Source: Sorangiineae bacterium NIC37A_2 (GTDB lineage: Bacteria > Myxococcota_A > Polyangia > Polyangiales > Polyangiaceae). Taken from it: a stretch of 64,000 nucleotides of DNA. Both the position numbers and the translations under genes were made by a program. The notes beneath the pieces were generated by a model. That model was not told where the DNA came from. It searched no databases and saw only the letters and a list, made by a program, of their open reading frames with translations. Of the stretch, positions 1 to 64,000 are shown in pieces (within the stretch, counting starts at the first letter, position 1; each line of letters begins with the position of its first letter). The stretch spans positions 19,476-83,475 of the forward strand of contig NASX01000010.1 of assembly GCA_002085155.1 (NCBI GenBank), written 5' to 3'.

Positions 1-166
1 CCCGACAGACTCTCAGCCGAACCGGCGGCCGAGACCCTCTCGAAATCGCCCATCGTGGGAACACAGGGTGCCAGTGCTTCCGCCCGCCCCCAACCGACTC
101 ATGGGGACCGGCCGGGCCGCCTTGACCCCAAGGGGGCCCGCTCGCCAATCGGGCGGGACCCATGTT

Positions 167-772
167 ATGCGTGGCCGTCCGATGAGTCTCCGATTTTTGC
201 CACTCGTCCTCGTAGCCTGGATCGCCTTCACCGGTTGCCGGGGCCCGGGAATCTACGTCGATGCGCGGGATTATATCGCCAAACATCCCCCCATGCCGGC
301 CAAAGCCGACCGCATTCGCGTAGGAGACGTCCTGAACGTTCAGGTGTTCGGCGAACCCACGCTCTCGATGCCGCAAGTGGCAGTGCGCCCCCACGGAGCG
401 ATCAGCCTACCGCTGCTCGGCGAGCAGCCCGCAGCAGGACTCACGCCAGACGAGCTCGCCAAGCGCCTGAGCCGAGCTCTCGACGCGTACCTCAAGGACG
501 CGCGCGTCACAGTCATCCTCGTCTCCTCCACCGTCGTCGTGCACGTCATCGGTGAGGTGAGCAGCGCAGGCAAGCGCGAGTTCCCGCGTCCGGTGCCGAT
601 CTTGGACGTGCTCGCCGAATCAGGCGGCCTGACCCAATACGCGAACCGCAAGGGCATTTATCTCCTGCGCGGTAGTGATCGGATTCGCTTCGACTACTAC
701 GACTTGATCCGAGGTTCGGCCTCGGTGCGGAACTTCCTCGTGGAGTCCGGTGACGTGCTCGTCGTCGAGTGA
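167..772 (+). CDS. Polysaccharide export lipoprotein (Wza/BexD-type)
   Basis: This is a predicted lipoprotein that helps move exopolysaccharide through the outer membrane. An N-terminal signal with lipobox FTGC puts the lipidated Cys at residue 24. A Poly_export domain follows (RIRVGDVLNVQVFGEP, about 45-125), then one SLBB/beta-grasp domain (VIGEVSSAGKREFP, about 125-200). At 201 aa it is much shorter than Wza (about 380 aa) and lacks the extra SLBB repeats and C-terminal helix, so it is a short-type export protein rather than a complete channel. ATG 167 is chosen because a GGGCGGG lies upstream; ATG 182 is an alternative. It heads the polysaccharide locus and is followed 19 nt later by an acyltransferase. 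Confidence 0.88.
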   Translation: MRGRPMSLRFLPLVLVAWIAFTGCRGPGIYVDARDYIAKHPPMPAKADRIRVGDVLNVQVFGEPTLSMPQVAVRPHGAISLPLLGEQPAAGLTPDELAKRLSRALDAYLKDARVTVILVSSTVVVHVIGEVSSAGKREFPRPVPILDVLAESGGLTQYANRKGIYLLRGSDRIRFDYYDLIRGSASVRNFLVESGDVLVVE

Positions 773-791
773 TCCCTCGCTCCGAGGGAGC

Positions 792-1940
792 ATGACCTCT
801 CAGCCCGCGACTCTCACCAAGCTCGAATACCTCGATGGCCTTCGGGGGCTCGCCGCGCTCTACGTCGTCCTGTTTCACGCCATTCTCGGCTTTCGACACG
901 AGCCCGAGGATGTGCTCACAAAGGTCCTGCTGCGGCTGTTCTGCTTCGGCCATGAGGCCGTCGCAGTATTCATCGTGCTGTCCGGCTATTGTCTGACGCT
1001 CTCGGCAACCCGCGGCGGCAAGCGACCCTTCCAAGTCGAGTTTTTTCCGTTCCTCCGGCGGCGCGCGCGCCGCATCTTGCCCCCCTATTTCGTAGCGCTC
1101 TGTGGCTCGCTGCTCTTGATTGCGCTCGTCCCTGCGCTCGGCGTAGGCAAGCTCACCGGCTCGATTTGGCAAGATAGCCATCCTGCCTTCAGCAGAGCTT
1201 CCCTCGTCACTCACTTCCTCCTCATCCACAACTGGTTCCCGGAGACAGTTCACACCATCAACGGTCCCCTCTGGAGTGTAGCGACGGAGTGGCAGATCTA
1301 TCTCCTGCTCCCGACGGTATTTGTCCCGGTCTATCGCCGCAGAGGGGCGCTCGGCATGATCGCTGTCGCCGCTGCGCTCGGATACGGCGCGCTCGCATTC
1401 TGGCCAGAGTGGAGTCGCACGGCCATCAGCTGGTACACGGTTCTTTTCGCGGTAGGCTCTGCAGGAGCGCTCCTGCACGTCGGGCCCCAAGGTGACACGG
1501 TACGGAGGCTGCGCCGTCTCCCCTGGAACCTCATCGCCAGCGCATTCACTGTCCTCCTCGCGCTCTGCGGACTCGGGGCAGCATCCATTTGGTTCCGCTA
1601 CCAGCCCATGACGGACCTGCTCGTCGGCCTGTGTACGGCGGCTGTTCTCATCGCGGCAGCGGAAGGGAGCCTCGGCGGTGGGCTGCCGGGACCGCTCAAG
1701 GTGCTCTCGAGCCGCTTTGCTCTCGGGCTCGGGCGCATTTCTTACAGTCTCTACCTCTCCCATCTCCCGATTTTGGCCCTCGTCGCAGCCACACTCGAAG
1801 GGGCAGGGGTCTCCCCTTGGGTCTACCGCGCGACCATGGGCATCGGAGGATCCGTCGCGTCCCTCGCGGTCGCAGCGCTGCTTTATGTGTCGGTCGAACG
1901 CCACTTCCTGAACCATCCTGCGTCTGAGCGGAGTCGATAA
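792..1940 (+). CDS. Acyltransferase 3 family membrane O-acyltransferase (OafA-like)
   Basis: This integral membrane protein probably transfers an acyl (often acetyl) group onto a sugar of the exopolysaccharide. The family N-terminal signature YLDGLRGLAALYV is present, including the R-x10-H motif (Arg of GLRGLA to the His of LFH). About ten hydrophobic segments follow, with a positively charged RRRARRILPPY loop and WSVATEWQIY, both typical of the family. The length of 382 aa is normal. ATG 792 is preferred over the upstream 750 start because GAGGGAG lies just before it. A second acyltransferase of the same family lies at 5328, suggesting two different decorations. Confidence 0.9.
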   Translation: MTSQPATLTKLEYLDGLRGLAALYVVLFHAILGFRHEPEDVLTKVLLRLFCFGHEAVAVFIVLSGYCLTLSATRGGKRPFQVEFFPFLRRRARRILPPYFVALCGSLLLIALVPALGVGKLTGSIWQDSHPAFSRASLVTHFLLIHNWFPETVHTINGPLWSVATEWQIYLLLPTVFVPVYRRRGALGMIAVAAALGYGALAFWPEWSRTAISWYTVLFAVGSAGALLHVGPQGDTVRRLRRLPWNLIASAFTVLLALCGLGAASIWFRYQPMTDLLVGLCTAAVLIAAAEGSLGGGLPGPLKVLSSRFALGLGRISYSLYLSHLPILALVAATLEGAGVSPWVYRATMGIGGSVASLAVAALLYVSVERHFLNHPASERSR

Positions 1941-2112
1941 GTCGCTCCCGCGAGCGCTCGAGGGCCTGCGGACGGGAGCCCCGCAGGGGTGAGAGGCCAA
2001 AGCTCAGAAGCGAGAGGGATTGAAGACACGTCCCGAGCGGTGATACCGTGCCAAGCCAAGCGAGTCGGTGCATTTCTGCCGGCGCGCACCCAGCAGAAGG
2101 AACCACAGACTC

Positions 2113-3105
2113 ATGGGACTCGGGGCAGTACGGCGAACGGCGCTCGTAACAGGCGCGGCAGGATTTATTGGCTCACACCTCGTCGATCGGCTGCTCGCCG
2201 AAGGCTTTGAGGTGGTCGGACTCGACAGTCTGATGACGGGAGATCTGACGAACCTCGCAAACGCGAGCCGCGATCCCCATTTTCACTTTCAGGCCGGCGA
2301 CGTGCGCGAACCGATGCACGTTCACGCAGAGCTCATCTTCAACTTTGCCTGCCCGGCTTCTCCTGTCCACTACCAGCACGACCCCTACACGACCTTCACG
2401 ACCAGCGTCGTCGGTGCCCAGCGCATCATCGAGATGGCGCGCGGGCGCCGCTGCACGGTGGTCCATGCGTCGACCTCCGAGGTCTATGGCGATCCGAACG
2501 TGCATCCCCAGCCCGAGTCCTACTGGGGTCACGTGAACCCGATCGGTCCGCGCGCTTGTTACGACGAGGGGAAGCGCGGCGCCGAGACCTTGTTCATGGA
2601 CGCCAAGCGCAGCTGGAACATCGACGCTCGCCTCGTCCGCATCTTCAACACCTACGGTCCGCGCATGGCCTTCAATGACGGCCGCGTCGTTTCGACCTTC
2701 GTAACGCAGGCTCTCCGCGGCCAGGCCCTCTCGGTTTTCGGCGAAGGCACCCAGACTCGCTCCTTCTGCTACGTCGACGACCTCGTCGAAGGCTTCTTCC
2801 GCGTCGCGATGCGAGAGTCCTTCGGGGGCCCGATGAACCTCGGAAATCCCGGTGAGTTCACGATGATCGAACTGGCGAAGCTCGTCCACGAGCTGACCGG
2901 CTCCACGACTCCCATCGAGTTCCATCCGTTGCCCGCCGACGACCCCAAGCAGCGCAAGCCGGACATCTCCCTCGCCCGTGAGCTGATCGGCTTCGAGCCG
3001 AAGTTCCCGCTCCGCGAAGGCCTGACCAGGACGATCGCTGATTTCCGCGCACGGCTTGAGGCGCTCGGTGAGTTGCCGAACAACAAGCCCGGCCTGAAAC
3101 CATGA
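2113..3105 (+). CDS. NAD-dependent sugar epimerase/dehydratase, UDP-glucuronate decarboxylase-like
   Basis: An extended short-chain dehydrogenase acting on a nucleotide sugar. The NAD-binding motif GAAGFIGSH sits at about residues 14-22, the catalytic Ser region is ASTSEVYGDP, and the Tyr-Lys pair is in YDEGKR. The signatures CPASPVHYQ, the YDEGKR active site and RIFNTYGPRM are those of UDP-xylose synthase, which oxidises and decarboxylates UDP-glucuronate, so xylose in the polymer is a reasonable inference. The length of 330 aa is normal. ATG 2113 is preceded by AAGGA about 11 nt away. It overlaps the next gene by 4 nt (ATGA), implying translational coupling. Confidence 0.88.
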   Translation: MGLGAVRRTALVTGAAGFIGSHLVDRLLAEGFEVVGLDSLMTGDLTNLANASRDPHFHFQAGDVREPMHVHAELIFNFACPASPVHYQHDPYTTFTTSVVGAQRIIEMARGRRCTVVHASTSEVYGDPNVHPQPESYWGHVNPIGPRACYDEGKRGAETLFMDAKRSWNIDARLVRIFNTYGPRMAFNDGRVVSTFVTQALRGQALSVFGEGTQTRSFCYVDDLVEGFFRVAMRESFGGPMNLGNPGEFTMIELAKLVHELTGSTTPIEFHPLPADDPKQRKPDISLARELIGFEPKFPLREGLTRTIADFRARLEALGELPNNKPGLKP

Positions 3106-4184
3106 GAGCACTCATCTTAGCCGCCGGATCCTTCGGCGAGGCCATGCGCAAAGGGATCGAGGCCGGACGAGAGCCGCGCCTCGACGTCTTCGAAATTGCC
3201 GAGAGGCTCGGCGCCGACCTGCTCGACTTCGACGACGCCCTCAAGAGTACGTCGCTCCCCGTAAAAGCTACGCTGAAGGCGCTCGGTCCTTCGGCGGCCC
3301 TCGCGATGCTCGGGTTTCTCCGCCGCGACAACTACGACGTCATCCTCACGACCGGCGAAGACATCGGAATCCCCCTGGCAGCTCTGCTTCGCCCGACGGA
3401 ATCCCCGGTCGCTCACGCGCTGATCGCGCACACCCTCGCGCCGAAGAAGAAGCGGATCTTCTTCGAGCTCTTCTCCGTCGAGAAGCGCATCGACCACGTC
3501 CTCGCCTACGCGCGCACTGAAGAACGACTGATGCTCGATGAGCTCGGTTTCGAACCGGAGCAGGTCCAGCGCATCTATTATCACGCGGACGACCAGTTCT
3601 TCCGCCCTTCCGAAGAGCCCCCCGAACCCGATCTCATCTGCGCCGCCGGCCAGCTCCTGCGCGACTATGACTGCCTGGCTGAGGCGGTGCGTGGCCTCCC
3701 GGTCCGCGTCCAGATCGCAGCGGGCAGCCCTTGGATCCAGAAAGAACTGAATCCGAGCCATGAGCTTCCGGAGAACGTCAGCTGGGGCAAGATGAACCGC
3801 TACGATCTGCGCGCTCTCTACGCCCGCTCAGCGCTCGCCGTCGTCCCCATCAAACAGAACGTCTATCAGACGGGCATCGCGACGATCCTCGAGATGATGT
3901 CGATGGGGAAATGTGTGATCGCGACGCGCACCATCGGCCAAACCGATACGATCGTCGACGGCGTCACGGGCGTCTACGTTCCTCCTCACGATCCCGGAGC
4001 ACTTCGAGCCGCGATTCAGAAGTACCTGAACGCTCCAGAAGAAGCTGCGCGCATCGGACGCGCCGCGCGCGAATTCATCGAGCGCGAGGCAGGACTGAAC
4101 CTGTTCGTCGACCGCGTGATCGGCGCCATGGAGCGGGCTCTCGCCTACCGTCAGCAGAAGATCCTCGGGCACGCCCCGAGCTGA
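3102..4184 (+). CDS. Glycosyltransferase, GT-B fold (GT4-like)
   Basis: A cytoplasmic glycosyltransferase probably adding a sugar in repeat-unit assembly. The C-terminal half (about 200-345) carries the usual donor-site region: SALAVVPIKQNVYQTGI, then ILEMMSMGKCVIATRTIG and GVTGVYVPPHDPGAL, typical of the retaining GT4 family. The N-terminal half is divergent, so the acceptor cannot be named. Its ATG overlaps the stop of the decarboxylase gene, indicating an operon. The last codons lie beside a GC-rich inverted repeat followed by a T run at about 4177-4218. Confidence 0.82.
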   Translation: MRALILAAGSFGEAMRKGIEAGREPRLDVFEIAERLGADLLDFDDALKSTSLPVKATLKALGPSAALAMLGFLRRDNYDVILTTGEDIGIPLAALLRPTESPVAHALIAHTLAPKKKRIFFELFSVEKRIDHVLAYARTEERLMLDELGFEPEQVQRIYYHADDQFFRPSEEPPEPDLICAAGQLLRDYDCLAEAVRGLPVRVQIAAGSPWIQKELNPSHELPENVSWGKMNRYDLRALYARSALAVVPIKQNVYQTGIATILEMMSMGKCVIATRTIGQTDTIVDGVTGVYVPPHDPGALRAAIQKYLNAPEEAARIGRAAREFIEREAGLNLFVDRVIGAMERALAYRQQKILGHAPS

Positions 4185-4218
4185 CCTTCGCGGAAGAGCT
4201 CGGTTGCTCGGCTTTTTG
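4177..4218 (+). terminator. Possible intrinsic terminator after the glycosyltransferase gene
   Basis: CCGAGC at the stop codon of the preceding gene can pair with GCTCGG about 20 nt later. A further GCTCGG is followed by a TTTTT run near 4212-4218. The stem overlaps the stop codon, so the exact structure is uncertain. The site lies between two convergent genes. Confidence 0.4.
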
Positions 4219-4238
4219 AGTCGTCCGTCGAGCGTCCC

Positions 4239-5222
4239 TTAGGTCGATCGAGGGGAGCGCACCCGCGCAAAGCGATCGGGACCGAGAGTCCGCTTCGACG
4301 AGTTCCAGTACAGAACATTCGCCAGCAAGCTGCAGGCGGCTCGGTCGAGCTTGCTGACTCGGCCGGCCGCTTTAGACTCGAGGTAACGGCAGAGGAGCTT
4401 CGAGGCGAGCTCCGCGGCCTCGGGACGAACCAGCAGGCAGGAGAGCGCCGAGCGCTGGAGCGGGTGGAGCCGGTGCCAGTTGCCCGCAAGCATCTCCTCG
4501 GCGCCCTCCGGCGATCCATCGAACATGCTGACCTCCATCTCGCCGTAGGTCGCGTGGGCGTGGCAGAAGGACTTCAGGGTCCGCTCCGCGTGATGGAGCC
4601 CCTTGGCACGGGGGTCGAACACATAGCCCACTCCCGCGTCCGCCAGCCTCCGGCCAAGCTCCACGTCTTCCCCGCGCTTCAGGGTCACGTCGAAGAGGCC
4701 CGCCTCGAGGAGTCTCGAGCGCCTCACTGACGCGTTTCCGGTCCAGAACTGGCGATAGGTCGGCTGGTAATCGCCGCGCACCATGGCGGCGTACTGTTTC
4801 TCGAGCTGGACCTGCTCCCAGGCGACCCAAGGCTGCGAGTAGGAGGGCAAAGACGAGAGCGTCCCGAGCACGACCACGTCCCCTTCAGCCTTTTCGTGGT
4901 TCTCCATGTGCGCCTGAACCAGGAGCGGGTCAGGAACCACGTCGTCATCGAGAAAAAGGATCCAGTCGGAGCTGGCCGCTTGTACCCCGCGATTCCGCGC
5001 AGCAGCGGGCCCCGAGTTGGCCTGGCTTTCGACGCGCAGCGAGAAGGGAAAAGAGGCGCTCTTGAGCCACTCGACGGTGTCGTCCGTCGACCCATCGTCC
5101 ACGACGACAACCTCGATCCGCTCCGGCGGAAATGTCTCTGCGGCGAGAGCCGACAAGACCCGAGCAAGGCGCGGGCGCCGATTGTAGGTGGGTATGACCA
5201 CGCTGACGCTCGGCTTCTCCAT
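4239..5222 (-). CDS. Glycosyltransferase family 2
   Basis: A GT-A fold inverting glycosyltransferase of 327 aa. The N-terminus reads SVSVVIPTYNRRPRL, followed by VVVDDGSTDDTVEW and the metal-binding acidic motif FLDDDVVPDP (about residues 85-95). Toward the C-terminus GNASVRRSRLLEAG and RGEDVELGRRLADAG match family 2 acceptor-side signatures. The open frame extends upstream to 5888, but homology begins at MEKPSVSVV, so ATG 5222 is chosen; ATG 5261 is an alternative. It is transcribed against its neighbours, inside the polysaccharide locus. Confidence 0.87.
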   Translation of the reverse strand: MEKPSVSVVIPTYNRRPRLARVLSALAAETFPPERIEVVVVDDGSTDDTVEWLKSASFPFSLRVESQANSGPAAARNRGVQAASSDWILFLDDDVVPDPLLVQAHMENHEKAEGDVVVLGTLSSLPSYSQPWVAWEQVQLEKQYAAMVRGDYQPTYRQFWTGNASVRRSRLLEAGLFDVTLKRGEDVELGRRLADAGVGYVFDPRAKGLHHAERTLKSFCHAHATYGEMEVSMFDGSPEGAEEMLAGNWHRLHPLQRSALSCLLVRPEAAELASKLLCRYLESKAAGRVSKLDRAACSLLANVLYWNSSKRTLGPDRFARVRSPRST

Positions 5223-5327
5223 GGGGCGGAGTTTCCTAACATATCGCCGCCCTGGCGTCATCAGAGCTCCTCCCCAAGAGCCCCCGAGCGCTAGACGACA
5301 CGAAGCAGTCCCGGTAGAGACTGCCGA

Positions 5328-6524
5328 GTGAACTCTGGCGCTGCCCTCCCTGTTACCGTGGACTCGGCTGAGGTTCGTGCGGCGCAAGCGCCTCCAGTAG
5401 CGGCGGCGAAGACCGCGTTCCATCTCGCTCACATCGACGGCCTCAGAGCCCTCGCCGCGCTGCTCGTTTACGTGAACCACGCCTACGGCCAGTCCTGGAG
5501 CGGCATCAAAGGGGAGCTCCCGACACGCGTCCCCTTTACCTGGTTTCGCTCCACGCTGATCACCGGTCACTTCGCGGTCACCGTGTTCATCGCCGTATCG
5601 GGGTTCTGCTTGGCCTTGCCTGTCATCCGCGGGGACGGTCAGCTGCGCGGTGGGACGAAGGAGTTCTTCCGGCGGCGCGCTCGGCGCATTCTGCCGCCCT
5701 ACTACGCTGCTCTCGCCCTCTGCTTGCTCCTCATCGCCACCATCATCGGCGAGCCCACTGGCTCCCTTTGGGACGTCCCGATTGAAGTCGATTGGCAAGC
5801 GATCGTCGCCCACGTTCTCCTCGTCCAAGACATCTTCCGCACCGGCCGCATCAACTACGTGTTCTGGTCGATCGCCGTCGAGTGGCAAATCTACTTCCTG
5901 TTTCCGCTCATGGTGCTGCTCGCGCGCCGCATCGGCATCCTACGCATGGCCGCCTGCGCGCTCGCGCTCGGCTTTGCGCTCGCCTTTGCGGTGATGGACA
6001 CCCGCATCTACCGCGCCAACCCGCACTACATCGGCATCTTCGCGCTCGGAGTAGTGGCCGCCTACGTCTCGTACTCGAAGGATCCTGTCTTCGAGCGCAT
6101 TCGCTCCTTCCGCCACTTTGGCCTCGTCGCGGCTCTCGCCCTCGGCCTCACGCTCGGAGCCATCCCGGTCCTGAGCCCGAACTTCCAGAACACGGACTAT
6201 CCCCTCTACGACGGCGGCATTGGCATCTTCGCCTTTTCGGCTCTCGTCCTTACGAGCACCCGTCCGAATAGCCTCCTCACGAAATTCTTCGCGCTGCCGC
6301 CCCTGGTTTGGCTCGGGACCTTCTCTTACAGCCTTTACTTGATGCACGCGCCGATTCTGCAGATCTTGTGGCAGTACGCGGCTATGCCCCTCGGACTCGA
6401 CAATGAGGCCACCTTCGTCGCCCTGATGACGCTCGGCCTCGGCGTGACCATCGCTGCCAGCTACGGGTTCTTCCGAGTCTTCGAGAGACCGTTCATGTCG
6501 ACGGTGGCCAAAGCTCGAGCTTAG
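5328..6524 (+). CDS. Acyltransferase 3 family membrane O-acyltransferase
   Basis: The second OafA-like membrane acyltransferase of the locus (398 aa). After a 35-residue Ala-rich N-terminus it shows HIDGLRALAALLVYVNH with the R-x10-H motif, RRRARRILPPYYAAL, the WSIAVEWQIYFLFP segment and roughly ten membrane helices. It probably modifies the same polysaccharide as the acyltransferase at 792, but the two sequences differ enough to suggest different positions or acyl groups. GTG 5328 is the first start of the frame; no clear ribosome site is visible. Its last 32 nt overlap the 3' end of the convergent gene at 6493. Confidence 0.88.
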   Translation: MNSGAALPVTVDSAEVRAAQAPPVAAAKTAFHLAHIDGLRALAALLVYVNHAYGQSWSGIKGELPTRVPFTWFRSTLITGHFAVTVFIAVSGFCLALPVIRGDGQLRGGTKEFFRRRARRILPPYYAALALCLLLIATIIGEPTGSLWDVPIEVDWQAIVAHVLLVQDIFRTGRINYVFWSIAVEWQIYFLFPLMVLLARRIGILRMAACALALGFALAFAVMDTRIYRANPHYIGIFALGVVAAYVSYSKDPVFERIRSFRHFGLVAALALGLTLGAIPVLSPNFQNTDYPLYDGGIGIFAFSALVLTSTRPNSLLTKFFALPPLVWLGTFSYSLYLMHAPILQILWQYAAMPLGLDNEATFVALMTLGLGVTIAASYGFFRVFERPFMSTVAKARA

Positions 6525-7536
6525 CCACAACACACATATGGTCGGAGAGCCCGCGGCAGGCCACATACGAGTCCACGAAACGGGGGCCTCGAATCGCCAA
6601 GATTCGGTCGAGCCGCATCCAGAGGATCTTCGACGGAAACGTGAATCCGAAGCCGATTCCAGCGTCCGCAAAGCTGTCTGAAAAAGCGCCAAACGCCTGA
6701 TCAAACAGCGGGCTCATGTGCGTCAAATTCAGATCACCAGCGACGATCGTCGGCAGACTGCCCTGAAGAGCGCTCCTCGCAGCGGACTCGAGATCGAAGC
6801 GCCGAAGATCGACATTTTTACGCACACGCTCGGCCGCTTCTCCGCGAAAAAGACGTCCACTCTTGATCTCCTTGGTAAACCCTTGCCCCCGCACTGCCAT
6901 GAACGCATGTCGCGGCGAGCCTGGATGCACGTTGTAGAGAGCCACCGGCCCCCCTGGCGTCTGCATCTCGAGGCTGATGAACTGGGGCGTGCGCTCCCGC
7001 CCCCAGAGAAAACTCGACCCGGGGTGTTTTGGCTCGCTGAGCGGATACCGACTGGCCACCACGAACTGTCCGCTGACCACGACGTGCGACAGCCGCGTCT
7101 TGAGCTCGGCGGCGAGCTCCTCACCGCGAAATGCGATCTCTTGGAGGAACACCAGATCGGGGTCGTGCTCCAAGATGCCTTGCACCACCTCTTTCGAACC
7201 TCGATGAGCTGAGTCAACGTTCATGCTCACGACAGTGAGGTCGGCCGAGCTCGCACTCCGAAACGAGAAGTGGAAGCCCATCACGAAGTACACGACGAAC
7301 AGCACGCTCCCGAGCGGCACCAGGACTAAGCGCTTCGGCCCCACCCAAAGCGCGGCAAGAACAATCAAAGGCGCCGGGAATAGGTAGCCCTGTGGCGGGA
7401 GATAGACCGCCAGCGCTGAGCCCCAGAATGTCTCCGCCGTCGCGCGCAGAAATGTGTAGACGCAAAGAAGACTCAGGGGATAGGCCCAGACCAGCAAGCA
7501 GAGCGCACGCCGAAGGACCTTCCCCGGTCGTTTCAT
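6493..7536 (-). CDS. Membrane-anchored endonuclease/exonuclease/phosphatase-family protein
   Basis: Three N-terminal hydrophobic segments (about residues 10-105) are followed by an EEP-fold catalytic domain. The hallmark metal and catalytic residues are visible: VVSMNVDS (Asn), LVFLQEIAF (Glu), VAGDLNLTH (Asp/Asn) and GLSDHMCV (Asp-His). The substrate cannot be read from sequence; members cleave phosphodiesters in nucleic acids, lipids or other molecules, with the active site here probably facing the periplasm. Its ATG overlaps the stop of the upstream glycosyltransferase (ATGA), so the two are co-translated and a role in envelope or polysaccharide metabolism is plausible. Confidence 0.82.
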   Translation of the reverse strand: MKRPGKVLRRALCLLVWAYPLSLLCVYTFLRATAETFWGSALAVYLPPQGYLFPAPLIVLAALWVGPKRLVLVPLGSVLFVVYFVMGFHFSFRSASSADLTVVSMNVDSAHRGSKEVVQGILEHDPDLVFLQEIAFRGEELAAELKTRLSHVVVSGQFVVASRYPLSEPKHPGSSFLWGRERTPQFISLEMQTPGGPVALYNVHPGSPRHAFMAVRGQGFTKEIKSGRLFRGEAAERVRKNVDLRRFDLESAARSALQGSLPTIVAGDLNLTHMSPLFDQAFGAFSDSFADAGIGFGFTFPSKILWMRLDRILAIRGPRFVDSYVACRGLSDHMCVVAKLELWPPST

Positions 7537-8669
7537 GGCCTCGAAACTCGGAAGTTCGGCGCGAGCAGTTCCCGAACGCGCCCCTCCGCCAGCGTGACGA
7601 GCAGGTCACCGATCGCGTCGGCGTTCTTTTGCATGTCGAAACGCTCTTCGCCGAGAGCGCGCGAACGCCGCGACATTCTCTCGAGAAGTAAAGGATCGGC
7701 GAGGAGACGCCCCAAGCGATCGCGGAGCGCCTCAGCGTCATCCTTTTCGATCACGTATCCGCTCTCGCCGTCGACCACCGCCTCCGCATGAGCTCCCACG
7801 CGGGTGGTGATGATCGGAAGCTGCGAGGCCATGGCCTCACCGAGCACAACAGCGAGGCAATCTCCGCGTGTCGGGAGCACAAAAAGGTCCGACTCGCGGT
7901 AGAGCTTGAGGAGCGGCTCCGAGTGAGGTTTGACGTTGTGATAGATGAAGACGCCGTCTTCCTTGGGAGGATCGGCGGCGGTCACCATGTGCAGCTCGAT
8001 GCGGCCTTTGAAGTGGTCCCGGACGGTCTGGGTCAGCAAATCGCCACCCTTTCGCCGGAAATCGCCGCCCACAAACAGCACGCGCAGGGGCCGATCGCCG
8101 CGCCAGAACTGCTTCGAGTGCGGATCGGGGTAGTTCGAGAGGGTCGTACCAGGCGGAAGGACCGTCACCCGATCCCCGTCAACGCCGTAGTCTTTGACGA
8201 GGGACGCCTTGGCCCACTCAGACCAGGTCGTAAACCAGGTCATGGTCTTCATGACCGCTCGGTGGGCGCTCAGCTTCACCCGCTCAATCGGGGCTGCCTG
8301 GACCGAGTCGCCGTACCAGTCGGCGAGCTCATCATAGTTGATCGGGGTCGCGTCCAAGGACAGCATCGTCGGGACACGCTTGGCGATAGATCCGGAAAAC
8401 AGACTCACCGTTTGTGTGTTGATGAAGAGAGCGTCGAGGGGCGCCTGAGCTTCCGCGTCCAAGATCATCTGGCGAGCCCGCACGCTGCCTCGGATTGTCC
8501 AGTTCTTTCCAACGCCAGGGATTTTGCCAAATCCGTCGAGGCCGTAGGGCACCTCGAGCCAAACCGGCTCGAAATCAGTCCGTTTCTCGAGCGCTTTCCT
8601 CAGCGCCATTCCGTATGCGACGTGCCCAAGCGCTTGCTCGAGCACGAATCCAATCCGGGGCTTTTTCAC
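7533..8669 (-). CDS. Glycosyltransferase family 4 (GT-B fold)
   Basis: A 378-aa retaining glycosyltransferase. The N-terminus KKPRIGFVLEQALGHVAYG is a Rossmann acceptor domain. The C-terminal donor domain has LRVLFVGGDFRRKGGDLL, then DLFVLPTRGDCLAVVLGEAMASQ with the E-x7-E pattern region, and VVDGESGYVI. The open frame continues upstream to 8903, but GTG 8669 is preceded by a near-perfect AAGGAG six nt away and matches the family N-terminus, which settles the start. It forms a two-gene operon with the EEP-family gene. Confidence 0.88.
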   Translation of the reverse strand: MKKPRIGFVLEQALGHVAYGMALRKALEKRTDFEPVWLEVPYGLDGFGKIPGVGKNWTIRGSVRARQMILDAEAQAPLDALFINTQTVSLFSGSIAKRVPTMLSLDATPINYDELADWYGDSVQAAPIERVKLSAHRAVMKTMTWFTTWSEWAKASLVKDYGVDGDRVTVLPPGTTLSNYPDPHSKQFWRGDRPLRVLFVGGDFRRKGGDLLTQTVRDHFKGRIELHMVTAADPPKEDGVFIYHNVKPHSEPLLKLYRESDLFVLPTRGDCLAVVLGEAMASQLPIITTRVGAHAEAVVDGESGYVIEKDDAEALRDRLGRLLADPLLLERMSRRSRALGEERFDMQKNADAIGDLLVTLAEGRVRELLAPNFRVSRP

Positions 8670-8751
8670 GAATTCTCCTTTGATACTTGCGGATATGCGC
8701 GGGGGCGAGGAGAGCGCCGTTTGGGCCCTCCAGGCGCGGCCCTTCGTCGAG

Positions 8752-9429
8752 TTAACCCACCTCGAACACAGCGCTGCCGACGAAGTGCTTCGGGCCGACA
8801 GCCTTGATCGTACTCTTGGCGTCCTTGACCTTCGAAACCTCGAGGGGAATGCAGAGGAGGGCTCGATCAGAAGCCTGAGCGATGGCGACGGTGGTGGCCG
8901 CACCTTTGACCGGTCCGAGCGCGACGATCACACGATCGCCGCCGCTGCGAAGCTCAGTCAGCTCCTCGATGAACTGGCGGAGGTGTCCGAGACTGACGTC
9001 GGTCGCATCGGCGATGCGGATCGGGGCGCCGAGGTGCACCGATCCTGTGTGCACGAGCGAAACCGCGACCTCGAGCGTAAAACCGTCCGGCATGTCCCCT
9101 GAAGGCACGAGCGCCAAGGTTCGCCAGTCCTCATTCTGAAGGGCGAGCCAGAGCTGTTGCCACTCGGGTCGCTGCCACGGAGGAGCCGTCACCTCAGCTT
9201 CGAGAGGGAGCTCAAGATCGAGGTCCTTGCGCACGACGAGAGCATGCTGACCAGTGAGGGCTAACTCTCGTCCAGTTCTCGCGGATTGAGGGTAGCTGCT
9301 TTCAGGCGGGAGGCTTTCCAAGACAGCCCGCACTCTACCATCGCTTGTCGTCTTTCGATCGCATTCGAGGAAGAAATCCGGAGCCTCTCGCGGAGATGGG
9401 ACAAAAAACCTGGTGGCGAGGGGCCGCAC
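8752..9429 (-). CDS. Uncharacterised protein, possibly a degenerate BY-kinase/ParA-like domain
   Basis: I do not recognise this 225-aa protein with certainty. The middle and C-terminal part (WRTLALVPSGDMPDG, about residues 100-215) follows the pattern of CpsD-type tyrosine kinases: a beta-strand, a loop where Walker A should be, a helix, a strand ending IRIADATDVS and a later VIVALGPVKG strand. The glycine-lysine Walker A residues are missing, so nucleotide hydrolysis is unlikely. It sits 83 nt beyond the start of the GT4 gene on the same strand, within the polysaccharide locus, where a chain-length or regulatory role would fit. The start is uncertain. Confidence 0.6.
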   Translation of the reverse strand: MRPLATRFFVPSPREAPDFFLECDRKTTSDGRVRAVLESLPPESSYPQSARTGRELALTGQHALVVRKDLDLELPLEAEVTAPPWQRPEWQQLWLALQNEDWRTLALVPSGDMPDGFTLEVAVSLVHTGSVHLGAPIRIADATDVSLGHLRQFIEELTELRSGGDRVIVALGPVKGAATTVAIAQASDRALLCIPLEVSKVKDAKSTIKAVGPKHFVGSAVFEVG

Positions 9430-9545
9430 CCCGGCCGAAGGCTCGCCCCTCGGCCCGCAGGGCAGCCCGTTTCCCCACGGGTCGTGCCTTCGGGGGCGAT
9501 GAGTCGAGCGGGCCGCTCTCTCTGGGATAGCGACCCGCGCCTCTC

Positions 9546-10964
9546 TTAGAACGCGTTGCTCCGGACCTTCTTACCGAAGATGGTCAGGAAGATGATCCGA
9601 AGGTCGAGCATCAGGTCCCAGTTGTGGATGTAGTAGAGATCGTGCTCGAGGCGCTTCTCCATCTTGTAGATCGCCTCGGTCTCGCCCCGCCAGCCGTTCA
9701 CCTGAGCCCAGCCGGTGATGCCCGGTTTGACTTTGTGGCGGAGCATGTAGCGATGAATCTTCGAGCGGTAGAGCTCATTGTGGGCCACGGCGTGCGGACG
9801 CGGCCCCACGATCGACATGTGCCCAGCGATCACGTTCAAGAACTGAGGCAGCTCGTCGAGGGAGGTGCGCCGGAGGAAGGCGCCGAAGGGCGTCACGCGG
9901 CTGTCGTTCTTCGAGGCCTGGGTCACCTTGTCGCCATCCTCGCTCACGGTCATGGTCCGGAACTTGATGACCGGGATTTTCTCGCCGTTCAGACCATAGC
10001 GCCGCTGCACGAAGAAGACCGAGCCCGGCGAGGTCAACTTCACCAGGATCGCGATCACGATCATCGGAATCGCGATGATGAGCAGGATCAGCGAGCCGAT
10101 CAGGAGGTCTTCGAGCCGCTTCACCCAGCCGCCCAGTCCGCGGAACGGCGAGTCCAAAATACCGACGACCGGGACGTCCCCGACCATGGTCCACTGCGCG
10201 TGGAGCATATCGAAGACGAAGAAGTCGCCGACCACGTTCACCGTCGCCGTCGTGTCGGAGAGGCGCTCGATCAGGTCCGAGATGCGAGACTCCGCGCGAA
10301 GCGGGAGCGCGATGTAGACATAGTCGATCGATCCGGCGCGCACGTCCGAGACGAGCTGGTCCGCGCCTCCGCGGAACTCCACATCCACGCCCGTGATCTC
10401 ATAGCGCCGCGAGGGAATTCGGTCATCGTAGAACCCAACGAGCCGAACGCCCTGCGCAGGATCGCGAAGCTGATCCACAAGCCTCTGAGCGGTCCGCGTC
10501 ATGCCAACGATGACACCCGTGCGCACGCTGCGCCCGCTCTTGCGCAGCCGGTAGAGGACACCGCGAATGATCATGCGACCGGCGCACATGAGCACCGGCG
10601 CCAGAACGAACCAACCGGCGCTGACGACGCGCGAATAGACCTGGCTCTGTTTCGTTAGAAACGCCACCAGAAGCAGAACCGGGATCGTCGCGAGCCAGGT
10701 TCCTACCGCCAGTGTGATTTCCCGAGCGAGCGGCACGCCGCCCCAGGAACGGTAAAGACGATTGACCTCAGAGATGAAGTAGAAAGTGAGGAGACAAACG
10801 CAAAGCGCGACCGTGTCCTGATCTCGCCAGACCTGTCCGTAGATCTCAATCATGAACAGGAGCGACAGGCCCACCGTCACCGCGTCATTGATCCGCTGGA
10901 CGGCAGGAATGATCGACGTGGAATCGCGAAAGAATGCTCCCCGGAATTTCCCGCCTTGCTCCAT
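9546..10964 (-). CDS. Undecaprenyl-phosphate hexose-1-phosphate transferase (WcaJ/EpsZ-type)
   Basis: This is the priming enzyme for exopolysaccharide repeat units: it transfers hexose-1-phosphate (usually glucose) from the UDP-sugar to undecaprenyl phosphate in the inner membrane. Four N-terminal membrane segments (about 25-135) precede a Rossmann-like CoA_binding_3 domain (TGVIVGMTRTAQRLV). Next come a re-entrant hydrophobic segment (about 270-305) and the conserved catalytic domain: PVIKFRTM, RRTSLDELPQF, MSIVGPRPHA, KPGITGWAQVNGWRG and DLYYIHNWD. The length of 472 aa is normal. It is the most diagnostic gene of the locus and lies at its right edge. Confidence 0.95.
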   Translation of the reverse strand: MEQGGKFRGAFFRDSTSIIPAVQRINDAVTVGLSLLFMIEIYGQVWRDQDTVALCVCLLTFYFISEVNRLYRSWGGVPLAREITLAVGTWLATIPVLLLVAFLTKQSQVYSRVVSAGWFVLAPVLMCAGRMIIRGVLYRLRKSGRSVRTGVIVGMTRTAQRLVDQLRDPAQGVRLVGFYDDRIPSRRYEITGVDVEFRGGADQLVSDVRAGSIDYVYIALPLRAESRISDLIERLSDTTATVNVVGDFFVFDMLHAQWTMVGDVPVVGILDSPFRGLGGWVKRLEDLLIGSLILLIIAIPMIVIAILVKLTSPGSVFFVQRRYGLNGEKIPVIKFRTMTVSEDGDKVTQASKNDSRVTPFGAFLRRTSLDELPQFLNVIAGHMSIVGPRPHAVAHNELYRSKIHRYMLRHKVKPGITGWAQVNGWRGETEAIYKMEKRLEHDLYYIHNWDLMLDLRIIFLTIFGKKVRSNAF

Positions 10965-11165
10965 ATTTGTTTCTCAGATGCCGACTTCGGACCCGCTCTT
11001 GTGTCGCGCCACAGCGGGCTCGATCCCAAGGTATCGCTCGGGACTTTACAAGGGCACAGGTCCAAAAATAAAGGTACGAATTGCGGAAGGTTCGGGAAAG
11101 GGGGATCGCTCCCGCACGCTCAGCAGGGGCGAGACCGAAGGCCCAAGTACGCTACCCGTTTCGCT

Positions 11166-12071
11166 TCAGGCGTAAATCGTCCCGGTTCCCATGCCGACGC
11201 AGGGCCCGCCAACGCGCAGGTCGCGTAGAACGCCGTCCCAGTGAGAATAGCTCACGTGCAGGGTGCTCTTCCGGCCCAGTTCCGTCCCTTGGCTCAGGAT
11301 GGCATGGGTTCCAGAGGCGACATTCCCGAGGCCGTGGCGAAGGGCGTATCCGATCAGGGGCCCGCAGGCCTCTTCGGAGGCGGGCTCTTCGTAGACGCCG
11401 AGGGAGGGCGTAAACGCCCGAAGCTGGGCCAAATAGCCCGGCGGCGTCCCCTTGAGGGAAAATGCGACGAGGTTCGGCGCCTCGAAACGCTGTAACGTCC
11501 GCTCCCAGATGCTCTCGCGCAGCTTGATCTTGGCGAGAGAGCTCGCGTTCTTCAGCGGCACCATCACGTACGGCACGCCCGCGCTCGCGACCTCGAGAGG
11601 CCCTTCCGCGAGCTCGTCCGGCCGAAGCGAGAGGACCGCCGCAATCGTTTCACGCTCCGGAAAAATGGATCCGAAAGTCGGAAGCTCCTGGCGCACGGAG
11701 TAGACGCGGGCCGAATAGGCGACAGACACCGGGGCCTCGTCCTGCTCGAGGATGATGCGCGTGGAGGGCGCCGAAGGCCGCGGGGGTTCAACGGAGCCGC
11801 CCTGGAGGACAAAGACCGTCGCAATCGTCGGCAGGCCAGCGCCGTTCAGCTCAACGCTCGGGGTGAAGACGCGAACCTTCGCCTGCGCCCCCTCACTTGT
11901 GGCAGGAAGCACGAAGGCAGTGCGAGGAAAGCCAAGCTCTCGCGCGATGAGCTGCATCGAGGCGCCGTCAAGGCCGGTCGAATCGGGGAAGACCGCGACC
12001 GTTTTCCCGCAAAATGGCTGCTCCGCGAAGACGTTGACAATCTGGTAGGTACGTGGAGCGCGCCCGAACAT
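11166..12071 (-). CDS. PhzF-family protein, probable pseudoenzyme
   Basis: The overall PhzF/diaminopimelate-epimerase-like fold is evident: an N-terminal YQIVNVFAEQPF strand, LIARELGFPRTAFVLP, FTPSVELNGAGLPTIAT, and the C-terminal GGPCVGMGTGTIYA. Active family members read VDVF, a catalytic Glu in NLSETxF, GHPT, and an acidic EDP(A/V)TGS loop. Here these are VNVF, Arg in place of Glu, GLPT (His lost) and EEPASEEA. From family knowledge these are the proton-transfer residues, so isomerase activity is probably lost. At 301 aa the length is normal and the frame is intact, implying retention for some other role. Confidence 0.8.
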   Translation of the reverse strand: MFGRAPRTYQIVNVFAEQPFCGKTVAVFPDSTGLDGASMQLIARELGFPRTAFVLPATSEGAQAKVRVFTPSVELNGAGLPTIATVFVLQGGSVEPPRPSAPSTRIILEQDEAPVSVAYSARVYSVRQELPTFGSIFPERETIAAVLSLRPDELAEGPLEVASAGVPYVMVPLKNASSLAKIKLRESIWERTLQRFEAPNLVAFSLKGTPPGYLAQLRAFTPSLGVYEEPASEEACGPLIGYALRHGLGNVASGTHAILSQGTELGRKSTLHVSYSHWDGVLRDLRVGGPCVGMGTGTIYA

Positions 12072-12135
12072 AGGGAGCGGTCTTTTACCACGTATGCCCT
12101 CGATCCTACACAGGGAAAGCGCGGAGGCTTGGGTG

Positions 12136-12160
12136 ACCCCGGGGAGGGGCTCCCCTCGGG
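12136..12160 (-). terminator. GC-rich hairpin downstream of the dCMP deaminase gene
   Basis: A CCGGGGAG/CTCCCC stem with a bulged A lies directly after the stop codon of the minus-strand deaminase gene. There is no T run, so intrinsic termination is only a possibility. Confidence 0.3.
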
Positions 12161-12646
12161 CTAGCCTGGGCCGTCGGAGGGTTCGGGCCGCGGGACCTCT
12201 TCCATGGGTATACGGCGGATCCGAATATTCGCTTCCTCGAGCATCTTGAGGCTCAGCTCGAAGTCGTCACGCCAGCGCTCGGGAACCTCGAGCTCCGCCG
12301 GGTAGACGACCTCGACGATGCCTGCTTGAATGAGAGATCGTGCGCAGCGCGTACAGGGGGGCCAGGTCACGAACATCGTGCAGCCGGACAGCGACACGCC
12401 AATCCGGGCCGCGTGGAGAATCGCGTTTTCTTCTGCATGACAGATGAGCGGGTACTTGAGGGCGCGATCCGTCAGGCGCTCGGTCGTGTCTTCGATTCCT
12501 CGAGGCAACCCGTTAAAGCCCGTGCTCCGGATCTCACGATCGGCTCCTACGACGACACAGCCCACTTGCGTCGACGGATCTTTGCTCCAAGCGGCGATAT
12601 GGCTCGCCAAAGCGAGGAATCTGCGATCCCATTTGTAGCTCGTCAT
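12161..12646 (-). CDS. Deoxycytidylate (dCMP) deaminase
   Basis: Zinc-dependent deaminase converting dCMP to dUMP for thymidylate synthesis. The zinc and catalytic motifs are complete: CHAEENAI (His and proton-shuttle Glu, about residues 70-77) and WPPCTRCA (two Cys ligands, about 95-102). The N-terminus WDRRFLALASHIAAWSKDPSTQVGC and FNGLPRGIED are typical of the ComEB/dCMP deaminase family, as is the length of 161 aa. It is divergent from the lipoprotein gene at 12836, with 189 nt between them. Confidence 0.95.
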   Translation of the reverse strand: MTSYKWDRRFLALASHIAAWSKDPSTQVGCVVVGADREIRSTGFNGLPRGIEDTTERLTDRALKYPLICHAEENAILHAARIGVSLSGCTMFVTWPPCTRCARSLIQAGIVEVVYPAELEVPERWRDDFELSLKMLEEANIRIRRIPMEEVPRPEPSDGPG

Positions 12647-12835
12647 TTGTTTGAATTTCGTGAGAGTAGTTTTTCGCCCTCGGCGAGCAACCTGTCAGGA
12701 AAAAGGGACAGGTGCGCGGCCTTAACAGAGCCGCCCTGCCGCGGAAAGAGCTCGACTCGCCAGGGACGTCTGCTTTCATGGCAGCCTGCCCAGAATTGCC
12801 CACCTTTGGGTACTGTACGGGTCTCGAGAGAAAAA

Positions 12836-14116
12836 ATGCGCAAATCCCTTAGCTTCCTTCTGTTTGGCTCTTTCGCACTGACCGTCGCGTGTTCTTCTGA
12901 CCCCGCTGGGCTCCCGGGCCCTGATGGTTCGGGCGGCTCAGGGGATCCGGGCTCCGGTGGAGCAGGTCCCGGTGCCGGCGGAGACGCTCCGGGCGCCGGA
13001 GGTGACCAGACCGCAGGAGGCGGAGAATCCGGCGGCGGACCGAACAACGGAATCGGTGGCGGAGCCAGCGGCGGTGACGGAAGCGGTGGTGTTCCACCGA
13101 TCGGCGGCGGCGGAGGTGGTGGTACCAGCGCGGGCGGCTCTCCGAGCGGCGGAGCGCCCGGTGGAACCGGCGGAGGCGGCACCACGATCCCGGGCGGGCG
13201 GTTTTCGTGTCCCCCCGGTTCGGAGAACCTGACACCGACCCTCGGTACCGCGACCCTCGTTCCGGGAACGATGCCAGAGATGCCGGGGAACTCGAACTCG
13301 ATCGTCGAGGGTCCCGTCTGGCGTGAGGGCAAGCTCTACTTCTCCCAGATGCGGGACTACGGACCGCTCAATCCGTCGCGGCTCATGGTCTATGACGGGA
13401 CGACCTTCTCCGAGCTGATCCCGATCGTCGTGGACCCGGAGAATCCACAGATGGCCCTCTCCCACGCCGGGACGAACGGGCTCGCCCTCGGCGGCGATGG
13501 AAAGCTCTACGGCGCGAGCCACCTGGTGGGCGGAATCGTGAGCTTTGACCTCAGCGCGAATCCTCCCGCGTCGACGACCGTCATCGCTCAGTTCGAAGGC
13601 AACCGCCTCAACTCGCCGAACGATCTGGCGATCCGCAGCGACGGAACGATCTACTTCAGCGATCCGGATTGGCAGTGCATGGGGGGCGAGTGCCCGCAGA
13701 CGAAAAACCGCGTCTATTCCTACTCGGGAGGCACGCTCAAGGAGATCCCGACGGATCACATGAAGCCGAACGGCGTCTCGCTGTCCCCGGACGAAGCTTG
13801 GCTCTACGTCACTGGCGACGGAACGATGGTGCGGTACCCGGTGATGGGGGACTCCGTCGGGACACCCGAGCCCTTCGGGAACATCACGGGCGGCGACGGC
13901 ATGGCCATCGACTGCGCCGGGAATATTTACGTCGCAGCAAACGGGTTCCTCCAGGTTCTCTCAAAGGAAGGAACACCTCTCGGAAGCATCACCGCGCTCG
14001 GCCAGGCCACAAACGCCGCCTTTGGGGGTCCCGATTCGAAGACCCTTTATATCACCGTCATGCAGCCCGCGGGCATCTACCGAGTCGACGTGGGCGTACC
14101 GGGCTTCCCCTACTGA
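12836..14116 (+). CDS. Lipoprotein with SMP-30/gluconolactonase-type beta-propeller
   Basis: A 426-aa surface lipoprotein. Lipobox TVAC is followed by a Gly/Ser-rich linker of about 100 residues, then a six-bladed propeller of the SMP-30/gluconolaconase type. Metal-site candidates are the Glu of IVEGPVWREGKLYF, the Asn/Asp of NSPNDLAIRSDG and GDGMAIDCAGN. Such enzymes hydrolyse sugar lactones or other esters; the exact substrate is unknown. The open frame reaches back to 12326, but ATG 12836 gives a classical signal peptide; the A-rich run before it offers only a weak ribosome site. Its architecture matches seven other lipoproteins in this window. Confidence 0.88.
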   Translation: MRKSLSFLLFGSFALTVACSSDPAGLPGPDGSGGSGDPGSGGAGPGAGGDAPGAGGDQTAGGGESGGGPNNGIGGGASGGDGSGGVPPIGGGGGGGTSAGGSPSGGAPGGTGGGGTTIPGGRFSCPPGSENLTPTLGTATLVPGTMPEMPGNSNSIVEGPVWREGKLYFSQMRDYGPLNPSRLMVYDGTTFSELIPIVVDPENPQMALSHAGTNGLALGGDGKLYGASHLVGGIVSFDLSANPPASTTVIAQFEGNRLNSPNDLAIRSDGTIYFSDPDWQCMGGECPQTKNRVYSYSGGTLKEIPTDHMKPNGVSLSPDEAWLYVTGDGTMVRYPVMGDSVGTPEPFGNITGGDGMAIDCAGNIYVAANGFLQVLSKEGTPLGSITALGQATNAAFGGPDSKTLYITVMQPAGIYRVDVGVPGFPY

Positions 14117-14132
14117 AAGACGAGCAGCCACT

Positions 14133-14154
14133 GGCCGCCTCGAGTGAGGCGGCC
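14133..14154 (+). terminator. Perfect 9-bp hairpin after the SMP-30 lipoprotein gene
   Basis: GGCCGCCTC and GAGGCGGCC pair perfectly across the 4-nt loop GAGT, 16 nt after the stop codon. No T run follows, so it may be a terminator or an RNA-end stabiliser. Confidence 0.5.
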
Positions 14155-14246
14155 GGCACGCGGTCCATCGTGATATCGTGTGCCGTTTCGCGCGCCGTAT
14201 CCCGTCGAGTCGATGCGTGGAGCGCCGCGTCCGAGGATGGCGGTGA

Positions 14247-14470
14247 ACGGACCAACGAAAGACCTCCGGAGGTCTCGCAAGGGGCGGCGAGAGCGCAGGA
14301 GGGAGCGGCGGAGGTCTCCCAAGCGGCGGCAAGAGCTCAGGAGGAAACGGCAGCGGCAGCTTGTACCTCGACGCGCCCTCCACAGGTTTCTCTTCCAGCT
14401 TACCGCCACCGGAAGGCCCGCGGGTCGACGTTGGTATCGACATCGACCGGGAGGCGGGAGTCTTAGCCCG
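14247..14470 (+). pseudogene. Remnant of a Gly/Ser-rich linker lipoprotein gene
   Basis: From 14247 one frame reads a Gly/Ser-rich linker (SGGLARGGESAGGSGGG, then PSGGKSSGGNGSGS), followed by LYLDAPSTGFSSS and VDVGIDIDREAG. This is the composition of the linkers in the intact lipoproteins nearby. No start codon or signal peptide precedes it: an in-frame stop lies at 14244-14246. The downstream reading degenerates before the next gene. I read it as a 5'-truncated relic of a paralogous lipoprotein. No domain can be assigned. Confidence 0.45.
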
Positions 14471-14634
14471 CGGTGGCAACAAAACAGGCGATTGTCGAGC
14501 CCGCTCCGAGGGGAGAACCGAGGTCGGACGTCTACCTCGGACCTTGAGGCCCACACCTTGGCCCCTACAGGCAACTTGGCCCTCGCCGACAACTTGGCCC
14601 TCGCCGGCAAGACCGGCTAGGTGCTTTGAGATCT

Positions 14635-15243
14635 ATGCCTTCTGTCGATCCCTCCGCGAAGAAAATCCTGGGCGGGCTCACGCTCCTTTCGCTCCTTGCG
14701 ATTTCTGGCTGTTCGAGCGGCAAGGAGGTGTGCGGAGCGGGCGTCGAGTCCCGAGCGCGCCCTGGGATCACTTTCGGTCGCTACCAGACCTTCGCGCTCA
14801 AAAATCCGAATCGCTCCCCGCTGAGCGGCAAAGAGAGCTCGGACTTGCCCTCAAACGTCGAAGTGCTCTTGAAGCGAGCCAACATGGAAGCCGGCGCCGC
14901 GCTCGCGCAAGCTGGGCTCGAAGAGGTCGACCCGAATCAGGAAACACCTGATCTCTGGGTGACCAGTGCCGCTGCGACGGAGGTCGAGGACGGCGCTGCG
15001 TGGGATTGCGTCAGCGGCTGGAAGTGGTGGGGCTGGTACGAGGAGTTCGATGCTTGCCGCTGGGTCGAGCCGGTCCCTGTCGAGTACCGGCCGGGAACCC
15101 TGGTCGTGAGCGTCGTCGATCCAGCCAAGGACGAGGTCGTGTTCGGAGGGCTTGCTTCGGAACTGCTCGACTGTTCCGGCGATCAGAACACCTCGATCGA
15201 GCTCACCGTCGAAGAAATCTTCGCTGACTATCCGGGAAAGTGA
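14635..15243 (+). CDS. Lipoprotein, DUF4136-like
   Basis: A 202-aa lipoprotein with lipobox ISGC. The mature part resembles DUF4136: an early FGRYQTFAL strand, a central ETPDLWVTS strand, a Trp-rich insertion (SGWKWWGWYEEF), then GTLVVSVVDPAKDEVVFGG and a terminal VEEIFADYP helix. DUF4136 proteins are periplasmic or outer-membrane and of unknown function. ATG 14635 is the first ATG of the frame and gives a normal signal peptide. It stands alone between the lipoprotein relic and the kinase gene. Confidence 0.75.
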   Translation: MPSVDPSAKKILGGLTLLSLLAISGCSSGKEVCGAGVESRARPGITFGRYQTFALKNPNRSPLSGKESSDLPSNVEVLLKRANMEAGAALAQAGLEEVDPNQETPDLWVTSAAATEVEDGAAWDCVSGWKWWGWYEEFDACRWVEPVPVEYRPGTLVVSVVDPAKDEVVFGGLASELLDCSGDQNTSIELTVEEIFADYPGK

Positions 15244-15373
15244 CGATCAAGCTGTGTCGCAGGGGAGCCCGGGGCGGCCTCCGCGTGCAACCAACCTGAA
15301 CTCCCTCGCCACGCGGCCGTTCTGCTGGCACGATTGTCGGGAGATTTTTCCGATGTGGTCCCGGTGAGGTTCC

Positions 15374-17836
15374 GTGGGAGACAGCGCAGCACATCGTCCC
15401 CCTGAGGACAATCGAGACCAACCAGCCGCAGAGCCCGCGCCGGCGGTGACGCGGCCGCCGAGCCTCAAGTACCAGGCGGTCCCACCAGACCGCGTCCAGC
15501 CCTTCCCCCTGCCCGAGGAGCTCCCGGACCTCTCCCTCTCGGAGCAGAACTCCTGGGCCGGAGAAGAGGTCTCACCGGATGCTCCGGATCCTCTGATCGG
15601 TCAGACGTTGCAGGGCACCTACTTGGTCTTGCGCGTGCTCGGAGCCGGCGGCATGGGCCGAGTGTACGAAGCGCACCACACGCGCATTTTCGCCAAGCGC
15701 TACGCCATCAAGGTCCTCCACGCGGAGTTCGCTCGCAACCCCGAGCTCCGTCAGAGGTTCCAGCGAGAAGCAGAGGCCGCCGCATCCATCGAGCACAGCG
15801 GCGTCGTCGGGACTTACGACGTCGGCGAGACGCCCGAAGGCTGGCCTTACATGGTCTGTGAGCTCCTGATGGGAGTCGACCTCAATGAATATCTAAAAAC
15901 TCATGGCGCGCTCGCTCCCGAAGTCGTCGCTCACATCGGCAAACAGCTCGCAAGCGCGCTCGCTGCTGCCCACGCGAAAGGCGTCATCCACCGAGACCTC
16001 AAGCCTCACAATATCTTCGTGCTCGCTCCGGAAGCTGAGCAGCCAGAAGGGGCTAGCGCGCTTCCCGCGGTCAAAGTCCTCGACTTTGGCTTGTCCCGCT
16101 TCATGGAGCGCGACACCGAGCTGACGAAAACCGGCATCATCATCGGAACGCCCGGTTACATGGCTCCGGAGCAGGCCATGGGCCAAGAGACCGACATCCG
16201 CACGGATGTCTACGGCATCGGAGCCCTGCTCTACGCAATGGCGACCGGTCAGGCTCCCTTTGGCGAAGAGACCCCACAGCTCACGGTGCTAGCGGTCATG
16301 AACCGCGAGCCTCCCCGGCCGCGAGATATCAATCCGAAGGTCCCGATTGAACTCGAGATCGTCATCCAGAAGGCCATGGCCCGACAGGCAGCCGAACGCT
16401 ACCAAAGCGCTCCCGAGCTCGGAGAGGCGCTCGCGCGTCTGTACGCGCCCTACGGCCCCTTGAACCGTCGCGGTGACCAGAAGAGCTCGCGTCTCCTGTC
16501 GAGCCCCAGGCTCCGCCTCGGCCTCACGCTCGGGCTCCTGGCAGTGTTTCTCGCATGTGCCGCCTACGGCGCCGCTTTGGGTGGTCTCGAGCTTTTCGGC
16601 GACACTCTTCGGCACTTCCGCCCGAGCCTGCTCGAATGGCTTCTTCTGGCATTCCTCGGCCTGGTTAGTCTCGGAACCGCAGCAACCGCGCTCTATCTCT
16701 TAGAACGGCGCGTCTGGAACAACAGCGCCCGAGTCGCAGAACTCGTGCCCAAGGCGGCCCGCGCGCTCTTTGTCGCGATCGCGGCCTACGGCCTCTCGGC
16801 GCTCTTCAGCCTCACAACAAGCGCAACGTTCGCCGCGGTCCATAAGAGGCCTATCGCGGGCGACTCCCTCACCCCGCCAGTTCTCCTCCTCGTTCTCTTC
16901 GGGATCGCGACGCTGGGCGGTACCGTCTCGCTTCTCAGAAGTCTCTTCGCCGTCACGAAAAACCGGATCCTCTCCGCGCTGACGCAGACCATAGCTCCCG
17001 CCCTAGCGATGGTCCTCAGTCTTTGGCTCATCACGCTTCCCCATCGCTCCGAGCCCGCGAGCCGGCCTTCCCTCGCAGTCGCAGCCGAGGATTCGAGTGC
17101 GCCCCAAGGCTCTTCCTCCTCTGGGAGAGGCGAAGCACCCGAGAGAGCCGCAGAAAAGGGCTCGGCCTCGCGCGCCGGTTCCCCGCCTCCTGCTCCCCAC
17201 GAGCTCGCCCCCAAGGACGACCTCGACATTGCGATCCACGACGGCCCCGAAGCCCTGGAAGCTCTGAAGGAGAAGTATCCCAGGGACGCGAAAATCCTGA
17301 AAGCGCTGGTGCTCGCCTACGCGAGTCGCGCAGACACCCTCACCCGTTCCCTCGAGACCATCTCCGACCTGTTGCAGCTCGATCCAACGGCCAACAAGGA
17401 CAGCGACGTCGTCTTCATCCTGAAGAAAGGACTGCTTCTGAAGGGTAAACCCTACGCCGCGGCCGCCAGCGCTGTCAGGAATCACATGGGAACCGAGGGA
17501 GCCGAGCTCCTCTACCAACTCATGAGCGAGCGCCCCGAACATCGCGCGCGCCTCAAAGAGCTCTTCCAAGAGCTGCGCAAGACGAAGCGCGCCGCGCCGA
17601 ACGTGCTCATCGCCTACGACCTGAGGTACGCCCCGAGCTGCCAGGCCCGAGTGCCGCTGCTCGAACGAGCCGAACAAGACGGCGACATCCGCAGCCTTCA
17701 CCAACTCCAAGCCCTGAGCACTGCGCCGAAGAAGTGTGGCTGGGGACGGACTTGTTATCCTCCGTGCAAAGCGGAGGCCGAACGATTCCGAAAGAGCGCC
17801 AAGGTGATCGCCCGGCGCCTCGAAACGTCGCCCTGA
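15374..17836 (+). CDS. Membrane Ser/Thr protein kinase (Pkn family)
   Basis: An 820-aa receptor-like kinase. Kinase domain about 75-355: Gly loop GAGGMGRVYEA (about 90-100), ATP-binding Lys 113 in YAIKVLH, catalytic loop HRDLKPHN starting at His 206, DFG at Asp 237, and GTPGYMAPEQ. All catalytic residues are present, so it should be active. Five hydrophobic segments follow (about 375-560), unlike the single helix of PknB-type kinases. The C-terminal domain (about 600-820) has alternating charged and hydrophobic helices and several Cys. GTG 15374 is the first start. The ligand is unknown. Confidence 0.9.
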   Translation: MGDSAAHRPPEDNRDQPAAEPAPAVTRPPSLKYQAVPPDRVQPFPLPEELPDLSLSEQNSWAGEEVSPDAPDPLIGQTLQGTYLVLRVLGAGGMGRVYEAHHTRIFAKRYAIKVLHAEFARNPELRQRFQREAEAAASIEHSGVVGTYDVGETPEGWPYMVCELLMGVDLNEYLKTHGALAPEVVAHIGKQLASALAAAHAKGVIHRDLKPHNIFVLAPEAEQPEGASALPAVKVLDFGLSRFMERDTELTKTGIIIGTPGYMAPEQAMGQETDIRTDVYGIGALLYAMATGQAPFGEETPQLTVLAVMNREPPRPRDINPKVPIELEIVIQKAMARQAAERYQSAPELGEALARLYAPYGPLNRRGDQKSSRLLSSPRLRLGLTLGLLAVFLACAAYGAALGGLELFGDTLRHFRPSLLEWLLLAFLGLVSLGTAATALYLLERRVWNNSARVAELVPKAARALFVAIAAYGLSALFSLTTSATFAAVHKRPIAGDSLTPPVLLLVLFGIATLGGTVSLLRSLFAVTKNRILSALTQTIAPALAMVLSLWLITLPHRSEPASRPSLAVAAEDSSAPQGSSSSGRGEAPERAAEKGSASRAGSPPPAPHELAPKDDLDIAIHDGPEALEALKEKYPRDAKILKALVLAYASRADTLTRSLETISDLLQLDPTANKDSDVVFILKKGLLLKGKPYAAAASAVRNHMGTEGAELLYQLMSERPEHRARLKELFQELRKTKRAAPNVLIAYDLRYAPSCQARVPLLERAEQDGDIRSLHQLQALSTAPKKCGWGRTCYPPCKAEAERFRKSAKVIARRLETSP

Positions 17837-17889
17837 GCCCCCGCGCGGCGTAGAGCTGTGCGCGCTCGAATCGATGGGAACAAAGTGAA

Positions 17890-17909
17890 AAGGCGCCCGA
17901 GGGCGCCTT
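17890..17909 (-). terminator. Intrinsic terminator of the RhlE helicase gene
   Basis: AAGGCGCCC and GGGCGCCTT form a strong stem about 25 nt beyond the helicase stop. On the minus strand the stem is followed by TTTTC, giving termination in that direction. It also lies 53 nt after the convergent kinase gene and may serve both. Confidence 0.7.
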
Positions 17910-17934
17910 CTCCGTTCATGATGGAGAACTTACG

Positions 17935-19278
17935 TCACGGGGCCGGACGGGGCGGTCCCGAACGGGCCTTCTGCACGCTGCCCGGCCGCCGACCGCGCGG
18001 AGGAGACCGACGTTCAGAGCTGCGGTCGCCCGAAGCGCCCATCGGCCTTTGCCCCGGACGTCCTCCGCGGTCGGAACGCCCGCGATCGGCCTGGGGCCTT
18101 CCGCCTTGATGGTGACGTGGGGCCATCTGGGGGCGCTCGTCGGGTGCGGTCCCTGCCTCAAAGCCCGGCTCAGAGACCTCCGTGACCTTCATGCCAATCA
18201 GCTTCTCGATGGCTCGGAAGTCGCGACGTTCCTCAGACTCACAGAACGAAAATGCCGTTCCCTCTTGGCCAGCGCGGGCGGTACGGCCGATGCGGTGGAC
18301 ATAGGTCTCGGGCACGTTCGGAATGTCGTAGTTGATGACGTGGGTGACGCCGTCGACATCGATGCCGCGTGCCGCGATGTCCGTGGCGACCAAGACGCGC
18401 ACGCGTCCGCTCCGAAAACCTTCGAGCGCCGTGGTGCGGGCACCTTGCGATTTGTTGCCGTGGATGGCGGCGGCGCTGATCCGCGCCTTCTCGAGGGCCG
18501 TGGCGATGCGATTGGCGCCGTGTTTCGTGCGGCTAAAGACGAGGACGCGCTCACAAGCCGGATTGGTGAGGACTTTCAGGAGCAACTTCGGCTTCAACGC
18601 CTTGTCCACGAAGTAGACGCTCTGATCGATCTTCTCGGCCGTCGACGAGACGGGGGTCACGGTGACAGTGACCGGATCAACCAGCAGCCGATCCGCAAGC
18701 GTCTTGATCTCGTTCGGCATCGTCGCTGAGAAAAAGAGCGTCTGTCGCGAGCGAGGCAGAGCATTCACCACCTTACGGACGTCGTGGATGAAGCCCATGT
18801 CGAGCATCCGGTCGGCTTCGTCGAGGACAAAGATGTTCAGCTTCGAGAGATCGATGTGCCCCTGCTGCATGAGATCGAGCAGACGCCCGGGGGTCGCGAC
18901 AAGAATGTCCACGCCGCGCTTGAGCTCCGCGATTTGCGGCTTTTCGCTCACGCCCCCGAAGATGACAGTGTGATAAAGGTCGAGATCTTTCCCGTAGGTC
19001 TCGAGACTCTGGCCGATTTGGGCCGCGAGCTCGCGCGTGGGCGTCAAGATGAGCGCGCGCAGGCAGGGTTCCTTGCCTGCCAGTTGATCGATGCGGTGGA
19101 GAATAGGGAGGGAGAACGCGGCAGTCTTGCCGGTTCCGGTCTGGGCACAGCCGAGGACGTCCTTGCCGAGCAGCGCGGGGGGGATCGCTGCTTGTTGAAT
19201 CGGGGAAGGCGTCTCGTAGCCGGCGCGCGCGACAGCGCGCAACAGTGGCTCACTTAAGCCAAGTTCATTGAATTGCAC
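17935..19278 (-). CDS. rhlE: DEAD-box ATP-dependent RNA helicase, RhlE-type
   Basis: A cytoplasmic RNA helicase for RNA remodelling, ribosome assembly or cold adaptation. All core motifs are present: Q motif ([12 protein letters not shown]), [52 protein letters not shown] and [10 protein letters not shown]. The C-terminal tail (about 375-447) is basic and rich in Gly, Arg and Pro, as in RhlE proteins, for RNA binding. At 447 aa it is of normal size. The start is GTG at 19278. Confidence 0.95.
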
Positions 19279-19514
19279 GGCGCCGCACTAGCACGGATGA
19301 CGCCCGAGACCTCAGCCTTGTTTTGGAAAAGGGCAGAGAGCACCGAGGTCCCTCCTCCGCTGCCTCCCTACACCTGCTCACCCCGCCACCTTGCGCTCCG
19401 GCGCGGGGACTCACGAAAAACTGAGCGTTATCCCGAAGGTAGCCCGGCTCCCTGCACGCCGCGTCCCGCTAGCCGAAGCCCACGATTCGGGCTAGATCGC
19501 CCGCAGAGGCTCGC

Positions 19515-21905
19515 GTGACGGATGTGTTTCCGACCCAGAACATGGACGCGCGGATGGGTGTGACAGAACAAGAGGCGATGCTGAGGCGCCTGACGCAGGC
19601 GGTCGAGACTTGGGGGATTGGGGTCTTCGAGCACACTTTCAGCACCGGTGAGACCTGGGCAAGTCCGCGCTTTCGGGAAATGCTCGGCTTCGGTCCTGAC
19701 GAATACGTCAGCATGAAGGAGATCTCGCGCCAGATCTTCCCCGCCGATGAGGATTCGGTTCGAGCCGCCCTCCTGGCAGCGGGCGACCCCGACGGGGACG
19801 GAATCTTCGACATGATCTACCGCGTCTTCCGGAAGAGGGATGGCGCTGTGCGTTGGCTGCATGGTCGGGGCCAGACCATATTCTCGGAACGCGATGGACG
19901 GCGCGCGCCGGTCTCCACGATCGGCACGATCATGGACGTAACCGAGCAGGAAGAGCTTCGGATCGCTGTTGAGCGACACGAGCTCCGACTCTCCGAGGCC
20001 ATGGCGGTCTCCCAGCTCGGCATCTTCGACTGGGACCACGATCCCGCGCGCCCTGAAGATGCCATCTATTGGTCGCCGAACTTCCGCCAAATGGTCGGCT
20101 TCGATCAAGACGCCGCCCCCGACCTCCCTTGGTATCTCGCTCAAATTCACCCCGACGATCGCCAGGCCTTCGAAGAGGCACTCTCCAAGAGCCTGACCTG
20201 CCTCGACCGCTGCGCGGCGGAGGTTCAGTTCCGCTGGCTCCACCCGGACGGGGGGACACGCTGGTTCCTCGCGCGCTCAACGACCAGCGTACGTCGAAAG
20301 GGAGACGTCACAGCCCCGAAGCGCACCGTAGGAGCCATGCTCGACGTCACTTCGACGATGCAGGCCGCGGCGGAGCTCTCCCAACGTTCTGAGATCCTCG
20401 AAGCTACCCCCGACATCGTCTGCGTCTTCGACCCCGAGCTTCGCCTGGTGTTCTTGAACCAAGCCGGGCGAACGTTCGCAGGTCTCCCGGAGTCCCCGGA
20501 GTTCCCGGAGTCCACAAGCCGAACGCTGAGTGACGTCACCGGTAAAGAATTCGCGGAGCGCTTCCAACGCGAAGGACAAGCCATTTCCCTCCAGACAGGT
20601 TCTTGGCAAATCGAGATGATCCTGGAGAGCCAGAGGTCCGAGCCGCGACCAGTCTCAGCTCTGGTCCTCTGTCACCTCGACAAACAGGGAGGCCTGACAC
20701 ACTTCTCCCTCGTCGCCCGCGACCTCACCCACGAAAAACGGCTCGAAGAGCAGTTCCGCCAGGCCCAGAAGATGGAAGTCATCGGGCGCCTGGCGGGAGG
20801 CGTCGCCCATGATTTCAACAACGTGCTCTCGATCATCATGGGGTTCTCGGACGTGCTCGAGGACAAGGTCCGTTCGGGCGAGGGGGGCCTCGAAGAGATC
20901 GAGGAGATCCGCTTCGCGGCGGAACGGGCGGCATCTCTCACTCGACAGCTCTTATCGATGAGCAGGAAGGAGCTCGTACAACCTCGTTCGGTCGACATGG
21001 GCAGCCTTGTCGAGGCGGCGATCCCGATGTTCCAGCGCCTCATCGACGCCACCATCACGATCCACTTCACCCAGGTTTCCGCCCCTGCCCTGGTCAAGGC
21101 CGACCCGACACAAATTGAGCAGGTCCTTCTGAACCTGGTCGTCAACGCCCGGGACGCCATGCCGCAGGGCGGCGAGCTTCAACTGGACGTCTCCCAAATC
21201 TATCATCGCCCCGAGACCGCGCCCAAGGGACTCACACTCGAGCCTGGAACCTACACGGTCCTCTCCGTCTCCGACTCGGGCCACGGCATGAGCGAGGAGA
21301 CTCGAGCCCGGATTTTTGAGCCATTTTTCACGACCAAGGGCGCGGGCAAGGGCACGGGTCTCGGTCTCTCGACGGTCTTCGATATCGTCGAGAAATGGCG
21401 GGGCGGAATTTGGGTCCACAGCGAGCCCGGCAAGGGCACGACGTTCAAGATCTACGTCCCCGCAGTCCAGGAAGCGGAACCCGTCTCTCCCGAACTCCCC
21501 TCAGCGCCCATCGCTCATCCAGGCGGGACCATCTTGCTCGTCGACGATGAACCTCAGCTCCGCAGCCTGCTCACGACCATCCTGACGCGCGCGGGCTATC
21601 GCGTCCTCGAAGCCACAGGCCCCATCGAAGCGCTCGGGCTCGCAAAAGAGTTCGAAGGGCACATCGACCTGTTGCTCACCGACGTCGTCATGCCTCAGAT
21701 GACGGGCCCCTTCCTCGCGACCGAGATCAAGAATTTACGCCCCGCCACCGCGGTCCTTTTCATGTCGGGCTACACAGAGGACGCCGTGGTACGGCGAGGT
21801 TTGATCGATGAACGCCTCAGTTTCATCTCGAAGCCCCTCAGCGCCGGCACTCTGCTGCGCAAGGTCGCTCAAGTGCTTCAGGGCCGCTCCTCGCGCGTCG
21901 CCTAG
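19515..21905 (+). CDS. Hybrid sensor histidine kinase, three PAS domains, kinase, receiver
   Basis: A soluble 796-aa signalling protein. Three PAS/PAC units span about 25-145, 150-280 and 285-415. The HisKA box GGVAHDFNN places the phospho-acceptor at His 432. An HATPase domain follows (LLNLVVNARDAMP, then GHGMSEE, then GKGTGLGLSTVFDIV). The C-terminal receiver (about 665-790) has LLVDDE and phospho-acceptor Asp 723 in LLTDVVMPQMTGP. No membrane segment is seen, so the signal is probably intracellular (redox, light or ligand through PAS). The GTG start is preceded by GAGG. No partner regulator is adjacent. Confidence 0.92.
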   Translation: MTDVFPTQNMDARMGVTEQEAMLRRLTQAVETWGIGVFEHTFSTGETWASPRFREMLGFGPDEYVSMKEISRQIFPADEDSVRAALLAAGDPDGDGIFDMIYRVFRKRDGAVRWLHGRGQTIFSERDGRRAPVSTIGTIMDVTEQEELRIAVERHELRLSEAMAVSQLGIFDWDHDPARPEDAIYWSPNFRQMVGFDQDAAPDLPWYLAQIHPDDRQAFEEALSKSLTCLDRCAAEVQFRWLHPDGGTRWFLARSTTSVRRKGDVTAPKRTVGAMLDVTSTMQAAAELSQRSEILEATPDIVCVFDPELRLVFLNQAGRTFAGLPESPEFPESTSRTLSDVTGKEFAERFQREGQAISLQTGSWQIEMILESQRSEPRPVSALVLCHLDKQGGLTHFSLVARDLTHEKRLEEQFRQAQKMEVIGRLAGGVAHDFNNVLSIIMGFSDVLEDKVRSGEGGLEEIEEIRFAAERAASLTRQLLSMSRKELVQPRSVDMGSLVEAAIPMFQRLIDATITIHFTQVSAPALVKADPTQIEQVLLNLVVNARDAMPQGGELQLDVSQIYHRPETAPKGLTLEPGTYTVLSVSDSGHGMSEETRARIFEPFFTTKGAGKGTGLGLSTVFDIVEKWRGGIWVHSEPGKGTTFKIYVPAVQEAEPVSPELPSAPIAHPGGTILLVDDEPQLRSLLTTILTRAGYRVLEATGPIEALGLAKEFEGHIDLLLTDVVMPQMTGPFLATEIKNLRPATAVLFMSGYTEDAVVRRGLIDERLSFISKPLSAGTLLRKVAQVLQGRSSRVA

Positions 21906-21962
21906 GAGCGCTGCGCTGGAATCAGAAGTGGGACGTGCGCTCCCGGGGCGCGTCACCGGAAT

Positions 21963-21993
21963 CGCCCGCGGCCTCCCCAAGGGCGCGCGGGCG
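21963..21993. terminator. Hairpin between convergent genes
   Basis: CGCCCGCG and CGCGGGCG pair perfectly across a 15-nt loop, between the 3' ends of the histidine kinase gene and the xylanase gene. There is no T run on either side. Confidence 0.35.
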
Positions 21994-22053
21994 AGCTCTG
22001 TCCAACGAGCCGAGGCCCGTGTCGTCGCAGCGGCGAGCTGAGGGCTGCGCTGG

Positions 22054-23118
22054 TCAATCGACCGTGAACTTCGCTTTGGTCACTTTGATGTTCCCGCTGT
22101 TGAACTGGGACTCGAGGAGCAGCTTCACCTCGTGGAAGTTGCCAAGCTGAAGCCCGAGCTGTTCCCATTTGCGGAAATGTTCCGAGACGGAGATCGTCCC
22201 GCACTGACGCGCGGTGCGCCGAATGCTGAAGTATTGGTCGAAGGTCGCGTTACCGATGATGCTGGGTTTGTTCTCGCGCGTCTTCTTCCAGACGTCGTAG
22301 GTCTCGCCGTCGACCTCGATGGTCCCGACCTCGTCGCGAGGTGTCCCGTCTGAGGAGAAACCGCCCGGCTTCTCTTCGCCCCAGTCGTCGAGGATGTAAA
22401 ACTCGCGGAGCGGGTTCACGGTCCAACCGTAAACTCCTATGTACGTCAGGCCGCCGCCGGATTCTTCCTTCGTCTCCGCGAACTCGAGCTTGATATCCCC
22501 GATTTGCGTGTGTTTTTGGGTCTGGTTGTAGTCGAGACCGACGCGAGCCAGGAAATCCTCGACATCGTTCCATTCCGCGCTGAACGTCGCGTCGACACCG
22601 TGCACCCGCATACAGCCAGTCCCAGGTCCCTCGGCCCAGAGCTCGTAGCCGTAGCCGTTGCCCACATTCCCCTTGCTGTTCGAGCAATACTGTTGGCCCC
22701 CTGTGAGCGGCTCAGCAGGCGGACAAGCGGGCGGCGCTCCACCACTCGCCGAGCCACCGTCGCCGCTCACGCCGCCGGTCGGTGCTCCACCATCCCCGTT
22801 CGTCCCACCCGTCGCCTGGCCACCAGTGTTCTGTACACCTCCGTCGGCGGCCATTGCTCCGCCCGCCTCGCTCCCTCCAGCGCTCGGCTCGCCGCCGCTT
22901 GCGCTGCCTCCGGAACTGGGAGCGCCGCCACTTAGGGCACCGCCGCTCGCTGCACCACCACTCGCCGCGACTCCACCGGCACCAGGTGCTCCGCCCGCCG
23001 CCGTACCGCCAGTCCCCCCCACCTGAGACACAGACTCGCTGCAGGCGAGCAGGAGCCCCAGGCTGAGGCTTGTGAGAGCCATACCCGGCGTTCGAAACTT
23101 CGGATCCAAAATCCCCAT
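22054..23118 (-). CDS. Lipoprotein endo-1,4-beta-xylanase, glycoside hydrolase family 11
   Basis: A surface lipoprotein of about 354 aa cleaving internal xylan bonds. Lipobox LLAC (Cys about 26) is followed by a roughly 130-residue linker of Ala, Gly and Ser, then a GH11 beta-jelly-roll. Family signatures are clear: YGYELWAEG at the start, FSAEWN, the nucleophile Glu in NPLREFYILDDWG, TYDVWKKTRENKPSI, and the acid/base Glu in LLLESQFNSG near the C-terminus. ATG 23118 is preferred on signal-peptide grounds; 23130 is possible. It lies 139 nt downstream of the acetyl-esterase lipoprotein gene on the same strand, so the two may be co-transcribed for acetylxylan breakdown. Confidence 0.9.
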   Translation of the reverse strand: MGILDPKFRTPGMALTSLSLGLLLACSESVSQVGGTGGTAAGGAPGAGGVAASGGAASGGALSGGAPSSGGSASGGEPSAGGSEAGGAMAADGGVQNTGGQATGGTNGDGGAPTGGVSGDGGSASGGAPPACPPAEPLTGGQQYCSNSKGNVGNGYGYELWAEGPGTGCMRVHGVDATFSAEWNDVEDFLARVGLDYNQTQKHTQIGDIKLEFAETKEESGGGLTYIGVYGWTVNPLREFYILDDWGEEKPGGFSSDGTPRDEVGTIEVDGETYDVWKKTRENKPSIIGNATFDQYFSIRRTARQCGTISVSEHFRKWEQLGLQLGNFHEVKLLLESQFNSGNIKVTKAKFTVD

Positions 23119-23256
23119 CGCGCGCAGCATGTACTCACTGCCCGGAGGACAGCAAGTTGCGCGACCAAGAGAGAGCTTCCATAGCCCTCCCGCCACCGCA
23201 CCCGCCGCAACTTTTCAGCGACAAGCCAGCCTCCCTTGGCTGGAACCGCTTTCTTT

Positions 23257-24360
23257 CTACCAGCCGAGGGCTTCGATCATCTTCTCGCCGTAGCGCGTTC
23301 CCATGAGCACGACGGAGTCATGGTCGAAGTGATACTCGTCCATCACCTTGGTGCCGCTTTGTGAGATCCAATAGCCTTTCGGCAGTTGGTCGGCGGCCTC
23401 GTGCACGCGAGTGTTGTGGGCACTGCAGCAACCACCCGCGGGCAACTCACCCAAGATCATGGGGACGTCGTAGTCGACACCCCAAGCAGCCTTCACCTCA
23501 TTGTAGAGCTGAACAACCTTGCCGGGCCATGACGCCTGTGTGTTATCAGATTCACCTTGATGGAAAATGATGCCGGCGAAGCGCGCGTTCGGCGTCTTCT
23601 TCGCCCCTGCGATCTTGTTCAAGATCATCTGATGATGGGAGCCTCCAGAGATGAAGGTGTTGATCGACTCCCCGCTCTCCGCCGTCCCGACCACGCCGAT
23701 CGTATCGCCTGCCGGAATCTTCGGGAGCAGCGTCTTGCCGAACCACATGCCCGGGTCAACCGTATCGCTCAGGTTCCAGCCCTTTTCTCCGGGACACTCG
23801 TTGAGCGGCGGCGTCACTACCGTGCTCCACTCGCCAGCCTTGTAGTTGCACCCGCCGAAGACCTTGAATCGATCGTCCGAGTTGTTGTCGCTTGGTTGTC
23901 TCTTGGCCACGCCTGCCATGTTCGACTGACCCATGAGCATGAACACGTGGAGCGTGCCTCCGGAGTTCGAAGAACCACCAGACGCGGCGCCTCCCGAGCC
24001 TCCGTCCATCCCGCCGGTCCCGTCAGCCCCGCCGCTCGCGGTTTCGCCGCCGCTCCCTGTCGCTCCCCCACTCGCAGCCGCGCCCCCGGCGCTGATCGCG
24101 CCCCCGGCGCCGAAGGCGCCACCCACGGCAGGCTGACCACCACTCGGAGCGCCTCCGCTCGGGAGCGCGCCGCCGCTCCCGGCGCTCAACCCGCCGCTTC
24201 CCGCTACCTCGCCTCCGGATCCTCCGCCGATACCGGCATCGGCGCCGCCCGTCCCGAAATCCTCGCCCGCATTGAGTTCACTCCCACAGCCCCAGGCCGC
24301 GGAGAACAAGAACGTAGAGAGGAAAAGAGTGCGAGGAACGGAAGGCACGAGACGCGTCAT
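23257..24360 (-). CDS. Lipoprotein acetyl esterase, SGNH-type (SASA/CE6-like)
   Basis: A 367-aa lipoprotein with lipobox AWGC (Cys 25), an Ala/Gly/Ser linker to about residue 135, and a sialate O-acetylesterase/CE6 domain. Block I is MLMGQSNMAG with the nucleophile Ser, block III-like IIFHQGESDN carries the oxyanion and support residues, and the C-terminal DEYHFDHDSV supplies the Asp-His. CE6 enzymes remove acetyl groups from xylan, which fits the GH11 xylanase gene directly downstream. ATG 24360 has an AAGG a few nt upstream. Confidence 0.88.
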   Translation of the reverse strand: MTRLVPSVPRTLFLSTFLFSAAWGCGSELNAGEDFGTGGADAGIGGGSGGEVAGSGGLSAGSGGALPSGGAPSGGQPAVGGAFGAGGAISAGGAAASGGATGSGGETASGGADGTGGMDGGSGGAASGGSSNSGGTLHVFMLMGQSNMAGVAKRQPSDNNSDDRFKVFGGCNYKAGEWSTVVTPPLNECPGEKGWNLSDTVDPGMWFGKTLLPKIPAGDTIGVVGTAESGESINTFISGGSHHQMILNKIAGAKKTPNARFAGIIFHQGESDNTQASWPGKVVQLYNEVKAAWGVDYDVPMILGELPAGGCCSAHNTRVHEAADQLPKGYWISQSGTKVMDEYHFDHDSVVLMGTRYGEKMIEALGW

Positions 24361-24656
24361 GGGAGGACCTTTCAGAGAGGCCCGGGCGTGGGAGAGACGC
24401 GCCGGGCCCGCTACCTATCGCATATCATTTTGAGGTCCGCTATCTTCCGCGCGAGAGTTCGTGCCCATTGAACCGCGTACGCGAATTCTTTCGCTGTCAG
24501 CGGCGAGGGGCCGGCCGAACACCTCCCCTGCGGCTTTCAAAAAAGCGGTTCCACGCAAAGCCAGCCACGCCAACGTGGAACCGATCCCCCAAATGGCGTC
24601 GAGGGCCCCTAGCCGTGAGCCAGGGACCCTCGCCTCTCTCCAGAACGAGCCGCGCG

Positions 24657-25127
24657 TTAGCTCGCCTTTTGGGCCTTGAGCTGGCGCTTGAGAGAGCTCA
24701 TCACATCGTGAGTGCGCATCTGCTCAGGCAGGATGGTCGTCGAAAGGAACGTTTGCGTTTCGGTTGAGAGAGAGTGCAAGTCAGCACGGTAGTCGTCGCG
24801 CCCGTGGTCTTCGCCTTCCTCGAGGGCAGCGACGGCCGCCTGGATACCGAAGAGCGAAGCGCCCCCCTGCACCAACTTTGCAAAGCCACCCCACACGCCC
24901 GAACCCTCGGAGGGCTCTCCGCCGAGGACAAGGATCCGCTGGCGCAAGAGGTCGACGCGACGGTCATGAGACACGCGCGCTTCGCGGAGGGTCTGACGAA
25001 CGTAAGCATCTTCGATCTTGTCGAGCGCTTGGTCGTAGGTTTCGACGGCCGCGAGCTCCCCGCGCAAAAACGAGTTGAGCTGGTCGACGTCGGCTGAATT
25101 GGTCTCGGTTGTGGGATTCGAATACAT
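24657..25127 (-). CDS. Ferritin-like four-helix protein (DUF2383-type)
   Basis: A 156-aa all-helical protein. Helices begin at VDQLNSFLRGELAAVETYDQAL, which has ferritin-like Glu spacing, and continue through ARVSHDRRVDLLRQRI and later helices. The SHDRR region resembles the metal-site segment of the DUF2383/PA2169 family, found mainly in stress-related contexts. Iron storage or stress protection is inferred, not shown. ATG 25127 is chosen because AGAGG lies 9 nt upstream; GTG 25136 is less likely. A sigma-54-like element lies 74-89 nt upstream. Confidence 0.75.
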   Translation of the reverse strand: MYSNPTTETNSADVDQLNSFLRGELAAVETYDQALDKIEDAYVRQTLREARVSHDRRVDLLRQRILVLGGEPSEGSGVWGGFAKLVQGGASLFGIQAAVAALEEGEDHGRDDYRADLHSLSTETQTFLSTTILPEQMRTHDVMSSLKRQLKAQKAS

Positions 25128-25200
25128 GATGTTCACCTCTGTTCGATGGGTTCGAGAGAGGACGCCCCCTGGCGCCCCACCTTCGGTTTCTCAGAATCGT

Positions 25201-25216
25201 TGCAGGACCGGTGCCA
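25201..25216 (-). promoter_or_regulatory. Sigma-54-like -24/-12 promoter for the DUF2383-type gene
   Basis: On the minus strand TGGCAC, five bases, then CTGCA. This matches the sigma-54 consensus TGGCAC-N5-TTGCW with one mismatch. The predicted start would leave a leader of about 60 nt before ATG 25127. Confidence 0.4.
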
Positions 25217-25405
25217 ACGGGGATTTCGCCTTTTTTGGCTCTGTTCTGGGGCGAACAGGCACATCCCACCTCCTTTCGGCGCGGGCGGGTGAGGCGGAGC
25301 GCCACGCCTCGCAGATCAGGCAAAATGAAAGGGACCCCGAAGAGCGGTGAGCCCTTCGGAGACCACAGTCGTGAAGCTGGCACGCGCGGTGCACCCCTTT
25401 CGATC

Positions 25406-26323
25406 ATGTCTCGCATCGCCGAAGCCCGCCCCGAACCAGAGCAACTCACCCTCGATCCTCGAGAAGCTGCCCCCTCTCCCCCCTTCTCTCAGCAAAAGCA
25501 GAAGTGGCCTGGAAAGGAAAGCGAAATGGATCCGGCTCCCGACTACGGTGCCGAAACGTACCGTGGTCACGGTCGACTCGAGGGCCGGATTGCCCTCATC
25601 ACCGGCGCTGACAGCGGTATCGGCCGTGCGGTCGCCCTCGCCTTCGCTCGGGAAGGAGCGCACATCGCCTTCACCTACCTCCCGGAAGAGAAAACCGACG
25701 CCCTGGAATCCAAGGCGGCCATCAACGAAGCAGGCGTGGATTGTCTCCCCATTGCCGCGGATCTTTCAGAGCCCACCACCTGCGAAGACGTCATCCAAAA
25801 GACCGTTGAGCGCTTTGGCCGCATCGACATTTTGGTCAATAACGCGGCCTTTCAGGGAGAAGCCACCGACGACGTGAGCGAGCTGACTCCGGGACGCGTC
25901 GAGCAAACCCTTCGGGTCAACGTCCTTGCGCCGTTCGTCTTGGTGCGCGCTTGTTTGCCCCACATGGGGCCTGGTGGCTCCATCATCAATGTCTCTTCGA
26001 TTCAAGCCTACGACCCAAGCTCGCCCATCTTGGACTACGCAACGAGCAAGGGAGCCCTCGTCACCTTTACCAAAGGTCTCGCCCAGTCCCTCATCGAGCG
26101 AGGCATCCGCGTCAACTCCGTCGCTCCTGGTCCCGTCTGGACACCGCTCGTTATCCAGTCCTTCAGCCCCGAGAAGAACGCGCACTTCGGTGAAAATTCA
26201 CCCATGGGTCGGCCGGCTCAACCCGCCGAGCTCGCGCCGCCGTTCGTGTTTCTCGCCAGTGACGAGTCCCGCTACGTCAACGGAGAGATCCTCGGCGTCA
26301 CCGGCGGGCGCCTTCTCGCCTAG
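25406..26323 (+). CDS. Short-chain dehydrogenase/reductase, general-stress type
   Basis: A 305-aa NAD(P)-dependent oxidoreductase. The Rossmann motif TGADSGIGRAVA, the NNAAFQGE segment, the Ser of NVSSIQAY and the Y-x3-K pair in DYATSKGAL complete the active site. The N-terminal extension (SQQKQKWPGKESEMDP) is characteristic of the YhxC/YdaD-like group linked to stress response; the substrate is unknown. ATG 25406 is preferred because this extension is conserved, but ATG 25325 is possible; no strong ribosome site decides. Neighbours are ferritin-like and other stress-type genes. Confidence 0.85.
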   Translation: MSRIAEARPEPEQLTLDPREAAPSPPFSQQKQKWPGKESEMDPAPDYGAETYRGHGRLEGRIALITGADSGIGRAVALAFAREGAHIAFTYLPEEKTDALESKAAINEAGVDCLPIAADLSEPTTCEDVIQKTVERFGRIDILVNNAAFQGEATDDVSELTPGRVEQTLRVNVLAPFVLVRACLPHMGPGGSIINVSSIQAYDPSSPILDYATSKGALVTFTKGLAQSLIERGIRVNSVAPGPVWTPLVIQSFSPEKNAHFGENSPMGRPAQPAELAPPFVFLASDESRYVNGEILGVTGGRLLA

Positions 26324-26372
26324 AAGCGAAGAGCTTCCTCCGAGAGCACGCCGTTTGGGTGCTCTGGGTCTG

Positions 26373-26388
26373 TGGCACCTGGTTTGCT
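26373..26388 (+). promoter_or_regulatory. Sigma-54 -24/-12 promoter, perfect consensus match
   Basis: TGGCAC, five bases, then TTGCT is an exact match to the sigma-54 core consensus. Transcription would start about 12 nt after the GC, near 26399, only a few nt before ATG 26402, so the message would be almost leaderless. Confidence 0.55.
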
Positions 26389-26401
26389 TCGATTTTCGTC
26401 A

Positions 26402-26767
26402 ATGACGCGCAAGACTCTCGAGACTCTCCTCATCATTCTGTCTTTGGCGGGCGGATTCGTCGCTTGCGACGACACGCGAGAAGCTGCACGCGAGCGCGCG
26501 TCTGACGCCGAGAGGGATGCGCGCGAAGAGCTGCGCAAAGCTCGCGCGGAGCTCGAAGAAGCCCGCTCCGAACTCGAGCGCATGAACGAGCGGGCGAAGG
26601 CAAAGTCAAACGACCTGACCGAGCGCACCAAAGAGGGCGTAAGCGCGGCCATTGAGGATACCAAACGAGAGCTCAAAGGAGCCGCAGAGACGGTCGAACG
26701 GAAGGTGGACGAGACAGACAAGGCTCTCGCTCGCGTCATCCGCGACGAGGAGAACGATAAAGATTGA
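26402..26767 (+). CDS. Small coiled-coil lipoprotein
   Basis: A 121-aa lipoprotein: MTRKTLETLLIILSLAGG followed by lipobox FVAC, then a highly charged heptad-like region of Glu, Arg, Ala and Lys (about 25-115) predicted as one long coiled coil. It resembles bacterial LEA-like or YtxH-like periplasmic stress proteins in composition only. No ribosome site is visible upstream of ATG 26402, which fits the near-leaderless transcript predicted from the sigma-54 element. The function is unknown; envelope stress protection is an inference from context. Confidence 0.72.
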   Translation: MTRKTLETLLIILSLAGGFVACDDTREAARERASDAERDAREELRKARAELEEARSELERMNERAKAKSNDLTERTKEGVSAAIEDTKRELKGAAETVERKVDETDKALARVIRDEENDKD

Positions 26768-26848
26768 GAAAGCGAGCGAGGCTCACGCTCGGCTCGCGCC
26801 GGGGCCGCGCGCGAGCCAGGCCCCGAGCACTCGCCGAGCCCCCGGAGC

Positions 26849-27166
26849 TCACGCAGCCTTGCGTCGCGTCTCGTTCTTTTTCCGGGTCGCGGCCGCTTTC
26901 TTTGCGGATGCGCTCCGCTCCGCTGCGGTGCGGCTCGCCGCCTTCTGGCCCCCGATTTTCCCGCCTTTTTTCGCAGACTGCTTCGTGTCCGGTCGACCGC
27001 GACCGCTCCCAGACTTGTTCCCACCGCCCGAATCCTTGTTCACGGTGGCCCAAGCGCGCTGAGCCGCCTCGCGGGGGTTCACACCGCGCTCCTGATAGGA
27101 CTCTTCGATGTGCTGAGCTTTTCGCTTCTGCTTGTCAGTGTATTTCGACTTATCTCCGCTGGGCAT
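26849..27166 (-). CDS. Small basic KGG-motif protein, plasmid-stabilisation-like
   Basis: A 105-aa basic protein. The N-terminal half (SKYTDKQKRKAQHIEESY, then VNPREAAQRAWATVNK) matches a small family often annotated plasmid stabilisation protein. The C-terminal half is rich in Lys, Ala and Gly with a KKGGKIGGQKAA motif, like stress-induced KGG or histone-H1-like tails, suggesting nucleic-acid binding. ATG 27166 is chosen over 27226 because GGAGAGGAG precedes it. It sits in the stress-type block. Confidence 0.78.
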   Translation of the reverse strand: MPSGDKSKYTDKQKRKAQHIEESYQERGVNPREAAQRAWATVNKDSGGGNKSGSGRGRPDTKQSAKKGGKIGGQKAASRTAAERSASAKKAAATRKKNETRRKAA

Positions 27167-27229
27167 ATTGGACTCCTCTCCTTTTCCTTGATTCACGATT
27201 GCAAAAAAGTCGTCCTCGAGAGCCAAGCG

Positions 27230-27661
27230 TCATTCGTCGCCAGTTGTCGTCTCTGTGCCGAAACCTTCCTCGGGCGCGGCCTCTTCGGGTTCGACAAAGG
27301 CTGCGGAATGACCGAACACCGACGCGCGAGCCGTGAGGATAAAACGGAGAACAGCCTTACGTTCGGCGTCCGTGAGTTTCGCATACTTGCCCATCTGGAC
27401 CATCGTGGTCGGCCACTGTTGCTCCGGGAGATACGTCACATCCGGATGGCGATGACACTCGTTGCACCTTTCCATGAAGAGCTGCCGTCCTCGAAGGAGC
27501 TCCTCTTCAGAAGTGTCGGGCCAGCGGCTCTCCGCTCTTCCGATCCATTCTTGATTCGGAGGATGAGGAACGGGGGCCGTTCTCGGGAGCGAGACGCACC
27601 CCCCAAGGGCCCCAGCTCCAATGAGGGGAAGAACGTGAAAGAAGGACCGGGCGCTGGACAC
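27230..27661 (-). CDS. c-type cytochrome lipoprotein
   Basis: A 143-aa exported protein with lipobox LGGC and a single haem-binding motif CNECH (about residues 66-70). A likely distal Met ligand lies in TTMVQMGKYAKL. The short domain and following helix LTDAERKAVLRFIL are typical of small monohaem cytochromes c, carrying electrons in the periplasm. GTG 27661 is supported by AAGGAG about six nt upstream. Only 9 nt separate it from the stop of the JmjC/cupin gene, so both probably share a transcript. Confidence 0.85.
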   Translation of the reverse strand: MSSARSFFHVLPLIGAGALGGCVSLPRTAPVPHPPNQEWIGRAESRWPDTSEEELLRGRQLFMERCNECHRHPDVTYLPEQQWPTTMVQMGKYAKLTDAERKAVLRFILTARASVFGHSAAFVEPEEAAPEEGFGTETTTGDE

Positions 27662-27670
27662 TGACTCTCC

Positions 27671-28453
27671 TTACGCAACGATCATGCCGTAATTCGCGGC
27701 CTCTCGTTGGGCCGTCATCACGAGCGAGAGCGAGTCTGAGGAGGCTTCGTGGCGGTGCCACCAGCCCCGCGGAAGATACAAGACGTCGCCTTCTGACAGC
27801 TGTGCCATCCAAAGCCGCGAGGTCTCGAAGCGGTGGGCGTCGAGGTCATCGTCAGGCATTCCTTGGTCTGTGAGGAGCGTGTTGGGGCGGAAGTAGTGCC
27901 GCCGTGTGCCTTGCGACTGGACGAAGAACGCAGGTCCCTCGGAGGTTCGCCAGGCGTCCCGATGAGAGCGTTCGGAACACATCTCAAAAGCTCGACGGAT
28001 CCCCCTTTCCCGGGGTGCGTCCGCGAGAGTGCGCTCCGCCTCTTGCAAGACTCGGGCTGTGGGTCCTTCCGCCCTGCTCCGATCGCCGGTTCGCCGAACG
28101 TGGGCGCTGGCTGAAACCTGAACGCTTCCAGCCCCCAGTTGTTCCTGAACACTTCGCGCAAACGAACGAAGCACAGGGCAGAAGCGCTCTGCTCCCGAAA
28201 TGACCACACTGAGGCCAAGTTGCTCTTTCGAACCCGCTTTGCTCTGCGTCTCACTCGCCTCACGGACAAGACGAGCTTCCGCGTCAGCGCTTTCGAGGAG
28301 TCCCTCAAAATGGGACCAGCCGAAACAGAACTCGGGAGTCGAGATCATCCGAGAGAGGACAAAGGGCTCGCTTCCGAGGTACCGCGTTTCAAAGGCGGGG
28401 AGGCAGCTCGTGAGGAGCCGTTCGGAGCGGATTCTAGTGATCGGTGCGTTCAT
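27671..28453 (-). CDS. JmjC/cupin-fold Fe(II)/2-oxoglutarate oxygenase-like protein
   Basis: A 260-aa protein. The C-terminal region GDVLYLPRGWWHRHEA is the hallmark of cupin_8/JmjC oxygenases and supplies the distal iron His. Upstream, SHRDAWRTS, then FFVQSQGTRRHYF, fits the HxD iron pair and the 2-oxoglutarate strand. The N-terminal part is divergent. Family members hydroxylate proteins or small molecules. ATG 28453 is assigned without a strong ribosome site; the open frame runs further upstream. It heads a two-gene unit with the cytochrome c lipoprotein. Confidence 0.72.
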   Translation of the reverse strand: MNAPITRIRSERLLTSCLPAFETRYLGSEPFVLSRMISTPEFCFGWSHFEGLLESADAEARLVREASETQSKAGSKEQLGLSVVISGAERFCPVLRSFARSVQEQLGAGSVQVSASAHVRRTGDRSRAEGPTARVLQEAERTLADAPRERGIRRAFEMCSERSHRDAWRTSEGPAFFVQSQGTRRHYFRPNTLLTDQGMPDDDLDAHRFETSRLWMAQLSEGDVLYLPRGWWHRHEASSDSLSLVMTAQREAANYGMIVA

Positions 28454-28857
28454 GGTTCTTGTGTGGTTCTGGGGAGGGCCGAGCACTCTTGTGCGCGGGT
28501 GAGGCATTTGCGCTGAGTCATTCGAGAGACCCGGGCGCGGAGCGGAGTCATGGTCCTCGTCGGGGCGACAGCGGCAGGGGCGGCGCAAAGCGCAGGTCCC
28601 TGAGCGCGACCTGTCGTCCCAACGAGGTGTGACGCAGCCCGACCAGAGCAAAGGGCATGCCGTCGAAATTTCTCGCGTAATCCCGGAACTTCACGGGCGG
28701 AGTGCAATGTCGGCCGGCGAATCAGCCGATGCCTGCGAGGGGTGGCAGGCTGTGCCAGCGGATCTGAGACGAAACTGCGCCGAGGCAAGGTCCCGCCTGC
28801 GGCATTCCGCTACACGAACCGCGTAGGCAGCCAGCAGCTCCCAGCCCGAATGGGTCA

Positions 28858-28873
28858 TGGCACACTGCGTGCT
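28858..28873 (+). promoter_or_regulatory. Sigma-54-like -24/-12 promoter for the ferritin-like gene at 28902
   Basis: TGGCAC, five bases, then GTGCT has one mismatch from the sigma-54 consensus. The predicted start near 28884 lies just before the AGGAG ribosome site of the next gene, which is a good arrangement. Confidence 0.42.
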
Positions 28874-28901
28874 TTTGGTCCCTCTTCAGGAGCCCATACC
28901 C

Positions 28902-29519
28902 ATGAAGAAAACTTCCTACGATACGGACCAAGTCACCGAACTCCTCTATCAAGCCCTCGAAACCGAGCTCGGGGGAGAACAAATCTACGAGCAGGCGGTG
29001 AGTGCTGCCCAAAATAGCGACCTCAAGAAAGAGTGGAGCAAGTACCTCAAGGAAACGAAGAATCACCAGAAGATCCTTCTGGGCGTTTTCCAGGAGCTCG
29101 GCCTCGATCCGGAGGTAGAAACTCCGGGACGCGCTGTGGTCCGGCTCCTGGGCGAGTCACTCGTCGAAGCCATCCAGGAGGCTGTCTCTGAAGGAGACGA
29201 AGACGCAGCGCAGATCGTCGCCGCCGAATGTGTGGTTTTGGCCGAGACCAAGGATCATCTCAACTGGGAGCTGATCGGCCATGTGGCGGAGAACGGGAGC
29301 GGCCCCTTCAAGGACGCTCTGAAGCGCGCCTTCGAAGAGGTCGAGACCGAAGAGGACCACCACCTCTATCACACCAAGGGCTGGTGCCGGGAGCTCTGGA
29401 TCGAATCCTTGGGCCTGCCCGCAGCCCTTCCGCCGCCGGAAGAGATCAAGAAGGTGGAGACCGCGATCGGCGCTGCTCGCGCCGAAAAGGCTCGTGAGCC
29501 TTACGTGCAGAAGCACTAA
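28902..29519 (+). CDS. Ferritin-like domain protein
   Basis: A 205-aa helical protein. Helix 1 LLYQALETELGGEQIYEQAV and later helices (EWSKYLKETKNHQKIL, VAAECVVLAETKDHLNWELI, FEEVETEEDHHLYH) carry the repeated Glu and His pattern of carboxylate-bridged diiron or ferritin-like proteins. Iron or stress function is inferred. ATG 28902 has AGGAG about 9 nt upstream. It is flanked by a sigma-54-like promoter and a strong terminator, so it is a single-gene transcript. It is unrelated in detail to the DUF2383-type protein at 24657. Confidence 0.82.
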   Translation: MKKTSYDTDQVTELLYQALETELGGEQIYEQAVSAAQNSDLKKEWSKYLKETKNHQKILLGVFQELGLDPEVETPGRAVVRLLGESLVEAIQEAVSEGDEDAAQIVAAECVVLAETKDHLNWELIGHVAENGSGPFKDALKRAFEEVETEEDHHLYHTKGWCRELWIESLGLPAALPPPEEIKKVETAIGAARAEKAREPYVQKH

Positions 29520-29538
29520 CAGCACCGAGAAAGACATC

Positions 29539-29577
29539 GAGCGACCTGGAGCGCCTCTGCGCGACTCCGGGTCGCTC
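29539..29577 (+). terminator. Strong intrinsic terminator of the ferritin-like gene
   Basis: GAGCGACCTGGAG pairs with CTCCGGGTCGCTC (13 bp, one G-U) across a 13-nt loop, followed by a T-rich stretch (TTCATTTGTTT), 20 nt after the stop codon. Confidence 0.78.
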
Positions 29578-29601
29578 TTCATTTGTTTGTGCGACCAGCA
29601 G

Positions 29602-29730
29602 GTGCATCGCACGCGCATCACCGTCCGCGTTTGGACTAGCACCGAAGAGATGCATCGCACGCGCCCCCCGTCCGCGTTTGGAACTAGCCCCGAAGAGCAC
29701 GCGCATCACCGTCCGCGTTTGGACCAGCCC
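29602..29730. repeat. Imperfect tandem repeat, about 49-bp unit, 2.7 copies
   Basis: Three successive units share GCATCGCACGCGC followed by CCGTCCGCGTTTGGA, AC(T/C)AGC and CGAAGAG. Units begin near 29602, 29651 and 29699; the third lacks its end. The stretch lies between the ferritin terminator and the 3' end of the DUF2231 gene and has no convincing gene. A weaker echo (CGTTTGGACTCAGC) occurs near 30510. Confidence 0.75.
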
Positions 29731-29768
29731 TTCCAACAATTTTCGAAGAACGCAGCCGAGAGCGGACC

Positions 29769-30218
29769 TCAGTTCGGGTCTACAAATCGCGGCACCGTCG
29801 GCTCCATTCCGACGCCGTCCTGGTAGACCAAATAGCCCCCCACGGCTCCCGTCGCTCCGAGCAGAAGTGCGCCGAGGACCGAGAGTGAGAGCGCTCCTTT
29901 GCTCGCCGGCTCTCCTTGGTTCTTCCAGCGCAGAGCGAGGGTCAGCGCGTAGGCCGCGGTGGCAAGAGCAGCCAAGACTCCGTGAATGATCATGCGAACG
30001 TGCGCTTCGTCCGTTGGTACGGGCGCCGTGAAGAACGCAACGAGCCCTCCAAGGGCCGCGATCGGAGCCGAGATCACGCCAGCGGCAAGGAGCCCCACAG
30101 CGACGCGGCTCAGCCCTTCTTTTCTTCGGCTGCGCGCGACGAATTCGAGCAGCGTCGAGGAGAAGAGGAAGGCGAGGGGAAAATGGACGAAGGCTGGATG
30201 AAGTTCCCAAATATTCAT
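29769..30218 (-). CDS. DUF2231-type membrane protein
   Basis: A 149-aa inner-membrane protein with four hydrophobic segments. It starts with the family-typical MNIWELHPAFVHFPLAFLFSS, where conserved His residues may bind metal or haem, and has GLVAFFTAPV and VRMIIHGVLAALATAAY with a further His. DUF2231 is uncharacterised but often sits near redox or oxygen-related genes. ATG 30218 is chosen because the family starts there. It lies downstream of a gene-free stretch. Confidence 0.8.
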   Translation of the reverse strand: MNIWELHPAFVHFPLAFLFSSTLLEFVARSRRKEGLSRVAVGLLAAGVISAPIAALGGLVAFFTAPVPTDEAHVRMIIHGVLAALATAAYALTLALRWKNQGEPASKGALSLSVLGALLLGATGAVGGYLVYQDGVGMEPTVPRFVDPN

Positions 30219-30793
30219 GTGCTGGTTCCGTGAGAAAGCGGACCCGAATTGGATCGAGGTCATTCGTCAGCAATGGGCATGCCACGCGAGACCAGCGCCT
30301 TTGGCTCCGGGGTTTCTCTGGCGCAGCAAAACGCGAACGGTCACGCGTTTTCGAACGGCGGGCGTCTCGGCCACTCTCGGGGGGGCGGGATGCTCGAGTC
30401 ACGTCAGTGCGGCGGCGGAGCGAACGAGTGAACCCGAAGCTGGATCTTTTCCGAACGTTCGCTCCGCCGCCGATGTGGGTGCAAGCGGGCCAGACAGACT
30501 CAGCCGAAGGCTCGTTTGGACTCAGCCTTTTGTGATGGACCGGGGCCCAAAAAACCAAGGGGCATGGCACCGAACATGCATGCAGCCAGGCATGCGCTTG
30601 GTCCTTAGCGCTCCCGAAGAGCGCCCCTATCCTCCTCTCGTTCGTGAACAAGTCTTCACGAGGAGCTCGCACCGTCACGCCTCCTTGCGAGGCATTGAAA
30701 GAGGGGCGAGGAGCCGTCCTCCCCTCGGCGGCACGGTCCGTTTGCTGCTCTGGATGACCCGTCGCAGCCTGAGAGAGTTTCTCCACCTCTCCC
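30219..30793. other. Gene-poor interval with a 17-bp inverted repeat
   Basis: About 575 bp without a credible gene; the open frames here have no ribosome site and low-quality translations. At 30410-30426 and 30456-30472 a 17-bp perfect inverted repeat (core GGCGGCGGAGCGAACG) flanks a 29-nt spacer. A degenerate echo of the 29.6-kb tandem repeat occurs near 30510. The promoter for the FAD oxidoreductase at 30794 must lie at the right end. Confidence 0.6.
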
Positions 30794-32233
30794 ATGTATG
30801 ACGCGGTCGTCGTCGGAAGCGGCCCCAATGGTCTCGCAGCTGCCGCGGTACTGGGCCGGGAGGGGTACTCGGTCCTTGTCGTCGAGGCGGCCTCGAGTCC
30901 TGGCGGAGGCACCCGCACCGAAGAGCTAACGCTCCCAGGATACCTTCATGACGTCTGCTCCGCGGTCCATCCGCTCGCGGTGGCGTCACCGCTGTTCCGC
31001 TCCCTCGAGCTCGAGAAACACGGCGTCACCTGGTGTCATGCAAAAGCGCCCCTGGCCCATGTGCTGGACGACGAGCGCGCCCTCACCTTAGAGCGCAGCG
31101 TGGCCGAGACAGCTGCCCAGCTCGGCCGTGACCGTGCTCGCTACGAAGATCTCGTGACTCCTCTCGTCGAACGCTTCGACGACCTGGTCGAGATGTTCGT
31201 GGGGCCGCTGCAGTTTCCCCGTCGCCCCCTGCTCGGCCTCAGGTTCGCGCGAAATGCTCTCCTTTCCATGAAGTGTCTCGCGCAGCGCTTCGAAGCGCCC
31301 GAGGCCCGCGCCCTTCTGGCCGGCGCCGCAGCTCACTCGATGTTGCCGCTCGATGTGGCCGGGACAGCCGCCTTCGCGCTCATCTTGGCGGTCTCCGGAC
31401 ATGCGGTCGGTTGGCCTGTCGCCGAAGGGGGCTCGCATTCGATCGCGCGAGCGTTGCTCGCTCAGATCGATGGGTTCGGCGGCGAGGTCTGGCTCGACCA
31501 CCGGGTGCGCAGCAGAGGCGACTTACCTCCGGCGCGCGTCTATCTTTTCGACGTCACGCCGCGTCAGCTCCTCGCGATCGACGACGGCTGGCTCCCGGAC
31601 TCCTATCGAAAGCGCCTAGCTCGCTACCGTTACGGACCCGGTGTGTTCAAGATCGACTGGGCGCTCGACGGGCCCGTTCCCTGGAGGAACCCCGCCTGCC
31701 GCCGTGCGACAACGATTCATCTCTGGGGCCAGGCAGGTCAAATGCATGCGGCCGAGAGCGCTCCCCACGATGGCAGAGTCGCAGAGCAGCCCTTTGTTCT
31801 CTTCGTGCAGCCTACGCTCGCAGATCCAAGTCGCGCCCCTTGGGGAAAACACACGGGCTGGGCTTACTGTCACGTCCCTGCCTTCTCTCATCACGACATC
31901 ACAGCTCGCATCGAAGCCATGGTCGAGCGGTTTGCGCCGGGATTCCGGGATTTGATCCTCGCCCGTCACACGCGCAACGCAGCCCAAATGGAAGAGTATA
32001 ACCCGAATTTCGTGGGCGGGGATATCAACGGCGGCGCGGCGACCCTTGACCAGCTCTTCTTCCGGCCCGTCGTGAGCCTCGACCCCTATTCGACCCCGAA
32101 TCCGCGAGTATTTCTCTGCTCTTCGGCCACGCCGCCCGGAGGCGGCGTTCACGGCCTGTGTGGCTCATTTGCGGCCAAGAGCGCGCTCCGGCGGCTCCGT
32201 GGAAGTCATGAGCCGCCTCGACTCCTCGGCTGA
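30794..32233 (+). CDS. FAD-dependent phytoene desaturase-like oxidoreductase (COG1233)
   Basis: A 479-aa flavoprotein. The dinucleotide-binding motif VVVGSGPNGLAAAA at residues 5-18 and SSPGGGTRTEELTLPG following the first strand are typical of the phytoene desaturase/amine-oxidase superfamily. The C-terminal region ends with ATPPGGGVHGLCG, which covers the FAD. Members desaturate, saturate or isomerise carotenoids or other hydrophobic substrates; there is no carotenoid gene nearby, so the substrate is open. ATG 30794 follows CACCTCTCCC without a clear ribosome site. Confidence 0.87.
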   Translation: MYDAVVVGSGPNGLAAAAVLGREGYSVLVVEAASSPGGGTRTEELTLPGYLHDVCSAVHPLAVASPLFRSLELEKHGVTWCHAKAPLAHVLDDERALTLERSVAETAAQLGRDRARYEDLVTPLVERFDDLVEMFVGPLQFPRRPLLGLRFARNALLSMKCLAQRFEAPEARALLAGAAAHSMLPLDVAGTAAFALILAVSGHAVGWPVAEGGSHSIARALLAQIDGFGGEVWLDHRVRSRGDLPPARVYLFDVTPRQLLAIDDGWLPDSYRKRLARYRYGPGVFKIDWALDGPVPWRNPACRRATTIHLWGQAGQMHAAESAPHDGRVAEQPFVLFVQPTLADPSRAPWGKHTGWAYCHVPAFSHHDITARIEAMVERFAPGFRDLILARHTRNAAQMEEYNPNFVGGDINGGAATLDQLFFRPVVSLDPYSTPNPRVFLCSSATPPGGGVHGLCGSFAAKSALRRLRGSHEPPRLLG

Positions 32234-32253
32234 GCGCAGGGGCGGCCCAACTG

Positions 32254-32628
32254 TCACTTCGCCTGCTCTGCTTCGTATTCCACGATCGGTTTGAACCCGC
32301 CCCAGAACATACGCTTGCCGTCGAAGACACTCGCGAACTCATCGGGACCACCGAAGCGAGGATCTTGCATCCCTCGCTGCCATGCGAGGTCACGGGTCTC
32401 CTTATCGGGCCAAAGGGCATAGGCGGCTACGACAGTCTCTTCCTCCGTCGCAGCCACAGCGCGATAGAAGTCCGTGACTTCGCCCCGGGGCACATCATCG
32501 GCGACCGCCTCACAGTAACGAAGGAGCCCGTGCTCCCTCATGACCGTCTTGAAGATCTCAGCCATTTGGCGGTACCTTTCTTCGTTCCCTTTCGGGAGCG
32601 GGAGCGCAAAGAAATCAACGTAGGACAT
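32254..32628 (-). CDS. DUF1428 family protein
   Basis: A 124-aa ferredoxin-like (dimeric alpha-beta barrel type) protein. MSYVDFFALPLPKGNEERYRQ, the GEVTDFYRAVAA strand and FDGKRMFWGGFKPIVE at the C-terminus are the conserved ends of DUF1428. The biochemical role is unknown. ATG 32628 is decided by AAGGAG about 10 nt upstream and by the family N-terminus; the frame is open to 32772. Confidence 0.88.
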   Translation of the reverse strand: MSYVDFFALPLPKGNEERYRQMAEIFKTVMREHGLLRYCEAVADDVPRGEVTDFYRAVAATEEETVVAAYALWPDKETRDLAWQRGMQDPRFGGPDEFASVFDGKRMFWGGFKPIVEYEAEQAK

Positions 32629-33262
32629 TTTCTGGTTCTCTCCTTTCGCGGCGCACCGTACCGAGAGATGCCTCCGACTAGAATAAGTAGACCGTCGAGC
32701 TTCGAGTGAAGACCCCAAGCGCCCCCAACGCGCTTCTCGCCGCCCCCCCGGATGCCTGGTCGCCGGACCCACGCTGAGCCCCGACCCTACGCTGCTCGCC
32801 TCGGGCCCGCCGAGGCGCTTGATGCTGACCGTCTGCCCCCACGCCGCGCGCTTTCGTTTGTGATGCTATTGTGACCACCTGGGACGCAGCCGTGACACAC
32901 CCGAGCCCAGAGAGTCGTGCGAGTGCCCGCGCCCCCGAGGCGCGTTATTGCGTAGACCTGCCCAGATGGGCGCGAACGGTCACCCGAGGGAATGCCCGAG
33001 GAAGCAGAAAGTGAGAACTCTCACGGTTGTCAGCTTCCATGGCAATTTTGATAGGTTTTTTGCGTCGCCGGGGTCCTGCGCTTGAGAAAATTCAGCAGTG
33101 TCGGACGGAGGTGCGCTTTTTTCCGGCTCCCTGTCCACTTAGGGGGCGGCTTCGAGTGGCAGGGTCGGCTACCTTGGACCCGTATCCGGAGCTCGGACGC
33201 ATTCGTCCCAGCCCCCCGAGCCTGAACTCACCATTCCTTTTTGCCCCTTACGACTGAGAGCC
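32629..33262. other. Gene-free divergent interval
   Basis: 634 bp between the divergently transcribed DUF1428 and GH45 genes. I see no convincing coding frame, RNA gene or strong repeat. It should hold both promoters and is unusually long for this dense region; an AT-richer patch lies near 33030-33130. Confidence 0.5.
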
Positions 33263-34600
33263 ATGGGAACTCCTTCCTCTTCGTTTCGACGCCCCTCCTT
33301 CTTGTCCCTTTCCGCCCTCGGCTTCGCTGTCGCGCTCGTCTCGACCGGCGGCTGCACCGATGGCCTCACTCCGGGCTCGGAAACTGGAGGGAACGTCACC
33401 GCCACCGGCAGCGTTACGGGAGCAGGCGGGGGCGCGGGAGGCGGCTTCGTGGCAACGGGAGCCACATCGGGCATCGGCGGGCTCGTCTCGAGCGGCGCAG
33501 CCCCCAGCGTTGGTGGTGGACCCACGGGGAGCGGGAATGCGCCCGGCGCCGGTGGGGGCGTCCAAGGGGTAGGTGGCGCTGGAACGAGCAGCGGCGGAGC
33601 GCCCTGCGTGGACGTGGAACCGCCCCCGGACCCCGAGTGGCCGGGTGCTACCTGTGAGAACTGGGCAACCGAGACGGAAGAGTGTGACAAGGCCTGGTTC
33701 GCGAAGTACTGCGACGCGAGCTGCGGACGCTGTGTCCCCGAAGACGGCGGTCCTGGAGGCGGCACTGGCGGCGCTCCCCCCTGTGAAGACAAGCCCTACC
33801 CGCCGCAGCCCGACTGGCCCGACGCGACCTGCGCGGACTGGGCCACGGAGGCCGACGCCTGTGGCGAGAGCTGGTTCGCTGGCTACTGCGACATCACCTG
33901 CGGGCGCTGCGTCCCTGAAGGCGGTACCGGTTCAGGCGGCGGCCCGAGCGGCGTGGACTGCTCGAGTGCGGGTCTGCCGAAAGTGAACGGCGGCGAGGGC
34001 TTCGCGACCCGTTACTGGGACTGCTGCCAGCCTCATTGTGCGCAGTTCGATGGTCACCGCTGCGGCCAGGACGGCATTCAGAGGACCGGCGACTCGAACA
34101 GCGCTTGCAACGGCGGCGGCTCCTTCGCTTGTTACGACGAAGCGCCCAAGGCCGTCTCGGATTGTCTCTCCTACGGCCACATCGCCAAGGCCAATCCGAA
34201 CTGCGGCCAATGTTACCGCATCGAGTTCACGGGCCAGGGCGAGCACAACGCCAACGATCCCGGCTCCAAGGCCATCAAGGGCAAGCAGATGATCGTGAAG
34301 GTGACGAACACCGGGAGCGACGTCGCCGGCAACCAGTTCGATCTCATGGTGCCCGGCGGCGGCGTCGGCCAGTTCAACGCTTGCAGCCGTCAGTGGGGAA
34401 CCAATGATCTCGGAGCCCAGTACGGCGGCTTCCTCACGAACTGCTCAGGGTCTCACTCAGCGAAGAAGGACTGCGTCCGTCAGAACTGCATGAAGATCCC
34501 AGCGGGCCCGGCGCGCGACGGTTGCCTCTGGTTTGTCGACTGGTTCGAGGTCGCGGACAACCCGAAGTTCACTTCGGAGCCCACGAACTGCCCGTTCTGA
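33263..34600 (+). CDS. Lipoprotein endoglucanase GH45 with two ShK-toxin-like modules
   Basis: A 445-aa surface lipoprotein with lipobox TGGC. After a Gly/Ala linker (to about 112) come two six-cysteine modules (about 113-155 and 172-215). Each has the spacing of ShKT domains: C-x-D, then C-x-x-WA, then YC-x-x-(S/T)CGRC. A second short linker leads to a GH45 domain: TRYWDCCQPHC carries the base Asp, GSDVAG the assisting Asp, and QFDLMVPGGGVG the acid Asp. CGQCYRIEF and GCLWFVDWFEVADNP are also family-typical. Endoglucanase activity on beta-1,4-glucan is expected. Confidence 0.9.
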   Translation: MGTPSSSFRRPSFLSLSALGFAVALVSTGGCTDGLTPGSETGGNVTATGSVTGAGGGAGGGFVATGATSGIGGLVSSGAAPSVGGGPTGSGNAPGAGGGVQGVGGAGTSSGGAPCVDVEPPPDPEWPGATCENWATETEECDKAWFAKYCDASCGRCVPEDGGPGGGTGGAPPCEDKPYPPQPDWPDATCADWATEADACGESWFAGYCDITCGRCVPEGGTGSGGGPSGVDCSSAGLPKVNGGEGFATRYWDCCQPHCAQFDGHRCGQDGIQRTGDSNSACNGGGSFACYDEAPKAVSDCLSYGHIAKANPNCGQCYRIEFTGQGEHNANDPGSKAIKGKQMIVKVTNTGSDVAGNQFDLMVPGGGVGQFNACSRQWGTNDLGAQYGGFLTNCSGSHSAKKDCVRQNCMKIPAGPARDGCLWFVDWFEVADNPKFTSEPTNCPF

Positions 34601-34625
34601 GAGAGACTGAGCTCGGACTCGGTGG

Positions 34626-34663
34626 CGGCCCTTCTTCCCTTCGCGGAGGAGGGGCCGTTTCGT
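34626..34663 (+). terminator. Intrinsic terminator of the GH45 gene
   Basis: CGGCCCTTCTTCC pairs with GGAGGAGGGGCCG (13 bp with two G-U pairs) across a 6-nt loop, followed by TTTCGTT, 25 nt after the stop. Confidence 0.7.
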
Positions 34664-34704
34664 TGAGACGAGCCGGCGCAGCGTGCCGTCCCCGGATCGT
34701 GGAC

Positions 34705-35568
34705 TCACTTCCCGATCCTGAGGACGAGCTCCCCGGCGTCGTAGGGAGCTCGTACCTTCGCGTCGTTGTCGAAATAGAAGTACACGTCACGCGGCTGCCC
34801 GCTCGGCGCTCGCTCGGCGGTGAGATCTACGCCGCGAGGTTGCCTCCCCTCACGCCAGCTGTTGACCCGCCTCGCCCAGGTGTCGAGCTGCGCGGGGGAG
34901 TAGCCGCTCTCGTAGATCTTCTCCCCGCCATGGAGACGGACATAAACGAAAGGGGCCGTTAGGTCGAAGAACAACGGAAAGTCCGGCGCGTCGGCTACCA
35001 CAAGTCCGATCGAATGCTCTCGGAGCAGCGCGATAAACGCCGGGTCGCAGAAGGAAGGATGACGCAGCTCGACGGCGTGGTGGAGATTCCGATCGGGGCC
35101 CCTTTGAGCGACGAAAGGCGCGACCCGACCGTCGTGCTTCTTCGCGAGGCGCTCGGCTTCCCGGACCGTTTTGGGGAGCAGCCGGAGGAAAGCCTCAAAG
35201 CGCTCGTCCCAGGGGAAGGTTCGCGGAAACTGCCAAAGAAAAGGACCGAGCTTCTCTTCGAGGGAGAGGACACCAGATGCAAAGAAGTTCGCGAGGGGGA
35301 CTTCGACGTCGCGGAGCTTCTTCATGTGAGTGATGTAGCGGCTGCCTTTGACGGCGAAGACGAAGCCCCTCGGGGTCTCAGTGTACCAACGCTGATAAGA
35401 TTCGGGCCGCTGCAGAGAGTAGAAGGACCCGTTGATCTCGACGGTGTCGAAGCGCGCGCTCAGATATTCGAGCTCGCGGCGCTGCGGAAGCTCGGACGGA
35501 TAAAACGTCTTCCGCCAGCCTTGATAGCGCCAGCCCGACACACCCACCCGAACTTTCCCGCGCGCCAT
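34705..35568 (-). CDS. DUF72 family TIM-barrel protein (YecE-like)
   Basis: A 287-aa protein. It starts VRVGVSGWRYQGWRKTFYP, has EINGSFYSLQRPESYQRW, FVFAVKGSRYITH, LWQFP, the HAVELRHPSF strand and FVYVRLHGGEKIYESGY, all hallmarks of DUF72. The family has a TIM-barrel-like fold and no settled reaction; links with DNA repair and Fe-S context have been suggested. ATG 35568 is supported by GAGGAAA directly upstream. It is the last gene of the LigD-Ku operon, 47 nt beyond the Ku stop. Confidence 0.9.
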   Translation of the reverse strand: MARGKVRVGVSGWRYQGWRKTFYPSELPQRRELEYLSARFDTVEINGSFYSLQRPESYQRWYTETPRGFVFAVKGSRYITHMKKLRDVEVPLANFFASGVLSLEEKLGPFLWQFPRTFPWDERFEAFLRLLPKTVREAERLAKKHDGRVAPFVAQRGPDRNLHHAVELRHPSFCDPAFIALLREHSIGLVVADAPDFPLFFDLTAPFVYVRLHGGEKIYESGYSPAQLDTWARRVNSWREGRQPRGVDLTAERAPSGQPRDVYFYFDNDAKVRAPYDAGELVLRIGK

Positions 35569-35614
35569 TTTCCTCGCCTCACGTCGCGCCGCTCGGCATG
35601 AGCGGCGCAGAAAG

Positions 35615-36667
35615 TCAGCTGGCCGCTTTGTGGATCGCCTTGACGAGGTCACCCTTGGTCATGCGGCTGCGCCCCTCGATGCCGAGTTTCTTTGCCCTTT
35701 GGTAGAGAGCTTCCTTCGGCTTTTCGGCGAGGGCAGAGGCGGAGGGCGCTCGGGACGACGCTTCTCGAGTAGAGGCACGCGAAGAGGACGCGGGAGAGTT
35801 CGCCGAGCGCTGCGCCTTGTTCCCTCCTCCCTCGAGCCTTTCCTTGAGCAGGGCCATGAGGTCAATCGGCGGGGGCAGTTCTTCTTCGCTCTCGGGCTCT
35901 GGGGTCGCCTCGATCTCGAGCACGCCTTGTCGACGTTTGGCCTTTCCTTCTGCGAGGCGCGTCAGCGCTTCACCATATTCGTCGGCGAGCTCCTCGCGCC
36001 GGAGCTCGGGTTCCGTCAGGTCGTCGATCGCCGTCAGGAAGGTCTTCACGGAGGCCGCCGAACCTGTTTTCCGAGCGGGCAGCCCCACCATCTCGGGTGT
36101 GCGCACTTCGCTCGCAAAACGCAGAGTCTCGGCGAGCAAGAGCCCCGAGCGCGCCATGATCGCGACGATGTACGCCTTGTCTCGCATCACCATGGTCGCG
36201 ATGCCTACTTTCTTCGTCCGCTCCATCGTCTCGGCCAAGAGACGATAGGCCTTCGTCGAAGAGCCAGAAGGAGCGAGGACATAAGGGCGCACGAAGAAGA
36301 GGCGCGGAAGGTCGTCGAGAGGCACAAAACGTCGGAGATCGATGTCGCGCGTCTTCTCTGGGCGAGCGGAGGCGAGCTCTTCCTCTGTGATCGGGACGAA
36401 CTCCCCCGAGTCGAGCTCAAAGCCGCGCACCAGCTCCTCGTTCGGAACGGGCCGATCGTGCCGCGGGCAAATATAACGACGCCCCACCGCGTCGCCGTCA
36501 CCAGTGACCATACGGAGCCGCGCCTGACGGGGCCTGGTCGCCGAAAAGAAGTCGACAGGAATGCTCACGAGCCCGAAGGTGATCGTTCCGGACCAGAAGG
36601 AGCGCCCCGAAGTCCGCTCCTCTTCGGCGCTCTCTTCCGCCTTCTGTTTGCTCTTCTGTTTAGCCAT
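35615..36667 (-). CDS. ku: Ku DNA end-binding protein (NHEJ), with C-terminal SAP/Rho-N-like tail
   Basis: The intact Ku of the operon (350 aa). It forms a ring dimer that threads broken DNA ends and recruits LigD. RSFWSGTITFGLVSIPVDFFSA is the canonical N-terminus; EEELVRGFELDSGEFVPITEEEL, SARPEKTRDIDLRRFVPLDD and LLLAETLRFASEVR are core barrel signatures. After a Ser/Ala linker the last 40 residues (ALYQRAKKLGIEGRSRMTK) form a SAP/Rho-N-like helix-extended-helix probably binding DNA. ATG 36667 has GGAGAG upstream. It lies 28 nt after the second Ku frame. Confidence 0.93.
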   Translation of the reverse strand: MAKQKSKQKAEESAEEERTSGRSFWSGTITFGLVSIPVDFFSATRPRQARLRMVTGDGDAVGRRYICPRHDRPVPNEELVRGFELDSGEFVPITEEELASARPEKTRDIDLRRFVPLDDLPRLFFVRPYVLAPSGSSTKAYRLLAETMERTKKVGIATMVMRDKAYIVAIMARSGLLLAETLRFASEVRTPEMVGLPARKTGSAASVKTFLTAIDDLTEPELRREELADEYGEALTRLAEGKAKRRQGVLEIEATPEPESEEELPPPIDLMALLKERLEGGGNKAQRSANSPASSSRASTREASSRAPSASALAEKPKEALYQRAKKLGIEGRSRMTKGDLVKAIHKAAS

Positions 36668-36694
36668 GGGTGCTCTCCGTCTTTTCGAGGCGGG

Positions 36695-37498
36695 TTATCC
36701 CCGCGCCGCCTTGCGGCTGTTTGGGTCCTTCTTGAGAGCGGCGAGGCTCTTTTTGAGGGCGTCTGCGACGTTCGCTTCTTTTGCCTTCTTGGCCTTTGCG
36801 ATGCGCAGAGGAATCACTCGCCCGAGGGCCTTCTGTTCGACGAGCTCTCCAACTTGGTCCTCGAAGTCGTCGTGGAACTCGCTCGGATCGAAGCCCCCCT
36901 CGAGGGTTTCGATGAGTTGACGGGCCAGCCGAATCTCAGCCTCCGTCAGCTCTTTGGCCGGAGGGCGAGCAAACCCCTCGAGATCGATGACCTCTTGCCG
37001 GGGACGCATCGTGCTCATCATCAGATACCCGTCCTCGACCCGGAGCGCTCCGAGGTATACCCGCCCGCGCATCACTCAGCGCGCAATGCCCTCCACTCCC
37101 CGCTGCTCGAGGGCCGCCGCGAGCGCGAAGTAGCTTTCGTCGTCACCGTCAGGCCCGAGGTAGTAGGGCCGCTCATACCAAACAGGCTCGACCGCGTTCG
37201 GCGCCACGAAATGGCTGATTTCGATGGTCCGGGAGGGTTTCGGAGCCAGGGAGGCTAGGTCGTCCGCATCCAAGACGACTCATTTCTTTTCATCGAGCGG
37301 ATAAGCCTTGGTCACCTCGTCGCGGGCGACGGGTTCTTCCGTCGTCTTGTCGATCAGCTCTTGGACAACAGGCTCACCGTCTTCCTCGTGGAGAAGACGA
37401 AAGGGCACGCCCCGACCCTCGACGGCTGCGTAGAACTTGACGGGAACTTCTCGCTCCGCGAGCTGAATGACGGCCTTAAAGATCGCGCGAGCGGCCAT
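36695..37498 (-). pseudogene. Second Ku reading frame with two in-frame UGA codons
   Basis: One continuous frame encodes a full-length Ku-like protein of about 267 residues, interrupted by UGA at 37280-37282 (after YPLDEKK, before VVLDADDL) and UGA at 37076-37078 (after GVEGIAR, before VMRGRVYLGALR). No frameshift accompanies them and similarity continues on both sides: AIFKAVIQLAEREVPVKFYAA, TIEISHFVAP, WYERPYYLGPD and EVIDLEGFARPPAKEL. In many Ku proteins the second position is aromatic, so TGG-to-TGA changes are likely; UGA is a normal stop elsewhere here. Options are a young pseudogene, read-through, or three split peptides. The start ATG overlaps the zinc-ribbon gene. Confidence 0.75.
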
Positions 37499-37700
37499 TT
37501 TTGTTCTCCTTTTCGCAGCTGGGACAATTGATCGAGTCCTTCTGTCTCACGATCCAGGCACACCTGGGGCACATCGGCCCATCACAAACAATGCAGCGCA
37601 CCTCTTGCTCGAACACGTAAGTTCCCAAACAATGAGTGCATTCCTCTTCCCCTTCGGCGAGCCAAAGAGCGGGACGCGTGGATTTGTCAGTTGTTGCCAT
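37476..37700 (-). CDS. Small zinc-ribbon protein in the NHEJ operon
   Basis: A 74-aa protein with four CxxC motifs in order: CTHC, CIVC, CPRC and CPSC, enough for two zinc sites. The middle reads TYVFEQEVRCIVCDGPMCPRC. ATG 37700 is preceded by GGAG. Its 3' end overlaps the start of the second Ku frame by 23 nt, and it lies 48 nt after LigD, so it belongs to the operon. I recognise no specific family; a DNA-end or Ku/LigD partner role is inferred only from position. Confidence 0.75.
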   Translation of the reverse strand: MATTDKSTRPALWLAEGEEECTHCLGTYVFEQEVRCIVCDGPMCPRCAWIVRQKDSINCPSCEKENKNGRSRDL

Positions 37701-37748
37701 CGACCTGCTCCGGGAGGAGTGCAATGGCTGTTCCATCGCTGACTTGGT

Positions 37749-40319
37749 TCAGTCCTCCGGAATCCTCTGCCGCACCTCGAAGAAACCCGGCCAAGGGTCG
37801 CCCTTGAGATGGGCAAGGCGCTCGAGGAGCTCTTCGAGGCGGAACTCGCCGCGCAGGTCGCGAGCAAGCTCTTCCCAAGCGACTGGTGTCGAGATCGGAG
37901 CGCCGGGCCGTGCTCGTGTTGAGTAGGCGGCGATCGCCGTCGCTTCACGAGCGTTGCGAAGATAGTCGATGAAAATCTTCCCTTTTCGCTTCTGTTTGGT
38001 CATCGTGGCCACGAAGCGTTTCGGGCTCTCGCGAGTCAGTGTCTCAGCGATCGTCTTGCAGAATTTCTTCGCCTCCGGCCAAGGCGTGACGGGTTCGACG
38101 GGCACGACGAGGTGAACGCCCTTGCCGCCCGTTGTCTTGACGAAGCTCTCGAGGCCGTGTTTTCCGAGCTCGTCGCGCACGTCGAGGGCACCCTCTACGA
38201 GCCGAGCCCAGTCGAGATCGGGATCTGGATCGAGGTCAAAAATCAGCCGATCGGGACATTCGAGACGATCGATCCGGGAGCCCCAGACGTGGATCTCGAG
38301 AACTCCGAGTTGGACAAGTCCAACGAGACCTGCCGCGTCGCGCACGAAGAGGTACGGCTCGCCGCCCTCCGGCATTGGCCATTCGTGGATGCCTTCAGGA
38401 AGGCCATTTTTGCCATGCTTTTGAAAGAAACAAGGAGAACCTTCGCCGCCCGGGCAGCGCACGATCGTGAGCAAACGCTCAGCGACGTGCGGGAGCATCC
38501 GATCAGCGATGGCCACGTAGTACTCGGCGAGATCGCGTTTCGTCAGTCCCTGCTCGTGGAACAGGACACGGTCCGGGTGTGTGAGTGAGCGCAGGAGGAC
38601 AGCGTTCGATCCTGAGCGGCCGGAGCTCTTGGTCGTCGCTCCTTTCGGCTCCTGGACCGCTTCAGGTGGTGCCTCGGTTCGAGGGCTCTTGGGCGAGTGA
38701 CCCTTTCGGGGAGGAGCGTCGGCCGGCAATGGACTCGGCTCTTCCAGGCCAATGTCTTCGGCACTTTTGTCCTCTCGGAGACCTTGAAAGGAGGGATGCC
38801 GGAGTTTTCCGCCCTCGGTCACCTCGGAGAAGGTCACCTCTGCGAGCAGCTCCGGCTTCACCCAGTGGACCCCCCGCGCCTCTGCCCCACGGGGCGCTGG
38901 ATCGAAGGGAGACTTGTCTTGAACGAGCTTCGAGAGGCGCGCTTTGATCTGCTTCAGCGAGCGTTCGCTGAAGCCGGTCCCGACTTTTCCGGCGTACTTG
39001 AGCTTACCTCGCTCGTCGTGGAGCCCGACCAAAAGCGCGCCGAAGCCCCTGCGAGAGCCAGAAGGATCCGTATAGCCGCCGATCACAAACTCTTGCCGCT
39101 TCATACACTTGCTCTTGAGCCAGGCGTGACTCCGCGTGCCCGAATAGGGCGCGTCGACACGCTTCGAGACGACACCTTCCATGCCCAGCTGGCACGCTTC
39201 GGCGAAGAACTCCGGGCCGTGACCCCGCACGTGGTCACTGTAGCGGACAACCCCGCGAAGCTTTTTCCGAGAAGTTCCAAGGAGCTTCGCGAGGAGCTCC
39301 TTGCGCTCGAGGAGCGGAGCTTTCCGAACGTCCACCCCATTTGCGTACAATAGATCAAACACCACGTAGGCGATCGTCGTTTTCTTGGCGCCTCCGCCCC
39401 CGTTCTGGAGCGCCTGGAAGTGAGTGAGCCCCTTTTCATCCAGGGCCACGACCTCCCCGTCGAGAAGCGCATCCTCCAAGGAGAGTTCTGCGAGACTTCT
39501 CACAACACTCGGGAAACGAGCGGCGAAGTCCTTCTTTCCCCGCGACCACAACTTCACCTCGCCGGACCGAATTTCAGCCAAGACTCGATATCCATCGAGT
39601 TTCACCTCATGCACATAGCCATCGCCTTCGGGAGGTTCTTCGACAAGAGTCGCGAGCTGAGGCTCGCGTGCCGCGGGGAACCGCGCTGCCCGGGCAGGCT
39701 CGAATTTTTGCTCGCCGCTCTTCGTCCAGACGGCGCGCGGCGCGCCTTTGACCTCTTCGAGGCTGCGTCCGGAAAGGACACTTCGGGGAGCGGAGGTGAC
39801 GATACTCTCGGCCGCGCTCCGCGCGGCCTCGTCGCGTCCCTTGATCAGGAGCCAGTTCTTGTCGGTCTCCTTCCCGCCGCGGGAGCGAGTGCGCGTGAGG
39901 TGGAAGCGACCGCGCAGCTTCTGGCCGTGCAAGACGAAGCGCAGGTTTCCTTCCTCGAGGGCCTTGTCAGGATCTCCCTCCATCTCCCAAGTGCCCTCAT
40001 CCCAGACGATGACTCCGCCGCCGCCGTATTGACCCTTGGGAATCATTCCTTCAAAGGCGGCGTACTCGAGAGGATGATCTTCGGTCCGCACGGCGAGGCG
40101 CTTGTCCTTCGGATCGAGGCTCGGCCCCTTCGGCACAGCCCAGCTCACCAACACGTCCCCGACCTGCAGGCGGAAATCGTAGTGCTTGGCCCGAGCCGCG
40201 TGGGCCTGAACCACGAACCGGAGCTCCCCTTTCTTCGCGCGCCGACTCCCGGGAGCGGGCTCGGGGGTGCGTTCGAAATCGCGCCGCTCCGCGTACTGTT
40301 GCAGCTTGTCCACGGGCAC
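37749..40319 (-). CDS. ligD: ATP-dependent DNA ligase D (phosphoesterase-ligase-polymerase)
   Basis: The multifunctional NHEJ enzyme that trims, fills and seals ends. Domain order: 3'-phosphoesterase (about 8-165, FVVQAHAARAKHYDFRL and SWAVPKGPS), ligase (about 215-530, adenylated Lys 240 in HEVKLDGYR, LDGEVVALD), and primase-polymerase (about 570-850, LIFDLDPDPD with catalytic Asp pair, KTTGGKGVHLVVP). The length of 856 aa is typical. Start codons are weak: GTG 40319 or TTG 40322. It heads the operon LigD, zinc ribbon, second Ku, Ku, DUF72. Confidence 0.95.
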   Translation of the reverse strand: MPVDKLQQYAERRDFERTPEPAPGSRRAKKGELRFVVQAHAARAKHYDFRLQVGDVLVSWAVPKGPSLDPKDKRLAVRTEDHPLEYAAFEGMIPKGQYGGGGVIVWDEGTWEMEGDPDKALEEGNLRFVLHGQKLRGRFHLTRTRSRGGKETDKNWLLIKGRDEAARSAAESIVTSAPRSVLSGRSLEEVKGAPRAVWTKSGEQKFEPARAARFPAAREPQLATLVEEPPEGDGYVHEVKLDGYRVLAEIRSGEVKLWSRGKKDFAARFPSVVRSLAELSLEDALLDGEVVALDEKGLTHFQALQNGGGGAKKTTIAYVVFDLLYANGVDVRKAPLLERKELLAKLLGTSRKKLRGVVRYSDHVRGHGPEFFAEACQLGMEGVVSKRVDAPYSGTRSHAWLKSKCMKRQEFVIGGYTDPSGSRRGFGALLVGLHDERGKLKYAGKVGTGFSERSLKQIKARLSKLVQDKSPFDPAPRGAEARGVHWVKPELLAEVTFSEVTEGGKLRHPSFQGLREDKSAEDIGLEEPSPLPADAPPRKGHSPKSPRTEAPPEAVQEPKGATTKSSGRSGSNAVLLRSLTHPDRVLFHEQGLTKRDLAEYYVAIADRMLPHVAERLLTIVRCPGGEGSPCFFQKHGKNGLPEGIHEWPMPEGGEPYLFVRDAAGLVGLVQLGVLEIHVWGSRIDRLECPDRLIFDLDPDPDLDWARLVEGALDVRDELGKHGLESFVKTTGGKGVHLVVPVEPVTPWPEAKKFCKTIAETLTRESPKRFVATMTKQKRKGKIFIDYLRNAREATAIAAYSTRARPGAPISTPVAWEELARDLRGEFRLEELLERLAHLKGDPWPGFFEVRQRIPED

Positions 40320-40398
40320 CAAGTTGCAATGGCCGCGCCAAGTGCCTGACCCTAGGGCTCTGTCGGGCGTCTACCTCGCCGCCCTGCCGTGCCGGCCC

Positions 40399-41433
40399 TC
40401 AACCTAGGCCCAGAATCGCAAAGGTTCGCTCGATCGACCAAAACGCGCCCACCGCGCCCATACCGTAGGCGAGAGCGCGCGGGACCCAGGGTCGCCGAAG
40501 ACCCAGGCGAGTCCCCAGGTGAGCCAGCACCAGAAGCCCGAACACGACCGCGAGCTGTCCGAGCTCCACTCCCACGTTGAAGCCGAAGAGCGCCGCAGGC
40601 ACGTGCGCCTCGGGCAAACCAACATCCCGGAGCGCCGAGGCGAAGCCGAACCCGTGAAGGAGACCGAAGATGAAGGCAACGGTCCACGGTCGCCGCCGGG
40701 TGAGGGACTCCTGGGGCGCGAGGCACTCTCTGCAGACCAGCACAATGGAGAGGGCGATCGTGGCCTCGATGGGCAAAATGGGAGGGGCGATCCACTCCAC
40801 CGCGGAGAGCGCGAGGGTGATGCTGTGCGCGACCGTAAAGGCGGTAATGGTCGCGATAAGGCGCCTGCGGCCCTGCACCAGGAGCGTCAACGCCAAGACG
40901 AAGCACAGATGATCAAAGCCGAGCAGAATGTGCTCGACGCCGAGCTCACAGTAGTCCCGAAGCACGAGCCAATAGGCGGCGAGGCCCCGCGCTCTTTGAT
41001 CGTAAATGGCGATCTCTCGATTCTCAGAGGACACCACTCGCTGAAATCGCGAACCGTCGAGCCAGCTCACGTCGACCAAGACACGCGTCTGTGCCCCCTC
41101 CAACCAAGGCAACTCGACGCGCCCGGAGAGCCCCGCGGGACCACAGCTCAAGAGCTCACCTCTTAGCTCACAGTGCGGCGGATAAACCGCGGGATGCTCG
41201 ATGGAACGCAGCGCAGGTGAGTCCGACTGGAAGCGTGCCGAAAAGCGCCCCGCCTCGAGCTCCTGGATCACCAATGCAGCGTTGTCGATCGGATGCGTCC
41301 ACGCTCGCGCCGGGAGGAGGATGAGGAGCGCTCCGAGAACCGCCGCGAAGAGGGTGCGAGGCAGGGCGAACGCGGCTGACCTTGCCGGATTGCACTCATA
41401 GGATCGGCACAGCGAACGGCTACGACGGCTCAT
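40399..41433 (-). CDS. HupE/UreJ-family membrane protein
   Basis: A 344-aa protein with an N-terminal signal (LFAAVLGALLILLPARA), a periplasmic beta-rich domain (about 45-170) and a C-terminal membrane domain with about six helices. The membrane part has GVEHILLGFDHLCFVLAL, FTVAHSITLAL and FGLLHGFGFA, whose conserved His, Glu and Asp residues resemble metal-binding sites of HupE/UreJ transporters (nickel or cobalt in studied members). Its ATG overlaps the stop of the PPIase gene. This HupE/UreJ-PPIase pairing recurs in bacteria, but its function is unsettled. Confidence 0.87.
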   Translation of the reverse strand: MSRRSRSLCRSYECNPARSAAFALPRTLFAAVLGALLILLPARAWTHPIDNAALVIQELEAGRFSARFQSDSPALRSIEHPAVYPPHCELRGELLSCGPAGLSGRVELPWLEGAQTRVLVDVSWLDGSRFQRVVSSENREIAIYDQRARGLAAYWLVLRDYCELGVEHILLGFDHLCFVLALTLLVQGRRRLIATITAFTVAHSITLALSAVEWIAPPILPIEATIALSIVLVCRECLAPQESLTRRRPWTVAFIFGLLHGFGFASALRDVGLPEAHVPAALFGFNVGVELGQLAVVFGLLVLAHLGTRLGLRRPWVPRALAYGMGAVGAFWSIERTFAILGLG

Positions 41434-42245
41434 GGCACCTCTTCGAACTCGTAGAGGGCGATGATCTTGTCGAGCTTCTCGCGGACAGCCTTTTCTCGCG
41501 CCTTCGACTTGAAATCATCGAGCACCGCCGCGCGGACCTCCGAGAGGGGCGGCAGCCCTCCTGAGACCTCCTTCACACGCAGGAGCCAGGCTTCTGTCTC
41601 ACCCTCCACCCGGGTCCAGGTTCCGAGCGGAACGTCGACGATGCGCGCGGCGAGGGGAGCTGCGACCCGCCCTGCAAAGTCTTCCGGAGCGAGCGTTGCT
41701 CCGAACAAGGGCCGGCCGAGCTCGTTGGGTTTCTCTCCTGCCTCGAGCCGGGCGAGGAACTTCGTGAGCTCTTCCTCAGTCTGTCCATCGGACCTCGGAA
41801 AAGCGAAGAACTCGAAGTCATAGCGCTGCGGGCGCTCGTAGCGCGCCCTCTCTTCTTCGAGAAAACGCTCCAGCGTCGCGTCATCGGGGTCGGAGAATCG
41901 AACCGAGAGCTCCGCTTCCGCGTACATCTTCCCGACCAAGAGCGATCGGATGTTCGGGTCGTTGCGATCGAGTCCGCGCCGGAGAGCCTCGCGGTACAGC
42001 GCCTCCTCTCGTTTCCATGCCTCGATGGTGAAGGTCCGCTGGTGCTCGGTGGGAGGAACCCCGTGTTGGTCCGTCAGCCGTCGCACGAGGTCCGCCTTGA
42101 CTCCCGGGGTCACCGTCACTTTCCGGGGCTCCTCGTTCAGGAAACGGTCGGCCGCGAAAAGCAGAGCACCCAGGGCGAAAAAGTGAACCATAGGTTCACG
42201 AAGGAAGCGGGACCAGGCGTCCGAAGGAGTGTCGGAGGGGCTCAT
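41430..42245 (-). CDS. PpiC/SurA-type peptidyl-prolyl isomerase, membrane-anchored
   Basis: A 271-aa protein with one N-terminal hydrophobic segment (MVHFFALGALLFAADRFL) anchoring it in the inner membrane. A SurA-like helical region follows (RRLTDQHGVPPTEHQR, then EALYREALRRGLDRND), then a parvulin-type domain (about 130-255, RYDFEFFAF, WLLRVKEVSGGLPPL). It probably assists folding of exported proteins, perhaps the HupE/UreJ protein encoded directly downstream with a 4-nt overlap. ATG 42245 is chosen; the frame is open to 42305. Confidence 0.85.
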   Translation of the reverse strand: MSPSDTPSDAWSRFLREPMVHFFALGALLFAADRFLNEEPRKVTVTPGVKADLVRRLTDQHGVPPTEHQRTFTIEAWKREEALYREALRRGLDRNDPNIRSLLVGKMYAEAELSVRFSDPDDATLERFLEEERARYERPQRYDFEFFAFPRSDGQTEEELTKFLARLEAGEKPNELGRPLFGATLAPEDFAGRVAAPLAARIVDVPLGTWTRVEGETEAWLLRVKEVSGGLPPLSEVRAAVLDDFKSKAREKAVREKLDKIIALYEFEEVP

Positions 42246-42530
42246 GAGCGAATTGCGAGAGGTGAATCGAGTCCGAGAGATAGACGAAGGGCGGGCCTCA
42301 CGCATCTTGCCTGATGTTGCGCCCGTCAGACACTACCTAAGAGCCCGCTCAAAATCGGAAAAGGAGAGCGCTTTCGCGCCGCTTGCCTTCATCGACAAGC
42401 CCAGGGGCGCATGATAGCGACCTCGAGTCGTTCGTCAGCCGGTCCAAGGCCCCTCACGCCCCACGGTTTACGCTACACTCTCAAGGACCCGCCGTCCTGC
42501 CGCGCGACTCATATCTTCGGAGGCTCAAAC

Positions 42531-43856
42531 TTGTTCTCACGGAAACTCTCTCTTTGCCTTGGCTCTCTGGTCTTGTCCCTGGCGGCGTGTTCTGCCGATC
42601 CGAATCCCGACGGTGATGCTGATGGGAGCGGAGGGAGCGTAGGAGACGGAGGAACGAGCGCGGGAACAGGCGCAGCCCCGGGCTCCGGAGCTGCACCGGG
42701 AACTGGAGGGTTGGGAAATCCCGGGTCCGGTGGTTCTGGCGGAGGATTCGGTCCTTCGGACGGCGGAGCGCCCCATGCCGGCGGCGCAGGCGCAGCCCCG
42801 GGCGTTGGCGGAACAGCGGCAGGAGGCTCGGGTGGAGGCGGCGCGACCGGTGGTAGCGGCGGGGGCAGCGGTGATACCGGCGGCAGCGAGAACGGTACCG
42901 GCGGCGGCGGAGGCGGTGGAGACGTCGGCCCTGGGCCCTCGGACATCCCGCCCGCTCCTGGTCCTGACAACGTTCCGCGCCCCTCCGGGACTCCCGGAAA
43001 CATCACAGTGATCGACTGGGCCGGGTTCCCTGCGGCGGTAACCTACTCCTTTGACGACAACGACGGATCTCAGCTCACCTACTATGAGCAGATGAAGGCC
43101 ATCGGTGGCCGTTATACCTTCTTCCTCGTTACGCAGAATTTCGGCGTGGCGATCAGCGATGCTCGCTGGAAGGCCATCTACGAAGACGGCAACGAGATCG
43201 GCAATCACACGACGAACCACAGCTGTGGCACCAGCAACATCGACGGCGCAAACACGGCCATTCAGACGACCTTCGGCCGCGCTCCGAGCACCCTCGCTGC
43301 TCCGAACGGAGACACCTCCTGCACCGGCCAAGCGCCGGGCCGCGTCTTCTTGAACCGCGGAGTTACCCCTGAAAGCCCGGTCAAGCCGAACGACAATTCG
43401 AATCCCTATCAGCTGAACTGCTACATCCCGGCCACGGGTCAGGCTGCGAGCGCTTACAACAGCAATATCGACAGCGCGCTGAGCCAGAAGGGCTGGGTGA
43501 TTTACGTCATCCACGGCATCAACCCGGGCACCAGTCACACCTTCCAGCCCGTGAGCTGGGACGGACTCAAGGGCGCCATCGAGTACGCCAAGAGCAAGAA
43601 CGTCTGGATCGACACCTTGGAGAACATCGGCGCCTACTGGCTTGGCCAGAAGGAGTTTGCGAAGGCGATGACCCAGACGAACGGCGCGTCGAAGACCTGG
43701 ACCTGGACCCTCCCCGACAAGTTCCCGACCGGAAAGTATCTCCGCGTGAAGGTGGACGGCGGTACGCTGATCCAAGACGGAAAGCCGCTCACCTGGGACC
43801 CGCACGGCTACTACGAGATCTCCCTCGACGAAAAGAGCGTCACCCTCGAACCGTAA
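42531..43856 (+). CDS. Lipoprotein polysaccharide deacetylase (NodB/CE4-like)
   Basis: A 441-aa lipoprotein. The start is TTG 42531, decided by GGAGG 7 nt upstream and by the signal peptide that follows (KLSLCLGSLVLSLAAC lipobox). A Gly/Ala/Pro linker runs to about 155. The NodB domain shows motif 1 TYSFDDND (base and metal Asp) and motif 2 GNHTTNHS (two metal His); later VIYVIHGINPG fits motif 5. A small beta-domain ends the protein. Acetylxylan or chitin-type substrates are possible; xylan fits the other lipoproteins of the window. Confidence 0.87.
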   Translation: MFSRKLSLCLGSLVLSLAACSADPNPDGDADGSGGSVGDGGTSAGTGAAPGSGAAPGTGGLGNPGSGGSGGGFGPSDGGAPHAGGAGAAPGVGGTAAGGSGGGGATGGSGGGSGDTGGSENGTGGGGGGGDVGPGPSDIPPAPGPDNVPRPSGTPGNITVIDWAGFPAAVTYSFDDNDGSQLTYYEQMKAIGGRYTFFLVTQNFGVAISDARWKAIYEDGNEIGNHTTNHSCGTSNIDGANTAIQTTFGRAPSTLAAPNGDTSCTGQAPGRVFLNRGVTPESPVKPNDNSNPYQLNCYIPATGQAASAYNSNIDSALSQKGWVIYVIHGINPGTSHTFQPVSWDGLKGAIEYAKSKNVWIDTLENIGAYWLGQKEFAKAMTQTNGASKTWTWTLPDKFPTGKYLRVKVDGGTLIQDGKPLTWDPHGYYEISLDEKSVTLEP

Positions 43857-43895
43857 GCCCGAGCTCAGGCAAGGACGCGCCTGACCCACGCCGCT

Positions 43896-43923
43896 CGCCC
43901 TCGCGCGCGGGGCGTTTTCGTTT
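43896..43923 (+). terminator. Probable intrinsic terminator of the deacetylase gene
   Basis: CGCCC and GGGCG pair across a GC-rich loop, followed by TTTTCGTTT, about 40 nt after the stop codon. Confidence 0.5.
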
Positions 43924-43995
43924 GTGCTCTACGCGCCGAAACCCAACGACCCGAGCCCTTACGCTGAGCGAGCTTTGGTCCCGAGCCCTGCTCCG

Positions 43996-45327
43996 TCAGA
44001 TTCGGAGAAAGAAGAGGATCGACGCGCCCACCATGACAAGCCCAGGGCCGAGCACCGCGAAGCGAAGGGCGCTCTTGGTCCTCGCAAAGCCCTCATACAG
44101 TTTGGCGTAGCCGAGGCAACACGGGACCAAGGCTACGAGGATGTGACGGAAGTCTTCGTGATACTCGTTCGGAGCGCGCAGGCGAAAGGCGAGCAAGAAG
44201 GCGAGAAGGAATCCGAGCGCGGTGAGAGGGACGCGGTAGGCCCGAAGCTTCGCGAGAGGGCGGGTCACTAGCCCGACCGCGGCCACAGCCACGATCACGA
44301 GCAACGCTGCGCTCATCGTGACCATGAGCCAGCGCGCCCTCTCGCCGTTGAAATCTTCGCCGAGCGTCCCGACCCCGAAGAGCGTCGACTTCAAGAAGCG
44401 CTCAAGGACCGGATCGGTCGGGACGGTCTCCGCCCGGAGAAGGAAATCGAGGGGACGAAAACCCAGGAAATGCTGGAAAGAATCGGGGACCGGGGGCACA
44501 TAACGACCGCCCGCAGCCGAACCCAAGAGCGCATCTCCGACAGTGCTGACGGGGCCCCGCGCGCGCCAGACCGGTGAAGCGAGGAGCGTCGCGAGAGCAA
44601 TGGCGAAAGCGCCGCCGACAAGAGGGGCGAGCTTTGCGGACAGGCGAACGCCTCGAGGCTGACTCCCCCACGGCAGCAAGCGAAAGGCAGCGAGCGCCAA
44701 GAGCAGCGCGGCCACGGCGAGCCCAGAGGCTTTGGTCAGGATCGCACCCGTGACGAAAGCGAGCGCACAAGAGAAGTCGCGCATGCTCGAGCTCCGATCC
44801 CATTTGATCATAAAAAGCAGGGAGGCGAGCATGAGCGGCGTCACCAGCGCGTCATTGTGAATGCGGATCGCGTGGAGAAGCGCCGAAGGCCAGAAGGCCA
44901 AGAGCGCTAGCCCGAACCAGAGGGTTCGGCGCTCCTTTGAGAACAATAGAAAAATCGCGCGTGCCGTGAGCAAAAAAGCGAAGAAAAGCCCCAAAGAGAG
45001 CGCTCGCAGGCCGACCTCCAGCGGAATCGCGCGCGGCAAAAACTGAGTCCAGAGGGCGGCGAGCCCGTAATAGAGAGGAGGGTGCCCACACACTCCGCAA
45101 TCGCGAAGTCCGGGAAGCTGCCCGTGCTCTGCGATGAACAGGATGTACTCGATGTGAGAGCTCGCGTCGTAGTCTCGCTCCCCGAGGGACGTGTAGCTCG
45201 CGATGCGCATGGCGAGGAGCACACTCGCCCCAATGATGCAGGAGCTCACCACGTCCACCCGCAGCCGAAGGAAGACGAATCCCCCGAGCAGAAGAGCGCT
45301 CACTGCGAGAATCCATGGGCCCAGCAT
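43996..45327 (-). CDS. Polytopic membrane glycosyltransferase (GT-C, GT39/ArnT-like)
   Basis: A 443-aa protein with about ten membrane helices. An early periplasmic loop contains DYDASSHIEYILFIAEHG and GHPPLYYGLAALW, the acidic DxxSHxEY pattern and HPPLYY signature of GT-C enzymes that use lipid-linked sugars. It probably glycosylates a lipid or exported protein at the periplasmic face. ATG 45327 is favoured over GTG 45348. It stands alone, convergent with the deacetylase gene. Confidence 0.82.
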   Translation of the reverse strand: MLGPWILAVSALLLGGFVFLRLRVDVVSSCIIGASVLLAMRIASYTSLGERDYDASSHIEYILFIAEHGQLPGLRDCGVCGHPPLYYGLAALWTQFLPRAIPLEVGLRALSLGLFFAFLLTARAIFLLFSKERRTLWFGLALLAFWPSALLHAIRIHNDALVTPLMLASLLFMIKWDRSSSMRDFSCALAFVTGAILTKASGLAVAALLLALAAFRLLPWGSQPRGVRLSAKLAPLVGGAFAIALATLLASPVWRARGPVSTVGDALLGSAAGGRYVPPVPDSFQHFLGFRPLDFLLRAETVPTDPVLERFLKSTLFGVGTLGEDFNGERARWLMVTMSAALLVIVAVAAVGLVTRPLAKLRAYRVPLTALGFLLAFLLAFRLRAPNEYHEDFRHILVALVPCCLGYAKLYEGFARTKSALRFAVLGPGLVMVGASILFFLRI

Positions 45328-45478
45328 CGCCGCTCTCACCGGATACACCCCGGCTCTCCCTCTGGCGAGGGTGCTCTCTCTTGGCTGTTGGGCCCCGGCC
45401 CATCACATCCTCAGAGCCCACCGAGCCTTTGTCTGAGCCCCCCTCCGCCGGCTCCACGCCCCCGGACGCCCCCGGACC

Positions 45479-45706
45479 TCACGTCCGCGCAGGAGAGGCG
45501 ACACTCGAGGTCCCCCTCATCGCGCGCCGTCCCCCCGCCGCTTCTCTCTGCTCCTCTCCGTCACAAGTACACTCCCCCTTCGGCTCATCATGCACCGCGC
45601 AATCGGGCTCGTGCTGTCCATCTCGGACACAAGCCTCACAAGAGCAGAGCTTACCCTGACGAAACTCCTCAGGCGTGATCGTGAAGTGTGCTCGTTTTCT
45701 TGCCAT
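45479..45706 (-). CDS. Small Cys-rich protein, unknown
   Basis: A 75-aa protein beginning MARKRAHFTITPEEFRQGKL, then a Cys-rich stretch (CSCEAC, then CAVH, then CTCDG), and an Arg/Ala-rich tail. The spacing could bind zinc or be a modified peptide core. I recognise no family. It lies on the same strand as, and downstream of, the TfuA-YcaO pair, separated by a small lipoprotein gene, so a substrate role is conceivable but unproven. ATG 45706 follows GGGG, a weak ribosome site. Confidence 0.5.
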   Translation of the reverse strand: MARKRAHFTITPEEFRQGKLCSCEACVRDGQHEPDCAVHDEPKGECTCDGEEQREAAGGRRAMRGTSSVASPART

Positions 45707-45926
45707 CCCCACAGGTGAGCAAAGAACGGTCCAACGGCGCCCCCGTGAACCGACGCTCGCACACTCCGCCCGCAAGAGCGACGACGAGCATTGAGGAAGC
45801 CGCCTCCAGAGCGGGACCCGAGCGCAGAGCGAGGCGAAACGCCGCAGGCAGGGCAGCGGGTGCGACAGGATGTCTCGCCAAGCAACCCGTGCGCTCGGCC
45901 GCGCTCGGCTGATCTCGCCTGCGCAC

Positions 45927-46214
45927 TCAATCCTGCGGGTCAGTGTTCACGTCTTCGGTCTTCAGGCCCGTATCACCCTGGACCACACTCGCTTCGTCGA
46001 CGTTCTCGGTCGCCTCTTCCGCCGCAGAGACGCGGCGGGCCTCGGCCTCTTCTTCCGCTTCCTTCATGGCATCTTCGTTGATGTCCGCGGAGTTGGGCGT
46101 GGTTGCCTCGTCGTTCCCGGCAGTTTCCGGCGGGCGATTCTGCTGACTCGAACAGGCGCCGAGAAGCAGTGCGATAGACAATGAGCAGAGCGTGGATTTC
46201 GATGAGTGCTGCAT
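45927..46214 (-). CDS. Small acidic lipoprotein
   Basis: A 95-aa lipoprotein: MQHSSKSTLCSLSIALLL followed by lipobox LGAC, then a low-complexity acidic tail rich in Glu, Ala, Asp and Thr (AMKEAEEEAEARRVSAAEEA). No domain is recognisable. ATG 46214 is supported by GGGAG 4-5 nt upstream. It lies 206 nt beyond the end of the TfuA gene on the same strand. Confidence 0.72.
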   Translation of the reverse strand: MQHSSKSTLCSLSIALLLGACSSQQNRPPETAGNDEATTPNSADINEDAMKEAEEEAEARRVSAAEEATENVDEASVVQGDTGLKTEDVNTDPQD

Positions 46215-46420
46215 GACTCCCGCACCCTTGCAAAGGGAGCGCCAATCCCCAGATCGCCCGGACTGACCGCGAAACCCACCGCGCCGTGAGTCCTGCACGA
46301 CCTTCCCCGACCATCCCCAGCCGCACTTGGACGACACCGATGGCCACTCGGGATGCCGCTCAGTACGTCGCGCCGGTGCGTTCCGCGCGCTCGCACTGAG
46401 ACAAAACGACCTTCGCCGCG

Positions 46421-47236
46421 CTAGAGGTCGAGTATCCGCGGAGCGCCACCGTGAGCGCTTTCAACCTGCTCCAGCTCCAGAGGCCCATCGGACTCCCCCT
46501 GCACCTCGCGCCATAGCTCTTCGAAGGCTGCCGTCCAAGGGAGCTCGTATTCAACGCTCGGCACGGAGAGCTCAGCGTCTCCCGAGGCATGCAAAAGCGC
46601 CAAGAGCTCCTCGGCGTCTCGTCGCTTTTGGTTCACGCGATTGTCTCGAGTTTTGAACCAGCACAGGAGCTCCTCTCGCTGTCGGTCACAGAGATCCGTC
46701 TCGAGCACGACCCGCTCGAGGGTTCGGTCAGGGTAGAAGAGCCGCTGTGCAGTGGCCAAGAGGGCGCCGGCCACATCCGTGGAGAGGACCTCGCGGGAAA
46801 CGGCGTAGCTGATCGAGGCGCGGATATTCACCAATGCCTCACTGGCGGCGCGGTAGTCGGGTCCCGGACCGTGAGCGATGGCCACTTCATCATCTCGCTC
46901 GAAGAGCCCCGAAGCGAAGCCTTGGTACACCGCGCCGACCCCGATCATTCCGAAGCAATCCATCTCTGCGGCTCGCAGCGCGCCCATGCTCGCCGCGCCG
47001 TATACGCGAACTCCCTGCGCGAGCGCCCAAAGAATCTCCTTGTGCTGTACCGCCAGGCGCCGCTCGAAGTAACCATCGACGAGCCCGATGACTTGAGCTC
47101 CGCCCAGGACCGCTCGCAGGACGTCCCCGCGCTCGGCGGGAGGTCGGACCACGGCGGAGGGACACAGGCGGAGCGTCTCCGCGCCTCCTAGAGTGGGTCC
47201 CACGAAGACCACGATCCGACCTTCCCCGCCGCTCAC
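46421..47236 (-). CDS. TfuA-like protein (YcaO partner)
   Basis: A 271-aa cytoplasmic protein with the TfuA core: IVVFVGPTLGG, VIGLVDGYFERRLAVQHKEIL, GVRVYGAASMGALRAAE and GVGAVYQGF. TfuA proteins act with YcaO enzymes to supply sulfur for peptide thioamidation in studied systems (for example methyl-coenzyme M reductase). The stop of the YcaO gene overlaps this start (ATGA), so they are translated together. The C-terminal 100 residues are variable. Its target here is unknown. Confidence 0.92.
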   Translation of the reverse strand: MSGGEGRIVVFVGPTLGGAETLRLCPSAVVRPPAERGDVLRAVLGGAQVIGLVDGYFERRLAVQHKEILWALAQGVRVYGAASMGALRAAEMDCFGMIGVGAVYQGFASGLFERDDEVAIAHGPGPDYRAASEALVNIRASISYAVSREVLSTDVAGALLATAQRLFYPDRTLERVVLETDLCDRQREELLCWFKTRDNRVNQKRRDAEELLALLHASGDAELSVPSVEYELPWTAAFEELWREVQGESDGPLELEQVESAHGGAPRILDL

Positions 47237-48528
47237 GGCGCCTCTCCCCCTACGAGCGCCGGCTCGAACACCATCCGCGGCACGATGACTCGGACGACGT
47301 GGATCGGCCAGCCGGACTTCGAGAGATCGACCACGATCGGCTCACCAAAGCCGAGGCGTTCGACGGTACGCGCGAGCCACTCACACTCTTCCGAGAACGA
47401 GCCGAAGTTCCGAGAGGGGACCGCACGGAACAGGCGCGTGGCTGGACGGCGGACGCGCGCGTGATGTTCGCTTATGTGGCGCGGTCGTTCTTCGTAGCCG
47501 TATTCGTGCTCATGAGCTGTCATGTCATCTCGGGAGCCCGAGATCATGGTCACGCGACTTTGCACGGCCTCACAGATAGCCCTCGCCAGAGCCACGTCTG
47601 GCGAAGCGTGTGAGCCAAATCCTCGGGCCATCGGCACTGGTCGAAGTTCCGCGTCTCCCCCGACGATCTCGCAGAGGAAGGTCGCTACACCCGTGTCTCC
47701 TGTCAAATCCCAGACGCAAACACGCACGTCAGCCTCTGCGAGGACCCGAAGCAGCCGCGAAGAGCAGTCGCCGTAGACCGAAAAGAGCACGACCCTACGA
47801 GACTCTTGAACCTCGGCGGGACAGCGGAAGAACTCGTAGGCGCTATGACGCTCGATGACCTCATAGAGGGCATGGGCGGTGGCTTCTTCGAGACAGTTTC
47901 CGGAGGCGAGTCCGTTCGAGGTGGGCACGAAGAGCGGGTTGAAGACGCGCCCCTGGGTCCGCAGGTCGAGATGCACCAAGTCGAATGGCACCCAGCGAGC
48001 CCGTTGTGAGATGAGCCCGAAGCCTCGCTGCCAAAGACAGCGCACATCTGCGTTGAACCCGGGGAGACGCCCCGGAAAATGAACGTCGATCGCGGGGTCC
48101 GCCGTCTCGAGCTCCCGGACAGAGCCGAGACGGACCACTCCTTCTACAGTCTCGGCGTGGAAGTGTTCGATAGCCTCCATGATCCCCGAGACCTTGGCTT
48201 GCTCAAGAGTGACTCCCTTGCCCTGGGTCACGCTGAGACTCGAAGAGAGCGGTCGCGTCACCATCACCACCGGAATCGGGATCACGTCGAGGCCGTGCAC
48301 GACGGCGACCCGCGTGATCCCAGCGCGGCGCAAGAAGGGCTGCAACAAGTCGAGCGTTTCCGCGGCGTTTCTTCCGCGAAAGGCCCCCTCCTGCTCGATG
48401 CGGGGGAGCTCGCCCGGGCCCTTAAAAGAAGCAAGCGGCGAGCGCGCTCCTGAGGGAGGGAGGTCCGGCTGCGTGAACACAGATGCATCATACCGAAACG
48501 TCCCCACGTCGTCCCTATCAAAACGCAC
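47233..48528 (-). CDS. YcaO-domain ATP-dependent cyclodehydratase/thioamide synthase
   Basis: A 431-aa YcaO enzyme that activates a peptide amide oxygen with ATP. ATP and magnesium-binding regions are visible: KVSGIMEAIEHFHAE, EEATAHALYEVIERHSAYEF and ICEAVQSRVTMISGSRDD. It lacks the proline-rich C-terminus of azole-forming members, and with TfuA adjacent it belongs to the TfuA-associated group, so backbone thioamidation is the likely reaction. No E1-like or dehydrogenase partner is seen. GTG 48528 is the start; a 63-bp gap separates it from a divergent metzincin gene. Confidence 0.93.
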   Translation of the reverse strand: MRFDRDDVGTFRYDASVFTQPDLPPSGARSPLASFKGPGELPRIEQEGAFRGRNAAETLDLLQPFLRRAGITRVAVVHGLDVIPIPVVMVTRPLSSSLSVTQGKGVTLEQAKVSGIMEAIEHFHAETVEGVVRLGSVRELETADPAIDVHFPGRLPGFNADVRCLWQRGFGLISQRARWVPFDLVHLDLRTQGRVFNPLFVPTSNGLASGNCLEEATAHALYEVIERHSAYEFFRCPAEVQESRRVVLFSVYGDCSSRLLRVLAEADVRVCVWDLTGDTGVATFLCEIVGGDAELRPVPMARGFGSHASPDVALARAICEAVQSRVTMISGSRDDMTAHEHEYGYEERPRHISEHHARVRRPATRLFRAVPSRNFGSFSEECEWLARTVERLGFGEPIVVDLSKSGWPIHVVRVIVPRMVFEPALVGGEAP

Positions 48529-48591
48529 CTACTTTCCGGACTGTTAGCGCCGGTAATTGTACCGATTGGCTGCGCTGATAAGGTCCGAGAC

Positions 48592-50076
48592 ATGAAAGTC
48601 TGGCCCAGACCCCGGTCTCGTCTCTCGGAAACCGAAGCTCAAGCGACGGACGCGGGAGATCCGCCCGTCCCCGAGGCGCACGCGGTCATCGTCATCAATC
48701 GCGACCCGAACGCCGAGGACAAAGACAAAAGAATCTACGAGGTCGCCGTCGAGGAGGACGGCTCCTACCAGAAGCTCCCGATTTCGCAGGGACAAGAAGA
48801 TCTGAGCGTCCGCCTCCTCACGAACATCTTCGGCGAACAGTTCCCCTACTCCGCGGGCCCCCTCGATGATGTTCGATTCACGGCGTTCGGGATCTCTCCC
48901 ATCAAGGACGAACCGACCGCGAGCAAAGGGAGCTGCTATCTGATCAATGCCAACCGGCTGCGCCCGACCAATGCGTGGACCGTGGGTCCCTGGGCTGCGA
49001 CCGTGCCGACCGCCAAGGCGCTCAGGGCGACGCTCCCCCCGACGCTCCTCGTTGCCACAAACGATGGCGTGTACAGGGCGAAGCTCGAAGAGCGGATTGA
49101 GCTGAAGAGCGAGCCAGCGATTTGGCAGATGCTCAGAAATGGGGCAATCGTCGGGCAGGCGCCCTTCGAGAGCGGGCTCGTCCCTCTGGTGAATCTCACC
49201 GCCTTCGAGCCGAACAGCGGGTACCCGGCGGACGCGATTCGAAGGACCGGCACCCTCGACTTCAAGTGGCCGAGGGGCTCCGTGATCAGGGTCAAGCTGC
49301 TGCGTCCGACCTCCCTCCGAAACGACAAGCACTGGGAAGCCTTGAAGACGAAGATCGAGGGCCTCGCGAAGCTCTGGCTCCCTCAGCCGATTCCTCTTTC
49401 GTTCGATTTCGTGGGGGAGGACGAGGTGAACTATGACGTGCTGGTCGACTTGGACCCCCTGGATCCGCCGCGCCGCCGTCGAGAGGAAGAGATCAGCCTG
49501 CCTTTGTCAGACCTCGGGACTTATTGCCAGAGGCGCCCGCTGAACGAACCCTCCATGTTCATCGGCAAACCAAAGGGCGTGGTCTTGGGACGGAACGCTC
49601 GCGGCCCGGGGCGCATCGACGGAGACTATTTCGACTCCGACGCCTTCAGCCACATTCTCCTCCATGAGTTCGGCCACGTGCTCGGTCTTCCCCATCTCCA
49701 CCAGCATCCTGCGTGGAGAGGTGCGATCTTCGCAGGAGACCCCGAAGAACTGCGAATGAAAATCAAAGAGTATTGGGGGCTTGAAGTGGATAGCGACTAC
49801 ATCACCTGGGATCTCCAAACTGCTTGGCCAGATACTCCCGACTATTCCGAATGGCCGGAGGTCAGCCCGTCCGATCCGCTCAAGCGCTCCGACGTGAAAG
49901 AGTACTTCGAGGGTTCGCTCATGATGGGTCTACCCGTCGTCGGTCTGTCGCCGCTCGACGAGCGGCCCCCCGGTCTCGAGTATCGGACAAGTCCGGGAAC
50001 ACTCGATCTGCGATGGCTCGCGCAACTCTACGGGGTCGAGCTCACAGATACCGGGCCCGTGCCGCCTCGACGGTGA
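48592..50076 (+). CDS. Metzincin-type zinc metalloprotease
   Basis: A 494-aa protein. The zinc motif HEFGHVLGLPH gives His 358, Glu 359, His 362 and His 368, and a likely Met-turn is SLMMGLP about 70 residues later. Residues 1-200 form an unknown N-terminal domain; the middle (GTLDFKWPRGSVIRVKLL) resembles the start of astacin/matrixin-like catalytic domains. No signal peptide is evident, so it may act in the cytoplasm or use another export route. It is divergent from YcaO and overlaps the convergent kinase gene by 35 nt. Confidence 0.85.
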   Translation: MKVWPRPRSRLSETEAQATDAGDPPVPEAHAVIVINRDPNAEDKDKRIYEVAVEEDGSYQKLPISQGQEDLSVRLLTNIFGEQFPYSAGPLDDVRFTAFGISPIKDEPTASKGSCYLINANRLRPTNAWTVGPWAATVPTAKALRATLPPTLLVATNDGVYRAKLEERIELKSEPAIWQMLRNGAIVGQAPFESGLVPLVNLTAFEPNSGYPADAIRRTGTLDFKWPRGSVIRVKLLRPTSLRNDKHWEALKTKIEGLAKLWLPQPIPLSFDFVGEDEVNYDVLVDLDPLDPPRRRREEEISLPLSDLGTYCQRRPLNEPSMFIGKPKGVVLGRNARGPGRIDGDYFDSDAFSHILLHEFGHVLGLPHLHQHPAWRGAIFAGDPEELRMKIKEYWGLEVDSDYITWDLQTAWPDTPDYSEWPEVSPSDPLKRSDVKEYFEGSLMMGLPVVGLSPLDERPPGLEYRTSPGTLDLRWLAQLYGVELTDTGPVPPRR

Positions 50077-52801
50077 AGCGTCGGGACCAATCTTGCCACG
50101 CCTCTGCCGACCAAGCGTCGGGCGCCTCTCGCCCCTCCCGAAGCAATTCAGCCACGGGTGGGGCGAGCGCTGCTTGGGTGGGGTGAGTCAGCTCCAGGAC
50201 GAAGCGCCGGGATTCGTGGGCGCGGCCTTCTGCCTCAAGGATCGAAAGGAGGGGCACCAGCGCCAACCATTGGAAGGGAAACTCGGATTTGCGCTCGGCG
50301 TCCGTTTCGCGCTTGCGGCTCCAGAGCTCAAGGGCCTGAAGGCAGAGGTAGCGCGCTTCCTCGAGGTCTCCGCGGTGGAGCGCGAGCCAACCCGCGCAAG
50401 CCTGGAGCGCACCAACGTACCCCCTTTGGCCACAATCGAGGGCGTACTCGAGGGTCATTGAGCCCTGACGAGCCGCCTCGTCGTGCATGCGCGCGCGCCT
50501 GTAAGCGATCGTGAGATAGGTGGCAATCCGGAGGGACAGCACCCCACCGCTCTCGAGCGGCTGTTCCAGAGCGGCCTGTGAGAGCACGCGTATAGCTTCC
50601 GTGCAATGCTCGGGCTTTCCGAGGAGCAACATGAATCCGAGCTCGAAGCGGGCCGACGCGAGCAGCTCGGGAGAGCTGCTTTTTCGTTCGAGGAGCGCCA
50701 AAGCGCGTCGATTGTGGGCGACGGCGCGCTCGGTATAAGCAAATCTCCGCTTTCGGGCCCAGGCGTTCGCGAGCTGAATATGGACTGCCGCGCGCAGCTC
50801 GGGTACCGCGGCTCGGCGCAGGAAAGGGACCGCCGCTTGAACGGTTCGGTACGCGCCGTCTGCCTCATGGTCAGCGTAAAGGGTCCAGGACGCGTCCAGG
50901 CGGTTGCGCACGCGCTCGCGATCGAAGGCGCGGCCCGTGCGCTGCGTCAGCTCAAGACGCTGGAGCGCCGTGTCGAGCTCCTCGAGAGACGCTCGGTGTT
51001 CGCCGGTAATCCGATGAGAGAGAGCGATCCTGCGCCGCACCTGGGCCTCGAGCAGCGCGTCGGCAGGGACCATCTGCTCAAGGAGCTCCGCACCCACCCG
51101 AAACACGCTGCGATGGTCCGCAGCGCGGCTGTGCCACGCGAGCAGCGATGCTCCGAGTCGAACCGCGAGTTTTCGACCGCGGGCGTCCCCCGAGACGCGG
51201 GCGAGCTCGTAGGCTGCCTCAAGCTTTCGCAGCGCTTCGACCGGCTCTCGACGGCGCGCATGGTGAGCGGCCCGTCGAAGAAGCAGAAGCTCTGCGTGCA
51301 GCTCCGAGCTCGGAGGGACCGTCGCAGCCTCGGTCCGAGTCGAATCGGACGCAAAGGTCCAAGCACCAGAGGCTTGTCGCACCAGGGCGCGGCTCGCGGA
51401 GAGCTCCTCTAAGCGACGCTGAAGCTCTCGAGGCCTCCCCAAAGACCAGCGAGCCAGCCGTTCGACCAACTCTTCGCTGACAAGGCCCGCCGTCATGTCG
51501 CGAACTACACGTCTCGAGGCTTCGCGACCGAGCGCCCCGAGCCAAAAGATTCGCCTCGTAGCGTCCGTTTGACGCACCCTCTGCTCCCGCGAGGGATCGC
51601 CCAACCGCGTCCCGACAATCACAACATTCCCCCGAGCGAGCCGCTCCGCGCAGATCTGCTCCCAGCTCTGCTGGTCGACAACGTCATCGAACAAGAGGAC
51701 CGGCGCAGGACCTCGTGCGTCTGTTGGTTCGTCGCCCGTCGTCTCCCACCCAGATCGTACCGGATGCCCTCGACGACGAATCCAGAGAGCCACCTCATGG
51801 AGCAGCCGAGTCCGACCGATCCCCTCGGCGCCGACCAACAACGCGGCGCCGCTCCCTAGGCGGAGTGTTTCCTCCAGCCAAGCCGTTAGCTCGTCCCAGA
51901 CGACGCTCCGGCCCCACAAGCGGCTCGAGCAAATGACTGGGACAGTGGCGCACGGAGTCGGATCGCCGAGAACCCGGCCCAGCGCCTGAACAAGGAGTTG
52001 CAGGTCCGAGAGGCGGTGAAAGGGGTCTTTTTGCAGCATCGCCGCCAAGAGCGGCAGAAGCTCGCTCGGGAACTCAGGGCAAAAGGAGGTGATATCGGGG
52101 ACGGGCCTCTGCATGTGCTGCCGAGCCAGGGCGTCCGCGTCGTTGCCTTCGAACACCGGTCGCCCCGCGACCATCTCGAAGAACACACACCCAAGCGCGT
52201 AGACATCCGACCGCAGATCCCAAGCCATACAGCGAAGCCGTTCCGGCGCCACATAGCCCCAGGTCGCGCCGCGCCCGTCGGTCGGGGAAACGGAGAGCTC
52301 ACAGGTTCGTGACGCCTCTCCGAAGTCGATCAGATGCGCTCTCTCTGAGGAGAGGACGATATTGGGGGGACTGACGTCCCCGTGGACCCAGCCTCGCTCA
52401 TGCACAAAGCGGAGCGTGGCCGCGACGTCGCGCATCACGCGGAGCGAATCGACGAGCGCAGCTCTCCCATCGCGGAGCCTTGACTGGAGCGTCTCGTGGC
52501 CGAGTCGAGGCATCACGAACCAAGGCAAACCGTCCCAACTTCCGGCGTCGATGACCCAGGGAAGCCCCAAGCATCGTCTTTCTCCCAGCGCTCGAAGGGC
52601 CTCGAGTTCGTGGTGGACTTTGCGAGCTCCGTGCGCGTTGAGTGCGACCTTTGCGAGCTGGGCTTCGCCTGCGGGATCCGAGCTCGCCACCGGACAGACG
52701 ACTGAGTCCCCCCCGTGATGGAGCTCGACTTGGTAGGTCGCTCTCGAGCCCAACAGGACCAGGCGCCTTCCAAGTTCGAACCCTTGCCGCTCCGTCACCA
52801 C
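50042..52801 (-). CDS. Atypical Ser/Thr kinase fused to ATPase-like and TPR-like regions
   Basis: A 919-aa protein. The kinase-like domain (about 10-275) has Lys 51, a Glu in HHELEAL, catalytic loop HGDVSPPN (140-147, so HGD rather than HRD, and Ser instead of the usual Lys), DFG at 159-161 and YVAPERL, but no glycine-rich loop. Weak or absent phosphotransfer is possible. A STAND/AAA-like segment follows (LLVGAEGIGRTRLLHEVALW, LLFDDVVDQ), then TPR-like helices (about 510-900). This order resembles myxobacterial kinase-ATPase-TPR sensors. It is divergent from the FHA gene across only 31 bp. Confidence 0.87.
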   Translation of the reverse strand: MVTERQGFELGRRLVLLGSRATYQVELHHGGDSVVCPVASSDPAGEAQLAKVALNAHGARKVHHELEALRALGERRCLGLPWVIDAGSWDGLPWFVMPRLGHETLQSRLRDGRAALVDSLRVMRDVAATLRFVHERGWVHGDVSPPNIVLSSERAHLIDFGEASRTCELSVSPTDGRGATWGYVAPERLRCMAWDLRSDVYALGCVFFEMVAGRPVFEGNDADALARQHMQRPVPDITSFCPEFPSELLPLLAAMLQKDPFHRLSDLQLLVQALGRVLGDPTPCATVPVICSSRLWGRSVVWDELTAWLEETLRLGSGAALLVGAEGIGRTRLLHEVALWIRRRGHPVRSGWETTGDEPTDARGPAPVLLFDDVVDQQSWEQICAERLARGNVVIVGTRLGDPSREQRVRQTDATRRIFWLGALGREASRRVVRDMTAGLVSEELVERLARWSLGRPRELQRRLEELSASRALVRQASGAWTFASDSTRTEAATVPPSSELHAELLLLRRAAHHARRREPVEALRKLEAAYELARVSGDARGRKLAVRLGASLLAWHSRAADHRSVFRVGAELLEQMVPADALLEAQVRRRIALSHRITGEHRASLEELDTALQRLELTQRTGRAFDRERVRNRLDASWTLYADHEADGAYRTVQAAVPFLRRAAVPELRAAVHIQLANAWARKRRFAYTERAVAHNRRALALLERKSSSPELLASARFELGFMLLLGKPEHCTEAIRVLSQAALEQPLESGGVLSLRIATYLTIAYRRARMHDEAARQGSMTLEYALDCGQRGYVGALQACAGWLALHRGDLEEARYLCLQALELWSRKRETDAERKSEFPFQWLALVPLLSILEAEGRAHESRRFVLELTHPTQAALAPPVAELLREGREAPDAWSAEAWQDWSRRFTVEAARARYL

Positions 52802-52832
52802 TCCGCTTATACATTAAGCAAGGAGGTGCGGC

Positions 52833-53753
52833 ATGGGTTGGTTACGAAGCAAACGGTCCGGCCTCAGGGTCCCTCTCGAGAGCCTGCATCTCGTGGGCCG
52901 CAGTCCGCGCTCTGCGCTGCTGTTGACGGACTCGCGCGTCTCTCACGAACACGCCTCGCTCAGATGGGAGGGGGGAGTTTGGACGCTCCGAGACCTCGGG
53001 AGTTTGAATCGAACCACGAGCAACGGCCAGGCCCTCGCGCCTGGTGAGGTCGTCTCACTCCCGCTAGGCGCGCGCATCGTCTTCGGCTCGGAGGAAGAGT
53101 GCTGGATCCTCGAGGACGACGGTCCGCCCCAAGTGATGGCGGTGCCGCTCGACGACGGCATCGCCATGGTCGCCGAGGACGGTCTCTTGCCCTTGCCCTC
53201 TGCTGAGAATCCTTTGCTCACGATCTATCGGGCGCAGAACGGAACGTGGACCTACGAAGATGGCAGCGCCAGCGAACCTCTCACGGACCAAGCCATCATT
53301 CAGGCGGGACCCCTTCGCTACCGCTTCTGCCTTCCTCAGATCACCTCGCGCACCACACCAGTCAGCGGATTGGGAGGCCTCAGGGTTAGCAATTTACACC
53401 TTGAGTTTCTGGTATCGAGTGACCTTGAGCATATCGAGATCCTGGCCCGAGCCGGCGAGGCGACACAGAAGCTGGGAGCCAGAAGCCACAACGAGCTGCT
53501 TCTGCTGCTGGCCCGAGCTCGCCGAAACGACCAAGAGCAAGGCCTTCCTGCCCCGAGCTGCGGTTGGCTTTCTCAGGACGAGGTGGCCCGGATGATGCGG
53601 CTCGATCCAGAGCACCTCAACGTCCAGATTTTCCGCATTCGAAGGCAGTTCGCGGAGCTGGGCCTCGTCGATCCCGGCCAAATCGTTGAACGCCGTCCGA
53701 AGAGTCGTCAGATGCGCTTCGGCGGCGTGAGCTCGTCGGAGACGAGGGCCTAG
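52833..53753 (+). CDS. FHA-domain protein with C-terminal winged-helix-like region
   Basis: A 306-aa regulator. The N-terminal FHA domain (about 10-90) shows GRSPRSALLLTDSRVSHEH and DLGSLNRTTSNGQ, the phosphothreonine-binding residues Arg, Ser-x-x-His and Asn. The C-terminus (about 215-295) reads HNELLLLLARARR, LSQDEVARMM, then NVQIFRIRRQFAELGL and IVERRPKSRQMRFG, the pattern of a response-regulator-type winged helix. It probably links phosphorylation by the adjacent divergent kinase to gene control. ATG 52833 has AAGGAGG about 10 nt upstream. Confidence 0.88.
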   Translation: MGWLRSKRSGLRVPLESLHLVGRSPRSALLLTDSRVSHEHASLRWEGGVWTLRDLGSLNRTTSNGQALAPGEVVSLPLGARIVFGSEEECWILEDDGPPQVMAVPLDDGIAMVAEDGLLPLPSAENPLLTIYRAQNGTWTYEDGSASEPLTDQAIIQAGPLRYRFCLPQITSRTTPVSGLGGLRVSNLHLEFLVSSDLEHIEILARAGEATQKLGARSHNELLLLLARARRNDQEQGLPAPSCGWLSQDEVARMMRLDPEHLNVQIFRIRRQFAELGLVDPGQIVERRPKSRQMRFGGVSSSETRA

Positions 53754-54084
53754 CCTCTCCCTCCGCGCTCCCGAAGCCGCCTCCGCCCGAGATGTACGAG
53801 GCGCCGCCCAGATCCCCCTCAGCGCAGCCCACGTACCGCTTGGCCCGACGCTCTCGATCGCGGACCGCGCTCCTCAAAATCGTCGCAAGAAGCCGCACAG
53901 GGCTCTCGAGCGTCGCGAGCGCTCCACGCTCAACCGGACGCGACGTCGCGTCGGTCATCAGGTCGTCGGCGTCGCTCGACCAGCCCCTTCGCGCACAGAC
54001 CCTCTCGAAGGGTGCCCGGTGCCCTTGAAGGAGGGACGTGAGGCGCTCGTGGCGATCCTGCGGCGCACAATCCGGGGTCTTCAT
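53617..54084 (-). CDS. Sigma-70 region 2-like small protein, truncated
   Basis: A 155-aa frame. Residues about 12-90 (ERLTSLLQGHRAPFERVCAR, WSSDADDLMTDATSR, VRLLATILRSAVRDRERR) follow the helix pattern of ECF sigma factor region 2, including the DADDL segment and a basic helix end. Region 4 is absent; the tail is Ser/Gly-rich and antisense to the FHA gene, overlapping it by 137 nt. ATG 54084 is preceded by a very good GGGAGG, which argues that it is translated. It may be a regulator or a decaying sigma gene. Confidence 0.5.
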   Translation of the reverse strand: MKTPDCAPQDRHERLTSLLQGHRAPFERVCARRGWSSDADDLMTDATSRPVERGALATLESPVRLLATILRSAVRDRERRAKRYVGCAEGDLGGASYISGGGGFGSAEGEARPSSPTSSRRRSASDDSSDGVQRFGRDRRGPAPRTAFECGKSGR

Positions 54085-54195
54085 CCGCCTCCCGAGCGAG
54101 TCCATCGGAAAGCCAGTCAGGACTCCATGACAGCGGATGACCGCCCATTTCACCGGATAACAAAGGCCCCTGGGCTCGTCACAAGAGGTGGGCTC

Positions 54196-55113
54196 ATGCG
54201 TTATCTGGGAAGGAGAGGGTCCCTCGTGCCCTCCCCCCCTCGCATGCATCTCGACAAGAAGCACAACTCCCTGAGCAGCAATCCCCGTGAAGAGTCGGGT
54301 GTGATTTGGCTCAACGCCGAGAAGTCCTATCCCGGTGGGGACGGAGCGCGCATCGAGCGGCTGCCGAACTTCCGGATGCGGACGACCGGATGGGCCAAGA
54401 TCTTGCGGGCCGAGAACTGGGACGTGCCGGCCGCCGCGAGCATCAACTACGCCCTCCCCGAGACTCTCTGCGCCTCAGACGACAGGGTCCAGATCCCAAA
54501 TACCGCCCTCTTCCCCTACAAGTGCATTGCCAGGCTGTACATCACAGGCAGGAGCGGCGACCGCTGGGTAGGGACGGGATTTTTCATCAGTCCGCGCTGC
54601 GTGATCACGAACGGACACGTCGTCTTCCCGGATCGTGACTGGGCCCTCGAGATCGAGGTCGTCCCTGGCCAATGCGGAGAGCTCGCGCCTTTCGGTTCGC
54701 AGGTGAGCCAGGAGTTTCGTTGCGTCGAGGGCTGGACAGCGGGGCCCGTGGGCGATCCGGACTACGATTATGGAGCGGTTATCCTCCCGGACACGACGCT
54801 CTACAGCCGTATCCAGGCCCACTTCGGGTTTGCCGTACATAACGATCCGGTCATCTTGAACAACAGCGGCTACCCCGGCGACAAACCATTTGGAACTCAG
54901 TGGTACAATGCCGGGCCGGTCGTTCATCAGACTCATCGTCGCTTCCAGTACATGATCGACTCCGCCGGCGCTCAGAGCGGAAGTCCGGTCTGGGTGCCGG
55001 ACGGTCGTGATCGAGTCGCCGTCGGAATCCAGGGGTACGGGGGATGTCCGAACTTCGCCATCCGCTGCACCGAAGACGTCGCGCTCAACTGGGCGAACTG
55101 GAGTCGAGCCTAA
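54196..55113 (+). CDS. Trypsin-like serine protease, V8/glutamyl-endopeptidase type
   Basis: A 305-aa chymotrypsin-fold protease. The catalytic triad is visible: His in CVITNGHVVF, Asp in DPDYDYGAVIL and Ser in AGAQSGSPVWV. GTGFFISPR and GYPGDKPFGTQW are typical of the S1B family. No obvious signal peptide follows the chosen start. ATG 54196 is chosen because GAGG lies 7 nt upstream; ATG 54127 and 54244 are alternatives. It is divergent from the sigma-like gene and ends the regulatory/protease block. Confidence 0.88.
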   Translation: MRYLGRRGSLVPSPPRMHLDKKHNSLSSNPREESGVIWLNAEKSYPGGDGARIERLPNFRMRTTGWAKILRAENWDVPAAASINYALPETLCASDDRVQIPNTALFPYKCIARLYITGRSGDRWVGTGFFISPRCVITNGHVVFPDRDWALEIEVVPGQCGELAPFGSQVSQEFRCVEGWTAGPVGDPDYDYGAVILPDTTLYSRIQAHFGFAVHNDPVILNNSGYPGDKPFGTQWYNAGPVVHQTHRRFQYMIDSAGAQSGSPVWVPDGRDRVAVGIQGYGGCPNFAIRCTEDVALNWANWSRA

Positions 55114-55222
55114 GAGCGTTCAGCGCTCCCCAAGCTGGGCTCGACGAGCTGACCCGAGAGACTTGGGAGGGCATTTTCCTGCACCTAGGAAGAGCCCCGG
55201 GGGCGTGGAAGACTGGGCGGCG

Positions 55223-56440
55223 ATGGCCAGCGCCTTCTCTCGTCCAACCTGGGCCGCGCCCGCGGTGCTCTTGAGCTCATGCCTCGCGCTCCTCCTCGCC
55301 TGCGGCTCGGAGAGCTCAGGCCTGCCCGGCGCAGACTCAGGGGGCGGGAGCTCGGGCGGCGCCACTGCGGGCAGCGGAGGAGCGCCGCCAAGCGGCGGGA
55401 CTTCTTCGAGCGGATCCGGAGGAGAGCCGAACCAGGCAACGGGCGGCACGAGCAGCGGTGGCTCGTCCTCGAGCGGCGGCGAGAGCGCCTCGGGGGGGAG
55501 CGGTGGCCAGGCCCCGAGCGGAGGAGCTTCGAGCGGCTCCGGCGGATCGCAAGATCCCGGAGCCGGCGGGAGCGCGAGTGGTGGCAGCCAAAGCGTCGAC
55601 CCCGGTCCTGAGCTCACAACGATCTCATGGGGGACTACTTTGCAACCGCCGGACGTGGTGAGCTCCGCGCGCGATTTGGCGAGTCAGCTCGTCGATCCGA
55701 ACGCCCCGAACTACCGCGCCAAAGGCGACCAGCGCCGGACCTATCGCTTCGAGGCGGCGGGACGCGACCTTCCTTATCGCCTCTCGGTGCCCTCGAGTTG
55801 GGACGGAAGCTCCCCGCTTCCGCTCGTCATGTTCTTGCACGGCGCCGGAAACGACGAGAGCTCCTACGTCGACGCGAACGACAAGCAGATGGTGAAGCTT
55901 GCGGAGGAACACGGCTACGTCCTCGTCTCACCCCTCGGCGCTGACGGCGCCTACGGAAGTTATCTCCGCCTTCCTGCCGTCTTCGGAGAGCCAGCGGAAG
56001 CCGACAAGCTCGTCAGCGCCAAGACGCCCCAGACAGAGCACACCCAAGAGGTGAGTGAAAGGGACGTCATCAATGTCCTCGAGCTCGTCCTCGCCGAATA
56101 CCCGATCGATCGCGCCGCGGTGTTTCTGACCGGCCACTCCATGGGCAGCGGCGGAACCTGGTACATCGGCGGTAAGTACAGCTTCTACTTCCGCGCCGTC
56201 GCGCCCATGTCGGGACCCTTCATCCAAGAATCCGTGTACCCCTGGGAACGCATGATGAAAGTGCCGATGTTCGTCACCGAGGGCATCGACACGCCGAGCC
56301 TCACAGGCAGCCGAGCGCTCCGCGACTGGCTCCAGCAAAACGGGTACCCTTCCGAATACAAGGAGGTCCAAGCGGACCACACTGGCATGGTGCCCCTCGT
56401 GCTCCCGGACGTCTTCGATTTCTTCGATCGGAAGCGCTGA
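55223..56440 (+). CDS. Lipoprotein esterase, alpha/beta-hydrolase (CE1/PHB-depolymerase-like)
   Basis: A 405-aa surface lipoprotein. Lipobox LLAC is followed by a Gly/Ser linker to about 125, then a hydrolase domain: YRFEAAGRDLPYRLSVP, oxyanion loop LVMFLHGAGND, nucleophile Ser in LTGHSMGSGGTW, an acid in FVTEGIDTPS, and His in VQADHTGMV. The CE1-like feruloyl or acetyl-xylan esterase group is a good match in layout; exact substrate unknown. ATG 55223 gives the signal peptide, with GGAAGA about 10 nt upstream. It stops 5 nt before the convergent DUF457 gene. Confidence 0.85.
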   Translation: MASAFSRPTWAAPAVLLSSCLALLLACGSESSGLPGADSGGGSSGGATAGSGGAPPSGGTSSSGSGGEPNQATGGTSSGGSSSSGGESASGGSGGQAPSGGASSGSGGSQDPGAGGSASGGSQSVDPGPELTTISWGTTLQPPDVVSSARDLASQLVDPNAPNYRAKGDQRRTYRFEAAGRDLPYRLSVPSSWDGSSPLPLVMFLHGAGNDESSYVDANDKQMVKLAEEHGYVLVSPLGADGAYGSYLRLPAVFGEPAEADKLVSAKTPQTEHTQEVSERDVINVLELVLAEYPIDRAAVFLTGHSMGSGGTWYIGGKYSFYFRAVAPMSGPFIQESVYPWERMMKVPMFVTEGIDTPSLTGSRALRDWLQQNGYPSEYKEVQADHTGMVPLVLPDVFDFFDRKR

Positions 56441-56444
56441 AAGC

Positions 56445-57455
56445 TCAGCGACAGACGGATCCCTCGGGGTTCTTGAAGATCAGATCCACGATAGGACCGA
56501 GTCCGAGCCTCCGCTCGGCCCGGGTCGCGACCCACTCCGCGCGATCGTTCTCAGCGTCGATCCGCACTCCCCAGAAGGGTTCAGTACCGTAAGCGTGGAA
56601 GGAGTAGCGCACGTCGCTCACGAGCTCGGGGTCGTCCGGCCCCTCGGTGACCCAGTCACTCGAGAACCAGCGAATGAGCCTGTGTCCCCGCGCCGCGACG
56701 GGCCCCAGGTTGTCCGGAATCGGTCCCGCGACAGCGACGGAGCTGCCCTCGCGATAGCAGCTCGTGCCGATGTACGGGACGCGGATTTGGTCGATATAGA
56801 TGCGCCCGTTCGCCTCGTAGAGCGACCGCCAGGTGACCTGATTCATGAAGGTCGTCACCGCGTCGCGCCGAGTCGCTGCGTGGCCCCGATCGGCGATGAG
56901 CTCCCCTTGGATGCAGAGGGCGCGGTGTTTCTGAAGCGCACCGAGGCACAAATAGGCGATGCTGAAGCCGAGCCCGATTTGCGCGAGGAGCCTCCGCTTC
57001 CGAAGAGCCCCCAGGATCACAAGCACGAGGAGCGGAAGCGTGTAGAGTGGATCCACCACGCTGACCCAACTCAAAGACACTCGGTAGTCTGTGAAGGGCC
57101 AGAAGAACTGCGTCCCATAGGTCGTGGCACAATCGAGCGGAGCGTGGGTGAAGTAGCCGAGCGCGCTGATGAGCCAGGCGAGACGCAGATGCTGTCGGAT
57201 GTCTTTTCGGAGCAGCCAGGGCAAGAGCGCGATGGTCGCTCCGACGGGCACGAAGGAGAGGCTATGCGTGAAATGTCGGTGGTATTCGATCGCCAACAGA
57301 GAATCCGTCGAGCTCCGAATCAGCACGTCAAGATCCGGCGCCATGGCGGAGAGCGCCCCGAGCCACCCCACGACCCCCGGGCCCAGGCGCTTGTCCTCTC
57401 CCCACACTGAGAGCGTCGCCGCCGCTCCGAGCGCTGCCTGGCTGACAGGATCCAT
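56445..57455 (-). CDS. DUF457 membrane-bound metal-dependent hydrolase (YdjM-like)
   Basis: A 336-aa protein with about five membrane helices in the first 180 residues. His/Asp-rich segments fit the family: MDPVSQAALGAAATL, MAPDLDVLIR, HRHFTHSLSFVP and YFTHAPLDCATTYG. DUF457 members are membrane-embedded putative metal-dependent hydrolases; some are LexA-regulated in other bacteria. The C-terminal 150 residues form a soluble, Trp-rich domain. No partner gene is adjacent. Confidence 0.87.
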   Translation of the reverse strand: MDPVSQAALGAAATLSVWGEDKRLGPGVVGWLGALSAMAPDLDVLIRSSTDSLLAIEYHRHFTHSLSFVPVGATIALLPWLLRKDIRQHLRLAWLISALGYFTHAPLDCATTYGTQFFWPFTDYRVSLSWVSVVDPLYTLPLLVLVILGALRKRRLLAQIGLGFSIAYLCLGALQKHRALCIQGELIADRGHAATRRDAVTTFMNQVTWRSLYEANGRIYIDQIRVPYIGTSCYREGSSVAVAGPIPDNLGPVAARGHRLIRWFSSDWVTEGPDDPELVSDVRYSFHAYGTEPFWGVRIDAENDRAEWVATRAERRLGLGPIVDLIFKNPEGSVCR

Positions 57456-57751
57456 GGGTCCGTCTTAGTCGATGAACGCCCGGAGAGTCATCCAGAGCTC
57501 AAGAAGCTCGACAATTGCGCTGGGAAGGCCGGGATGCGCTGAGCGCTCGCTGGGCGAGGTCGACGCTCCGAACTCGGACCAATACCACTGCCATCACAGT
57601 TCGCGCTCCGGACGAGTGGCAGAAAGACTCTCGACTGTTGTCCAACGAGACGAGAAAACTCTGTTCGAAGGCGGCGCGCCTTGCGAGGGTGAGAAAACGG
57701 TGCAACGTTTTGGTCGGGGGAAGCCGGTGCTTTTTCGGTCGGAGGAGACCA

Positions 57752-57904
57752 ATGCTTGGAACCTTTGCATCACAGTTTCGCTCTGCAGGCGTGCGCCTTT
57801 TTCTTGGTTGTGTGAATGCTGCGCTGCTCGGCGCCGTCGTTCTCGGGTGTGGCTCCACCTCGAGTGACCCGCCGGAAGACGGTGGAACCGGCGGGCTCGT
57901 ATAA
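57752..57904 (+). pseudogene. N-terminal fragment of an EGF-LRR lipoprotein, cut by an inversion
   Basis: ATG 57752 has an excellent GGAGGAG 7 nt upstream and encodes 50 aa: signal peptide MLGTFASQFRSAGVRLF, lipobox VLGC, and the start of a linker (PPEDGGTGGL), then a stop at 57902-57904. The linker's natural continuation is on the opposite strand from 58302 downward, and the remaining EGF and LRR part is on this strand from about 58306. As it stands only this truncated lipoprotein can be made. Confidence 0.75.
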
Positions 57905-58305
57905 GAGCCCTCGGAATTTTCGCAGGAGGCGTCCTCGTGACAACCGTGAATCTCCAGCGAGCACTCGTCGACGTCGACGCAGGCGTCTCCCTCGATGCGG
58001 AAGCCGACGTCGCACACGCATTGAGCTACCTGGAGTCCTTGGACGCAGGTACTGTTTTCGGGGCAGGTGAGTTCATCACAGCGTGTGACCCGTTCTGGAA
58101 AAATCGTCGGGAATTCAGCGAGGGGGAAGTCAGGACTCTCGGTACCGCCCGTGCCGCTGCCAGCTGAGCCGCCGCTTCCGCTCCCGCCCCCTCCCGCTGC
58201 GTCGCCTCCGGTCCCGCCGCTCGCTCCGGCTCCTCCCGAGTTGCTCCCACCGCCTCCGGTCGGTGAACCGCCGAGGCCTTCATTGCCTCCGCCTCCGCTC
58301 ACCGA
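57899..58305 (-). other. Inverted coding segment: linker, EGF and start of second EGF
   Basis: Read on the minus strand from 58302 to 57901 (134 codons) it gives a Gly/Ser linker (SGGGGNEGLGGSPTGGGG), a first EGF-like module (CDELTCPENSTC, CVCDVGF) and the first half of a calcium-binding EGF module (DVDECSLEIHGC, then CENSEGSY). On the plus strand the missing second half begins at 58306 with ECTCENGG. Microhomology at the ends is only CTCG (57896-57899) and CGAG (58303-58306). No long terminal repeats and no recombinase gene are seen. Confidence 0.8.
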
Positions 58306-59502
58306 GAGTGCACCTGTGAGAACGGAGGAGGAGACGGCTTCTTCTGCGGAGAGAGCCAATGCACATCTGATCTCTGCGGCACGGGCGCTTGCATCGAGAC
58401 GGCCGCTGGCCCCGCCTGCGATTGTCCCCTCGGCACCGGTGGGCTCCACTGTGAGATCGACTGTTCGGGGCCCCTTGAGTTCTCCTCAGAGCTGGAAGCT
58501 GTGGTTCGGCAAAACATCGGCAAAGGTTCCGGAGACATCCTCGCGAGCGAACTAGAAAACTACACCAGCCTGAGCGCCTACGACAAAGGCATCTCGGACC
58601 TCTCAGGCCTCGAGTGCTGGACAAGCCTGCGCACCATTGATCTCGCCAGCAACAATCTCACCGACATCAGCGCCCTCGCTGGGCTCTCCCAGCTCACCTC
58701 GCTCAACCTGAACTGCAACCCAATCGAGGACCTCACCCCTCTTTCACACCTCTCCCGGCTCACATTTCTCAACCTAGAGCTGTATTCCCATTGTCCGAGC
58801 GATCTTCCGCTCCCCGACCTCTCCCCGCTGGGGCATTTGCGAAAGCTCACAGGACTACAAATCGGGGGACGCAAGGTCGGCTCGATTGAGCCTCTCGGGC
58901 ACCTCAAGCAGCTCGAACGCTTGATTCTCGTGGACGTCGGGATCTCCGACCTGAGTCCCCTTTCCGACATGCATCGGCTTTCGGTGCTCTATCTCTACCG
59001 CAACGACATCACGTCCATCGCACCGCTGCTCCGAGCTCCTTGGCTGCTCGACCTTTGGCTCCAGGAGAATCCCTTGAGCAGCCTCGATGGCCTTCAGAGG
59101 CTCCCTCGCCTCCTTGAGCTTGAGATCTCGGAGGTCGGCATCAGCGAATCACCTGTCTACAGCCAGCTGACCCGTTTGCACTCGCTCTCCGCCCAGCGGA
59201 ACGGAATCGTCGACGCAGCTCCTTTCGGCCATCTCACGGAGGTCGCAGAGATTCAGCTCACCGACAATGAGATCGAAGACATCGCGCCCTTAGCTCAGCT
59301 CACCCGCGTCAAGCACCTCGGCCTCGCCAGCAACAAGATCAAAGACCTCTCTCCCTTCGTCAACAACGCTGAGTTTGGAAGTTCCGGTTCCCTCGCCATC
59401 GGGGACAACCCCCTCGACTGCGAAACTCAAACCCCTCACATCCAAGCCCTCGAAAGTCGAGGCATGACCGTATGGCAAGGCAACGGAATTTGCCCGCAAT
59501 AA
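58306..59502 (+). pseudogene. C-terminal part of the EGF-LRR lipoprotein (leucine-rich repeats)
   Basis: This open frame (398 codons) starts inside an EGF module (ECTCENGGGDGFFC), continues with a further Cys-rich segment (CGTGACIETAAGPACDC, then GLHCEIDC), and then about eleven leucine-rich repeats of the internalin/SDS22 type (LTDISALAGLSQLTSLNL pattern, 21-22 residues each). An in-frame stop at 58264-58266 precedes it and no usable start occurs before GTG 58501, so the EGF part is not expressed as arranged. Translation from GTG 58501 (333 aa) would give LRRs without a signal. LRR proteins of this kind bind proteins or surfaces. Confidence 0.8.
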
Positions 59503-59548
59503 GCAAAGTACCCTCTCGCCCCGCCGCCGCGAGGAGCAGATGAGACCT

Positions 59549-59601
59549 TAAAAAACGCGCCACGCCCATGGCCCCCCAAGCCATGAGCGTGATCGGCGTT
59601 T
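59549..59601 (-). terminator. Intrinsic terminator of the alpha/beta-hydrolase lipoprotein gene
   Basis: On the minus strand paired arms AAACGC, CACGC and CCATGG are closed by GCGTTT, GCGTG and CCATG, followed by a TTTTTT run. It sits about 28 nt after the stop codon at 59629 and may also stop the LRR transcript from the other side. Confidence 0.68.
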
Positions 59602-59628
59602 CGTGACGAGGCGGCGAGCCGCGCTGGA

Positions 59629-60858
59629 CTAGGGATTCTTCATCAGGTCGTTCTGTTCGGCCTGCACCCGGTTATCCGTGCAGAACTTGCAGTTGTTGCC
59701 GTAGAAGAAGTTCCTGTTCGCCGTGTCGTTCATGAGGTGAACACGGAACCAAGCCGCGGCCGACGACAGGGAAACTCCATTCGCTCCCTGATAGACCCAG
59801 CTCCCGTGGTCCGCGTTGAGCTCATTGAGGAAGAAGGCGGGCTGATCGGTGACAGTCTTGAAGACATCGTGGACCCCGCTGCATTTCACCGTGTCGTCTT
59901 TCCCGCCGCAGAAGAACAACATGGGCGTGTGCACTCCCTCGAGGGCGCTGGTTCCGCAAATCGTGCCAAGAGCCGAGAAGCGGGGATCGGCCGCCGTCTT
60001 GCAAGTCGACATGCCCCCGTAGGAATGGCCGAGCTGCCCGATCTTCGTGGTGTCGAGCGCGTGATAGTAGGGACTGCTCTCATCCTCGGCTTGTTCCAAG
60101 ATCCAGTCGAGGCCCACGGTGGTCGGATAAGGCTCGCTGCCGGTCGCGGTGCTGAGGGGCGCCACGACGACAAAACCGTGGGACGCGAGGTGATTCACGA
60201 TCGGGCCATATTGGCCGCACCATTGGTTGCTCCCGGAGTCGACCACGCACTTCGGCGGATTCTGCTCCGGATTGTCCCGGTAGCCGTTCGCCCAGATCAA
60301 GATCGGGTGACAATGGCCGCTGGTCTTGAGGTTGCTCGGGCGATAGACGTTGAAGCGCTGCTGTTCGTCACCGTAGATCGGATCAGGAAGGACGCCCGCG
60401 AGAGGTCCGACTTTCTTGTCAGCGGTGACCTGGAAAGGACCCGCCTTCGTCGGATCGGCCGTCGGGAATGGATTGCCGGTGCAGCTGCTCGTCAGGCCGC
60501 CCCCTGTGCCGCCGACTCCCGTCGTACCGCCGGTATCGCTCTCACCGCCGGTACCGCTCCCTGGCTCTCCCCCGGAAGCCGCACCACCCGTCGTGGTTCC
60601 ACTGTCGCCGCCCGTCGAGCCCACAGCACCACCGCTGGATGCGCCGCCGCTCTCGCTCGCGCCGCCGGAGCTCGTCGCGCCGCCGCTCTCGCTCGCGCCA
60701 CCCGAGCTCGTCGCTCCACCGGCAGCGGCGCCTCCGCTGGTCGTCGCATCCCCGCCCGTTCCCACCGCTCCGCCGCTCGCGACACCGTCGCCACTCGAGC
60801 CGGTCCCGCACGCCGCGGTGGAAACGCACACGCCCCAAACAACTAGCCAACGCCTCAT
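59629..60858 (-). CDS. Lipoprotein alpha/beta-hydrolase
   Basis: A 409-aa surface lipoprotein: lipobox TAAC, an extreme Gly/Ser/Ala linker (to about 125), and a hydrolase domain with QQRFNVYRPSNLK, oxyanion strand ILIWANGY, nucleophile Ser in GQLGHSYGGMST, acid in FFCGGKDDTV and His in LNADHGSW. The layout resembles cutinase-like or chlorophyllase-like esterases; extra Cys residues (CKFCTDN) suggest disulfides. The substrate is unknown; a polyester or ester-linked wall polymer is possible. ATG 60858 is preceded by AGGA. Confidence 0.85.
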   Translation of the reverse strand: MRRWLVVWGVCVSTAACGTGSSGDGVASGGAVGTGGDATTSGGAAAGGATSSGGASESGGATSSGGASESGGASSGGAVGSTGGDSGTTTGGAASGGEPGSGTGGESDTGGTTGVGGTGGGLTSSCTGNPFPTADPTKAGPFQVTADKKVGPLAGVLPDPIYGDEQQRFNVYRPSNLKTSGHCHPILIWANGYRDNPEQNPPKCVVDSGSNQWCGQYGPIVNHLASHGFVVVAPLSTATGSEPYPTTVGLDWILEQAEDESSPYYHALDTTKIGQLGHSYGGMSTCKTAADPRFSALGTICGTSALEGVHTPMLFFCGGKDDTVKCSGVHDVFKTVTDQPAFFLNELNADHGSWVYQGANGVSLSSAAAWFRVHLMNDTANRNFFYGNNCKFCTDNRVQAEQNDLMKNP

Positions 60859-61295
60859 GGTGATTCTGTCCTCGCGCAGCCATTCTGCGCCGTCAAGCGC
60901 TTTGTCCCCCCTCTCCCCGACTCATCACGCTTGGAAGCGCTTGCCCCGTGGTCAAGCGTTCATCGGTACTGGGCGGACGCCCTCTCCCCGCGTTCGGCCC
61001 CAGAATCAGCCCCCGACCGCGCCCCCCGGCCGCGACCGCCCTGGCTAGAAAACTTCGGCCTTAGGGGACCCCGCGGCCGTAACGGCGGGCTCATTCTCGG
61101 TGGCGGCAGACCGAAGTGATCCCTCTGAAGACTTCGTCGGCTCTGTGAGCGACGAAAGGGCCTACTCATCAGTTCTCACGACGAGCAGGGCGCGCCTCAT
61201 CGGTGAGCAACGAACGGAGAGGCTCCGCTGAGAAGCGACAAGCACGCCGAGTTTCATCCGTCAACTTAGCCTTTTCGGAGGACCCACCATGGAGT
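60859..61295. other. Gene-free interval
   Basis: About 440 bp upstream of the hydrolase gene without a convincing coding frame or RNA gene. It must hold that gene's promoter. It leads into a short tandem repeat and the tRNA region. Confidence 0.5.
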
Positions 61296-61345
61296 GTGAA
61301 GAGCCGTGAAGAGCCGTGAAGAGCCGTGAAGAGCCGTGAAGAGCC
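61296..61345. repeat. Perfect 10-bp tandem repeat, five copies
   Basis: GTGAAGAGCC is repeated five times without a mismatch. It lies in non-coding DNA beyond the tRNA terminator and could vary in copy number. Confidence 0.9.
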
Positions 61346-61369
61346 AGCCGCCCATGGCCACAAAAGCAA

Positions 61370-61403
61370 AAACCCGTCGGTCTCAGGTGAGACCAACGGG
61401 TTT
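61370..61403 (-). terminator. Strong intrinsic terminator beyond the initiator tRNA
   Basis: AAACCCGT, GGTCTC and their complements GAGACC, ACGGGTTT form a 14-bp stem with one mismatch and a 4-nt loop; the minus strand continues TTTTTGCTTTTG. It directly abuts the tRNA-derived fragment. Confidence 0.8.
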
Positions 61404-61404
61404 G

Positions 61405-61423
61405 GTTGCGCGGGCAGGATTTG
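61405..61423 (-). repeat. 19-bp duplicate of the initiator tRNA 3' end
   Basis: GTTGCGCGGGCAGGATTTG is identical to 61554-61572, the acceptor and T-arm end of the tRNA. The rest of a tRNA is missing. It may be a deleted tandem tRNA or an old attachment-site half. Confidence 0.8.
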
Positions 61424-61514
61424 TGCCGCGCCAAATGTTCGGCTCCCCTATCACTCCTCGATAACGAAGTTGCTCACTCTGACTCAGGCGGCCCAAATCC
61501 TGCCCGAAATGGGA

Positions 61515-61544
61515 AGAGGCCGGTCTCCGAAGGAGCCGGCCTCT
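61515..61544 (-). terminator. Hairpin directly downstream of the initiator tRNA
   Basis: GAGGCCGG and CTCC pair with GGAG and CCGGCCTC with a single bulge, 11 nt past the tRNA 3' end. No T run follows, so it may define tRNA 3' processing rather than termination. Confidence 0.5.
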
Positions 61545-61554
61545 GACCAGTTTG

Positions 61555-61628
<74 letters not shown>

Positions 61629-61835
61629 TCAGGAGCCGCAAACATAGTGACGGGCCTCGGGGTGTCAAGGAGGATCTGCTGAACTTGGGTGCAGGCGGGA
61701 GGGGCTCTTTGGGGCAAAGGGCGAACGCGCCGAGACGGGGGCTTTGGGTGGGGAGAAAGGGGGGCGGCGATTCTTGGAGGGCGGTCCGGGGAAGCGGTTC
61801 GCTCTGGCGGGGGTGACGCCTAGACTCGGGGGGCT

Positions 61836-63266
61836 TTGGCAGAAAAGACCTTGGATCCTTCGACGAGGCGGATTCTGCCTTGGCTCGTTGCTGTCGCGTT
61901 TTTCATGCAAACGCTCGACTCGACGATTCTGAATACTGCCTTGCCGTCGATGGCCCGGAGTCTCGGGGAGAGTCCGCTGCGGATGCAGTCGGTGGTCGTC
62001 TCCTACATGCTGACGGTGGCCCTGCTCATTCCCGCTTCCGGCTTCCTCGCGGACCGCTTCGGGACCAGGCGCGTATTTGCGACGGCGATCGTGCTCTTCA
62101 CGGTCGGCTCCGTGACCTGCGCCGCTGCGCGCACCTTAAACGAGCTCGTTCTCGCCCGCGTCCTCCAGGGGGTCGGCGGGTCGCTTCTCTTGCCTGTCGG
62201 GCGTCTCACGATCCTCAAAGCCGTCCCGCGCAGTGAACTGCTCAGCGTGCTCGCCTTCGTCACGATCCCAGGGCTCATCGGGCCGCTCGTCGGCCCCACG
62301 CTCGGCGGGATCTTGGTCGAGACCCTGAGCTGGCACTGGATCTTCCTCATCAACGTGCCGATGGGCGTGCTCGGAACGGCCCTCGCCCTGAAGTACATGC
62401 CCGAGATTCGCGAAGAGCGAACTCCTTTCGATTGGCTCGGTTTTATCCTGGTCGGTGTCGGCATGGTCGGCATCTCGGTCTCCCTCGAGGCCTTCGCGGA
62501 GGGCTCGATGCCCAAAGGCGGCACCACGATCACGCTCGTGCTCGGCCTCGCCTCCTTCGCCGCCTATGTCTTGCACCAGACGCGCGTCCCCTACCCCCTT
62601 TTTCACCCGGGCCTCTGGCGCATTCACTCCTTCTCCGTCGGCCTCGCGGGCAATCTGTTCGCGCGCCTCGGCTCCGGAGCGATGCCTTACCTGAGTCCGC
62701 TCTTCCTGCAGGTCGGGCTCGGAAAGCCGCCGACCGTCGCGGGCATGTTCATGGCCTTTGCGGTGCTCGGCGCCATGGGCTCGAAGATCATCGTCGAGAA
62801 GCTCGTCGCGCGTCTCGGCTACCGCCGCTTCCTGCTCACGAACACGGCTCTGCTCGGGATCACGATGATGGGCTTTGCGTGGCTGCCGGAGGACGTCTCC
62901 GCCGTGCGTCTCGCTGCGCACCTCTTCATCTTCGGCATCTTCAACTCGCTCCAGTTCTCCTCCATGAACACTCTCACCCTGAGTGAGCTCGACGGCGAGA
63001 CGGCCAGCAGCGGCAACAGCCTGCTCTCGATGATCATGCAGCTCTCGATGAGCTTCGGAGTCGCCTCTGGCGCCGCCATCTTGTCGGCCTTCGCTCGCGG
63101 GGACGCAGCGCGCGCCTCGGTCCAAGAAGTGAGCGTCCTGCACGCGTTTCAGAACACCTACATTTGCGTGGGACTGCTCGCGCTGCTCTCGTCGCTCGTC
63201 TTCTGGCAGCTCTCGGAGAAAGACGGCGCCCCGGCCAGCGCGGAGGGTCCGCCGAGCGAGCTTTGA
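61836..63266 (+). CDS. MFS drug exporter, DHA2 (EmrB/QacA-like) family
   Basis: A 476-aa inner-membrane proton-driven exporter with about 13-14 hydrophobic segments. FMQTLDSTILNTALPSMA is the DHA2 motif of helix 1, FLADRFGTRRVF is motif A, LVLARVLQGVGGSLLLPVGR matches motif B, and GPLVGPTLGGILVE motif C of exporters. The substrate could be a small toxic compound or a secondary metabolite. TTG 61836 is preceded by a G run acting as ribosome site. An ABC transporter ATPase gene follows 102 nt later on the same strand. Confidence 0.9.
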   Translation: MAEKTLDPSTRRILPWLVAVAFFMQTLDSTILNTALPSMARSLGESPLRMQSVVVSYMLTVALLIPASGFLADRFGTRRVFATAIVLFTVGSVTCAAARTLNELVLARVLQGVGGSLLLPVGRLTILKAVPRSELLSVLAFVTIPGLIGPLVGPTLGGILVETLSWHWIFLINVPMGVLGTALALKYMPEIREERTPFDWLGFILVGVGMVGISVSLEAFAEGSMPKGGTTITLVLGLASFAAYVLHQTRVPYPLFHPGLWRIHSFSVGLAGNLFARLGSGAMPYLSPLFLQVGLGKPPTVAGMFMAFAVLGAMGSKIIVEKLVARLGYRRFLLTNTALLGITMMGFAWLPEDVSAVRLAAHLFIFGIFNSLQFSSMNTLTLSELDGETASSGNSLLSMIMQLSMSFGVASGAAILSAFARGDAARASVQEVSVLHAFQNTYICVGLLALLSSLVFWQLSEKDGAPASAEGPPSEL

Positions 63267-63368
63267 GCTCGACCGGGCCGGAGTTCCACAAGCTCGACGA
63301 GAAAAGTCGCACGCAGATCCTGGCTCAGCGCGCGTTTCTTTGACACGGTCTCGCCCCGAAAGACGACC

Positions 63369-64000
63369 ATGAGCGAACCTCCGATTTTCTGCCAGGGTCT
63401 CACGAAGAAGTACGACAAGAAGCTCGCCGTCGCCGGCATCGATCTCGAGGTCCCGCCCGGCATCTGCTTCGGTCTGCTCGGACCGAACGGCGCTGGCAAG
63501 ACGACGACCGTCGAGATGCTCGAAGGGCTCAATCACCCGACGTCGGGGACGATTCGCCTGTTCGGAAAGAGCTGGGGCGCGGGGTACGATCAGGAGCTTC
63601 GGGAGCGGATCGGAGTTCAGCTCCAGCAAACGGAGCTCGCCGACAAGCTCACTGTCGAAGAAGTGATTCGCTTGTTCCGCTCCTTCTACGATCGAGGGCG
63701 CCCCGTCGATGACCTCCTCCGCGCTGTAGCCCTCGAAGAGGAGCGCAACCAGCGTTTCCACACCCTCTCCGGCGGCCAAAAACAGCGGGTCGCCTTAGCG
63801 ACCGCCCTCGCTGGCGCGCCGGACCTCCTGTTCCTCGATGAGCCGACGACCGGCCTCGATCCGCGGGCGCGCCAGCTGCTCTGGGAAGTCGTCGAACGCT
63901 TCCGGGACGACGGCGGGACCGTCGTCATCACGACCCACTACATGGAAGAAGCGGCCGCGCTCTGTGACGACATCGCCATCATGGACGGCGGAAAGATCAT
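63369..64000 (+). CDS. ABC transporter ATP-binding protein (partial, runs off window)
   Basis: The first 210 codons of an ABC ATPase of the drug/multicopper or ABC-2 export type. Walker A GPNGAGKTTT (about residues 40-49), Q-loop VQLQQTE, signature LSGGQKQR, Walker B LLFLDEPTTGLDP and the switch His in TTHYMEEA are all intact. A membrane permease gene should lie beyond 64000. ATG 63369 begins MSEPPIFCQGLTKKYD; the ribosome site is weak. Confidence 0.92.
   Translation, partial: MSEPPIFCQGLTKKYDKKLAVAGIDLEVPPGICFGLLGPNGAGKTTTVEMLEGLNHPTSGTIRLFGKSWGAGYDQELRERIGVQLQQTELADKLTVEEVIRLFRSFYDRGRPVDDLLRAVALEEERNQRFHTLSGGQKQRVALATALAGAPDLLFLDEPTTGLDPRARQLLWEVVERFRDDGGTVVITTHYMEEAAALCDDIAIMDGGKI

Follow-up and report, generated by a model that had tools for sequence, protein, structure and literature searches.

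How should a bacterial gene be read that encodes a recognizable Ku protein in one otherwise undamaged frame and carries two in-frame UGA codons? The frame in question (Ku-A) lies on the minus strand at positions 36695..37498 of the window, i.e., the whole stretch of 64,000 nucleotides that was analyzed, which belongs to a Polyangiaceae MAG (5.0 Mb in 150 contigs, 98% complete, 3% contamination), on a contig of 116 kb. The family assignment follows from G169, a genome of this family, whose contig C208 agrees with the Polyangiaceae record JAICQL010000321.1 in the sequence and position of its Ku pair. Translation of the Ku-A frame yields 267 codons followed by TAA. As the preliminary description had stated, it is interrupted by two UGAs, at codon 73 (37280..37282) and again at codon 141 (37076..37078), and has no frameshift. 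Ku-A is by protein class a Ku and, as a phenomenon, a bacterial gene with in-frame stops. Of the three explanations previously offered for it, the very young pseudogene is the best supported, owing to the lack of accelerated divergence relative to the neighboring Ku-B, the presence of a second NHEJ gene set and the absence of any decoding peculiarity, while readthrough is left without mechanistic support and split subunits appear unlikely. We thus consider that Ku-A is probably a redundant copy that was inactivated very recently by nonsense mutations.

That similarity to Ku continues through both UGAs in a single frame is borne out by the Pfam match of the read-through frame and by the coding signal on each side of both codons. 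Residues 17-188 of the read-through product match PF02735, the Ku70/Ku80 beta-barrel domain (E = 7e-31; 108 bits, with the cut-off at 25, covering positions 6-187 of the 190-position profile). Even taken alone, segment 1 and segment 2 match Ku (E = 8e-8 and E = 7e-10, respectively), and segment 3 alone matches no Pfam family. A 3-periodic Markov model, which took over from a simple codon-usage scan that drowned in antisense shadow frames and for which 1.44 Mb of this genome served as training data, recognizes both flanks of both UGAs as coding in the Ku-A frame (posterior at least 0.998 upstream and at least 0.976 downstream). When UGA is read as Trp for structure comparison, the AlphaFold model (pLDDT 82.6) places both sites within beta-strands of the predicted Ku barrel, and its best structural matches are solved bacterial Ku structures (Foldseek, 9vnq, E = 1.7e-21, 29% identity). 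Ku-A shares with the Ku proteins of B. subtilis and M. tuberculosis (PF02735) the same barrel domain, the overall fold (with UGA as Trp) and an adjoining LigD, but unlike them it has two in-frame UGAs and forms half of a tandem pair instead of being a single Ku.

The location of the two sites in the predicted fold also bears on the idea of a split gene, by which the three segments would be made separately through reinitiation and would assemble into a three-piece Ku subunit. Potential restart codons are available (GTG and ATG directly after the second UGA, TTG three codons past the first), but both breaks fall inside beta-strands, inspection by eye revealed no properly spaced Shine-Dalgarno sequence at either restart, and no split orthologue was found, all of which makes such an arrangement highly improbable.

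The local gene order, all on the minus strand, is LigD, a zinc-ribbon ORF, Ku-A, Ku-B and a DUF72 gene. LigD (37749..40322, 857 aa) is intact, with phosphoesterase, ligase and primase-polymerase domains, and so is Ku-B (35615..36667, 350 aa). The zinc-ribbon-like ORF (37476..37736, 86 aa) overlaps the start of Ku-A and probably represents a genuine gene belonging to the module, as a homologue (38% identical) sits immediately upstream of Ku-A in one relative (genome G242, locus L193, 7941-8162). Downstream, the frame of the DUF72 gene (34705..35652) overlaps the end of Ku-B, and no DUF72 homologue was found near the Ku modules of relatives. The arrangement of a short Ku-A with a longer Ku-B directly behind it is found again in six genomes (G127, G038, G181, G242, G479 and G169), four of which (G038, G181, G479 and G242) also have a LigD homologue near the pair. 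The present Ku-A falls into the Ku-A branch of this LigD-Ku-A-Ku-B module, i.e., a short Ku with a longer Ku paralogue next to it, usually near LigD. Ku-A identity among the module-bearing genomes is mostly 36-46%, and the Ku-A/Ku-B module (35615-40322 in the window; L191, L192, L193, L194, L195 and L034 elsewhere) is conserved across deeply diverged genomes of the phylum. At its C-terminal end, Ku-B carries a Rho_N/SAP-like element (residues 313-349, E = 9e-9) that, judging from sequence, could be an extra DNA-binding end.

The conserved adjacency suggests that Ku-A and Ku-B form a bacterial heterodimer, of which Ku-A would be one half, and the module offers a favorable system in which to look for Ku heterodimers in bacteria. 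NHEJ with multiple Ku proteins is known from Sinorhizobium meliloti (Kobayashi et al. 2008, as cited in PMC5124664) and from Streptomyces ambofaciens, for which Ku heterodimers have been suggested (PMC5124664). These systems likewise comprise several Ku and LigD genes per genome; unlike them, one of the three Ku genes found here carries stops, and the heterodimer is putative. The third Ku is located on a separate contig, C7, where an intact Ku of 287 aa neighbors a LigD of 892 aa encoded on the other strand, together a second complete NHEJ set (L052, G000:C7, 5806-9440). One of the earlier readings was a pseudogene kept beside an intact Ku, and an intact Ku is indeed adjacent, but this Ku-B is a different paralogue and not another copy of Ku-A.

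Are the UGA codons read as stops? The preliminary description had excluded a code change because UGA is an ordinary stop in neighboring genes, and both points stand: Ku-B and LigD both terminate in TGA, TGA makes up 64% of the terminators in the 1.44 Mb scanned (of 5.0 Mb), and genome-wide searches for two families retrieved 64 kinase and 60 ABC domain matches, 124 in all, without a single internal stop. Together with an intact RF2 gene (prfB) and the lack of a UCA-anticodon tRNA, this led us to reject a genome-wide UGA=Trp code. No UCA anticodon occurs among the 45 tRNAs found (the MAG is 98% complete, and a further tRNA could be missing), and a UCA suppressor tRNA was also rejected on these grounds. 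A selenoprotein was rejected as well, given that the best tRNA-Sec candidate scores 42.5 bits, below the cut-off of 47, at a locus that is an ordinary tRNA-Ser, and that no significant hairpin follows either UGA. In both cases, the RNA fold after the UGA is not stronger than those of shuffled sequences, so that a stimulatory RNA structure was rejected too. Variants of tRNA-Trp(CCA) that read UGA do occur, prominently also in Myxococcota, and three features have been linked to this ability, namely a 4-bp anticodon stem, A9C and G24A (PMC13092985). The 4-bp-stem variant would read UGA as Trp; unlike it, the one tRNA-Trp(CCA) of this genome is ordinary in having A9, G24 and an anticodon stem of 5 bp. 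None of the three features is present, and these variants were rejected.

A wider look at stops gave no sign of a second case. Among 954 stops with an upstream coding signal, 43 are directly followed by coding in the same frame, and, the two Ku stops aside, most of these show a start codon no more than eight codons on, the pattern that adjacent genes would produce. In none of the 10 cases inspected with Pfam (all nine without an early start plus one TGA case) does a domain run across the stop, and no other UGA-interrupted gene was found in the 1.44 Mb scanned. Across 184 genomes of the order, Ku-A is the sole Ku match with internal stops.

Against this background, functional low-level readthrough, in which a near-cognate tRNA-Trp reads both UGAs, yielding a little full-length Ku-A with the stops serving as an expression brake, seems a doubtful alternative. 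Ku-A would then be a rare case of a gene read through at two UGAs in a bacterium that uses the standard code. What speaks for it, besides the existence of UGA-reading tRNA-Trp(CCA) variants in Myxococcota and elsewhere (PMC13092985), is the frame itself, which is intact apart from the stops, shows no accelerated divergence and keeps its coding signal through both sites, and bacterial in-frame stops under some purifying selection have been described (PMC7918605). However, the tRNA-Trp has the stem of 5 bp as well as A9 and G24, there is neither a UCA tRNA among those found nor a structure downstream of the UGAs, no other interrupted gene turned up in the scanned 1.44 Mb, and the inefficiency of readthrough would be multiplied by two UGAs in series. 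A stronger version, in which Ku-A is under selection for a trace-level product made by inserting Trp at two successive UGAs in an organism whose main stop is otherwise UGA, such that termination failure sets the doses of the Ku subunits, we hold to be distinctly unlikely.

That both stops are UGA and both columns are aromatic in relatives speaks for readthrough, but a TGG-to-TGA origin is supported at one of the two sites only. Codon 141 corresponds to Trp in all six Ku-A orthologues, in agreement with the TGG-to-TGA change initially proposed. At codon 73 the proposal fares worse, since 61 of 63 homologues have Phe or Tyr in this column and none has Trp, which counts against readthrough as Trp. 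A Phe/Tyr codon cannot become TGA by one base change; a Trp codon is a plausible, putative precursor at codon 73 just before the stop. A scan of genome contigs retrieved a single homologue, 39% identical. If both sites were Trp codons, both nonsense changes would be Trp-to-UGA by chance in ca. 0.1-0.6% of cases (ts/tv 1-4), or ca. 3% by our own estimate under the extreme bias that all changes are of the C-to-T type; the coincidence was spotted post hoc, many windows having been scanned, and a Trp codon may never have stood at position 73. This low chance (roughly 0.1-3%) favors readthrough over a random pseudogene and weighs against recent inactivation, as do the intact state of LigD and Ku-B and the narrow time window required for two nonsense changes without frameshift or visible decay.

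How narrow this time window is can be gauged from the divergence of Ku-A. The ratio of Ku-A to Ku-B divergence is 1.00-1.24 for this genome vs 1.13-1.29 among the orthologues, i.e., Ku-A is not accelerated. Its leave-one-out profile score (293 bits) falls in the middle of the range of the orthologues (265-309), and it departs from otherwise invariant residues at 7 of 45 positions (one being a UGA itself), compared with 4-9 in the orthologues. In profile scoring, simulated neutral mutations in Ku-A cost about 1 bit each, and given that orthologues spread over tens of bits, up to ca. 30 mutations could hide in the sequence. By count, nonsense changes are ca. 3% of the point mutations in the Ku-A gene, and thus a second stop should arrive only after ca. 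30 other mutations (for both the nonsense count and the profile score, the two TGAs were treated as Trp codons). The nearest Ku-A orthologue is only 44% identical, which makes dN/dS unusable for this gene; the lack of acceleration agrees with a pseudogene of very recent origin. It means that either the stops are young or the Ku-A protein is still made, and we infer the former, i.e., that the stops are obeyed and the loss is young. According to Belinky et al. 2021 (PMC7918605), bacterial in-frame stops tend to be short-lived, though some purifying selection often acts on them. Ku-A resembles those genes in its intact-looking frame with no visible decay, but unlike them has two UGAs in one gene and no relative close enough for estimates of dN/dS or persistence.

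Another possibility is that one or both stops are consensus artefacts or reflect a mixture of strains, the assembly being wrong at these sites or representing a minority allele. The sequence does come from a MAG with 150 contigs and 3% contamination, but the 124 other domain matches are free of stops, which indicates that base errors are not a general problem, it would be unlikely for two independent errors to create UGA twice within ca. 200 bases of one gene, and the motif common to both sites (TGGGT/TGAGT), considered as a mutation- or error-prone context, is neither depleted nor enriched in the genome. We regard such an artefact as quite improbable.

If recent inactivation is the correct reading, an accessory NHEJ module, consisting of LigD, the zinc-ribbon ORF, Ku-A and Ku-B, would have had its Ku-A disabled by two nonsense substitutions, and the nonsense alleles would have reached fixation or would be those of the dominant strain in the population sampled. 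Ending after 72 residues, translation would leave no Ku ring subunit, and this loss may be tolerable owing to redundancy with the separate, complete Ku and LigD set on contig C7. The locus would then capture the module at the outset of its loss, while LigD and Ku-B are still intact.

Two minor observations accompany these results. Two tRNA-Ala(CGC) genes (L091 and L092) are present on different contigs of the MAG, C32 and C149, reflecting either a duplication or slight contamination. Both UGAs (37280-37282 and 37076-37078 in the window) are followed by GT, a dinucleotide that follows just 7.2% of the TGG codons of the genome, and this shared context is probably explained by Val being frequent after both sites in the family.
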